Shown here one piece after another: positions 1 through 40,456 of a DNA stretch of 40,456 nucleotides. The first letter of the stretch is position 1. The number at the start of each line of letters is the position of its first letter. The notes under the pieces were generated by a model. It did not search any database and had not been told where the DNA came from. It saw only the letters and a list, made by a program, of their open reading frames with translations. The position numbers and the translations under genes were made by a program. The DNA comes from Desulfobacterales bacterium. Lineage in GTDB: Bacteria > Desulfobacterota > Desulfobacteria > Desulfobacterales > JAHDSC01. Where the stretch lies: the NCBI GenBank assembly GCA_016931455.1, contig JAFGES010000089.1, positions 1 through 40,456 of the forward strand, read 5' to 3'.

Positions 1-19
1 GAATGGAATTTAAGTTTTC

Positions 20-48
20 TTGACAAAAATTGTTTTTCAACTTATTTT
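20..48 (+). promoter_or_regulatory. Sigma70-like promoter
   Basis: TTGACA at 20-25 and TATTTT at 43-48 are separated by 17 nt. It faces the small Lys-rich gene that starts at 173. The -35 is perfect and the -10 is a partial match. Confidence 0.4.
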
Positions 49-172
49 ATTAATATTAAGCGAAATGTGTTTTCCTTGAGTTGAATTGAACCGGCAATGA
101 AATTATATTTATCATTTCATCAACGAACATCCCGGTTTTGGGACTTTATTCAATTATCGAAAGGAGGGTCAC

Positions 173-328
173 ATGTCAAAAAAGAAAGATGTTAAGAAAG
201 AAGAGGCAAAGAAAAAAGTCAAACAAGAAGAATTAGATACATGTCAGAAAGCTCCCGAGTGGGCCGAGCATGAAAGATTTGAAGATTCTGATGAACCCTG
301 CGATGATGGTAGGGGAGGTAAAGCCTAA
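173..328 (+). CDS. Small Lys-rich charged protein (51 aa)
   Basis: This short frame encodes 51 residues. The first 20 or so are almost all Lys, Glu and other charged residues; the rest is acidic and holds two cysteines (TCQKAPEW and EPCDD). A strong ribosome-binding site, AAGGAGG at 161-167, sits 5 nt before the ATG, a promoter-like pair lies at 20-48 and a terminator follows at 405-445, so the unit looks complete. No signal peptide, membrane segment or known domain is visible. I do not recognise a family. A second Lys-rich mini-protein with an equally good ribosome-binding site lies at 38026-38130, but the two share composition rather than clear alignment. It is probably cytoplasmic; its role is unknown. 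Confidence 0.6.
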   Translation: MSKKKDVKKEEAKKKVKQEELDTCQKAPEWAEHERFEDSDEPCDDGRGGKA

Positions 329-404
329 TTTTTCAATAGAAAACCGATGGGACGATTCATGTTTTGATAAAAACTATCCAAATCCTCAAGTGCTTTAAGA
401 AATT

Positions 405-445
405 ATGTGTCCACCTGATAAATCCAAGTGGGCACATTTTTTTTT
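405..445 (+). terminator. Rho-independent terminator
   Basis: A 10-bp stem (ATGTGTCCAC with GTGGGCACAT, one G-U pair) is followed by nine T. It ends the transcript of the 51-aa gene and lies just past the end of the convergent aminopeptidase gene. Confidence 0.8.
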
Positions 446-459
446 GATATCCCAATGAA

Positions 460-1659
460 TTAATCTATGAATTTGCCATTTTCATAGATTGTAATCTTTT
501 GACCGGAAGCCAGATGGGCTTGGACTCTTTTCGGCTCAGTGTTGACGAGATCCCAGTGAAGTGCGGAATCATTAAATCCCAATTTTTTCTTGAGATCCGT
601 TGATAATGCCGTCGGATCTCCATCATATGAATCTGCATAAGAAGATCCTAAGGCAACATGACAATTACCATACTGTCCGCCATAGTTTTCATCAAACAGC
701 GTGTTGGCCATATATTTGTTGATTCTTGAAAATCTTTTATCCGTAAGGGAAAATTCACCCAGTTTATTGGCGCCTTCATCCATTGAGAGCTGTTTTTTTA
801 CAAATTCTTCTCCTTCTTCTGCGGTTATTTTAATCACTGTGCCTTCTTTAAACTCAAGCCTTATGCCGTTGACGTAATTCCCGCTTCGGTAGGAAGGCTG
901 ATTGGCAAAGTAAATTCCTTTTGTACCTCTCCAATCCGGCGAAAGAAAAATCTCGAAGCTTGGAATATTATGTCCGGATAAGCCGATCCATTTGCGATTT
1001 TTACCGGGTGTTATTTTAAGATCAATCGTTTCAGATTCGATATGGTAATAGTCGACGTCCATGTTGTTGAGTCGGTTTTTTATCGACTGCGCATCTTGGA
1101 AAATACGCTGCCATTCTTCAACAGGAGATTTTTTATTGAGAAAGCAAGCCTGTATAATTTGGCTTGTATAATCCTTGAGTGAAAGACGGGCATGTTTTGC
1201 CAATTCTTTGGTGGGGAAAATGCTTAACGTCCAGCTGTAAACTCCATCTTGTTCCCGTTTTTCGAGAATATCGCGCAAATATTTTTTGGCAACGATGGCT
1301 TTGCCGATTTTTTGAGGATCAATTTCTTTCAGATGCGTCATTGATTCCGGTGCGAGCAAAAAAATACTTCCGTTTAAATTCCTGATAAGTTTTTCTTCAC
1401 CGGGCACCTGAAAGATAAGTTGCTTATTGTTTGAGATTTCGTAAAATTTCTGCTCCATAGTTGAGCTTGGATTTATACGCTGAACGGGATTTAATCCCAT
1501 CTCCAGAATTTTTTCGTAAAGAATTTCAGCAAGACGGAGGGCGGGCTTATCATAGCGGATGAGGACGATATTGTTTTTTTTAAATTTGCCTGTCCTGGCT
1601 GTTTTGAGTCCCCATAATAGTATGTCTGCGTATTTTTCCAATTGTATTTCAGTGAGCAT
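460..1659 (-). CDS. M29-family metallo-aminopeptidase
   Basis: This 399-aa protein matches the peptidase M29 (AmpS/AmpT, aminopeptidase II) family, whose members are cytoplasmic exopeptidases using two divalent metal ions. The expected metal ligands appear in order: E236 (NIPSFEIF), E302 (KLGEFSL), H334 (GNCHVALGSSY), H368 and D370 (SALHWDLV). Length is within the usual 370-415 aa. No signal peptide is seen. The gene ends close to the terminator of the upstream convergent gene and is a stand-alone unit; the divergent nitroreductase starts about 210 bp from its start. The start ATG at 1659 begins MLTEIQLEKYADILLWGL, which fits the family N-terminus. It probably serves peptide turnover. The family call is firm; substrate preference cannot be read. 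Confidence 0.9.
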   Translation of the reverse strand: MLTEIQLEKYADILLWGLKTARTGKFKKNNIVLIRYDKPALRLAEILYEKILEMGLNPVQRINPSSTMEQKFYEISNNKQLIFQVPGEEKLIRNLNGSIFLLAPESMTHLKEIDPQKIGKAIVAKKYLRDILEKREQDGVYSWTLSIFPTKELAKHARLSLKDYTSQIIQACFLNKKSPVEEWQRIFQDAQSIKNRLNNMDVDYYHIESETIDLKITPGKNRKWIGLSGHNIPSFEIFLSPDWRGTKGIYFANQPSYRSGNYVNGIRLEFKEGTVIKITAEEGEEFVKKQLSMDEGANKLGEFSLTDKRFSRINKYMANTLFDENYGGQYGNCHVALGSSYADSYDGDPTALSTDLKKKLGFNDSALHWDLVNTEPKRVQAHLASGQKITIYENGKFID

Positions 1660-1873
1660 CAGTTCAATTCCTTACAATGATTAGGTTAACTATAAAAAAA
1701 TGGGTTGAGTTTCATTCAATGATTTTTTTTAAATATAATTTGGAAGATTTGAAAGTAAATGTTGGTTTCTTGCTTCTTTTTACTATAAAATTATAAAAAA
1801 TTAGGTTTAATCAATCCCAAAAAAGGCATCATGTCAAGAATTTGCTGACAAAATCAGTCAAGGAGGTTATCAG

Positions 1874-2440
1874 ATGGATTTTTCCGAATTGCTGAAAAAG
1901 CGACGATCGATTCGAAAGTATAAGCAACGTGAAGTTCCCCCGGCAACCGTCATGGATATCATTCAAGACAGCTGTATAGCCCCCAGCGCGAGAAATGATC
2001 AACCCTGGAAATTTATTATTGTAACCAATAAGGCTTTAATTAAAAAGATTTCCGACGAAAGTAAAGAGAATTTATTATCTATCATCAAGCAAAGTCGGGA
2101 ACCCCGTTTAACTCGGTACGAGGAATTGCTACGAAACGAAGATTTTAATGTATTTTATGATGCGCCTGTTCTTGTATTTATTACAGGACCAAAAGACTAC
2201 CAGTCCGTATATGTGGACTGCGCTCTGGCGGCAGCTTATTTTATGTTTTCCGCCGCAGAAAGAGGTTTGGGAACGTGTTGGATCGGACTCGGGGCGGATA
2301 TCAGAAATTCCGAGTTGAGAAAAGAAATCGGTCTGACGAAAGACCTTGTTATTGTCGCGCCGATGATACTCGGATATCCCGAATCCATTCCGGATATGCC
2401 CGAACGTAATAAGCCGCAGGTATTGAAAATCGTGTCTTAA
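1874..2440 (+). CDS. Nitroreductase-family FMN oxidoreductase
   Basis: At 188 aa this is a standard-size nitroreductase-fold protein. The N-terminal FMN-phosphate-binding pattern RRSIRKY (about residues 10-16), the SARNDQPWKFIIV segment and the C-terminal GLGTCWIG-type segment are all present. Family members are FMN-binding homodimers that reduce nitroaromatics, quinones or other acceptors with NAD(P)H; some are dehalogenases or cofactor enzymes, so the substrate is not known here. The start is fixed by AGGAGG at 1861-1866, 7 nt before the ATG. A small inverted repeat (CTGAC/GTCAG) precedes the ribosome-binding site. The gene stands alone between the divergent aminopeptidase and the convergent ectoine operon. 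Confidence 0.88.
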   Translation: MDFSELLKKRRSIRKYKQREVPPATVMDIIQDSCIAPSARNDQPWKFIIVTNKALIKKISDESKENLLSIIKQSREPRLTRYEELLRNEDFNVFYDAPVLVFITGPKDYQSVYVDCALAAAYFMFSAAERGLGTCWIGLGADIRNSELRKEIGLTKDLVIVAPMILGYPESIPDMPERNKPQVLKIVS

Positions 2441-2584
2441 ATAGTAAAGAGTCTTCAAGAAACAAAATTATCTCATCCGGCTTCTCTTTTGTTTGGTCCG
2501 AATTATAGGTCGCATCGGCAATCGAATACTAAAGTATGTAACCGCTGATGCGCCTTGAATTCGAATAAAAGGATTCCGAGGGGG

Positions 2585-2603
2585 GCCGGGTAAAAAACCC
2601 GGC
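2585..2603. repeat. Hairpin between convergent genes
   Basis: GCCGGGT and ACCCGGC flank an A-rich loop. It lies between the ends of the nitroreductase and ectC. It lacks a T-tract on either strand, so it may be a weak bidirectional terminator or only an mRNA-stabilising hairpin. Confidence 0.4.
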
Positions 2604-2664
2604 ATAGTATCTATTGGGTAGAATTTATTTTTCTTGGTAAAGGGATAGCCGGTTTACTTTAAGG

Positions 2665-3057
2665 TCAGTTTTTCAACAGCGGGTAAACCCCGTTTTTGTC
2701 ATGGACTTCATTGCCCGTAAGCGGCGGATTGAACACACAGATCATCCTCATGTCCGAGAAAGCCCGAAGGTAGTGTTTCTCGTGTCCATTTAAAGCATAC
2801 ATGGTGCCGTTTTCGATTTTAAAAATTTTTCCGGTTTCAATGACTTCCAGTTCTCCTTCACCACCCACACAATAGACAGCCTCCAGGTGATTTTTGTACC
2901 AGATGAGTGTTGTGGTTCCGGCAAATATCGTGGTGTCATGGAATGAAAATCCCATGCCGTCTTTTTTCAAGAGCATACGCCGGCTCACCCATGTTCCGGT
3001 TTCTGCAGAAATATCATTTTCGGATCCGATAATGTCTTCCAGTGTTTTTACAATCAT
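2665..3057 (-). CDS. ectC: L-ectoine synthase
   Basis: EctC closes N-gamma-acetyl-L-2,4-diaminobutyrate to ectoine, the last step of the pathway. The 130-aa length and the sequence (MIVKTLEDIIGSE at the start, then GMGFSFHDTTI, EAVYCVGGEGELEV, NGTMYALNGHEKHYLRA) match the small cupin-fold EctC family. It is a cytoplasmic enzyme. Its ATG overlaps the ectB stop (TAATG at 3055-3059), which implies translational coupling. It is the last gene of the hemC-ectA-ectB-ectC strand run; no ectoine hydroxylase (ectD) or aspartokinase follows, so hydroxyectoine is not made from this locus. Confidence 0.96.
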   Translation of the reverse strand: MIVKTLEDIIGSENDISAETGTWVSRRMLLKKDGMGFSFHDTTIFAGTTTLIWYKNHLEAVYCVGGEGELEVIETGKIFKIENGTMYALNGHEKHYLRAFSDMRMICVFNPPLTGNEVHDKNGVYPLLKN

Positions 3058-4331
3058 TACATTGCCCCCGTGAGTCGTTCTTTTTTTTCTTCAAGAAGTT
3101 CGCCGATGGATTGTTCAATAATTGAAATGCCCTTTAAAAGAGTTTCTTCATCAATAATCAGCGGTGGCAGAAATTTAATGACCTGATCATCAGCCCCGGC
3201 CAGCTCAATGATCAAACCGTTTTCAAAGCATCTTTCCGAAATCTGTGAACAAAATCCCCTTTCCGGAATCTCCAGGCCGAATATCATACCGCGCCCCCGG
3301 ACGCCTGCATTGAGTTCCGGATATTTTTCAGCAATCGTACTTATTTCATTTTTCATTATTTCGGACTTGTATTTAACCGCATTGCTCAGGTCCATGTCGT
3401 CCCAGTAGTGAAGAGCTTCATAGGATGCCACAAACGCCAGGTTGTTGCCTCGGAATGTTCCGGTATGCTCGCCGGGCTTCCACTGGTCCAGGTCTGACCG
3501 GAAAAGCAGCAACGCCAAGGGCAGTCCCGCGCCGATGGCCTTGGCCAAGGTCACCATATCCGGCTTAATGCCCGATTCCTCAAAACTGAAGAAATCACCT
3601 GTTCGGCCGTTGCCCACCTGAATATCATCGATAATCAGCAGGATATCATAGTCATAGCACACCATTGCCAGCTCTTTGAGCCATTCGGAACTGGCAATAT
3701 TGACCCCGCCCTCGGCCTGAATTGCCTCGACAATAACGGCTGCCGGCAGGTCCAGCCCGCTGCTGTTATCCGCCAGTAGTTTCCGGAAATAATCCATGGT
3801 GCTGACGTCCGGGCCCAGATAACTGTCATAGGGCATAAAACTGACATTGGATCGGCTGATATAAGCCTCATCCCGGTAAAAGTTGTTGCCGGTAATGGAA
3901 AGGGATCCCATGGTCAGCCCATGGAATCCATTGGTAAATGCAACGATGTTAGACCGCCCCTTGATCATCCGGGCCAGTTTGATCGCGGTCTCCACCGAAT
4001 TGGTGCCGGTCGGGCCGGTAAACTGGACCTTGTAATCCAGATTTCGCGGCTGCAGGATGGTGTCATTGAGTTTGGTTAAAAACCGTTTTTTAGCCGTTGT
4101 TGCCATGTCCAGAGTATGATGCGGTCCCTTGGTTTTGATATATTCAATCAGCGCATTGTTGATGCGTTCATTATTATGCCCATAATTGAGTGTGCCGGCT
4201 CCGGCAAAAAAATCAATATACTCCTTGCCGGACTCATCGGTCATAATCGCTCCCTCCGAGGATTCAAATATGACGGGGAAGGACCTTACATATCCCCTAA
4301 CTCGTGATTCAATCTGCTCAAAAATTCTCAT
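3057..4331 (-). CDS. ectB: Diaminobutyrate-2-oxoglutarate transaminase
   Basis: EctB is a PLP-dependent class III aminotransferase that converts aspartate semialdehyde and glutamate to L-2,4-diaminobutyrate, the first committed step of ectoine synthesis. At 424 aa it has the normal length. Visible motifs are FTGPTGTNSVETAIKLAR (PLP phosphate region), the IIDDIQVGNGRTG segment with the PLP-contacting Asp near 235-236, and the Schiff-base Lys at about 264 in LAKAIGAGLP. The protein is cytoplasmic. It lies 24 bp downstream of ectA and overlaps ectC by one base, so the three genes form one operon. Confidence 0.97.
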   Translation of the reverse strand: MRIFEQIESRVRGYVRSFPVIFESSEGAIMTDESGKEYIDFFAGAGTLNYGHNNERINNALIEYIKTKGPHHTLDMATTAKKRFLTKLNDTILQPRNLDYKVQFTGPTGTNSVETAIKLARMIKGRSNIVAFTNGFHGLTMGSLSITGNNFYRDEAYISRSNVSFMPYDSYLGPDVSTMDYFRKLLADNSSGLDLPAAVIVEAIQAEGGVNIASSEWLKELAMVCYDYDILLIIDDIQVGNGRTGDFFSFEESGIKPDMVTLAKAIGAGLPLALLLFRSDLDQWKPGEHTGTFRGNNLAFVASYEALHYWDDMDLSNAVKYKSEIMKNEISTIAEKYPELNAGVRGRGMIFGLEIPERGFCSQISERCFENGLIIELAGADDQVIKFLPPLIIDEETLLKGISIIEQSIGELLEEKKERLTGAM

Positions 4332-4355
4332 GGAGTTTCTCCTGTTATTTAAAAG

Positions 4356-4871
4356 TTAATCTGAAATTGGACCGATATGAAAAAGCATTTCCGCTTCATG
4401 GGCATTTTGCCCAAAATCATCTGTTGAAAAAAAATCATCTTCCAACATAAAAGGTGCGTTCAGCTCCCTGGCCGCTGCCGTAAAAAGCCCGATGGAGGCC
4501 TTGTTCGAAGGCGTAATCGTTGCATCCAGATTTTTCACATCAAATGGTTTGACATTTTTAAAAACATTAACCAGCATACGGACCCCAAGCCCCTGACCGC
4601 GTTCTTTTGCATCAACCGCCACCTGCCAGACAAAAACCGTATCCGGTGAGTCCGGTGGGATATAGGCAATGACAAATCCGATAACCCGTCCCTGCTTTTC
4701 GGCAGCAATGCATGTTTTTTTAAAATGACGGCACATAATCAGATAATGGTATGTTGAATTGACATCCAGTATTTTGGATGCCTTCGCAATCTCCCAAAAA
4801 TATTTACCATCTTCAGTTTTTGGGTTTCGAAAAACAATGCCGTTTGTTTCCCGGCTGTTTTTTGCACTCAA
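4356..4871 (-). CDS. ectA: L-2,4-diaminobutyrate N-acetyltransferase
   Basis: EctA is a GNAT acetyltransferase that acetylates L-2,4-diaminobutyrate with acetyl-CoA. The 171-aa protein shows the family pattern: FRNPKTEDGKYFWEIAK near the start, VFVWQVAVDAKERGQGLGVRML with the acetyl-CoA loop (RGQGLG), and LDATITPSNKASIGLF. The start is a TTG at 4871, preceded by a GGAGGA ribosome-binding site (minus strand of 4879-4884) at 7-nt spacing. The gap to hemC upstream is only 54 bp, AT-rich and without a clear terminator, so hemC and ectABC may be co-transcribed. In most bacteria ectABC is not preceded by hemC. Confidence 0.96.
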   Translation of the reverse strand: MSAKNSRETNGIVFRNPKTEDGKYFWEIAKASKILDVNSTYHYLIMCRHFKKTCIAAEKQGRVIGFVIAYIPPDSPDTVFVWQVAVDAKERGQGLGVRMLVNVFKNVKPFDVKNLDATITPSNKASIGLFTAAARELNAPFMLEDDFFSTDDFGQNAHEAEMLFHIGPISD

Positions 4872-4925
4872 AATTTTATCCTCCGATTTTCATGTTTTTT
4901 TAATTTTTCGTTTGAAAATATTATT

Positions 4926-5852
4926 TTAGGATCTGTTTATTTTATCTAATATTTCCCTGCCTCCGGTTTTCAGAATTTGGAGGCCGACTTTTTTTCCTAT
5001 TTCTATCGCATTCTTTTTTTCGCCTATCAGGATTTTTTTCAATACCATTCGCCCATCGAGACTGATAAGCCCGGCGGTTAACCGAATCGTCTCTCCGGTG
5101 CATTCGGCCAGGGCAAATGCCGGAATACTGCAGCCCCCTTGAAGTTTTTTCAAGTAAGCCCTTTCTGCGGTTAAAGCTGCTTCTGTCGGTGGATGATTAA
5201 TGCATTCTCGGATTTTTCTTTTCAAGTTTGGGTCAATGGAATCGAAAACCTCTATTGCAATGCTCCCTTGGCCGACAGGCGGAACGAAGTCGGTATTAGG
5301 CAGTTCCCGGACGATCAAGTGGTCGTAATCCATTCGTTTTACACCGGCGTATGCAAGCATCAATGCATCACACTCTCCTGCTTTCATTTTTTTTATCCGA
5401 GTCTGAAGATTTCCTCTCATGTCTACTGTTGTGACGTGCGGATAAAAATGCCTGAGCATGGCCACTCTTCTGACCGAAGAAGTTCCAATGCATTGTGGTT
5501 TGTCTTTATTTTCCAAGGATAAGGAACAGTCAAAACTCAAAAGCACATCATTGGTTTTTTCGCGTTTAGTAAAAGCAATTAGGCTGAAGCCGGCCGGTAG
5601 TCGAGACGGCATATCCTTAGCGCTGTGAACGGCAAGGTCGACTTCCCCTTTTTTCAGCATCGTTTCTATTTCTTCGGTAAAAACCCCTTTGCTGCCGATT
5701 TTGGCAATCGGGGTATTGAGGATTTTATCACCGCGGGTTTCCATGGTGATGATTTCAGTTGACAGCCCCTGCCGATTGAGCATCGCGGCCACTGTTTCAG
5801 ACTGCCAAAGGGCCAGTTTACTTTTCCGTGATCCAATTTTAATTTTTTTCAT
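4926..5852 (-). CDS. hemC: Porphobilinogen deaminase (hydroxymethylbilane synthase)
   Basis: HemC joins four porphobilinogens into hydroxymethylbilane, the linear precursor of heme, siroheme and corrinoids. The 308-aa sequence has the family start IGSRKSKLALWQSE, the catalytic Asp at about 80 in VHSAKDMP, the arginines of IGTSSVRR, and the dipyrromethane-cofactor Cys at about 241 in LQGGCSIP. It is cytoplasmic. Nothing else of the tetrapyrrole pathway (hemA, hemB, hemD) is adjacent; the next genes on the strand are ectABC. The only other tetrapyrrole-related gene in the window is the exported methylase-fold protein at 9201, on the opposite strand. Confidence 0.97.
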   Translation of the reverse strand: MKKIKIGSRKSKLALWQSETVAAMLNRQGLSTEIITMETRGDKILNTPIAKIGSKGVFTEEIETMLKKGEVDLAVHSAKDMPSRLPAGFSLIAFTKREKTNDVLLSFDCSLSLENKDKPQCIGTSSVRRVAMLRHFYPHVTTVDMRGNLQTRIKKMKAGECDALMLAYAGVKRMDYDHLIVRELPNTDFVPPVGQGSIAIEVFDSIDPNLKRKIRECINHPPTEAALTAERAYLKKLQGGCSIPAFALAECTGETIRLTAGLISLDGRMVLKKILIGEKKNAIEIGKKVGLQILKTGGREILDKINRS

Positions 5853-6635
5853 AATATTAAATAAGTTATTGTTATTTTTGATTATAATTATTTATTAATT
5901 TTAAATAAGATTCATGTCGGTTGCGAAAACAACTTATTGCAGACTGCAGTTACAGGATATGGAGTTGCTCTTGTTTTAGAAGTTGATTACTTGCGTTTGT
6001 TTGGTTTTGATCAAAAACGCAATGATCGCCATTTCCGGCTTGGAAGGGGATCAAGCAGGGAGTTAAATGTTACAGCCCCAGATAACTAAAAACAGATAAC
6101 TAAAAGATAAGATAAAAGCTACAAAGGCAAATTTATTGATGACATATAATCAATAAACCCTGATTTAGACTGATTAAAATTGATTTCGATTTTAGCCCGT
6201 GGCCGGGTCTATTGAAATTACAAGTGAAAATAAACGTCTAAGATTTTGAGCTTAGACTCTTTGGTGAATTTGCTTTTTAATTATGTCTCATCCCGAGAAA
6301 TGATATATTTCAGCCATAAATTGAGACTTAAATTATTGAGCGCATAATATAAATTTAAAAGAACAAAATATAATTACTTATTATTATTTTATTTCTAATC
6401 AATAAAAAATAACCTTTAACATATAGAATCAATAAAATCAAATACTTTTATCTAAACAATTCGGGTAACCGGTTTTGAAAATTATATACTTAATACTTTT
6501 AACAGGTAATCATTATCCCATACAGCCATGAAACGTTTTGATTTTAAGCTCTTTTTAATGATGATCCTCAATTGTTTCATGATAATCAGAGACCAAATCT
6601 TTGAAATTTTCTTTCTTGTTTCAAATGTGGTTACC
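5853..6635. other. AT-rich intergenic region, no gene seen
   Basis: About 780 bp with no convincing coding frame. It contains the hemC upstream region, a tandem 13-mer (CAGATAACTAAAA at 6079-6091 and 6093-6105, period 14) and an inverted repeat GTCTAAG/CTTAGAC at 6236-6257 without a T-tract. I see no tRNA or recognisable riboswitch. Confidence 0.5.
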
Positions 6636-6658
6636 CTGCCGCTATACTGAATTAGATA

Positions 6659-6687
6659 TTGACAAGGCCAAATTTTTCTATTATAGA
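6659..6687 (+). promoter_or_regulatory. Strong sigma70-like promoter
   Basis: A perfect TTGACA (6659-6664) and TATAGA (6682-6687) are 17 nt apart. The pair lies inside an 8-bp perfect inverted repeat, CTGCCGCT at 6636-6643 and AGCGGCAG at 6702-6709. No gene starts for about 380 nt downstream, but a strong terminator does lie there, which suggests a short non-coding transcript. Confidence 0.5.
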
Positions 6688-6693
6688 ATTTTC

Positions 6694-6818
6694 AACATTT
6701 AAGCGGCAGAAGCCCTTATACGAAATTTGAAAACGCTTTAGCGGTGCCGATGTTTATTGTCAATAGGCCACGAAGGCTTTCATCCGACAACGGATAAGAT
6801 GCTTTCGTGGCTTTTTTT
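6694..6818 (+). ncRNA. Candidate small RNA
   Basis: A transcript from the promoter at 6659-6687 would run about 120 nt to the terminator at 6767-6818. It has no ribosome-binding site with an open frame. Its 5' half can pair AAGC (6701-6704) with GCTT (6735-6738) and GGCA (6705-6708) with TGCC (6745-6748); these pairings interleave as in an H-type pseudoknot. I do not recognise the family. It could be a trans-acting small RNA or an attenuated leader for the receptor gene at 7068. Promoter and terminator are seen; the RNA itself is inference. Confidence 0.4.
6767..6818 (+). terminator. Rho-independent terminator
   Basis: GCCACGAAGGC (6767-6777) pairs with GCTTTCGTGGC (6801-6811), with an inner ATCCG/CGGAT stem, and is followed by seven T. 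No protein gene ends here, so it terminates either a small RNA or a leader transcript. Confidence 0.8.
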
Positions 6819-6837
6819 ATGATCTGTGAAAGGCGAA

Positions 6838-6960
6838 AGGGGGTGGTTTGAAATAAAGCGGACAGAAAAGGATAGGGTTGGGAAAGACGGCATGCTCAGG
6901 CCGGAGTCATAAATCCGTCTTTCCCGGAAAGCCCCCTCGGTGTGAGAGCTGCTTTTTTTA
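6838..6960 (+). other. Large folded non-coding element upstream of receptor gene
   Basis: An outer stem AGGGGG (6838-6843) with CCCCCT (6932-6937) encloses an 11-bp perfect stem GGGAAAGACGG (6880-6890) with CCGTCTTTCCC (6915-6925). A run of seven T follows at about 6953-6959. The layout is that of a structured leader, but I could not match it to the cobalamin, molybdenum cofactor or fluoride riboswitch consensus. It ends about 110 nt before the receptor start. Confidence 0.4.
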
Positions 6961-7018
6961 TTCCGTTACTATGAAAAGCATCCATCTGTCAACATTCCTC
7001 TAACACAAACCGCAAACT

Positions 7019-7046
7019 TTGTCGCACCTGGCGGGGGCAATATAAA
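7019..7046 (+). promoter_or_regulatory. Promoter-like pair before receptor gene
   Basis: TTGTCG at 7019-7024 and TATAAA at 7041-7046 are 16 nt apart and would start transcription about 15 nt before the receptor ATG. If used, the folded element upstream is not in the mRNA. Confidence 0.35.
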
Positions 7047-7067
7047 ATTCTATAAGAAAAGGAAAAG

Positions 7068-9146
7068 ATGATGAAGATTATGAGATTGGGTCTTCTCATC
7101 TCGATAGGGTTTCTTTTTTTCTTTTCCACCTCGAAATTCATTATTGCCGAGACTGTGGATTCAGGGACTGAAGTGGTGGATTCGAAAAAAACGGAAACAG
7201 CTTATCGACTTGAGGAGGTCATTGTACGGGATCATCCTTTGAAGGATGAAACAATGGTTGTGACACCAGATGTTACCATCATTAATATAGATAAATTTAA
7301 AAAACCCGGACGGATGGAAAATGTGACCGATGTGATAGGCGAAGTACTCGGTGTCAACGTCCTTCATTCCTCAACAACGCCTGCTCAGAACGAGGGGGTC
7401 TACATCAGAGGAATGGACCAATCCCGTTATCAGGTTTTTATGGACGGTCGTCCCATGAGGCTGCACGGCAGTAATGGTTATTTTAAGATGGACTGGACCA
7501 CGATGCCTCTTAGCAACGTTGAAACCATTGAAATCATAAGGGGAAGTCATAGCCTTCTCTTTCCCTTTTCCATGGGTGGGGCCATTAATATTATTACCAA
7601 GAAAGGGAAAAAAACGGATGACCCCACACCTCACGGTACGGTAAAGACCGGTTTTGGTCCTTACGGTGACCAAAGCTACAGCGCCAATTTAACAGGCGGA
7701 GCTTTTAATTTAATCGGTTATTCGCTTGCTGCCGCTCATAGAGAAGGTGACGGCTACTTGAGGGGCAACGACTACGATACCGATAACCTAAACGGTCGTT
7801 TTTCCTTTTTTCTTCCTACCGGGGGAACTGTTACCTACGGTATCGATTGGGTAGACACAGTGACCGGATATGCGGTGATCAATGATCCGGATGATCCGGC
7901 TTCCAACTATGATCCCGATTATCCGATTGTCCGCCTCAATGAAGTAGATACTTTCAGTCACGACTATGAAGGAACGGCCTATGCCGGCGGAAAAAACCAA
8001 TGGGAAAGAACGGTCATCGATCACAGCCTTCTTATTGAGCAACCTCTCGGAGTTGGAAAAGTCCGCGGACAGATCTATCAACAGACATCCGAACGCTCTC
8101 GATATCGCCACACAGCCACAGGCCAAGACAACTCCAATTATAAAGAGGAATATACGGGAGGTATTTCACTGGACTATTTGGGCTTTAATCTAATTGATAA
8201 CCACTGCTTTTCCATCGGCGGTGATTATCGAAATCAGGGTACTGATGACAACCGCGACTTTTACGAAATTACCTCCATTTTTATCAAGGATGTATGGGCC
8301 ATTAATAACGCTGTGTACCTGACCTTCGGCACTCGGTGGTATGAATTTATCAGTGATGGTTATGCCGCGATTACCTTGGAACCAGCCAAACACAAAGAAA
8401 AAGAATGGTGTCCCAAAGCCCGCCTGGACTATGATTTTGATGATACGACCTCTTTCTATGCTTCGGTTAGCCGCGAAATGCGGATGCCTTGAATCTGAGA
8501 TCTCTGGAGATGGGCCCGGTCCGGGTCTAACGAAGAATACGCAAAGGCAAATCCGAATTTTGAAACAGAAACATCATGGACATATGAAATCGGTGGGATA
8601 AAAGATATATTCGAGAATACAACCTTTAGAGCGGCGGTTTTCTATTCGGATATCAGCGATTATCAGCAGCACAACTACATCAGTGCCGAAACCTCGGCCC
8701 TGGTATATAACATTGACATGATTGTCTACGGTCTGGAACTGGAATTGGTTAGAAGCTTCAAGAAGGATTTAAGCGGCCATCTGGGCTACACTTTTCAGGA
8801 CTGGGACGCAGAGAGTCACCCCATGGATACCGAAAACACTCACTATTTTTTACAAGCTCTGCCTGAACACAGCGCAGTCCTGGGTTTGAATTACAAACTG
8901 TGGAAAGGCGGTCTCGTGAGTTTGAATGCAAAATATTACGGCAGACGTTTTAGTAAAAAAGAAGATTTAATGAAAGACGTTCTGGTTGTGAATGTGGGTG
9001 TTGAGCACACATTTCAACTACCTTGCAATTGTACATTTACAGTTAAAGGGTATGTACGCAATATTACAGATCAGGAATATCAATTGCGATATGGATATGA
9101 CATGCCCGGCGTTACCGCGGGTATTTCAGGTACATTGAATTTTTAA
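7068..9146 (+). CDS. TonB-dependent outer-membrane receptor with two in-frame TGA codons
   Basis: Read through two TGA codons, this frame encodes 692 residues, a normal TonB-receptor length. It begins with a signal peptide (about 1-27, ending FIIAE), a TonB-box-like EEVIV, a plug domain (VYIRGMDQSRYQVFMDGRPM, IEIIRGSHSLLFPFSMGGAINIIT) and a beta barrel ending in Phe (SGTLNF). Residues 475 and 477 are TGA (8490-8492, 8496-8498). The frame continues past them without any shift: REMRMP, TGA, Ile, TGA, DLWRWARSGSNEEYAKANPNFETE, the usual 'RxPSLxDLY...NPxLxPE' barrel pattern. The second half has no start or ribosome-binding site of its own. Either both TGA are decoded (selenocysteine) or this is a young pseudogene with two nonsense changes. 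It pairs with the exported methylase-fold gene 54 bp downstream. The ligand is unknown; a corrinoid or porphyrin is a guess from context. Confidence 0.8.
8499..8528 (+). promoter_or_regulatory. SECIS-like hairpin after tandem UGA
   Basis: Bases 8512-8517 (GGGCCC) pair with 8523-8528 (GGGTCT; two G-U pairs) around a GGTCC loop at 8518-8522. The loop begins 19 nt after the second TGA. E. coli fdhF-type SECIS elements have a G-U-containing small loop at a similar distance. The stem is short and the bulged U of fdhF is not evident, so this is only a candidate. Confidence 0.35.
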
Positions 9147-9200
9147 GTCATGACGTTATTCGAGGAAAGGTCCCGATCGGGACTTAAAAGGAGGATATAG

Positions 9201-10124
9201 ATGCAATATTTCCGTAGGTTCGGATTTACTCCAAACGTTTTTTCCCGGTTTTTATTGTGTATTTCTATTTTGTGCATGGCGATTACCGCTTTTGCCCATG
9301 GAAATAAAGTTACCGGTAAATTCTATCTCATCGGCACGGGTCCTGCTGGGCCCGAACTTGCAACGACTAGGGCACTGGAATGCATTAAAGAGGCAGAAAT
9401 CATATTTTGCTCCGATGATATCGCCAAAAAGTTTTCAACACAATTGAAAGGCAAAACGCTGATGGGCAATCCCTGGCGAGGTCCTTTTAAATATAGTTCG
9501 AAAGACGTTGAAAAGATTAATGCTGAAGAAAAAAAGGCTTACCAAGATGAACGAATCCGATTCTGGGACGAAACTGCCGCTAAGATCAGAAGCGAGGTGG
9601 CTAAAGGAAAGACAGTGGCCCTTCTGGATAGCGGAGACCCCTGTGTTTTCGGCCCATCGCACCGGATCATTGAGGGGTTGAATGAAGATGAGGTGGAAAT
9701 CATTCCCGGCCTTGGTTGTTTTCAATCGGCTATGGCTGCGTTGAAAAAATCTTCCATTCCCGCTTACGATACCCGCTTTGTCATGCTGACTGCTCCAATG
9801 TTTCTATTCGGAAGGCCCGAAAATGAGGATATTTTGAAAGATCTCTCAAAATATCCGATTACCATGGTTTTTTATATGGCGTTGAATCAAAAAGAAAGTT
9901 TGATTGCTAAGCTTAAAAAGTACTACGAATCGGATCTTCCTGTTGCCGTCGTGTATAATGCAGGATATCCGGACAAGGAAAAGGTGATTAAAGGAACATT
10001 GGCTACCATTCTTGACGATATCAAAGCGGAAGCGGAAAATTGGCTGGGAATTATCATCGTAGGCCGATGCCTTGAGGGTCAACCCCAGCGTGGTATGGTC
10101 AAACATATCACCGCGGGGCCTTGA
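9201..10124 (+). CDS. Exported tetrapyrrole (corrin/porphyrin) methylase-fold protein
   Basis: The 307-aa protein has a clear Sec signal peptide: basic start, hydrophobic stretch FLLCISILCMAITAFA, probable cleavage after A32. The mature part is a full TP_methylase domain: YLIGTGPAGPEL (about 42-53), LLDSGDPCVFG (141-151), IIPGLGCFQSAMAAL (167-181) and MVFYMALNQ. In the cytoplasm this fold (CbiL, CbiF, CobA and relatives) methylates corrin or siroheme precursors using SAM. SAM is not expected in the periplasm, so an exported copy more likely binds or handles a tetrapyrrole than methylates it; that is inference. A GGAGG ribosome-binding site precedes the ATG. It lies 54 bp after the TonB receptor and is followed by a strong terminator, so the two form an operon. 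Confidence 0.85.
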   Translation: MQYFRRFGFTPNVFSRFLLCISILCMAITAFAHGNKVTGKFYLIGTGPAGPELATTRALECIKEAEIIFCSDDIAKKFSTQLKGKTLMGNPWRGPFKYSSKDVEKINAEEKKAYQDERIRFWDETAAKIRSEVAKGKTVALLDSGDPCVFGPSHRIIEGLNEDEVEIIPGLGCFQSAMAALKKSSIPAYDTRFVMLTAPMFLFGRPENEDILKDLSKYPITMVFYMALNQKESLIAKLKKYYESDLPVAVVYNAGYPDKEKVIKGTLATILDDIKAEAENWLGIIIVGRCLEGQPQRGMVKHITAGP

Positions 10125-10175
10125 TCCATATGTGCGATAAAGCCGGATAGTTGCCTCGGCCTATATAGATTTCCT

Positions 10176-10223
10176 TCGGGATAGGGACAATCATGACTGA
10201 GTTCCCTATCCCGATTTTTTTTT
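10176..10223 (+). terminator. Rho-independent terminator
   Basis: A perfect 12-bp stem, TCGGGATAGGGA (10176-10187) with TCCCTATCCCGA (10203-10214), is followed by nine T. It closes the receptor/methylase-fold operon. Confidence 0.9.
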
Positions 10224-10276
10224 GAATGATTTATTACTTGATGGACTCGTATTCTGCATTAATTCTTTCATTTTTA

Positions 10277-10306
10277 TTGACATTAATACCTACCAAGAGA
10301 TATATG
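10277..10306 (+). promoter_or_regulatory. Sigma70-like promoter of the HTH-EIIA/Ehr operon
   Basis: TTGACA at 10277-10282 with ATATAT or TATATG 17-18 nt downstream. It lies about 50 nt before the HTH-EIIA start and after the previous operon's terminator, so it likely drives the whole 10353-18496 run. Confidence 0.5.
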
Positions 10307-10352
10307 GGCGATCCTGTCAAGTAAAAGGAAGTGATGAGAATAGGAGATATAA

Positions 10353-11051
10353 ATGGAAATAACAGTCAAGGATGCGGCGCGTCTTTTGAACGTATCTGAA
10401 AAATCCATTTACCGATGGATAAAGCAAGGCAAATTGCCTACCTTTAAAATCAACGAGCAGTATCGATTTAACCGAAGCGAGCTTCTGGAGTGGGCGACTG
10501 CCGGGAAAATGAACGTATCGCCCGATATTTTCCGTGAACCCGACGACACGACCGACACAATGCCGATGATAGAAGAAGCTCTACAGGCCGGAGGAATTTA
10601 CTATCGTATCGAAGGCAATGACAAGAAAAGCGTCCTTAGCGCAGTTGTGGAACATATGAGGCTGCCTGACGAGGTAGACCGGGAGTTTCTTCTTCAGGTT
10701 CTTCTGGCTCGGGAAGAACTGGGTTCTACTAGCATTGGAGACGGCATTGCGATACCTCATGTTAGAAATCCGGTCGTTCTCCATGTACCCCGTCCCAGTA
10801 TGACTTTGTGCTTCCTGGAAACGCCGATTGAATTCGATGCCATTGACGGAAAACCGGTTCAGGTTCTGTTCACGTTGATAAGTCCCACAATTCGGGGTCA
10901 TCTTCACATGTTGTCCAGGCTGAGTTTTGCTCTTAGGCAGGATCGATTCCTTGAAATCATTCGACAACAGGGTACCCGGGAGGAGATCTTAAACGAAGTC
11001 CGCAAGATTGAAAGCGGTTTGGAAACGTCAAATCGATTAAAGAGAGGATAA
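10353..11051 (+). CDS. HTH excisionase-type domain fused to PTS EIIA(Ntr) domain
   Basis: Residues 1-50 are a MerR/excisionase-like helix-turn-helix (VKDAARLLNVSEKSIYRWIKQGKLP, then EQYRFNRSELLEW). Residues about 72-225 form a PTS EIIA domain of the PtsN/fructose type, with the phosphorylatable His at about 136 in SIGDGIAIPHVR. The domain pair suggests a regulator whose DNA binding depends on phosphorylation state, cytoplasmic. It starts at an ATG preceded by GGAGAT and ends 10 bp before the first membrane-subunit gene. Genes of this architecture are often found beside hydrogenase-like membrane complexes in deltaproteobacteria (from memory). No EI, HPr or sugar permease is nearby, so the phosphate donor must be elsewhere. 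Confidence 0.88.
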   Translation: MEITVKDAARLLNVSEKSIYRWIKQGKLPTFKINEQYRFNRSELLEWATAGKMNVSPDIFREPDDTTDTMPMIEEALQAGGIYYRIEGNDKKSVLSAVVEHMRLPDEVDREFLLQVLLAREELGSTSIGDGIAIPHVRNPVVLHVPRPSMTLCFLETPIEFDAIDGKPVQVLFTLISPTIRGHLHMLSRLSFALRQDRFLEIIRQQGTREEILNEVRKIESGLETSNRLKRG

Positions 11052-11061
11052 GTAGCCCCCT

Positions 11062-13044
11062 ATGATTGTATTTCTTTTAAGTGTAATCATTATCGTGGCA
11101 AGCGGATTTGCCGCTCTTGTGACTCGGCGATCCAACAGCCTTTCAACCTTCTTGGGCGTCGGTGGTGTGTGTGCCGGAAGCCTGATCGGTCTGATTCCAA
11201 CGTTTAACGTTCTCATACATGGATCCCGACTATCTCTGCATTTGCCATGGCATTTCGCATGGGGATCATTTTTCGTAGAAATTGATCCGTTGTCCTCCTT
11301 TTTTCTTATCCCTGTTTTTGGTGTATCCATCCTGACCGCAGTCTATGGTGCGGGCTACCTTCAGCATTACCGGCAGACCCATTTGCTGGGTGTACACTGG
11401 TTCTTTTTCAATCTTTTGGTAGCCGGTATGGCAATGGTGGCAGTGGCCGGGAACGGTGTATTATTTCTGATATCATGGGAAGTTATGTCTCTGGCGCCTT
11501 TTTTCCTGGTCACGTTTCACAGTGATCAATCAAAAGTCCAACATGCCGGTTGGGTATATTTGGTGGCAACGCATTTGGGAGCAATTTTTCTGTTGGTTTT
11601 TTTTCTATTGATGGGCGTTAACTCCGGAAGCATGGATTTTGACCATTTCAATCCATCCGGATACCATCACTTGAGTCTACTGTTTCTATTGGCTGTTATC
11701 GGATTTGGCTCAAAATCCGGGTTTATACCGTTTCATGTCTGGCTGCCGGAAGCCCATCCAGCCGCTCCGAGCCATGTATCGGCCCTTATGTCCGGCGTTA
11801 TGATTAAAATGGGAATTTATGGTTTGTTCCGGTCGTTGGTCTTGTTGGGGGTACCTTCTGTCGGGTGGGGATATGTTTTCATCGGAATCGGCCTGATTTC
11901 GGGTATCGCCGGTGTGACGTTCGCTCTGGCGCAGCATGACCTGAAACGGCTGCTGGCATACCATAGTGTTGAAAATATCGGTATCATTTCCATCGGAATT
12001 GGAATTGGAATGCTGGGGCTGAGCTGGGATAATCCCGTACTGGTCGTCATGGGGATGGGGGGCGCGTTGCTTCATGTTCTAAACCATTCGCTTTTCAAGA
12101 GTTTGCTTTTTCTCGGTGCCGGATCGGTTCAGCACGCTTCGGGAACACTGGAAATCGAACATATGGGAGGACTTCTCAAACGAATGCCGATAACCGGTAT
12201 GACATTTCTGGTCGGTGCGGCAGCCATATGCGGCTTACCTCCTTTAAACGGATTTATCAGTGAATTTCTCATTTACCAAGGATCAGTTTACGGCAGTATG
12301 TTTCTGGAGGGAGCCACAGTGGGTGCCATGCCGGCGGTTATCGCAGGTCTTGCACTGATTGGAGGGCTTGCCGCCATATGTTTTACAAAAGCATTCGGTA
12401 TTGTCTTTCTAGGTACGGCCCGCAGGGAGAAGGGAGTATCTGTACGGGAATCCAGGTTGTCCATGAAAATTCCCATGCTGATTTTATCCGCTTTATGCCT
12501 GCTCTGCGGGTTGCTCGGAGCTGATATTCTTAAAACAGCGGCGCCGGTTTTAAACATGGTGACGATGAACCGTTTTTTAGATGCAATACCATTAGAACTT
12601 ATTAAGGCGGCAAATTCACTGCGGTCGGTGACATGGGTATTTGCCGGATTGATCCTGATTCTAACCGGCCTGATATTTTTTCGTAAGTGGCTGCTTTCAA
12701 AACGTTATGTGCAGGAAGGCGTTACCTGGGACTGCGGCTATATTCGTCCCACATCGCGAATGCAGTATACGGCATCGTCTTTTGTTCAGCCCGTAACAGG
12801 CTTTTTTCGTAATATATTACAAACACGAAATATAGTATCCCCGCCTCATGGTCTCTTTCCAACAAAGGTTTCTTTGACCACCAAGACCCCGGATGTTTTT
12901 GAAAAGAAATTCTATTCACCCTTGTTCGAAGGGACAAAACGTATATTGTTTGGGTTGCGCTGGATCCAGCAAGGACGGATCCAGCTGTATATTGCCTATA
13001 TTGTGATAACTTTGATTATTCTTTTGATATGGAAAGTGAGATGA
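11062..13044 (+). CDS. hyfB: HyfB-like proton-translocating membrane subunit
   Basis: This 660-aa polytopic membrane protein belongs to the NuoL/MrpA antiporter-like family and is closest in layout to HyfB/HycC. The conserved core is visible: LISWEVMSLAPFFLV, GSKSGFIPFHVWLPEAHPAAPSHVSALMSGVMIKMGIYG, QHDLKRLLAYHSVENIGII, then LNHSLFKSLLFLGAGSV. The lysine in GSKSGFIP and the histidine/lysine residues of the broken helices are those used for proton transfer in the family. The C-terminal tail TWDCGYIRPTSRMQYTASSFVQP is typical of HyfB. It sits in the cytoplasmic membrane and is the first structural gene of a six-gene operon. Symbol given by homology; the partner large subunit lacks nickel ligands, so this is not a true hydrogenase-4. 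Confidence 0.9.
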   Translation: MIVFLLSVIIIVASGFAALVTRRSNSLSTFLGVGGVCAGSLIGLIPTFNVLIHGSRLSLHLPWHFAWGSFFVEIDPLSSFFLIPVFGVSILTAVYGAGYLQHYRQTHLLGVHWFFFNLLVAGMAMVAVAGNGVLFLISWEVMSLAPFFLVTFHSDQSKVQHAGWVYLVATHLGAIFLLVFFLLMGVNSGSMDFDHFNPSGYHHLSLLFLLAVIGFGSKSGFIPFHVWLPEAHPAAPSHVSALMSGVMIKMGIYGLFRSLVLLGVPSVGWGYVFIGIGLISGIAGVTFALAQHDLKRLLAYHSVENIGIISIGIGIGMLGLSWDNPVLVVMGMGGALLHVLNHSLFKSLLFLGAGSVQHASGTLEIEHMGGLLKRMPITGMTFLVGAAAICGLPPLNGFISEFLIYQGSVYGSMFLEGATVGAMPAVIAGLALIGGLAAICFTKAFGIVFLGTARREKGVSVRESRLSMKIPMLILSALCLLCGLLGADILKTAAPVLNMVTMNRFLDAIPLELIKAANSLRSVTWVFAGLILILTGLIFFRKWLLSKRYVQEGVTWDCGYIRPTSRMQYTASSFVQPVTGFFRNILQTRNIVSPPHGLFPTKVSLTTKTPDVFEKKFYSPLFEGTKRILFGLRWIQQGRIQLYIAYIVITLIILLIWKVR

Positions 13045-13967
13045 TGACATATTGGTCCCATCAATCCATATCGCCGGTTATTTCGGCGATTTTTCTAGCG
13101 CCGCTTCTTTTTGGTGTTATCAATTGGATCAAAGCATTTTTATCCGGTCGACGGGGTGCACCCTGGCTGCAGCCCTATTTTGATCTATGGAAGCTGATGC
13201 GTAAAAGTGCGGTATACAGCCGAACAACAACATGGATATTTCGTGCCGGGCCGTTGGTCGGTTTAGGGGCTATCTTAACGGCAGCTATGATAATGCCGAT
13301 GGGCAATATACCCGCATTGGTGAGCTTTCCAGGGGATTTTGTTCTATTTGCTTATCTGCTGGCACTCGGACGGTTTTTCACCATTATTGCCGCCTTAGAT
13401 ACGGGATCAAGTTTTCAAGGTATGGGTGCAAGCCGTGAAGCTTATTTTTCAGCGCTGTCTGAACCGGCTCTGCTGCTTGCTCTTACGGCAGTTGCCCGTC
13501 GGACGGGCAGTAATTCACTGTCCGGAATGTATGAGGTATTGTCAAGTGGTTCCTGGGCGCTTGTGTCTCCGGCAATGGTGCTGGTGTTTATTGCGATATT
13601 TATCGTTTTTCTGACGGAAAATGCTCGAATTCCCGTAGATGATCCCACAACTCATCTGGAACTGACCATGATTCATGAGGTCATGGTACTGGATCACGGC
13701 GGACCGGACTTGGCCTTTATAAACTACGGTGCTGCCCTGAAGATGTGGATTCTCGGCCAGCTTTTGATCGGAATTGTCAATCCGGTGCATACCGGTATCA
13801 TGTGGCTGAACCAGACGATATCCATTGTTGTTTCGCTATCCGGACCGGCAATAGCAGTGGGCTTGATTGAGTTTTCCATGGCACGGCTGAGACTGAAGCG
13901 GGTGCCTCAGCTGCTGGTGGCAGCCGGTATTTTCTCCGTACTGGCCCTGATTATGGAATTGAGGTGA
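13041..13967 (+). CDS. hyfC: HyfC/NuoH-like membrane subunit
   Basis: An eight-helix-type membrane protein of about 308 aa of the respiratory complex I subunit 1 family (NuoH, HycD, HyfC). Typical motifs are GAPWLQPYFDLWKLMRK, LALGRFFTIIAALDTGSSFQGMGASREAYFSALSEPALLL and ENARIPVDDPTTHLELTMIHE, the acidic loop that meets the hydrophilic arm. An ATG at 13041 overlaps the previous stop (ATGA); another ATG is at 13029 and one at 13044, so the exact start is uncertain. It anchors the HyfG/HyfI-like module and forms part of the proton path in the family. It is followed 3 bp later by the HyfE-like gene. Confidence 0.9.
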   Translation: MMTYWSHQSISPVISAIFLAPLLFGVINWIKAFLSGRRGAPWLQPYFDLWKLMRKSAVYSRTTTWIFRAGPLVGLGAILTAAMIMPMGNIPALVSFPGDFVLFAYLLALGRFFTIIAALDTGSSFQGMGASREAYFSALSEPALLLALTAVARRTGSNSLSGMYEVLSSGSWALVSPAMVLVFIAIFIVFLTENARIPVDDPTTHLELTMIHEVMVLDHGGPDLAFINYGAALKMWILGQLLIGIVNPVHTGIMWLNQTISIVVSLSGPAIAVGLIEFSMARLRLKRVPQLLVAAGIFSVLALIMELR

Positions 13968-13970
13968 ACG

Positions 13971-14615
13971 ATGAATAACTGGATTGACCTGTTGATTATA
14001 TTACTGATCCTGTCCAACTTCGTCATGCTGGGATCAAGCCGGCTGGCAGTATGTATTCGTACGCTTGCGATTCAGGGTATATTGCTGGGCATATTGCCCT
14101 TGATGATCGACAGGCAGGATCTTGTGCTGCATACAACCTTAGTATCGATCGGTGCTTTGATAATTAAAGGCATTGTATTTCCTTGGCTCCTGTTTAAAGT
14201 GTTGCGCCGGATTGGTATTCGTCGAGAAATCGAACCATTTGTCGGATATGTTCCATCGCTTTTTATTGGACTGGCGGGACTGATTGTTTCTCTGTATATC
14301 GGATCAAAGCTTGACTTTCCAGCTCCGGAGTCTGTTGCTGATGTCATCCCGTTATCGTTGTTTTCAATTCTGGCGGGTTTATTTCTTCTCACCACACGGA
14401 AAAAAGCATTGAGTATGGTAATGGGTTATCTGGTTCTGGAAAACGGTATTTACGCATTTGGTTCCGTTGTGTTGAATAAAGTTCCGGTGATCGTGGAGTT
14501 GGGTGTTTTGCTGGATGCTCTGGTGGCGGTGTTTATCATGGGTATTGCAACATATCACATCAATCGAGAGTTTGATCACATCGATGTGAATAGACTGGAC
14601 AATCTGAAAGGATAA
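13971..14615 (+). CDS. hyfE: HyfE-like membrane subunit
   Basis: A 214-aa membrane protein with about six hydrophobic segments, similar in size and pattern to HyfE (216 aa in E. coli), which contains a NuoK-like part. Visible landmarks are IDLLIILLILSNFVMLGSSRL at the start, KALSMVMGYLVLENGIYAFG (the NuoK-like conserved Glu helix) and the tail of charged residues REFDHIDVNRL. GAGGTGA precedes the ATG. It lies 3 bp after the HyfC-like gene and 6 bp before the HyfF-like gene. A role as a small proton-channel subunit is known for the family. Confidence 0.82.
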   Translation: MNNWIDLLIILLILSNFVMLGSSRLAVCIRTLAIQGILLGILPLMIDRQDLVLHTTLVSIGALIIKGIVFPWLLFKVLRRIGIRREIEPFVGYVPSLFIGLAGLIVSLYIGSKLDFPAPESVADVIPLSLFSILAGLFLLTTRKKALSMVMGYLVLENGIYAFGSVVLNKVPVIVELGVLLDALVAVFIMGIATYHINREFDHIDVNRLDNLKG

Positions 14616-14621
14616 TTATTA

Positions 14622-16103
14622 ATGCATAATGCCGGACACTTAATTTGGATCATTCTGGTTGTTTCGGTGGCATTCGGCGGCATTTGCCGAATCTTTCGAT
14701 CTCCCCGAAAAATATTGTCTTTCATGTGTGCGGGTGTTTTGGTAGTGACGGTTCCGGTACTGACTTTGGTTGTATATACGTTTTACTACGGGGCGGTATC
14801 TTCTGCCGGTCAATGGTTTTACATCGATTCGCTTTCTGCATTTCACCTGGTGGTCATGATGCTGGTGTTCTGCATGAGTACCTTTTACGGTTATCATTAT
14901 TTTGATGAAAAAATCGACGAAGGCATATTTACGACCCGTCTGGCCAGACGATACGGAAGCCTGTGGTTTGCGTCTCTAACGGCGATGACATTGGTGTTGG
15001 TATCCAACAACCTGGGGATCATGTGGGTTGGGATGGAGACTACCACCCTGGTGACCGCTTTCCTGATTAATCTGTACTCCAATAAAACGGCTGTGGAAGC
15101 CATGTGGAAATACCTGATCATCTGTTCGGTTGGTATTGCCTTTGCTTTCATGGGTACCCTCTTGGTAGCCGCATCCGCCTACACGCTGGAAACCCATGTG
15201 GCTGATGTGTTGTTGTGGACAAAGCTAGTAAAAGTCGGCGAGGTTTTAAACCCGGCACTGTTAAAAACAGGCTTTGTATTTATTCTTGTAGGATATGGGA
15301 CAAAGGCCGGTCTGGCTCCCATGCATACTTGGCTGCCTGATGCGCATAGCCAGGCCCCCGCTCCGGTATCAGCCATATTTTCGGGATTTATGCTTAATGC
15401 CGCGCTTTACTGTATCATGCGCTATATATCCCTGGTGGATTTGGTTTCAGAGACTTTTAGCCAAGAACTTCTGGTTTTGTTCGGAATCGGTACCATTATC
15501 ATTTCGGCAGCATTTATTCTTTCTCAGCATGATCTCAAACGGTTGCTGGCTTATCACAGTGTGGAGCATCTGGGCATCATAACATTGGGCTTGGGATTAG
15601 GGCCTGCAGGCATCTTTGCGGCATTGTTTCATACGCTCAACCATTCGGTGTGCAAGTCACTCGGTTTTTTTTGCGCGGGACGGCTCGGTCAGATTTACGG
15701 AACATATGATATGAGACAAATTTCAGGTTCGATGCATCTTTCTTTCTTATGGGGTGGTGGGCTAATGGGCAGCCTTTTAGCGCTTATCGGCCTTGCGCCG
15801 TTTGCATTGTTCATGAGCGAGCTTCTGATAGTAAAAGCTGCTCTGGAGACGGATACTATTTGGGCAATGGTACTTTTTCTTGCCGGCAGCAGCATCGTAT
15901 TTGTCGGTGCACTGAAACATATAATCCCCATTGCCTGGGGTAAACCATCGACCGATCATGTCTGCCTGAAAAGCATGTTGACAGACAAAGTCTTAGTATT
16001 GGGAGCTTTGGCCCTTTTATTGATGCTGGGGCTTTGGATGCCGGATGTGCTGCATGAGATACTTTACCGGGCGGCATATATTGTTGGAGGGCACCACAAT
16101 TGA
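14622..16103 (+). CDS. hyfF: HyfF-like proton-translocating membrane subunit
   Basis: Second antiporter-like subunit of the operon (493 aa; HyfF in E. coli is 526). Core motifs are MWVGMETTTLVTAFLINLY, GYGTKAGLAPMHTWLPDAHSQAPAPVSAIFSGFMLNAALYCIMRY, SQHDLKRLLAYHSVEHLGI and LNHSVCKSLGFFCAGRLG. The Lys of GTKAGLAPMHTWLP and the His of HSVEH fit the family's proton path. It is located in the cytoplasmic membrane. The stop overlaps the start of the large-subunit gene by 4 bases, implying coupled translation. Compared with hydrogenase-4 the operon has two, not three, antiporter-like subunits: no HyfD is present. Confidence 0.88.
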   Translation: MHNAGHLIWIILVVSVAFGGICRIFRSPRKILSFMCAGVLVVTVPVLTLVVYTFYYGAVSSAGQWFYIDSLSAFHLVVMMLVFCMSTFYGYHYFDEKIDEGIFTTRLARRYGSLWFASLTAMTLVLVSNNLGIMWVGMETTTLVTAFLINLYSNKTAVEAMWKYLIICSVGIAFAFMGTLLVAASAYTLETHVADVLLWTKLVKVGEVLNPALLKTGFVFILVGYGTKAGLAPMHTWLPDAHSQAPAPVSAIFSGFMLNAALYCIMRYISLVDLVSETFSQELLVLFGIGTIIISAAFILSQHDLKRLLAYHSVEHLGIITLGLGLGPAGIFAALFHTLNHSVCKSLGFFCAGRLGQIYGTYDMRQISGSMHLSFLWGGGLMGSLLALIGLAPFALFMSELLIVKAALETDTIWAMVLFLAGSSIVFVGALKHIIPIAWGKPSTDHVCLKSMLTDKVLVLGALALLLMLGLWMPDVLHEILYRAAYIVGGHHN

Positions 16104-17620
16104 TTGAACATGATTTTTTAAGCCTAAATAATGCCGGCTGTGCGGGTATGGCTGAGATTCCCGTGGTGGATATCCATATTTTCAGAAATACCGTTATTAA
16201 TGCGGTAACGGAGGGAAGCCGTATTCTCAGTCTGTTTGTTTGCCCGGTTGACCGGCAAATGCGTCTGTTTGCGGTTCTCGGTCATGGAGGTAAAAGCCGG
16301 ATTTATATTGTTTCAAGTATTATTGGAGATGCATATCCGTCATTGACACCGGCTTGCCCGCAGGCCGAACGCTTTGAACGGGAGATAGCCGAGCAGTGGA
16401 GCATTCGTCCCGAGGGACATCCCTGGCTGAAACCAATCCGCTTTCATCACTTCTATGGCGGCCCGGCAGATGTATGGAAGCATTTGCCGGCGGATTGGAT
16501 TCCGCCCGGAGTTATTGACGGTATCAAGGTCGAGAGCGATGAAATGCACGAGGTGGCAGTCGGCCCTGTTCATGCCGGTATTATTGAACCGGGTCACTTC
16601 AGATTTCAATGCCACGGTGAACATATTTATCATATGGAGATTTGCTTAGGGTACCAACACAGGGGTATTGAACAGGCATTGGTAGGCGGACCCGATCAAC
16701 GAACGATCGGTTTTATGGAAACGTTGGCGGGAGATACGTCCATCGGTCATGCAACCGCGGGTTGCCAGATGATTGAAGCGTTATCGGCCGATAATGTTTC
16801 AGCAAGAGCATATGCCCTTCGAGGCATTGCACTCGAGCTTGAACGCATTGCCAACCATACCGGTGACCTGGGTGCGCTGGCCGGAGATATCGGATATCTT
16901 CCTGTAGCTGCCGGTTGCGGGAGACTTCGCGGTGATTTTCTTAATTTAACGGCTGAAATCTGTGGTAATCGATTCGGACGGGGACTGGTTCGACCGGGGG
17001 GAGTGGCATTTGATCTATCACATAAGGCGGTAACACAGATAGTTGTGCGACTGGAAAAAACATTTAAACAGGTCCAATCAACCGTAAGTTTACTCTGGGA
17101 AAATCCGTCGGTATTGGCCCGTTTTGAAGAAACCGGAAAGATTACCAAAAAATTGTGCCTGGATCTGGGCCTTGTAGGACCTGTTGCACGTGCCGGCGGG
17201 GTCGAACGGGATTCACGGTTTGAATTTCCTACCGGGGTTTATCGAATGGCCCATATTCCGGTAGCGACCTGTCATACAGGAGATGTGATGGGTCGAGCCT
17301 ATGTTCGTTGGCTTGAAATTCAACGATCAACGGCGTTTATCAGACAACAGTTACAAAACCTTCCGATTGCACCGATCAGGACGAAAACAGGGCAACTTTC
17401 CCCGAACGGTATTGCCGTATCGGTTGTGGAAGGATGGCGTGGGGAAATTTGTCATGTGGCCCTTACGGATGGACAGGGTCGCTTTTTACATTACAAGGTG
17501 GTGGATCCGTCCTTTCATAACTGGATGGGACTTCAGATGGCTATGCGTGATGAACAGATTTCCGATTTTCCGATATGCAATAAAAGCTTCAATCTGTCCT
17601 ATTGCGGCCATGATTTGTAA
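16100..17620 (+). CDS. hyfG: HyfG/NuoCD-like large subunit without nickel ligands (Ehr-type)
   Basis: At 506 aa it fuses a NuoC-like domain (about 1-150, ending QAERFEREIAEQWSIRPEGHPWLKP) to a NuoD/[NiFe]-hydrogenase large-subunit-like domain (VGPVHAGIIEPGHFRFQCHGE, LGYQHRGIEQ, ALELERIANHTGDLGALAGD). True [NiFe]-hydrogenases bind nickel with two CxxC motifs. Here the N-terminal site has a lone Cys (MEICLGYQHRG) and the C-terminal end (NLSYCGHDL) has no CxxC. So H2 chemistry is unlikely; this matches the 'energy-converting hydrogenase-related' complexes described in Geobacter relatives. The start is a TTG at 16100 with TTGGAGGG upstream, overlapping the previous stop. Electron donor and acceptor are unknown. 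Confidence 0.85.
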   Translation: MIEHDFLSLNNAGCAGMAEIPVVDIHIFRNTVINAVTEGSRILSLFVCPVDRQMRLFAVLGHGGKSRIYIVSSIIGDAYPSLTPACPQAERFEREIAEQWSIRPEGHPWLKPIRFHHFYGGPADVWKHLPADWIPPGVIDGIKVESDEMHEVAVGPVHAGIIEPGHFRFQCHGEHIYHMEICLGYQHRGIEQALVGGPDQRTIGFMETLAGDTSIGHATAGCQMIEALSADNVSARAYALRGIALELERIANHTGDLGALAGDIGYLPVAAGCGRLRGDFLNLTAEICGNRFGRGLVRPGGVAFDLSHKAVTQIVVRLEKTFKQVQSTVSLLWENPSVLARFEETGKITKKLCLDLGLVGPVARAGGVERDSRFEFPTGVYRMAHIPVATCHTGDVMGRAYVRWLEIQRSTAFIRQQLQNLPIAPIRTKTGQLSPNGIAVSVVEGWRGEICHVALTDGQGRFLHYKVVDPSFHNWMGLQMAMRDEQISDFPICNKSFNLSYCGHDL

Positions 17621-17728
17621 CGGACGACAGCCGATAGCTCAGGCATGAAAGCAAAAGATATAGTAATAAAAGTTGCTGATTGTCTATCTTTTTTAGTAGT
17701 TTTTCAATTTTTTGATATAGGATAAAAA

Positions 17729-18496
17729 ATGCTTAAAGAGTTGAAAACGAGGATTCAGCAGGGATACCATACTATGACTTATCCTGCAGGTCCACCGCCG
17801 GATCTTCCGGAACGATTTTCCGGTAAGCCGGCTATTGACGATTCCATTTGTACGGCCGGCTGTGTTCTTTGTCTGGAAAGCTGTCCTGCTGGAGCGATCT
17901 TTCGAGAAACCATATCGGGAAAAATCCGTATAGATATGGGGCGGTGTATATTTTGCCGGAACTGTGAGGCAGTGTGTCCGAACAGTGCCGTTCGTTTCAC
18001 TCGAGATTTTAAGCTCGCCGCCTGTTGCCGAGAAGACCTGATTATTGATCACACAGCCCATAAAACAGCCGCCTTTCATGAGACGGCACATAAAATATTC
18101 GGGCGCTCTCTGAAACTTCGCCAGGTCAGCGCCGGCGGCTGCAATGCCTGTGAAGCCGATACCCATGTTCTTAATACCCTGGTCTGGGATTTAGCCCGAT
18201 TCGGCATACAATTTACGGCATCTCCGCGTCATGCCGATGGTTTGCTGGTTACCGGTCCTGTTTCGAAAAATATGAAGACAGCTCTTGAAAAGACATACCA
18301 TGCCGTTCCCAAACCGAAGATCGTCATTGCCGTTGGTGCGTGTGCGATTTCCGGCGGAATATATCGTGATCTGCCCGAGGTATGTAATGGAGTTTCCGGT
18401 GTGATTCCGGTGGATCTATATGTGCCGGGGTGTCCGCCCCATCCGTTGACTATTTTGGACGCTTTATTGCGGTTTCTGGGAAAAACGGATCGGTAG
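17729..18496 (+). CDS. hyfI: HyfI/NuoB-like small subunit fused to a 2[4Fe-4S] ferredoxin domain
   Basis: The N-terminal part (about 35-90) carries two [4Fe-4S] motifs, C41xxxC45xxC48xxxC52P and C73xxC76xxC79xxxC83P. The C-terminal part is NuoB/HyfI-like and keeps the four cysteines of the proximal cluster: C138 and C141 (GGCNACE), C205 (VGACAISGG) and C235 (VPGCPPHP). The fusion supplies the electron wire that separate HyfA/HyfH subunits would give in hydrogenase-4. It is peripheral on the cytoplasmic side, bound to the membrane subunits. The gene follows the large subunit after 108 bp and is the last of the operon. No nickel-maturation genes follow. Confidence 0.88.
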   Translation: MLKELKTRIQQGYHTMTYPAGPPPDLPERFSGKPAIDDSICTAGCVLCLESCPAGAIFRETISGKIRIDMGRCIFCRNCEAVCPNSAVRFTRDFKLAACCREDLIIDHTAHKTAAFHETAHKIFGRSLKLRQVSAGGCNACEADTHVLNTLVWDLARFGIQFTASPRHADGLLVTGPVSKNMKTALEKTYHAVPKPKIVIAVGACAISGGIYRDLPEVCNGVSGVIPVDLYVPGCPPHPLTILDALLRFLGKTDR

Positions 18497-18534
18497 TGAG
18501 AGAAACTGAGATGTGTCGGGTTTAAATTTTATTC

Positions 18535-18578
18535 TTGACATATACTAGTATTAGTTGTACTTTAAATTGTACATGTAC
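18535..18578 (+). promoter_or_regulatory. Promoter and palindromic operator of the YefM-YoeB operon
   Basis: TTGACA lies at 18535-18540. Just before the ribosome-binding site is the perfect palindrome GTACATGTAC (18569-18578), with additional TTGTAC copies at 18555-18560 and 18567-18572. YefM-YoeB complexes repress their own promoter through palindromes of this kind in other bacteria. Confidence 0.55.
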
Positions 18579-18590
18579 AGGAGGTGTCGC

Positions 18591-18842
18591 ATGAAAGCCA
18601 TTTCATATACCGCCGCACGGCAAAATCTTGCAAAAACCATGGAAAACGTGTGCAAAGACCATGAACCGGTTATCGTCACACGTAAAACAAACGATTCCGT
18701 AGTCATAATGTCCCTTGAGGACTATGAGGCTTTGGAGGAAACTGCTTACCTGCTGCGCTCTCCGAAAAACACAAGGCGCCTAATTGAATCCATCGTTCAG
18801 ATCGAAGAGGGCCAAGGATCAGAAAGAGAGCTTTTAGATTGA
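18591..18842 (+). CDS. yefM: YefM-type antitoxin
   Basis: The 83-aa protein starts MKAISYTAARQNLAKTMENV and continues EPVIVTRKTNDSVVIMSLEDYEALEETAYLLRSP, the standard Phd/YefM antitoxin pattern: an N-terminal DNA-binding fold and a C-terminal tail that neutralises the toxin. The ATG at 18591 is chosen because AGGAGGT lies at 18579-18585; an upstream in-frame codon has no such site. It overlaps the toxin gene by four bases. The complex is expected to repress its own promoter at the GTACATGTAC palindrome. Confidence 0.93.
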   Translation: MKAISYTAARQNLAKTMENVCKDHEPVIVTRKTNDSVVIMSLEDYEALEETAYLLRSPKNTRRLIESIVQIEEGQGSERELLD

Positions 18843-19093
18843 AGCTCATATTTTCAGATCATGCTTGGGAAGATTATCTATACTGGCAAAAATCCGACAA
18901 GAAAATCCTCCAGCGAATAAATCGTCTCATCAAAGAGATTAAACGGAATCCATTTGAGGGGTTTGGAAAACCTGAGCCACTCAAACACGCTCTATCAGGG
19001 TACTGGTCACGACGAATCGATGAACAGCACAGAATTGTGTACAAAGCTTCTTCAGATTCCATCTATATAGCTCAGCTTCGTTATCACTATTGA
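18839..19093 (+). CDS. yoeB: YoeB-type mRNA-cleaving toxin
   Basis: YoeB is a ribosome-dependent mRNA endonuclease. This copy is 84 aa, the same length as the E. coli protein, and has the catalytic residues at the same positions: E46 (GKPEPLK), R65 (EQHRIVY), H83 and Y84 (LRYHY at the end). It therefore looks fully active. The start is TTG (18839-18841), overlapping the antitoxin stop TGA, a coupling that keeps toxin below antitoxin. Cytoplasmic. Confidence 0.95.
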   Translation: MKLIFSDHAWEDYLYWQKSDKKILQRINRLIKEIKRNPFEGFGKPEPLKHALSGYWSRRIDEQHRIVYKASSDSIYIAQLRYHY

Positions 19094-19190
19094 TTTATTG
19101 GAAATCCAAGGTATAGTCAGCTGTATTCATGCAAGCCGGCCATCAAGCCTAACCAACTTTGTCAATGGAAGAAGAAGAAGAGGAAGTATT

Positions 19191-20126
19191 ATGCACTTTG
19201 CCTATTTAAAAACACAAGATCATATTTCAATTCGTTATGGGTTCCGGCCCTGCAAGCAAGAAAAGAAGTGCGGCACGGTTATACTGCTTGGCGGCAGAAA
19301 AGATTTTATCGAAAAGTATCTTGAAACCATCGGTCAGCTAAATCATCGCGGTTTTGATGTATATAGTTTTGACTGGAGGGGCCAGGGGCTTTCTACGCGA
19401 ATGTTATCAGATCGTCGTAAAGGCTTTGTTAAAAGCTACGAAGATTATATAAACGATTTAGAGCTTTTTTATCGAAAAATTGTAAAACCCAATGCCGTAT
19501 CGCCGGTAATAATCCTCGCCCATTCAATGGGATCACACATTGCTCTGCGTTTCCTACACGATTATCCCGGCACAATAGATAAAGCGATATTCGAGTCACC
19601 CATGTTCGGCATTCATATGTCGGCCTTTAATAATAAAGTTGCTATATTGATTGCTTGGCTTGTGAATAAATTGGGATTGGAACATGCTTATGCAATTGGG
19701 TCGAACTATTATTCAAATCATGCTGAAAAATTTGCGGGTAATCAAGTGACCTCGGACCCTAAGCGGTTTATGGATGAGAAAAATGCAATTGCCGAAAACC
19801 CCGACCTTGCTTTGGGAGGGGTAACATATGGTTGGGTGGCAGCTACTTTTGAATCCATAGATATTTTGATGAATCCGGGTTATTTGGCCGAAATAACCAC
19901 ACCTATCCTAATTGTTGGTGGGAGTGCAGACCGGATCGTTTCCGTTGAAGCTCAGAAGACGGTTTGTTCTCAAATTAAAAATTGCAAATTTGTTCTCATT
20001 CCGCATGCCTTACACGAGATTCTCAAGGAAACGGATTCCATCCAATCCATTTTTTGGAGTGAAGTTGACGAATTCATAAGTCAATCTGCATCCCTTCACG
20101 AGCAAAAAATACTTCCAAATTATTAG
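19191..20126 (+). CDS. Alpha/beta hydrolase (lysophospholipase-like)
   Basis: A 311-aa protein of the serine aminopeptidase S33 / monoacylglycerol lipase-like group (PldB type). The catalytic triad is readable: S112 in ILAHSMGSH, D247 in GGSADRIVS, H275 in PHALHEIL. DWRGQGLS (about 61-68) is the typical oxyanion-side motif. No signal peptide is visible, so it is probably cytoplasmic. I chose the ATG at 19191 because GAGGAAG lies just upstream; a longer frame opening at a TTG at 19098 adds 31 residues of low-complexity, poorly conserved type. Its 3' end overlaps the convergent metallo-hydrolase gene by 53 bp. Substrate unknown, likely an acyl ester. Confidence 0.85.
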   Translation: MHFAYLKTQDHISIRYGFRPCKQEKKCGTVILLGGRKDFIEKYLETIGQLNHRGFDVYSFDWRGQGLSTRMLSDRRKGFVKSYEDYINDLELFYRKIVKPNAVSPVIILAHSMGSHIALRFLHDYPGTIDKAIFESPMFGIHMSAFNNKVAILIAWLVNKLGLEHAYAIGSNYYSNHAEKFAGNQVTSDPKRFMDEKNAIAENPDLALGGVTYGWVAATFESIDILMNPGYLAEITTPILIVGGSADRIVSVEAQKTVCSQIKNCKFVLIPHALHEILKETDSIQSIFWSEVDEFISQSASLHEQKILPNY

Positions 20127-20991
20127 GATATTTCTTTCTACAGTATTTTTCGGATAGTTCATCTATTTGAGAATCGGTACGTAGGGGATCATGATGGAAC
20201 AGTGCCAATCGTTTGACTTTGGCACGTAATGCTGCTGAAATTGCATGTTCAAAGGAAGAATGTCCCCATCCCATCTTGGAAGATTCGTATTCTTTCTGAG
20301 TGTATTGGGTATCATGAATCACTAAGTCGGCATCGGCAAAAAAATCTTCCACACGCCGGTTTTCTTCTTTTGCAACCTGTTCGCCTTCAAGGGCGATTGA
20401 TTCATCATAAGACGGGTTTTTGATATCCGTGCAAAAAACATTATGAAAGGGTTCCGTATCATAAACCGTGCAGAAGATTTTTCCGCAATGTTCAAAACGA
20501 TACCCTAGACTGAGGACAGGATGGTTAAGATATTTGGTCGTTAATCGTATACCATTACCAAAGTCAAAACTGTCTTCTTTAAGTTCAATGTATTTTATTT
20601 CAGAAACCAACTCTGCTTGGCGAACCGGAAAATAACGATAGGTTAGTTGACCGCCTAAAATATCTTCAAGAGTTTCATCCTCATAATTAACCGGTCCGTA
20701 GATTTTTAATTTGATACCCGGAATATATATCGGGCTAAAAAAAGGGAATCCCATAATATGGTCCCAATGCGTATGGGTCAGGAAAATTTCTGTTTTTATC
20801 GGACCTTTCGATAGATCATGAGCCAGCATATAGTTGCCAAGTTCTCTAATACCGGATCCCGCGTCAATGATGATGATTCGGTCCAGATCTTTAAATCGTA
20901 ATTCAACGCAGGCTGTATTGCCGCCATATTTTACAGTGTGGAGACCGGGGCAGGGAATAGAACCTCTTACCCCCCAGAATTTGATTTTCAT
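20074..20991 (-). CDS. Metallo-beta-lactamase-fold hydrolase
   Basis: This 305-aa protein begins MKIKFWGVRGSIPCPG, a start typical of PhnP/phosphodiesterase-like metallo-beta-lactamase proteins. The metal-binding motif HTHWDH is at about 73-78, with D43 in IIDAGSG; further ligands fall in LNHPVLSLG, DLVIHDTQY and the late LFHHDP. Such enzymes cleave phosphodiesters or cyclic nucleotides, or hydrolyse other esters; the exact substrate cannot be read. It starts 4 bp after the HDOD gene's stop, so the two are co-transcribed. A class I adenylate cyclase lies upstream on the strand, which makes a cyclic-nucleotide phosphodiesterase a tempting but unproven idea. Its 3' end overlaps the convergent alpha/beta hydrolase gene. 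Confidence 0.82.
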   Translation of the reverse strand: MKIKFWGVRGSIPCPGLHTVKYGGNTACVELRFKDLDRIIIIDAGSGIRELGNYMLAHDLSKGPIKTEIFLTHTHWDHIMGFPFFSPIYIPGIKLKIYGPVNYEDETLEDILGGQLTYRYFPVRQAELVSEIKYIELKEDSFDFGNGIRLTTKYLNHPVLSLGYRFEHCGKIFCTVYDTEPFHNVFCTDIKNPSYDESIALEGEQVAKEENRRVEDFFADADLVIHDTQYTQKEYESSKMGWGHSSFEHAISAALRAKVKRLALFHHDPLRTDSQIDELSEKYCRKKYPNNLEVFFAREGMQIDL

Positions 20992-20995
20992 AAGG

Positions 20996-21889
20996 TTATC
21001 TTTTTCGATTGATTTGCAAAAAAAATTTTGCTTTTTCTATTTCTTTTAACAAACTTTCGTGAAGCTCCAAAAGTGCATCCCGATCAACTCCAACTTGATC
21101 GAGAAGATAGTTTAATATGGAGTCATCAGAGTAAAATTCCCCTGATGATCCGATCTGGCTAATATTGGTATAAACATTTGCCAAAGCTACAATTGTGACG
21201 ATTTGGTGATTTTTTTTCCGGGTTTGACTTATATTATGATGATGGGAAAGCGCATCATAAATGATTTGGCTCAATTGCCATCTTTCAGCAATCATACCCC
21301 CGACCAAAGAGTGATTGATTCCAAGAATCTCATCTTCGGCCTGATGTAGCGGTATTTGCTCAACTTTAGACAATTCTAGGGCCTGCAGGTATTCTTCCGG
21401 GAAACGATTGAGAAGGGGAATTTTACCCAAGTCATGTAGAAGGCCGGCTACAAAATATTCACCACCTTCTACAAGCGGGATACGTTTGATTGTAGCTAAA
21501 AATCTAGCCGTTACCCCTACACAAATGGAATGCGTCCAAAATTCGTCCATCGAAAAGGAACCACAGGAGTTTTTACCATTTAAAGTGTTTAAGATGGCTC
21601 GGCTCAACGCAAGATTTTTTACGGTATTAATACCGAGCATAATAATGGCCCGTGTCAATGAGGTCGCTTGACTGAGTAAAGAATAATAAGCAGAATTGAT
21701 GAGCCTTAATACTTGGCCGGTAAGTACCGGATCCAATGATATAACCTGGTTCAGGTCATTCGGAGATGTTCTCGAACTATTACAAATTTCTAGTACCTTT
21801 GTAACCGTTGTAGAAAGACTAGGCATTCTGGCGATATAGTTTTGTATTTTCTTTAAACGATATTCTTTGTTTATAGGAACCTCAACCAT
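20996..21889 (-). CDS. HDOD-domain signalling protein
   Basis: The 297-aa protein is an HDOD domain almost from end to end: IARMPSLSTTVTKVLEICNSSRTSPNDLNQVISLDPVLTGQVLRLINSAYYSL, then RAIIMLGINTVKNLALS, YFVAGLLHDLGKIPL and VGGMIAERWQLSQIIYDALSHHH. HDOD proteins are relatives of HD phosphohydrolases and act in signalling, often without catalysis. The segment HDLGK is kept, so residual metal binding is possible. No receiver or GGDEF domain is attached. It is cytoplasmic and lies in an operon with the metallo-hydrolase 4 bp downstream. Confidence 0.88.
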   Translation of the reverse strand: MVEVPINKEYRLKKIQNYIARMPSLSTTVTKVLEICNSSRTSPNDLNQVISLDPVLTGQVLRLINSAYYSLLSQATSLTRAIIMLGINTVKNLALSRAILNTLNGKNSCGSFSMDEFWTHSICVGVTARFLATIKRIPLVEGGEYFVAGLLHDLGKIPLLNRFPEEYLQALELSKVEQIPLHQAEDEILGINHSLVGGMIAERWQLSQIIYDALSHHHNISQTRKKNHQIVTIVALANVYTNISQIGSSGEFYSDDSILNYLLDQVGVDRDALLELHESLLKEIEKAKFFLQINRKR

Positions 21890-22126
21890 AGCAGGCCATC
21901 TTTAGAAATAATTTCCAGATGCTTTTAAAACACAATCTTTTCCATGCAAATTGCAATCTTAAATTATAATATTAAAATTTCAGCACTCCGATTCCTGAGT
22001 GCAAGTGAACCAAGAGTCTCGAAAAAAAATAAACTCCCTGATTTTAAAGTATGCACCGGAGGGAATACCTTTAATTCAGAACGAAATCAAGTGCCGTCTT
22101 GGATGGATTTATAACTTTCCAAGATT

Positions 22127-24148
22127 CTAGTTTACGATTGAAGGCAATATGATTTTTTTTGTCCTTTCGATTATTTTTTCATAAGCTGTACAATTTCGTT
22201 GAACATAATAGCTCGTTAAGATGTTATCGTTGCAATAATTTCTTAAGAATGCAGCAAGTTTATGCCGAGATTTAAACCTTTGTTGAAACAATTCCCCCCA
22301 ACTATTTAAATAAACTATAGCGAAGTCATTTATATTTTTATTCCAGGGTGATTTTTCAAAACTGACAACCACAAGCAATTTGGTGATAATCTTCGGCTTG
22401 AGATAGGTCGAATATTGGATCTCTAAAGTATCATAAATTCCAAAAAAGTCTTTCATTTTAGTACCGAGATTGATGATTTCCTGAATCGTCACACTCGAAG
22501 GATTAGGGTTCATCTGTATTCGGTTTGCCGCAAATAGATTGTTCCAGACAATAAAAGTAATGTTACCGATGAGATCTTTATTTGATATGAGAGCATTGGC
22601 CTTGTCGTTGCTAGCAAAAACATGCCAGATGTTCTCATCTAAAGTTAATGTCAAAGTAGATAGATTTAAGATACCGGTGGGTTTTTTGATTACAGGAATT
22701 TTATATTTTTTTTCCAAGTAATATGCTGAAATTTTTCTCTCGAGAATCAATAAATCCCGTTTATCGGCTTCACTATCTGCTCGGGTCGGTACGCCGGCAA
22801 TCTCTCGGTAAATTTCCAGTAACAGTCTAAAGAGACGATTTCCAAGTTCAATCTGAGAATAAAAATTCCATTGATTGAAATTTTTTAATTTATTTTTTCT
22901 TTCTCTGCTGATAGGATATTGTTTAAAAAGATCCTCGGCCAGTTTTATTTTGAGTATCTTTCTGCGATCATACGATTTGATTTCACATCTCAGATAGAAA
23001 CATTCTTTTAAAAATGATAACGTGTTTTCCCTGTTATCTTTATAATAATTAAAAATGGTCATTATCGTGAAAACGATCGGGTCCAAAAATAGGTTATGAT
23101 CTTTACTGGTCAAGACCTGCTTTCTAAACTGATGGCATATAAGTCTTTCCTCGGGTGCATAGAGGAGCATTTTTAATAGAACCATCTTGATAATAGATTT
23201 TAAGGGACGTGTGAGTGATTTGTGAAATTGCCAGAGTGCTGCACCGAAATATTCATTACTTTCCACTTTTTGTAGATTTCCCAAATCGATAATATCATAT
23301 TCACCGTATTTTTCTTCCTCTATCGCAGATAGTGCTTCATTATAGTCAATCTCTACATTTTCATCATAACAAAGCCACCAAAGTGGAATTTTACCGCAGA
23401 TTAAAATACAGGTTCGATAAAATTCTTCCTTTAAAATATTTTTTTGCGTGCTGCCGCAGCTCTCGGAATCAACGTTGCCGAAATTGTTTGTCTTTATGTC
23501 GTTTATGTCGGAAATAAAGAAGAAAATCGGCATCTTCTGATTCATATCCATCCAGTCTTTTATCAGGTTAATTTTTTGATTGAGCTGATAAAAGGCGGTT
23601 TCATCAAATTGTTTTTTATCAAAGCAGACCCAGATATCACAATCAGATCCCGATGTCTGGCTGACGGTACCGATACTACCGATTGTGTACAAACCTTCGA
23701 TGATATAGTGCCTCGCAGCATGTTTTAAAAGGGAACCTTTTATATTGATACTGAAGATGCGTTTAAATATCTCCTCACGTTTTCTGATTTCTTTTTCATT
23801 GTCAATATTAAATACTCTAAAGGAATGCTTAAGATCAGGTATATAACCCGGACATCGCGGATGATTAATACTTAGAAGCCATGGCAAAAAATATAAAACC
23901 ATTTCACTTTCTTTGGGTGAAAGTTCGGAAAAAATTTGTTTTCTAAACTTGTTGTACCGAATATAAGTCTTTTTATTTCGTGTAAGGATTCTTTGGATCA
24001 TTATGATTATTTTTTCCTTATCCAATGCTTCCCATTTCAAATTACCGTCTGATTTTATTATCGGCTGTTTTTTAAAATACCAAACCTTGGATTGCTTTAT
24101 GTAAAAAAATATAGGCTTGGTTCTAACTTTCGATAGGATTATGCTCAA
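22127..24148 (-). CDS. cyaA: Class I adenylate cyclase (CyaA-like)
   Basis: The 673-aa protein carries the class I adenylate cyclase signature near residues 157-174: GSIGTVSQTSGSDCDIWV, with the metal-binding pair D169 and D171 of the nucleotidyltransferase (pol beta-like) fold. Downstream, RPLKSIIKMVLLKMLLYAP and YYLEKKYK fit the family. It makes cAMP from ATP. E. coli CyaA is 848 aa; here the C-terminal regulatory part is shorter. No HPr or EIIA-binding element can be judged. The annotated start is a TTG without a good ribosome-binding site, so the true start is uncertain; an ATG at residue 50 is possible. The gene is AT-rich relative to the Ehr operon. A divergent LysM gene starts 167 bp away. 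Confidence 0.85.
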   Translation of the reverse strand: MSIILSKVRTKPIFFYIKQSKVWYFKKQPIIKSDGNLKWEALDKEKIIIMIQRILTRNKKTYIRYNKFRKQIFSELSPKESEMVLYFLPWLLSINHPRCPGYIPDLKHSFRVFNIDNEKEIRKREEIFKRIFSINIKGSLLKHAARHYIIEGLYTIGSIGTVSQTSGSDCDIWVCFDKKQFDETAFYQLNQKINLIKDWMDMNQKMPIFFFISDINDIKTNNFGNVDSESCGSTQKNILKEEFYRTCILICGKIPLWWLCYDENVEIDYNEALSAIEEEKYGEYDIIDLGNLQKVESNEYFGAALWQFHKSLTRPLKSIIKMVLLKMLLYAPEERLICHQFRKQVLTSKDHNLFLDPIVFTIMTIFNYYKDNRENTLSFLKECFYLRCEIKSYDRRKILKIKLAEDLFKQYPISRERKNKLKNFNQWNFYSQIELGNRLFRLLLEIYREIAGVPTRADSEADKRDLLILERKISAYYLEKKYKIPVIKKPTGILNLSTLTLTLDENIWHVFASNDKANALISNKDLIGNITFIVWNNLFAANRIQMNPNPSSVTIQEIINLGTKMKDFFGIYDTLEIQYSTYLKPKIITKLLVVVSFEKSPWNKNINDFAIVYLNSWGELFQQRFKSRHKLAAFLRNYCNDNILTSYYVQRNCTAYEKIIERTKKIILPSIVN

Positions 24149-24315
24149 AAAGTGTATTCGGATAAAACTTGATGTTCAGACCTGTTTGATTTATATAAAA
24201 AAATATTTTGATCCGTTTTAGCTGAAAATTAACTAAATGGTAGAAATTGATTCTTTAATGAAAATATCTACTTTTGGAGCCTCTTAGCCGAGGCCCTTAT
24301 TCCGGAGGTAAAATA

Positions 24316-24966
24316 ATGGACCTAAAAGAGCCCTATAATTCCGATAAGATAAACGAAATACCCGAAGAGAGTGTTTTTGATGCAGAAGAATATCCGGGCT
24401 GGACGAATGACAAAAAGGCCGGTTTTATTTCTAAGCTATTTAGTAAGCCTTTGATGCCTTTCGGCTGGATTGGTTTGCTCCTTTTGGTGTTAATTATTCT
24501 TTTTGTTGCGTTTATACCAAGGAATCACAAAACTAAAAATAATCCGGCGCTTAAGACTATAGAGGATAGGCTGAATGTCCTGGAGGAAAAGCTGGCTAAA
24601 TTTGAAGAACTTGTTCTCCAAGTTAAACAACTTGATGAGCAAAGCAAAGAGTTTGGGTCGGTTCTAAACCGGTTTGATGAAATGGAGACTTCGATTTCAT
24701 CGAGAATGGATCAATTCGTTGCGGATTTATCGGATTTGAAAGAGAACAAAACTAGAGAAACGTCGAATCAAACAAAGACGTTAAAGTCTTCCAAAGACTC
24801 TACCAAAACTTCAACAGTACGCTATCATAAGGTTCGAGCCGGTGAGAATCTTTTCCGTATCGGTATGCGTTACGGCTTGACGGTAAATGAGTTGCGCCGT
24901 TTGAACAAGCTTGGGCCGAATGCGGTTATCCAACCGGGCCAGAAGCTAATCATCAGCCGACCGTGA
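24316..24966 (+). CDS. Membrane-anchored LysM-domain protein
   Basis: The 216-aa protein has a cytoplasmic N-terminus of about 50 residues, one membrane helix (GWIGLLLLVLIILFVAFIP), a coiled-coil stretch (TIEDRLNVLEEKLAKFEELVLQVKQLDEQ to about residue 150), a Ser/Thr/Lys linker and a C-terminal LysM domain (YHKVRAGENLFRIGMRYGLTVNELRRLN...IQPGQKLII). LysM binds peptidoglycan glycan, so the protein probably tethers the inner membrane to the cell wall. GGAGGT before the ATG at 24316 fixes the start. The first ribosome-binding site is preceded by a small GCCTC/GAGGC hairpin. It is divergent from cyaA. Confidence 0.85.
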   Translation: MDLKEPYNSDKINEIPEESVFDAEEYPGWTNDKKAGFISKLFSKPLMPFGWIGLLLLVLIILFVAFIPRNHKTKNNPALKTIEDRLNVLEEKLAKFEELVLQVKQLDEQSKEFGSVLNRFDEMETSISSRMDQFVADLSDLKENKTRETSNQTKTLKSSKDSTKTSTVRYHKVRAGENLFRIGMRYGLTVNELRRLNKLGPNAVIQPGQKLIISRP

Positions 24967-24976
24967 AAAAGGCCGC

Positions 24977-24999
24977 GGGTCAAACCTTGCTTTGAGCCC
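24977..24999 (+). terminator. Weak terminator-like hairpin
   Basis: GGGTCAAA pairs with TTTGAGCCC (one bulge) around a six-base loop, 10 nt after the LysM stop codon; only a broken T-rich tail follows. Confidence 0.4.
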
Positions 25000-25130
25000 A
25001 TTTCTTATTTAGCGGAACCTTGTTCGGAACTATTCTGATTTCAATTACTACATTTATGCATGTCTATATTTTTTGGCGGCTATCACAAAGCAAAAGTTAA
25101 AAGATCCGATCCAAAAAAGAGGTGAATAAA

Positions 25131-25559
25131 TTGCAATCAAAATTTATAGTCATATTATTGAGCATATTTTTGCTTTTCGGATGCTCTACTACCGCTGAGT
25201 CCGGAAGGTCGAGGAATGTAAATATATCTGATGAAATCGAGAAAATAAAGAGTATGGATATTTCTTATGTTGATCCTGCGACGGTTTCTGATGGCGAATA
25301 CATTGGTGAATTTCCGTTTAGGCAGAAGTATCTCTACCAGGTAAGGGTTACAGTGGAATCTGGGAGGATAACGGATATTGAAGTATTGGAGAACGGAACT
25401 GGAAATGAATATGCTGAAAAGGGGCTAGGGGTGATACAGCGCATACTAGAGGATCAATCTCCTGATGTGGATGCAGTTTCAGGAGCAACCGTTACATCGA
25501 AAGCCCTTATGAAATGTGTGGAAAAGGCCCTAAAAAAAGCCAGGCAGATAAATGAGTAA
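25131..25559 (+). CDS. FMN-binding-domain lipoprotein
   Basis: About 142 aa. A lipoprotein signal peptide ends in the lipobox LLFGC (Cys at about 18). The mature part is an FMN_bind domain, as in RnfG/NqrC and flavin-carrying periplasmic proteins: YQVRVTVESGRITDIEVLENG, then DAVSGATVTSKALMKCVEKAL. The SGATVTS stretch is the flavin-attachment motif, where ApbE transfers FMN to a Thr. It is probably outer-facing on the membrane and carries electrons. I prefer the TTG at 25131, 6 nt after AGAGGTG; a GTG at 25122 would sit within that ribosome-binding site. It stands alone; no Rnf genes or apbE are adjacent. Confidence 0.85.
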   Translation: MQSKFIVILLSIFLLFGCSTTAESGRSRNVNISDEIEKIKSMDISYVDPATVSDGEYIGEFPFRQKYLYQVRVTVESGRITDIEVLENGTGNEYAEKGLGVIQRILEDQSPDVDAVSGATVTSKALMKCVEKALKKARQINE

Positions 25560-25611
25560 AAAATTATCTCACACTTTCGTGAGGATATAGTTCTAATTAT
25601 TTCCGTGGAGA

Positions 25612-26085
25612 TCATACTGTATCGCAGCAGGCCTGAAGTACATCGTCCGCGTGGCCTTTGACACGAACTTTTTTCCACACCCGGACGATTATACCTTTAG
25701 GGTCTATCAGAAAAGTCGTACGCACCACCCCCATGTAGTGACGGCCCGCCATCTTTTTTTTCTGCCAAACACCATAAATGTTGCAGACCTGTTTGTCGGG
25801 ATCACTGAGCAGTTCTACGGTCAGGTCATGCTTTTTGATAAATTTGGCGTGGGATGATTCTGAGTCTGGGCTGATACCGACTACCACGGCCTTTTGTTTC
25901 TTGAATTTCGACAGCAGCGCCGAGAACTCCGTTGCCTCTTTAGTGCAGCCACTGGTGTTGTCCTTTGGATAAAAGTAGAGAACCACCCATTGGCCTGCAA
26001 AATCTGACAGCCTGACAGGTTTGGACTGAGCGTTTTTCAGGATAAATGCCGGGGCTGAGTCTCCAGGTTTGAGCGTATCCTGCAT
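25612..26085 (-). CDS. bcp: Thioredoxin-dependent peroxiredoxin (BCP family)
   Basis: A 157-aa peroxiredoxin of the BCP/PrxQ group that reduces hydroperoxides with thioredoxin. The peroxidatic Cys is in YFYPKDNTSGCTKEA (about 47); the resolving Cys five residues later, found in many BCPs, is replaced here, so this is either a one-Cys type or one resolved by another Cys such as that in KQVCNIYG. RTTFLIDPKG and the starting LKPGDSAPAFIL are standard. Cytoplasmic, single gene, ribosome-binding site AAGGAG before the ATG. It is convergent with the FMN lipoprotein gene. The stop lies near a short CTCAC/GTGAG hairpin at 25568-25583. Confidence 0.93.
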   Translation of the reverse strand: MQDTLKPGDSAPAFILKNAQSKPVRLSDFAGQWVVLYFYPKDNTSGCTKEATEFSALLSKFKKQKAVVVGISPDSESSHAKFIKKHDLTVELLSDPDKQVCNIYGVWQKKKMAGRHYMGVVRTTFLIDPKGIIVRVWKKVRVKGHADDVLQACCDTV

Positions 26086-26348
26086 GTATTACTCCTTTCG
26101 GGCAATCAGGCTTCTTTATAAGTGCTTACTTTTTATAATAAAAATATATGAAGAAAACAATTGTGTGTCAAATGGATTTTAGCGACGCAATATTGCATGA
26201 TTGCCTCTCATTGGGAGAGTCGTACCGCAAATGAAAGTTTTTTGATCAACCGGCTCTTTTTTAGTTTATTTCTTAAGTGGTAGGTGTCTTATCTATATTG
26301 ATAAAGAAGGAAACAGAGCTGTTGACTTAAACGAAGTTCTTTGGAGCG

Positions 26349-26474
26349 ATGAAGGTCATAAGCGTGATAGAATATGAGAAAATAGTCAAATAGATTCTCA
26401 AGCACCTTGGCTTGTGGGATCGAAAAGCAAGGCCGCCTCTTAAAGCCATTGGTTCGCCACAGGTCCGGGGATAA
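26349..26474 (+). pseudogene. Transposase C-terminal remnant (IS91-like)
   Basis: The frame reads MKVISVIEYEKIVK, stop (TAG, 26391-26393), ILKHLGLWDRKARPPLKA. This resembles the tail of IS91-type zinc-binding transposases, which often ends 'I.KIL.HLGLW...PP'. The stop and the absence of the rest of the protein show decay. No strong function claim; family from memory. Confidence 0.4.
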
Positions 26475-26775
26475 AGATCACTGCTATCTTGGTCAGTATT
26501 TTAAAACTCTAAAAAGTCAGGATATCCGAATTATATCAAAATGTTTTCATCGAATTGATATTTTTGTAGGTTACTAACTTATCAAAATTTTAAACTTTTG
26601 TTAAAAAATTGTGATTCCTTTCTTTTTTTCGTATCCCTAACACAAAATACGTGTCATTTTCTGGACAATGCCGGGGGTTATATCTTCGTGAATATCGAAA
26701 CTTAGAATAGGTAAGCGGGGTTGTTGTAAGACTTTTTGCCTCACTTGCTAATATATCTAAATCCGGCGGTTTCCT

Positions 26776-26815
26776 CCTACCAAAATAAGGTATCCCCCCT
26801 ATCAAAATAAGGTGT
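26776..26815 (+). repeat. Two direct 18-mers, IS-end-like
   Basis: CCTACCAAAATAAGGTAT at 26776-26793 and CCTATCAAAATAAGGTGT at 26798-26815 differ at two positions, period 22. Repeated short motifs of this kind are seen at insertion-sequence ends (for example IS21 type). The surrounding 26475-26899 holds no gene I can support. Confidence 0.4.
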
Positions 26816-26899
26816 CTACCTCATATACAAAAGCGATCAAGTAATTTATTTTATTATAAAAAAACCAAGCTCCTATTTCAGAGTTTCCTTTTTCTAACC

Positions 26900-27088
26900 G
26901 TGGTGAATCATCCTAATCTTTGGCACACATCTGCTTGGGCGGGCTATGACATCCGTACTATCCAGGAACTCCTTGGGTACAAAGACCTCAGCACGACCAT
27001 GATTTACACCCATGTTTTCAACAAAGGAGGCGACGGGGTGCAAAGTCCGGTCGATGGACTTTGCACCCGGTTTATACAGACTGTATAA
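26900..27088 (+). pseudogene. Integron-type tyrosine recombinase, C-terminal remnant
   Basis: The frame reads [38 protein letters not shown] and GVQSPVD. Intact integron integrases have a region of the form [37 protein letters not shown]. The catalytic Tyr (TTMIYTHV) is present, but the upstream HSFATH is degraded, the LLGH histidine is Tyr, and the N-terminal three quarters are missing. So it is an inactive fragment. Its final codons run into a palindrome cluster. No attI or attC was recognised. Confidence 0.7.
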
Positions 27089-27123
27089 TCATTGATAGGA
27101 TCGGCATTCGCGCCAGTCCTATC
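27036..27123. repeat. Cluster of three inverted repeats
   Basis: GGGTGCAAAGTCC (27036-27048) with GGACTTTGCACCC (27056-27068), perfect 13 bp, 7-nt loop; TATACAG (27073-27079) with CTGTATA (27081-27087); GATAGGA (27094-27100) with TCCTATC (27117-27123). They stand in a row at the end of the integrase remnant and before a gene of unknown function. Confidence 0.7.
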
Positions 27124-27254
27124 GGGAGCGATTGAGAATACCGAGGGGCACGAAGCGCAGCCTATCAAATGGGTCGAGACAGACACGCGGAGGCGTGCTC
27201 CTCACCCACGCCCGTATGTTTAACAAAATTCTAACCAATGACAGGAGGTAAACA

Positions 27255-27611
27255 ATGGCACATTGGAGCAAAAACAATCGAGCCTGCAAGACAACATGGT
27301 CGACTTTACGAATATTAGACCAGCTCAATGCGGTATTCGGGAAAGCAGGTGACCTCAAAATGAAAGAACTTACATATTATAATCAAACTAGCAGCAAAGA
27401 CCAGCGCGCATCTATGGCGCGAATGCTTTCGGTTCAGTTGGACAATATTTTTCGTGAGCTACGCGGTGCTCGATATGAAGATGATATTACAGGCGATAAG
27501 GCTATAGGTTCAATGGTGGAGGTGCTAACAACTCCTGATGCGACGGTGGCATTGCTGGCGGAAAAATGCGATGTTAATTATAAGTTCTATGGCGAGGAGG
27601 AGGACTTATGA
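27255..27611 (+). CDS. Unknown cytoplasmic protein (118 aa)
   Basis: I do not recognise this protein. It begins with a good AGGAGG ribosome-binding site 8 nt before the ATG. It is hydrophilic, without signal peptide or membrane segment, and ends in an acidic tail (YGEEEDL). A middle stretch, QRASMARMLSVQLDNIFRELRGARYED, looks amphipathic and helical. Its last four bases overlap the start of the following exported protein, so the two form a translationally coupled unit. It sits between an integrase remnant and mobile-element debris, which suggests transfer. An alternative start at 27360 (MKELTYYN) is possible. Confidence 0.6.
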   Translation: MAHWSKNNRACKTTWSTLRILDQLNAVFGKAGDLKMKELTYYNQTSSKDQRASMARMLSVQLDNIFRELRGARYEDDITGDKAIGSMVEVLTTPDATVALLAEKCDVNYKFYGEEEDL

Positions 27612-28750
27612 AAGCACGAATACAATTTGCGATGCTGTGGATGCCAATATTGCTGGTTTTAGCTTTTACGTCGGCTGAAGCAGTGGAAACGGAAGCTGTT
27701 ATCAACTCAGCTGTGAGGGAGGGCAATCATGAATTAGGCCAAAGGCTTTTTGGAACGATGGGAAAGCAACAGTCAGTTCTTGAAAAAATAATGAAAGGGG
27801 CAAATATAAAACTGAAGGTTTTTGAAAGTGACGATAAAGATGAATCTGCTTCCTTAGGGTTCGAGTATTCATATTCAAAGGACTTTGCGTGTTATGTATT
27901 TGAAGGTAAGGAAAAGCGACATGCTGGTCTTGTGATGAATTTTGACGCTAATGGAAACGTGGCTTTCGACCGAAATGTCAATCCCAACGACTTTATGGAT
28001 ACGAATATTTCTTTACTTTGGTACCGATCTAAGGGCGGAGTATTGCCCAAAGAGACAGATTTTAAACTTTTGAACCAAATCGAAGATACTGCAGTAAAAG
28101 CTGAGACCATTACAGAACTTGAAAGATTGCCTGAATGGCGCGAACTATCTGAAACAATTCAAAGTCAATTGACAGATCAATACTATTTTGATCTGTCCGC
28201 GACAGGTGGCCTCGAATCGGATCAGTCCTTTGAAGCCAAGCAATATTACTATGGTCTTCATATCGGGTTGGTAGCTAAAGGTTGGAATGCTGACAAATCG
28301 GTATGGGCCAAGTTTAATATATTCGATTACCCTACAGCTTTACTGCGCTTAATTAGCGGCGCGGATAAACATTGGCGTCCAAGAGGCTCCTCATTTCCAG
28401 AATTCCTTGTTGGCATCGATCATATTGAGTCTGATACTGGCACACCACGCGAAACAATAGCAGACGATAACTCCGCTTTTGAACGAATTCGTTTTGAGAT
28501 AAGTTTTCGTACTCTGGCAGCAAATTACAATGATGCCAACGCTTTCTTAGAGGCAAACTTTCGTCATTACGAGGAAATAGATCCATCTGATAGAGTCAAA
28601 GCCTCGGGACTTGATACATATACCTATTTCACCATTGCCTTAGTGATGCCCAAGGCCAACGGACTTTATTTTAGTTATACGACCGGGGAACTGCCCTTGG
28701 ACACAAAGGAAGATCAAGTCTATGAAATTGGATTTAAATACAAATTTTAG
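27608..28750 (+). CDS. Unknown exported protein, probable outer-membrane barrel (380 aa)
   Basis: Not recognised. An N-terminal signal peptide is clear (MKARIQFAMLWMPILLVLAF, cleavage after about AEA). The mature protein is rich in alternating hydrophobic/polar segments (YYYGLHIGLVAKGW, RIRFEISFRTLAA, TYFTIALVMPKANGLYFSYTTG) and ends in Phe (IGFKYKF), the pattern recognised by the outer-membrane insertion machinery. So a beta barrel or surface protein is likely. The start overlaps the 118-aa gene (ATGA) with GAGGAGGA just before it. The pair is flanked by mobile debris on both sides. Confidence 0.65.
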   Translation: MKARIQFAMLWMPILLVLAFTSAEAVETEAVINSAVREGNHELGQRLFGTMGKQQSVLEKIMKGANIKLKVFESDDKDESASLGFEYSYSKDFACYVFEGKEKRHAGLVMNFDANGNVAFDRNVNPNDFMDTNISLLWYRSKGGVLPKETDFKLLNQIEDTAVKAETITELERLPEWRELSETIQSQLTDQYYFDLSATGGLESDQSFEAKQYYYGLHIGLVAKGWNADKSVWAKFNIFDYPTALLRLISGADKHWRPRGSSFPEFLVGIDHIESDTGTPRETIADDNSAFERIRFEISFRTLAANYNDANAFLEANFRHYEEIDPSDRVKASGLDTYTYFTIALVMPKANGLYFSYTTGELPLDTKEDQVYEIGFKYKF

Positions 28751-28784
28751 CACTTCCGATACAGAAAGAATGAAGAAAACATAA

Positions 28785-29105
28785 TGGGGTGGCCGGGGGT
28801 TTTTCTCCCGCAGCCCCCATACCACCCGGCATGCGGGTCCGCACCGCACTCAGGCTTCCTTCAGACCTTTCCTCACGGAAACGCCCTTGCCGTCGGCTAA
28901 TGTTTATATCATTGAGAGTTTTGAATTTTTCAATTTTCCAAAATTCAAATTTAATAAAAACAATGAGTTACAAAGATAGATTATCTAAAAACATCAATTA
29001 TTCAAAGGTCTCATCATTGTCTCACGACATTGACAGGATTCACACATAGGGAACTTGCACCCCACAAATTCACGTCCATGCCGGACGTACACCATGCACT
29101 TGGTG
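28785..29105. other. Degenerate mobile-element remnant (non-coding)
   Basis: Two GC-rich blocks, 28785-28900 and about 29018-29105, separated by an AT-rich stretch. Strings such as CACCCGGCATGCGGGTCCGC and GGAACTTGCACCCCACAA are, from memory, commonly found beside group II intron reverse-transcriptase or transposase genes in environmental proteobacteria. No reverse-transcriptase frame is left. The IS3 element begins exactly at its right edge. Confidence 0.35.
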
Positions 29106-29130
29106 TGGTCAAATAAAAAAAGACACCCTG

Positions 29131-29943
29131 TTAAGCCGCTTTTACCAAATTTGAATTTCTTTCAAATTCATTCGGAGTCCTATATTTCAGATATGAATGA
29201 AGCCGGTTGCTGTTATAAAACATCTCGATATAATCAAATACATCGCGACGAGCTTCATCTCTTGTTTGATAAACAACATCAGTGGCCCGTTCAGTTTTAA
29301 GGGATCGGAAAAAACTTTCAACTACCGCATTATCCCAACAATCCCCCTCGCGGCTCATGCTGCATACCATGCCATAAGTATCCAACAACTCTTGATAATC
29401 ATAGCTGGCATATTGGCTGCCTCGATCGGAATGATGAATCAATCCCTTATCGGGTTTACGCTTCCAATAAGCCATCGTGAGAGCCTCTTTAACAAGCGGT
29501 TTTTTCAGACTGGTGCTCAGTGCCCAGCCAACTATTTTCCGAGAATACAGGTCCATTACAACTGCCAGGTAAAGCCAGCCTTCAACGGTCCAAAAGTACG
29601 TTATATCGCAACACCAGACTGTATTGGAGCTTTTGACTGTAAACTCTCGATTGAGCAGGTTCGGAGCAACAGGAAAACTGTGTTTGCTATCGGTCGTCCG
29701 CCTAATTTTCCTTCGCCATTTGTAGGATACCTTCGCCTTTTTCATTAAGCTGCGAGCGCGATACCTGCCCACATCATACCCTTGATTCCGAAGCTTCTTG
29801 CTCATTCTGCGCAAACCGTAACTGCCCCTTTTTTGTTTATGTATTTCTCTTACTTTCGATATCAGCTCGAAATCCTTATCAACTCTTTTCTGATCGGCTG
29901 TTTTTAAATATCGATAGAATCCACTCCGGCTCACTTCCATCAC
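29131..29943 (-). CDS. IS3-family transposase OrfB (DDE domain)
   Basis: OrfB has the retroviral-type integrase core: first Asp in VWCCDITYFWTVEGWLYLAVVMDLYSRKIVGWALS, second in LIHHSDRGSQYAS, catalytic Glu in WDNAVVESFFRSLKTE. HTH_21 (KVREIHKQKRGSYGLRRMSKKLR) lies before it. The 270-residue frame starts at a GTG but continues upstream in the same frame (…YGFIRQQQEAYPVTDLCRV) to the orfA slippery site, so the working protein is the OrfAB fusion made by a -1 frameshift. The enzyme cuts and joins IS ends. Confidence 0.93.
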   Translation of the reverse strand: MMEVSRSGFYRYLKTADQKRVDKDFELISKVREIHKQKRGSYGLRRMSKKLRNQGYDVGRYRARSLMKKAKVSYKWRRKIRRTTDSKHSFPVAPNLLNREFTVKSSNTVWCCDITYFWTVEGWLYLAVVMDLYSRKIVGWALSTSLKKPLVKEALTMAYWKRKPDKGLIHHSDRGSQYASYDYQELLDTYGMVCSMSREGDCWDNAVVESFFRSLKTERATDVVYQTRDEARRDVFDYIEMFYNSNRLHSYLKYRTPNEFERNSNLVKAA

Positions 29944-30005
29944 TCGACACAGGTCGGTAACGGGATAGGCCTCCTGTTGCTGCCGAATGAAGCCATATTT
30001 TATAT

Positions 30006-30296
30006 TTACTCTTTGGCAAAGAAGGCCACCGCTTTTTTTAAGATATCTCGCTCCATCCGAAGACGCTTGTTTTCTTTGCGAAGGCGAACCACCTCCTCAT
30101 TTTCAGCCTTCAAATGACTTTTTCCTGGAAATGCTGCATAACCATCGGCCTCAAACCGATTCTTCTTCTTCCACCGTCGCAGAACGCTGGGATCTATGCC
30201 AAGATTCCGGGCTGCCTCTGACAGCTTATATCCTTGCTCAGTAACCAGCTTGACCGTATCAATTTTAAATTTTTTGTTAAATCTTCGTTTTGTCAT
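30006..30296 (-). CDS. IS3-family OrfA (helix-turn-helix)
   Basis: The 96-aa protein is the standard IS3 OrfA: HTH (FKIDTVKLVTEQGYKLSEAARNLGIDPSVLRRWKKK) followed by a leucine-zipper-like helix (ENEEVVRLRKENKRLRMERDILKKAVAFFAKE). It binds the IS ends and, when fused to OrfB by frameshifting at the A7 run (minus strand of 30033-30039), gives the transposase. A ribosome-binding site, GGAGGT, precedes the ATG. Confidence 0.93.
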   Translation of the reverse strand: MTKRRFNKKFKIDTVKLVTEQGYKLSEAARNLGIDPSVLRRWKKKNRFEADGYAAFPGKSHLKAENEEVVRLRKENKRLRMERDILKKAVAFFAKE

Positions 30297-30522
30297 TAGT
30301 AACCTCCAAAAGTTTTATGCAATATAATTAGACTTTTCGAGGTGTCCACTTTATTTATACCACTTCATCCTCAGCCATCTGATAACCTGCCGGGGTCAAG
30401 TCCGGGTCAAGAGTCCCGCAGTAAGTTCCTGACCGGCTGGCAGTGGTTTCTCCATGTTGCAAAAAATAGAGAGTTAAATTCATGCTGACCTTTTCTTTCA
30501 TTTTGGGTGAGTATCTGTTTAT

Positions 30523-33027
30523 TTAAAATTCGCCCAGCACCTTGAGTGGCTTCTTGCCCAACAATGGGGCTTCAGCAGGGTCAAAAATGCGATACGCAAT
30601 CACTTTCGCGCGGTCATTTACAAGGAACCAAACCAGGGCATATCCCCAAACAAACAGTGCCCAACTCCAGCCGAGAGGTGTCATAAACAGTCCATAAACC
30701 GCTATTAAAGTCGCCAAGATTTGCGTACTCAGCACTGCCACCCATAAAATCCGCGCAGGACGGATGGACCAGAACGGACCACGCGTACGCGTGACAAAAA
30801 TGGTCAGATGCCCTGCCACGGACAGCTTTAAATACATCAGTGACTGAATAAAATTACGATCGAAATGAAATACGCGCTCTCCAAGATAAAAAAGCCCGAA
30901 TGACGCAACTACACCCACCAATCCCAGGACCGTGGATAGTCCCAGTACCATCGGCATGTTCCAGGCCTCAGGTTTGTTTAAGTAGTGAACCCTGTCATAC
31001 GCAATGGACAGGATTGCGCCGTCGTTAAGCAAGGCCAAAAGCACGATCATCACCGCCGTGACCGGGTAAAAGTTGAAGATCAGAATGGAAAGTGTCATGA
31101 ACAGCAATACACGGATCGTCTCGGCGATGCGGTAGATCGCGTAGCTGTTCATCCGCTGAAAAATTTTACGGCTCTCTTTGATGGCGTCTATGATCACCGA
31201 TAGACCGGGGGTCAGCAGCACAATGGAAGCCGCCGCGCGGGCTGCGTCTGTGGCACCCGAAACGGCGATGCCGCAATCCGCTTTCTTCAAGGCGGGGGCA
31301 TCGTTCACCCCGTCTCCGGTCATACCGACGATGTGTCCGCGTTGCTGCAGAACGTCTACGATATGGAACTTGTGTTCGGGAAACACCTGGGCAAAGCCAT
31401 CCGCTTTCTCAATGGATTCAGCCAACTGTGCGATTTCATGGTGCTTCGTGTCGCCGAAGCCGCCGGCATCGAGGATATTGGTGCCCATCCCCAGTTGTCC
31501 GGCGGTTTCGCGGGCGATAGCCAGTTGATCGCCGGTAACCATTTTTACGTTTACGCCCATCTGACGCGCGGTTGAAACGGTCGCTTTAGAGTCCTCCCGG
31601 GGCGGATCAAAAAGCGGTAACACGCCAAGAAACTGCCATTGGTCTCGCGTGTCTGTCCGGGCTACGCCCAACGAGCGAAAACCCCGCTTCGCGAATCCGT
31701 CGATGGTTTCATCAACGACGGACTTTACCTCGCCGGCATTGGCTGCCAACTCAAGAATCATCTGTGGCGCGCCCTTAGTGACTTTGAAGCTGCTTCCGTC
31801 TGCCGCCTTTATCGTAGCCTCGGTGCGTTTGTGCACCGGGTCGAAAGGCTGGAAATGGACCACCTGATAATCTTTCAGAGCCTGATCGTTTTTCAGGCCA
31901 CCGATCACAGCCAGGTCAATCGCGTCCTGATTTTCCGCGCGTGACGCCAACGCGGCGCTGAGAACAACCTGCTCGGCGGTAATGCCGTTTACGCTGAACG
32001 GATCACCCAGCATCAGCCTGTTCTGGGTAAGGGTTCCGGTCTTGTCGGAGCACAGTACATCCGTGCCGGCCAATTCTTCGATTGCCGCCAGTCGACTGAC
32101 AATGGCCTCTTTTTTAGCCAGCAGGCGCGCACCAACCGCCATGGTAACCGACAGCACGGTCGGCATTGCCACGGGAATGGCCGCCACGGTCAGCACCAAG
32201 GCAAACTGCAATGTAGTCATCATTTTATCGCCTCGGAAAAGTGCAACAGCCAAAATCAATACCACCAGGGTCACTGCGAGGATGATCAGGTAATTGCCGA
32301 TCTTCAGCACCGCGCGCTGAAAGTGGCTGACGGTGTGTGCCTCCTCCACCAGTTGCGCGGTTTTGCCGAAGTATGTGTTCCGACCCGTGCCATAGACCAT
32401 GGCATCAATTTCTCCCTGGCGAATAATCGACCCGGAGAAAACAGTCTCGCTGGTTTTTCGACTGACGGGCAATGATTCACCTGTCAACGCGGATTGGTCA
32501 ACCTCTACCGGATCGCCCTCCATCAAGCGCGCGTCCGCCGGCACAATGTCGCCCAGACGTACGCGGATGACGTCACCGGGCACCAATTCACGCGCCGCCG
32601 GTGTGATCCATTTCCCATCACGTTTCACCCGTGCCTTGATCGCCAACTTGGCCTTCAGGGCGGCGATGGCATTGCCCGCCTGATATTCTTCCCAGAATCC
32701 AACTACGGCATTGGCAACCAGCAAAATGAGAATGATGAAAAAATCCGGCCAGTGTCTTACCACACCCGACAGAATCACAGCCCCTTCGATCATCCATGGG
32801 ATGGGACCCCAAAAATAGGCAAGGAATTTCAGAAACGGATTGGTTCTCTTTTCTTCAATCTCGTTAGGGCCATATTGGTTCAGCCGTTTTTGCGCCTCGG
32901 CTTGACTGAGGCCTTCCGGCGACGAATCTAACTTGGTCTGCAGTTCCGGCATGGAAAGGGATTTTAGATCGTCCTTCACATTGGGCTTTGATTTGGTAAC
33001 CCTGGACTGGTCGTTATTTGGTTTCAT
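30523..33027 (-). CDS. P-type (P3A) plasma-membrane H+-ATPase
   Basis: An 834-aa P-type ATPase of the fungal/plant proton-pump type. Domains: N-terminal cation-ATPase segment (LSQAEAQKRLNQYGPNEI), actuator with TGES (about 182-185), PVAMP in membrane helix 4 (about 285-289), the phosphorylated Asp at about 328 in CSDKTGTLTQ, the nucleotide-binding KGAP motif, and the hinge MTGDGVNDAPALKKAD. About ten membrane helices are expected. It pumps H+ out using ATP. I start at the ATG at 33027 because AGGAGG lies 10 nt upstream; an open frame to 33123 adds 32 residues unlike the family. It ends near the IS3 element and lies about 120 bp downstream of the GNAT-HDAC gene on the same strand. Such pumps are uncommon in bacteria but known in several deltaproteobacteria and archaea. 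Confidence 0.92.
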   Translation of the reverse strand: MKPNNDQSRVTKSKPNVKDDLKSLSMPELQTKLDSSPEGLSQAEAQKRLNQYGPNEIEEKRTNPFLKFLAYFWGPIPWMIEGAVILSGVVRHWPDFFIILILLVANAVVGFWEEYQAGNAIAALKAKLAIKARVKRDGKWITPAARELVPGDVIRVRLGDIVPADARLMEGDPVEVDQSALTGESLPVSRKTSETVFSGSIIRQGEIDAMVYGTGRNTYFGKTAQLVEEAHTVSHFQRAVLKIGNYLIILAVTLVVLILAVALFRGDKMMTTLQFALVLTVAAIPVAMPTVLSVTMAVGARLLAKKEAIVSRLAAIEELAGTDVLCSDKTGTLTQNRLMLGDPFSVNGITAEQVVLSAALASRAENQDAIDLAVIGGLKNDQALKDYQVVHFQPFDPVHKRTEATIKAADGSSFKVTKGAPQMILELAANAGEVKSVVDETIDGFAKRGFRSLGVARTDTRDQWQFLGVLPLFDPPREDSKATVSTARQMGVNVKMVTGDQLAIARETAGQLGMGTNILDAGGFGDTKHHEIAQLAESIEKADGFAQVFPEHKFHIVDVLQQRGHIVGMTGDGVNDAPALKKADCGIAVSGATDAARAAASIVLLTPGLSVIIDAIKESRKIFQRMNSYAIYRIAETIRVLLFMTLSILIFNFYPVTAVMIVLLALLNDGAILSIAYDRVHYLNKPEAWNMPMVLGLSTVLGLVGVVASFGLFYLGERVFHFDRNFIQSLMYLKLSVAGHLTIFVTRTRGPFWSIRPARILWVAVLSTQILATLIAVYGLFMTPLGWSWALFVWGYALVWFLVNDRAKVIAYRIFDPAEAPLLGKKPLKVLGEF

Positions 33028-33150
33028 AATGGGTATTCCTCCTGTTTTTCCATCTCTTTGTTTGCGTGCTCCTTCTCCTAATCCGGGTCTCGTCAAAAGC
33101 TTTTCTATGATACAAATGGTCACAAATCTGAAAAGAACTTCACGCCGTTG

Positions 33151-34965
33151 CTAATTTATGGTAGCCTTATTCACCGGGTACATCGTTTTTCGCAATTTAT
33201 GATGCCCGGCTTTTGTCTGAATTTTGGAAGTTTCCTGAAATATCCCGCGCCAAAGTCCAATGAAAAAACGCCTGGCATTGGCGCCGATGGAACGGTTGTT
33301 GTATCCGCCTTCCTGAATCACCAGAGTCGGCAGTTTCAGCAAGCCGATGCGCCGGCCGACTGCTTCAAAGTCATTTCCCGTCAGGGACCAGGTGCCCGTG
33401 GGATCCCCCTTGGCGGTGTCCAGTCCCAGGCAAACGAGCAGGTAAGTCGGCTTGAACCGCCTGATCCGTTGCAAAGCCTGATCAACCGTCTCCAGGTACT
33501 TTTTGCCGTCTACATGCTCGGGCAGCGGATAATTGATGTTGAACCCGGCCCCCTGATCCCGGCCCCGTTCCTCCGAAAATCCGCTGAAGTAAGGGTAGGC
33601 GATGGACGGTTTGCCGTGGATCGAAATGGTGAGCACGTCGCTTCGCTCATAAAAAATCATCTGCTGGCCGTTGCCGTGATGGTAATCCAGATCCAGCATG
33701 GAGATGTTGCCGTATTGACTCAGATAGTTTGCCGCAATCGCCGCACTGTTGAAATAACAGAATCCGCCGAAAGTTCGATGCTCGGCATGGTGACCCGGTG
33801 GACGTACGAGGGCGTAAGCTGCATGCGCGCCTTCCATCAGCTTGGTTGCGGCCGTTAGTGCGCAGTCCACCGCTCTTCGGGCGGCGGTAAATGCATTGCG
33901 GCTCAAAGGGGTGAAAGTGTCGATGCAGTAATATCCCGCCCGAACGGCAAGTTCGATAGGTGGCTTGGCGACGTTTCGGATCGGAAATACGTATGGATAT
34001 ATCGGACGCTGAGGTTCTATAGTCGCGCACACCCGCTTGAAGTATTTAACGTAGCCGGCGTCGTGAACCGCCAGAACGTGTTTATCGGAGAATTCCTTCG
34101 GGGGGACCTGCTCAAAGATGTCCACTTTCCCTATGGATTTTAGAATCGATTGGATTCGAATCGGGCTTTGAACATAACCCCGTTCGTGAACATGATGGAT
34201 CTGATGCTGGTCGGTTACAACAAGGGCAATGCGCTTCAAACGGCCGGAAGGGGCAATGACAGCGCTCTGTTTCCTAACATATCGAGGTTCTCGCAGCCGA
34301 ACCGGATCATCCTGAAAAGAATCGACGACCATCTTCACATATTCCGGGTCGCACAGGTCCTTGTATTTCTTGTTTAAAACCGCCGCCACCACCTTTCGGG
34401 CCAGATTCCGGCTCAGAGGCCGGTTTTGTCCCAGGTTATCAAATACCAGATACGGCGGATTGTCGCTTCCGGGACTTAACGGGGTTTCATAAGCGGTGTT
34501 GATGATGGGCCGCGCACCGTGTCTTTCGTAGAATTTCAGACGAGCCTTGTTTTTCAGGAGCATTTCAGGGTCCTTACACAGAGCGGGATCGTCCGGCAAA
34601 CATTCAAAGAACAGGCCGATCACGCCCAGTGCAAGCGCTTCTTCCTGGATTTGCGCATAAAGCGAGCTGCCCACACCACGGCCCTTAACATCGGAGGCGG
34701 CGGATAAAAAATCCAGATAACAGAAGCCAAGCTCCGGGTCGTGCGAAAGAAGCGCAAAGCTTTGTACCTTTCCGGCCATGCTCTCGGCGACGTAAATCAT
34801 GCAGCGGAACTGATACTTGAAAGGGTTTTTCAGCATTTCCGGAATCTTATCGATTTTGGCGCCGTTGATCGGTTTGAACTGAGTTGCCAGAATTTTGCGG
34901 ATCTGACCCATTGCATACTTATTGGTGGGATGCATATCATCAAAAATTCGTCTGATTCGAAACAT
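33151..34965 (-). CDS. GNAT acetyltransferase fused to histone-deacetylase-family hydrolase
   Basis: The 604-aa protein joins two opposed activities. Residues about 1-185 are a GNAT fold with the acetyl-CoA loop KGRGVGSSLY (about 94-103). Residues about 245-585 are an arginase-fold histone deacetylase/acetylpolyamine amidohydrolase domain: RPPGHHAEH with the catalytic His pair at about 392-393, zinc ligands D427 and H429 (LDLDYHHGNG) and D516 (LGLDTAKGDP), and the late EGGYNNR, whose Tyr completes the site. All key residues are present, so both halves may be active. Substrate could be acetylated lysine, polyamine or a small amine. Cytoplasmic. ATG at 34965. The proton ATPase follows on the same strand. 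Confidence 0.88.
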   Translation of the reverse strand: MFRIRRIFDDMHPTNKYAMGQIRKILATQFKPINGAKIDKIPEMLKNPFKYQFRCMIYVAESMAGKVQSFALLSHDPELGFCYLDFLSAASDVKGRGVGSSLYAQIQEEALALGVIGLFFECLPDDPALCKDPEMLLKNKARLKFYERHGARPIINTAYETPLSPGSDNPPYLVFDNLGQNRPLSRNLARKVVAAVLNKKYKDLCDPEYVKMVVDSFQDDPVRLREPRYVRKQSAVIAPSGRLKRIALVVTDQHQIHHVHERGYVQSPIRIQSILKSIGKVDIFEQVPPKEFSDKHVLAVHDAGYVKYFKRVCATIEPQRPIYPYVFPIRNVAKPPIELAVRAGYYCIDTFTPLSRNAFTAARRAVDCALTAATKLMEGAHAAYALVRPPGHHAEHRTFGGFCYFNSAAIAANYLSQYGNISMLDLDYHHGNGQQMIFYERSDVLTISIHGKPSIAYPYFSGFSEERGRDQGAGFNINYPLPEHVDGKKYLETVDQALQRIRRFKPTYLLVCLGLDTAKGDPTGTWSLTGNDFEAVGRRIGLLKLPTLVIQEGGYNNRSIGANARRFFIGLWRGIFQETSKIQTKAGHHKLRKTMYPVNKATIN

Positions 34966-35330
34966 GGCAAGAAGCTTTCAAAATAGAGAAGTTTTCGTCA
35001 ACCTTTTTATAATATAGCGTTGTTTTCGGAAACAAGCAAAGCCGAAATAATGATTCCTGAATGCCCCCACATCCCACGGTCTATTTTCTTGACCTTAGAA
35101 TTTATATCTTCTATAAAAATATTAAATTGTCCGTCCAAGCTTCAAGGTGTTCCGACAAGCGGTTTTCAGAACTCAAACCGAAAATGTAATCTGAAATGCA
35201 GGTGATACGTATCGACGTGCTGATGTCTGCGTCTGCTGTGGCGGGGAGGGTGGACGGTCAATTGTATGTGGTCTGACGGCAAAGCAAATGGCGGAGGAGT
35301 AATAAGGGAAAATATTGAAAGGAGAACACC
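34966..35330. other. Intergenic region with leader of the lipoprotein gene
   Basis: It contains a TTGTTT/AAACAA hairpin near 35022-35037 and a good promoter at 35089-35117, giving the lipoprotein mRNA a leader of about 200 nt. I see no further gene or recognised riboswitch. Confidence 0.5.
35089..35117 (+). promoter_or_regulatory. Sigma70-like promoter
   Basis: TTGACC (35089-35094) and TATAAA (35112-35117) with a 17-nt spacer; points at the small lipoprotein gene at 35331. Confidence 0.55.
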
Positions 35331-35564
35331 ATGGCCTGGGTAGTAAAAATGTTTAAGAATTTGACGCTGGTTCTAGTTTTATTCGCCTTTTTGGCTGTTA
35401 TGGGCTGTGAAGGGACTGATACGCGCGAGCAGGTGGATGATACGGTTAAAGAGTTCACCGGAAAGAAAAATATTGATCGAATGGATCAGATGAAAAAAGA
35501 TATCCATAACGCCGGGCAACAACAGGCGGATCGATTTAAAGAAATAGATGAAAGTTCTAATTAA
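35331..35564 (+). CDS. Small lipoprotein (77 aa)
   Basis: A lipoprotein signal peptide (MFKNLTLVLVLFAFLAVMGC) ends in the lipobox AVMGC. The remaining 50 or so residues are charged and probably helical (REQVDDTVKEFTGKKNIDRMDQMKKDIHNAGQQQADRFKEIDE). AAAGGAG precedes the ATG. No family recognised. It lies 51 bp before the MsrBA lipoprotein gene on the same strand and could be co-transcribed with it. Role unknown. Confidence 0.7.
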   Translation: MAWVVKMFKNLTLVLVLFAFLAVMGCEGTDTREQVDDTVKEFTGKKNIDRMDQMKKDIHNAGQQQADRFKEIDESSN

Positions 35565-35615
35565 CTTTCCGGTTTCACTGATGATGCAGCATTATGTGTT
35601 TGAGAAGGAAATTCC

Positions 35616-36551
35616 ATGCGAAAGTATATAATAATTGCATTCTCAATAGGATTAATGCTTAACTTAATGTCATGCTCGGAGGAATCGGCTATGGAAAAGA
35701 AGTCCTACAATAAACTTACAACTGAAGAAGAAAGGGTCATTATCCATAAAGGTACGGAGACACCTTTCAGTGGGAAATATAACGACTTTTTTGAAAAGGG
35801 GTCTTACTACTGCAAACGATGCAATGCACTGCTTTATCGTTCAGACGATAAGTTTGCATCTTCCTGTGGATGGCCGAGCTTTGATGATGAAATTAAAGGA
35901 GCTGTTAAAAAACAAAAGGATGTTGACGGGAGGAGAACCGAGATATTGTGTGCAAATTGCGGGGCACATTTGGGTCATATATTTGAAGGAGAAAAACTAA
36001 CAGATAAGAATGTCAGACATTGTGTCAATTCCATCTCCTTGGTATTTGTACCTGATAAAAAAGAACCACATACAGCGAAAGCCTACTTTGCAGGGGGCTG
36101 TTTTTGGGGTGTAGAGTATTTTTTTGAGCATAAAGACGGCGTCATTTCGGCAATTTCAGGTTATATGGGAGGTTCTATGCCCAATCCCTCCTATCGCGAT
36201 GTGACGCATGGAGATACCGGACACTTAGAGGTTGTCGAAGTGACATATGATCCGACTAAAGTGGATTATGAGGAACTTGCCAAATATTTTTTTGAGATTC
36301 ATGATCCGACACAAGTCGATGGCCAGGGTCCGGATATTGGCGAACAATATATATCCGCTGTTTTTTATAAAAATGATGATGAAAAGAAAATTGTTTACAA
36401 GTTAATAGATATACTTGCAACCAAAGGATATAAGATCGTAACAAAAGTACTTCCCACCGGTACTTTTTGGAAAGCTGAAGAGTATCATCAGGACTACTAC
36501 GACAAGAAAAAACAGCAACCCTACTGTCACGTGTACAAAAAGAAGTTTTAA
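35616..36551 (+). CDS. msrBA: MsrB-MsrA fusion methionine sulfoxide reductase, lipoprotein
   Basis: A 311-aa two-domain enzyme that repairs both methionine sulfoxide isomers. The lipoprotein signal ends at C20 (LNLMSC), so it acts outside the cytoplasm. MsrB is first: zinc CxxC pairs C66/C69 and C112/C115 and catalytic C136 in VRHCVNSISL. MsrA follows, with C162 in AGGCFWGVE and the EHKDGVISAISGYMGG, HLEVVEVTYDP and AEEYHQDYY motifs. Most fusions are MsrA-MsrB in order, while this one is B-A, as in some Bacteroidetes and spirochaetes. Resolving Cys, if any, is near the end (QQPYCHVY). An external electron donor (thioredoxin-like or CcdA-type) must exist elsewhere. Confidence 0.93.
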   Translation: MRKYIIIAFSIGLMLNLMSCSEESAMEKKSYNKLTTEEERVIIHKGTETPFSGKYNDFFEKGSYYCKRCNALLYRSDDKFASSCGWPSFDDEIKGAVKKQKDVDGRRTEILCANCGAHLGHIFEGEKLTDKNVRHCVNSISLVFVPDKKEPHTAKAYFAGGCFWGVEYFFEHKDGVISAISGYMGGSMPNPSYRDVTHGDTGHLEVVEVTYDPTKVDYEELAKYFFEIHDPTQVDGQGPDIGEQYISAVFYKNDDEKKIVYKLIDILATKGYKIVTKVLPTGTFWKAEEYHQDYYDKKKQQPYCHVYKKKF

Positions 36552-36629
36552 TACATCCCAAAACCTCTCTTTATTTCTAAAAACGTGCCGGGCTTTGAGA
36601 GACTGCTGAAAATATGCATAAAATAATTC

Positions 36630-36657
36630 TTGACGACCGGTTTATATTTAGTATCAT
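36630..36657 (+). promoter_or_regulatory. Promoter of the second toxin-antitoxin pair
   Basis: TTGACG (36630-36635) and TATCAT (36652-36657), 16-nt spacer, about 20 nt before the antitoxin ATG. Confidence 0.5.
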
Positions 36658-36677
36658 ATTCAGACTGGAGGTGAAAA

Positions 36678-36959
36678 ATGCATATTACCAGTGATATAAA
36701 ACCGGTTACGTACTTAAAATCAAAAGCAGCCGATTTATTAAACCAAATAAATGATACCCATCGTCCTGTTATTATAACCCAAAACGGTGAACCTCGTGCT
36801 GTTCTTCAAGACCCTGAAAGCTATGAGAATATGCGTAATGCACTCGGCATATTAAAGGCTCTTTCACAGGGTGAATCAGATATTAAAAATGAAAAAGGCA
36901 AATCTCAAGAGGAAGTATTCAAAGAAATTGAAAGCTCCTTGAAAGATAAGCTTAAATGA
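36678..36959 (+). CDS. Phd/YefM-type antitoxin
   Basis: The 93-aa protein reads VTYLKSKAADLLNQINDTHRPVIITQNGEPRAVLQDPESYENMRNALGILKAL, a typical Phd/YefM fold followed by a charged C-terminal tail that would bind the toxin. GGAGGTG precedes the ATG. It overlaps the toxin gene by four bases (ATGA). It is distinct in sequence from the YefM at 18591. Confidence 0.9.
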   Translation: MHITSDIKPVTYLKSKAADLLNQINDTHRPVIITQNGEPRAVLQDPESYENMRNALGILKALSQGESDIKNEKGKSQEEVFKEIESSLKDKLK

Positions 36960-37288
36960 ATCGAAAATATGAAGTGATATGGGCCCATGTTGCAGAAAAC
37001 GATTTAAAAGAGATAATTGATTATATCGCAATTGATAGTCCGGCAAATGCGTTTACAATTTTTCAAAAAATCAAAAAAAAAGCATCAAGTCTATATATTA
37101 TGCCGGAAGGATGCCGCATAGTTCCAGAGCTCAAAGACCAAGGCGTTATGCAGTATCGAGAATTAATGGCATCACCTTGGAGAATTATTTTTAGAATAGC
37201 AGAAATAAAAGTTTACGTTTTATCTGTTTTGGATTCAAGGCGAAACATTGAGGATATCCTGTTAAAAAGGCTAGTTAATGCCGATTAA
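36956..37288 (+). CDS. RelE/ParE-family toxin
   Basis: The 110-aa protein has the RelE/ParE pattern: YEVIWAHVAENDLKEIIDYIAIDSPANAFTIFQKIKKKA, then YRELMASPWRIIFRIAEIKVYVLSVLDSRRNIEDILLKR. The WRIIFRI and VLDSRRNIEDIL segments are typical of ParE-like members. Whether it cleaves mRNA or poisons gyrase cannot be told. It overlaps its antitoxin and has no other partner. Confidence 0.9.
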   Translation: MNRKYEVIWAHVAENDLKEIIDYIAIDSPANAFTIFQKIKKKASSLYIMPEGCRIVPELKDQGVMQYRELMASPWRIIFRIAEIKVYVLSVLDSRRNIEDILLKRLVNAD

Positions 37289-37321
37289 GAGTAGGGGATT
37301 AAATTTTTCAAAAGACGTGAG

Positions 37322-37500
37322 TCAAAAGTCATTTATCGGATCAGATCTTTGAAGTATATCGAATTTATGTTTTTTTTGTAGGATCCTATCAAAAAGCGAT
37401 TCAATTGGTTGCCTCACGTATCGATCAACAGCAGTCGGACAGTTTTTTCGCCCTTTCGTTGCTCCAAAACTTCCGCTGTGCAGAACGATGTCTCCTTGTA
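37322..37500 (-). pseudogene. Transposase C-terminal remnant
   Basis: On the minus strand the frame reads AVDRYVRQPIESLFDRILQKKHKFDILQR. 'RQPIESLFNWI.EKT.IQNASKVRS' is, from memory, the tail of a common transposase group (IS982/IS4-like). Neither the start nor the rest of the enzyme is here. Confidence 0.35.
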
Positions 37501-37552
37501 CCTCGGGGACATTATGCGGTAGATGAATCTTATAATACTTAATGGTGAAAAG

Positions 37553-37840
37553 ATGGAAAAAATATTTGATGGTAAAAAGACGGCAAAATTCGGCACTGAA
37601 AATAATCCCGCGATTGTAAATGTACAAACGGAAGAAAGATTGAAAGAATTAGAATCAGTATTTGAAGAAAACGGTTGGAAATACAAAATTGAATTGGCCC
37701 CGGATAAGCCTGAGGATATTACCGACCTAGAAATATTGTTGAATCCGCTAAAAACAAGGATTGCCGAAAAGAAAGTTGGACGCAACGAACCTTGCCCATG
37801 TGGAAGCGGTAAAAAATATAAAAAATGTTGTGGTAAATAA
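37553..37840 (+). CDS. SEC-C zinc-motif protein (PBPRA1643-like)
   Basis: About 95 aa. The C-terminal end is the SEC-C zinc motif [20 protein letters not shown]. The rest ([56 protein letters not shown]) resembles the small 'SWIM/SEC-C, PBPRA1643 family' proteins. The function is unknown; SEC-C motifs bind zinc and often contact ribosome or SecB-like partners. The start ATG at 37553 follows GGTGAAAAG; an ATG at 37523 is an alternative. A TATAAT lies at 37530-37535. Confidence 0.8.
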
Positions 37841-38025
37841 GATTTTTTTACATTCTAAAAAATTAACCTGCACATAACCACTTTCTTCACTATAGCGGCT
37901 GGAAGCCGGGGCACTTTTGATATTTTTAGGTTCATTGAAGTTTTTTGTGATGAAAAAAATGGTTGCCGTATACCCGCCGAATAAGAATAAAACGTTGTAT
38001 GCAGGAATATAAAGGAGGAACGGAT

Positions 38026-38130
38026 ATGGGTGATAAGGGGAAAAAAGACAAAGGCAAAAGGGAAGAACAGAAAAAGGCTCAGAATAGTCCAAAGGAAAAA
38101 CGAAAATTGAAAAGAGAAAAGAAGAAATGA
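38026..38130 (+). CDS. Lys-rich mini-protein (34 aa)
   Basis: The frame MGDKGKKDKGKREEQKKAQN to KEKRKLKREKKK has about half Lys/Arg. AAGGAGG lies 7 nt before the ATG. Too small for fold prediction; might bind nucleic acid or ribosomes. No family recognised. Compare the Lys-rich 51-aa protein at 173. Confidence 0.5.
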   Translation: MGDKGKKDKGKREEQKKAQNSPKEKRKLKREKKK

Positions 38131-38345
38131 TTCAGCTCATCAGGGGAGTCGCATGGATTCGGAGAGAGTATGATTCGGAAAAAACCTGAAATCTAAAAAA
38201 AGATAAGTAAGGTATCCCCGGAATTCATAGGAACTCGCGTAAAAATATATTTATATTGTGGGCCCAAAAATTCAGGGTAGATTGGTTTAAAAAAAATATG
38301 CCGCCCAGGGTTGCAATATAGAAAAGCTGAATTACTTTATCCACT

Positions 38346-38378
38346 CACCCTGCCGAACCACGGCAGGGTGTTTTTTTT
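38346..38378 (+). terminator. Rho-independent terminator
   Basis: CACCCTGCCG and CGGCAGGGTG, perfect 10 bp with a five-base loop, then eight T. It lies 216 nt after the mini-protein and 42 nt before the next gene; a TATAAT follows immediately at 38380-38385. Confidence 0.9.
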
Positions 38379-38419
38379 GTATAATAGCACAACGTCTTAA
38401 AAAACTTAGGAGATAAAAA

Positions 38420-38983
38420 ATGACGGAAATTTCAAAAATTACGCTGTACAGCGGCGGCCACAAGGGGGCTGAGGCGGAATTCGGCAAACTTGCCGAGGCC
38501 TGGCACATGAAAGAGGTGAATATATCATTTGAAGGGCACAATGCCGAGCGCACCCGGGGCGTCCGGGTACTGAACCGGGAAGAGCTGCAAAAGGGCGATG
38601 TCAGCATGGAAATTGTGTCCATGCGGATGAAACGCACTTACTCCCGGACGGATAAGATCCGAAAAGTCATCCAGTCCATTTTTCACATGGTTAATAACGG
38701 CCACCATGTCATTGCAGTCGGCTGGATACAGGCGGATAAGACCGTCAAGGGGGGAACCGGCTGGGGGGTCGAGTTGGCAAAACTATTCAACCGTCCGCTG
38801 AGCGTCTATGATCAGGAACGAAAGCGTTGGTTTTCCTGGGAAGACGGCCAATGGGTGGAGAACACACCGGTGATTACCTCGGATACGTTTGCCGGCACCG
38901 GCACCCGCTACCTCTCCGATGACGGCCGCCAGGCCCTGCGCGATCTTTTCATTCGCTCCTTCGGTCCTGCGGAGCAAAAATAG
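38420..38983 (+). CDS. SLOG-like Rossmann-fold protein
   Basis: A 187-aa cytoplasmic protein that begins ISKITLYSGGHKGAEAEFGKLAEAW, the glycine-rich first loop seen in SLOG-superfamily proteins (YpsA, LOG, DprA relatives, 'molybdenum carrier'-like). Further on are NGHHVIAVGWIQADKTVKGGTGWGVELAKLFNRPLSVYDQERKRWFSWED, with a second glycine-rich loop and a Trp-rich segment. SLOG proteins bind nucleotide-like ligands; the ligand here is not known. AGGAGA precedes the ATG. The gene is preceded by a strong terminator and a TATAAT box and so is its own unit. Confidence 0.7.
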   Translation: MTEISKITLYSGGHKGAEAEFGKLAEAWHMKEVNISFEGHNAERTRGVRVLNREELQKGDVSMEIVSMRMKRTYSRTDKIRKVIQSIFHMVNNGHHVIAVGWIQADKTVKGGTGWGVELAKLFNRPLSVYDQERKRWFSWEDGQWVENTPVITSDTFAGTGTRYLSDDGRQALRDLFIRSFGPAEQK

Positions 38984-39071
38984 CGGATGAACAGTGACGG
39001 GGGGTGCACCAACTTCGGACAAGCCGAATATATCTGTGGTTCGACGGACTCTAAAAGTTAAGGAATATTGC

Positions 39072-40058
39072 ATGGTAATACATCTCTTGCTTCTTATAGT
39101 CGGACTTGCCCTTCTTCTGGGAGGTGGAGACCTCCTTGTCCGAGGAGCCTCTGCTTTAGCAAAGAGTTTTGGTGTTCCTCCGCTGGTTATAGGTCTAACG
39201 GTAGTAGCTTTTGGAACCAGTGCACCGGAACTTTCCGTTAATCTTTTAGCCGCTTTTCAAGGCAATACGGAAATTTCTTTTGGTAATATCATTGGTTCCA
39301 ATATAGCCAATATTGGGTTGATCATCGGAATTGCCGCAATAATTAAGCCATTGGCAATTGAAGGGGTTATTATAACACGTGAAATCCCTATGATGTTACT
39401 TGCTTCCCTTATCGCCTTAATCACCGGGATGGATATTTTCATTCGTAATTCTCCAAACATTTTTGATCGTTCGGATGGTCTTGTTTTTCTCCTATTATTT
39501 TGTGTTTTTCTGTTTTACACAATTGGTGATGTTATTCGTCAAAGGAAGAGCGATCCCCTTCTTCAACAAGCTGAAGAAATATCCGAGAAAAAAAGCTTTA
39601 ATAAAATTATCTATAACCTGTTCCTATTCATTGCAGGGCTCATTCTTCTGGTTTCCGGCGGCAAAGTGGCGGTCGCTGCTGCGGTGGCCGTTGCTGAATT
39701 ACTCCATGTGCCACGGGTTATCATTGGATTGACGATTATTGCCATCGGTACCAGTTTGCCTGAACTGGTCACGTCAATTATTGCCGCTTGGAAAGGGCAA
39801 ACGGATATCGCCGTCGGCAATATCGTCGGGTCTAATATATTTAACCTGCTTTTGATTAACGGTCTTTGTGCAACATTGAGACCCATCCCTATTCCAGCAT
39901 CAGGGGGAGCGCAGGATCTTTCCATGATGGTATTTCTTTCACTTTTTTTATTACCTCTTTGTGTTACGGATAAAAAGACGATAGTCCGTTGGGAGGGGGC
40001 ATTATTGTTAACCCTATACTTAGGGTTTAGTTTTTGGAGGATTTATTCAAGCTCATAA
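39072..40058 (+). CDS. CaCA-family Na+(K+)/Ca2+ exchanger-like transporter (YrbG type)
   Basis: A 328-aa inner-membrane antiporter with the two inverted alpha repeats of the family: VIGLTVVAFGTSAPELSVNL with GNIIGSNIANIGLI, and VIGLTIIAIGTSLPELVTSI with GNIVGSNIFNLLLI. The two Glu of GTSxPEL are the ion-binding residues. About ten membrane helices. The ATG at 39072 is the family-like start (MVIHLLLLIVGLALLLGGGDLLVRGA); an open frame from 38994 has no homologous residues. It exchanges Ca2+ for Na+ or H+ in known members. The next gene is ywbE-like, 21 bp away, probably co-transcribed. Confidence 0.92.
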   Translation: MVIHLLLLIVGLALLLGGGDLLVRGASALAKSFGVPPLVIGLTVVAFGTSAPELSVNLLAAFQGNTEISFGNIIGSNIANIGLIIGIAAIIKPLAIEGVIITREIPMMLLASLIALITGMDIFIRNSPNIFDRSDGLVFLLLFCVFLFYTIGDVIRQRKSDPLLQQAEEISEKKSFNKIIYNLFLFIAGLILLVSGGKVAVAAAVAVAELLHVPRVIIGLTIIAIGTSLPELVTSIIAAWKGQTDIAVGNIVGSNIFNLLLINGLCATLRPIPIPASGGAQDLSMMVFLSLFLLPLCVTDKKTIVRWEGALLLTLYLGFSFWRIYSSS

Positions 40059-40079
40059 AAGAAACAAAGGAATTTGCAA

Positions 40080-40277
40080 ATGACTGAAGGAACAAAAAGA
40101 GTCGATATTCTCCCCGGCCTGAAAGTTTCCATTGTATTAAAGCAGGACCAGAGAACCGGAAAGCTTACTGAAGGCATCGTTCGGGATATTTTGACAAAAT
40201 CCGCCACGCATCCCCACGGGATCAAGGTTCGCTTGGAAAGCGGCCTGGTGGGGAGGGTTAAAATTATTCACGGCTGA
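40080..40277 (+). CDS. ywbE: YwbE-family protein (DUF2196)
   Basis: A 65-aa protein whose sequence RVDILPGLKVSIVLKQDQRTGKLTEGIVRDILTKSATHPHGIKVRLESGLVGRVK matches the small YwbE family. Function is not known; the family's conserved HPHGIKVRLE core is complete. ATG at 40080 with AAAGG upstream. It follows the cation exchanger by 21 bp. The last 180 nt of the window after it hold nothing I can identify. Confidence 0.9.
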   Translation: MTEGTKRVDILPGLKVSIVLKQDQRTGKLTEGIVRDILTKSATHPHGIKVRLESGLVGRVKIIHG

Positions 40278-40456
40278 CCTCGGATCAACTATTACCGCTT
40301 TAATGAGAAGATTGTTTACCGGGATTGCGGTATCTTATAACAGATGGTAAATCTTGTTAGAGGTTTTAGTTTGGGTGCGGCTCTTTTGCGACATGCCTTA
40401 TAACAGTTTTTGGTAGTCATAATATTTCTCATTTTCTGTTGGACCTACTTGATTAC

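Follow-up and report, generated by a model that had tools for sequence, protein, structure and literature searches.

The window analysed here, the whole stretch from position 1 to 40,456 of the forward strand of contig JAFGES010000089.1 from a Desulfobacterales bacterium (GCA_016931455.1), contains a gene for a TonB-dependent receptor with the codons TGA-ATC-TGA (8490-8498) inside its reading frame, followed by a small hairpin and by a gene for an exported protein of the tetrapyrrole-methylase fold (Table 1). When both TGA codons are read through, the frame holds no other stop and no frameshift. The product, with a computed mass near 75 kDa, has a signal-peptide-like start (judged by eye), a Plug domain at residues 68-171 (PF07715, 55.9 bits) and a TonB barrel at residues 234-666 (PF00593, 126.8 bits). 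Since the barrel match covers both TGA codons, homology continues across them, and the frame with two in-frame TGAs given in a preliminary description of this DNA is borne out. The same description took the downstream codons to lack a start of their own, which is inexact, as an in-frame ATG is found at 8718, 73 codons past the second TGA. With TGA taken as selenocysteine (Sec, U), residues 474-478 read PUIUD. Standard translation ends at the first TGA with a 474-residue product, and the surface receptor is therefore missed.

Table 1. Features of the receptor locus, in window coordinates
Feature	Position	Strand	Remarks
TonB-dependent receptor gene	7068..9146	+	692 residues with two TGA codons read through; plug, barrel
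M-R-M-P, residues 471-474	8478..8489	+	aligned with the FRAP-type segment of PhuR
First TGA	8490..8492	+	residue 475, putative selenocysteine; the sister PCPU-type clade has a Cys codon here (TGC or TGT)
Second TGA	8496..8498	+	residue 477, putative selenocysteine; TGA likewise in PCPU-type and CU-type genes
Candidate SECIS hairpin	8512..8528	+	6-pair stem GGGCCC/GGGTCT (8512-8517/8523-8528), loop GGTCC 8518-8522
N-P-N-F, residues 495-498	8550..8561	+	PhuR has NPNL at the aligned place
Exported tetrapyrrole-methylase-fold protein	9201..10124	+	54 nt downstream of the receptor; signal-peptide-like start by eye

Two further features of the window are a 14-bp palindrome, GTCCCGATCGGGAC, at 9170-9183 in the gap that separates the receptor gene from the methylase-fold gene (noticed by eye, absent from the repeat listing), and, at 11062-17620, a series of membrane subunits that resemble those of hydrogenase-4 and complex I, with best scores below the curated cut-offs.

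Conservation of the TGA pair

The read-through protein was scanned against GTDB contigs, and further searches covered 96, 389 and 395 genomes (relatives, order and phylum, respectively; the sets overlap). The contig scan confirmed seven loci, including one in the complete genome of Desulfosarcina widdelii, and both TGAs are present in all seven. Receptor matches at E ≤ 1e-60 were found in 41 of the 389 genomes of the order and in 25 of the 395 of the phylum. Sequencing error as the source of the TGAs was rejected, as both recur in relatives, the complete D. widdelii genome among them.

The relatives were classed by their motif codons and counted among the loci fetched from the searches, no more than 30 for each, plus a few stretches added by hand, with repeats removed. 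On this basis the UxU class (TGA-NNN-TGA at the motif) comprises at least 14 distinct genes, 13 of the aligned set and one more (L120), the CxU class (RLPCPUDYYWWAR) at least 22, with TGC or TGT (Cys) as the first codon and TGA as the second, and the CU-type class (VPGCUD) at least nine with TGA at the aligned second position. The loci fetched further included five genes with YCxxU and two relatives with Cys (YCEVC). The first TGA of the UxU class is a sense codon in none of the 14 genes, and Cys at both motif positions was not seen in the UxU or the CxU clade among these loci. Carriers of the UxU motif are spread over seven family groups of the order Desulfobacterales, and the window protein shares 56-71% identity with the 12 other UxU proteins compared. 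The preliminary description had left open what homologues carry at the two codons and whether this strain alone has TGA; the alignment answers with the same two TGAs in the UxU relatives and Cys at the first codon in the sister CxU clade.

The classes are recovered without the codons that name them in a motif-masked tree, computed by a quick method after leaving out same-gene duplicates, frames of less than 560 residues and scores of less than 330 to the window protein. UxU (13 rows) and CxU (22 rows) each form one clade with an SH-aLRT value of 100 and are sisters with a value of 97, while the CU-type genes form a separate clade. Two candidates were set aside: one sequence listed as a two-TGA relative (G318) has its TGAs near the N-terminus, outside the motif, and a match to the DNA pattern in one viral contig is due to chance, its frame being full of stops.

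Decoding of the two UGA codons

The genome contains selA (609.1 bits, cut-off 267.9), selB (395.1 bits, cut-off 242.25) and selD (380.2 bits, cut-off 125), three of the four genes on which the preliminary description had made its reading depend. The fourth, selC, is represented by a partial match to tRNA-Sec (49.8 bits, gathering score 47) that is broken off at a contig end; a TCA anticodon is seen by eye, and ARAGORN makes no call for the fragment. The tRNA-Sec model has limited specificity, since 5 of 14 control genomes also scored above its cut-off, and the selC-like match is the weakest piece of the machinery evidence. The selD gene (L146, G000:C71:3948-4874) has one TGA within its own frame, so that the SelD of this genome is probably itself a selenoprotein.

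A hairpin with a GGTCC loop 19 nt past the second TGA had been described beforehand and is present at that place; the spacer from the second TGA to its stem measures 13 nt, and its loop lies 25 nt after the first. All 35 aligned UxU and CxU genes have the hairpin at the same place, with an invariant GGG starting 13 nt past the TGA at the second motif position. The six stem pairs are paired in 92.2% of the cells, compared with 86.8% in shuffles, none of 500 of which reached as high a value. Pairs exchanged on both sides occur in unremarkable number (418 of 500 shuffles). At columns 27/35 both sides are exchanged in seven sequences, and as these all belong to one clade the double exchange may be a single event. 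One stem pair is broken in 11 of 34 sequences, all of them CxU. Stability was compared with 1000 synonymous recodings per gene, made from each gene's own codons. A 19-nt hairpin segment, which was picked after the hairpin had already been seen, is more stable than the recodings (p<0.05) in 13 of 13 UxU, 18 of 22 CxU and 7 of 9 CU-type genes, with p = 0.018 for the window. For a 36-nt segment the same test gives 2 of 13 UxU (the window, with p = 0.12, not among them), 16 of 22 CxU and 2 of 9 CU-type genes. By single-sequence folding against dinucleotide shuffles, the window hairpin is unremarkable (z -0.08 to -0.70). No Rfam match to the window reached the gathering level, and those within 5850-9250 were all sub-threshold. 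What sets the window hairpin apart is solely the comparison with synonymous recodings of its 19-nt segment, together with its conservation in relatives. From these comparisons we read the hairpin as small, real and selected at the RNA level; a single hairpin would serve both UGAs.

The preliminary description had weighed a young pseudogene with two nonsense mutations inside nine bases against its own reading. Such an origin would account for a frame broken by two stop codons and is compatible with the downstream in-frame ATG, but the identical TGA pair recurs in at least 14 distinct genes, and no other stop or frameshift has accumulated in the frame. Furthermore, dN/dS after the TGA codons amounts to 0.066-0.182 in the six pairs, out of seven, that allowed an estimate (dS is saturated, >2.5, in two of the six), and to 0.139-0.219 ahead of them in 4 of 7 pairs; constraint after the stop codons is, by these estimates, equal to that before them. 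As the TGA pair is conserved, purifying selection extends beyond the codons and sel genes are present in the genome, the receptor gene is not a pseudogene, an origin to which we give very little probability. Even less probable is that UGA is read as a different residue, for example tryptophan, through suppression or an altered code. Selenocysteine insertion is here deduced from sequence, which leaves room for such a reading, but it agrees poorly with the sister clade, whose first motif residue is Cys, and with the presence of the sel genes and the hairpin; moreover, TGA terminates 5 of the 18 window ORFs checked and is thus an ordinary stop, too. A further alternative is that efficient decoding is limited to the second UGA and that the first mostly terminates, keeping the protein rare or regulating it. 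The hairpin is 6 nt farther from the first TGA, and its distance to the second is kept by the CxU genes, which have a Cys codon in place of the first TGA. Bacterial SECIS searches use a range of 16-37 nt, within which the loop also lies for the first TGA, and this codon has not become a sense codon in any UxU gene, so that efficient decoding of the second UGA alone is very improbable.

The conservation of both TGAs, the sel genes, the hairpin and the purifying selection support the double-selenocysteine receptor that had been put forward as a candidate, and the gene is very probably a working selenoprotein gene with both UGAs decoded as selenocysteine. SelA, SelB, SelC and SelD would decode the two codons, directed by the single SECIS hairpin after the second, and the product would be a TonB-dependent outer-membrane receptor with Sec-Ile-Sec.

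Position of the Sec pair and neighbouring genes

An AlphaFold model with Cys replacing Sec (mean pLDDT 71.6, pTM 0.74) has 22 barrel strands, of which the thirteenth (residues 461-471) stops just ahead of the motif and the fourteenth comprises residues 502-513. By strand counting in the model, residues 472-501 are predicted to form the seventh extracellular loop, with pLDDT values of 55-59 around the motif. Foldseek neighbours of the model are siderophore, PQQ, citrate, B12 and heme receptors, including PqqU, FecA and BtuB, and the best solved relatives by profile are CirA and PqqU. With the barrel half alone, PhuR was the one match at E ≤ 0.01 (E 0.0006), its FRTP...NPNL being aligned to RMPUIUDLW...NPNF of the window protein. 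According to passages in two reviews, FRAP and NPNL boxes are common to heme receptors, along with a heme-binding His (PMC6449446, PMC11442138), and in HasR the heme-assisting His lies between the two boxes (PMC11442138). Together with the PhuR alignment, this would place the Sec pair in the segment that provides a metal ligand in heme receptors. Alignment with PqqU and CirA, neither of which is a heme receptor, gives FRAP-type segments too, and the window protein scores far below the cut-offs of the heme receptor model TIGR01785 (84.2 bits, cut-off 316.85) and the vitamin B12 receptor model TIGR01779 (67.3 bits, cut-off 599.7). The likeness to heme receptors is one of position and does not make the window protein a member of that group.

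The receptor and the methylase-fold gene are likely to form one operon. A methylase-fold gene is the next gene downstream on the same strand in 10 of 14 UxU loci, including the window; one other locus (L046) has it divergently upstream, and three (L111, L043 and L118) have none. In 10 of 15 CxU loci it lies no more than three genes downstream, and the remaining five have a Peripla_BP_2-type gene upstream, accompanied in four by FecCD permease and ATPase genes. A signal-peptide-like start was seen by eye in the methylase-fold neighbours of all 10 UxU loci and of 8 of the 10 CxU loci (not L128 and L129). As we know of no SAM supply in the periplasm, a carrier role is favoured over catalysis for the exported protein. 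In the open-licence literature, no paper was found that links a tetrapyrrole methylase with TonB, the periplasm and a signal peptide. A receptor without selenocysteine in the same genome (C8:137633-139459) is also followed by a double methylase-fold protein and a DUF4198-like gene; hence, the pairing is wider than the selenocysteines and does not explain them. This two-domain protein (L157, G000:C8:139863-141440) has a lipobox-like start. Elsewhere in the genome, a 590-residue protein (L159, G000:C56:4973-5710) combines a signal-peptide-like start and a CxxC in an unrelated N-terminal half with a methylase-fold C-terminal half.

Also recurring near the receptors are DUF4198, an amino-acid-permease-type gene and ExbB/ExbD/TonB-like genes (the last by eye). 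An exported-looking fusion of IU_nuc_hydro (nucleoside hydrolase) and FmdE recurs near UxU receptors, for example at L047:7861-9357. Of eight UxU loci compared with Rfam for a riboswitch that would point to the ligand, seven gave no match. In the eighth, L118, four cobalamin riboswitches lie within 18 kb, and CbiK is encoded upstream of the receptor. Cobalamin and metal riboswitches were likewise absent from eight CxU loci and from a set of six CxU plus three CU-type loci; the other matches in these loci were a c-di-GMP-I riboswitch 6 kb from the receptor in L122, tRNAs, and two matches to Acido-Lenti-1 RNA just beside one CxU receptor (L123:7720-7910).

Six of seven CU-type loci hold a gene for a substrate-binding protein, which adjoins the receptor directly in five of the seven. 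All six copies have a UDP motif by way of an in-frame TGA (L136:9988-10965; L135, L137-L140). The L136 copy is SsuA-like and scores 63.2 bits with SaoX, below the cut-off of 300; its surroundings include a permease similar to SaoP (170.8, cut-off 295), a double-cubane reductase that exceeds its cut-off, and an activase. Judged by these gene contents, the CU-type loci look like the outer-membrane arm of a Sao-like system, a system described here after NCBIfam names and passages of a 2026 review (PMC13188914).

Proposed function and comparison with known receptors

The two selenols would lie in an extracellular loop at the barrel mouth, between the segments that flank the metal ligand of heme receptors, and because of this position their most likely role is to bind the metal that an imported chelate carries. 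By this analogy, some soft-metal ligand role for the Sec pair is rather probable, and with moderate confidence we place the selenols facing outward and binding a soft metal in the ligand. That the ligand is a chelate of the tetrapyrrole or corrinoid type is a tentative suggestion, and its transfer to the neighbouring exported methylase-fold protein, which would then receive the chelate, is proposed with low confidence. The complete chain, in which a surface selenol pair grips the metal, a metallotetrapyrrole, corrinoid or other soft-metal chelate is imported and passed to a methylase-fold protein turned into a periplasmic carrier, and one SECIS serves two Sec, is rather unlikely to hold in every part. 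The Sec pair may instead be a redox device, a diselenide or a partner in thiol exchange, by which the ligand is reduced or set free at the surface. The CxU, CU and CxxU motifs of related receptors look redox-like, and a double-cubane reductase gene lies near CU-type loci; the varying spacing equally fits a metal-ligating pair, however, and no thioredoxin-like protein was found among the recurring neighbour clusters of UxU and CxU receptors with representatives scanned, a scan that was not exhaustive. We consider a redox function doubtful, yet worth keeping in mind beside metal binding.

The family to which the window protein belongs links selenium use to outer-membrane uptake. If the selenols ligate a metal, this would be a new mode of cargo recognition by TonB receptors, and the exported methylase-fold neighbour offers a handle on the identity of the cargo. 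The genes also provide a natural test of one SECIS serving two UGAs six bases apart.

A U-x-U motif in a receptor had been thought new in the preliminary description. The family as such is not: receptors with two Sec are already curated in NCBIfam, and a Sec-containing TonB receptor, predicted by deep-Sep in Desulfosarcina sp. BuS5, was published in 2025 (PMC12013277). In the open-licence literature, no paper was found that names NF049944, that mentions PUIUD together with selenocysteine or that describes the function of the PUIUD-type family, and a search by motif names gave nothing on Sec receptors among the matches listed. The window protein is a member of NF049944, "TonB-dependent receptor, PUIUD motif-type" (NCBIfam 20.0, June 2026), with 1269.2 bits (cut-off 850) over 1-686 of 686; it has the same PUIUD motif, and no difference was found. 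The PCPU (NF049947), CU (NF049946) and FCYXU (NF049945) types have the same receptor fold and a Sec codon in the same region, but one such codon in place of the two of the window protein, which remains under their cut-offs (468.9/800, 417.5/700 and 230.7/825 bits, respectively). The BuS5 receptor resembles that of the window in being a Sec-containing TonB receptor; according to the parts of the 2026 review consulted (PMC13188914), in which the FCYXU type is the sole TonB mention, it is of this type, with CxxU and one Sec, whereas the window protein has UxU and two. With PhuR and HasR, the window protein shares the 22 barrel strands of its model and the FRAP-type and NPNL segments on either side of the motif; the difference lies in the residue between them, which is a His or Tyr ligand in the heme receptors and would be Sec in the window protein.
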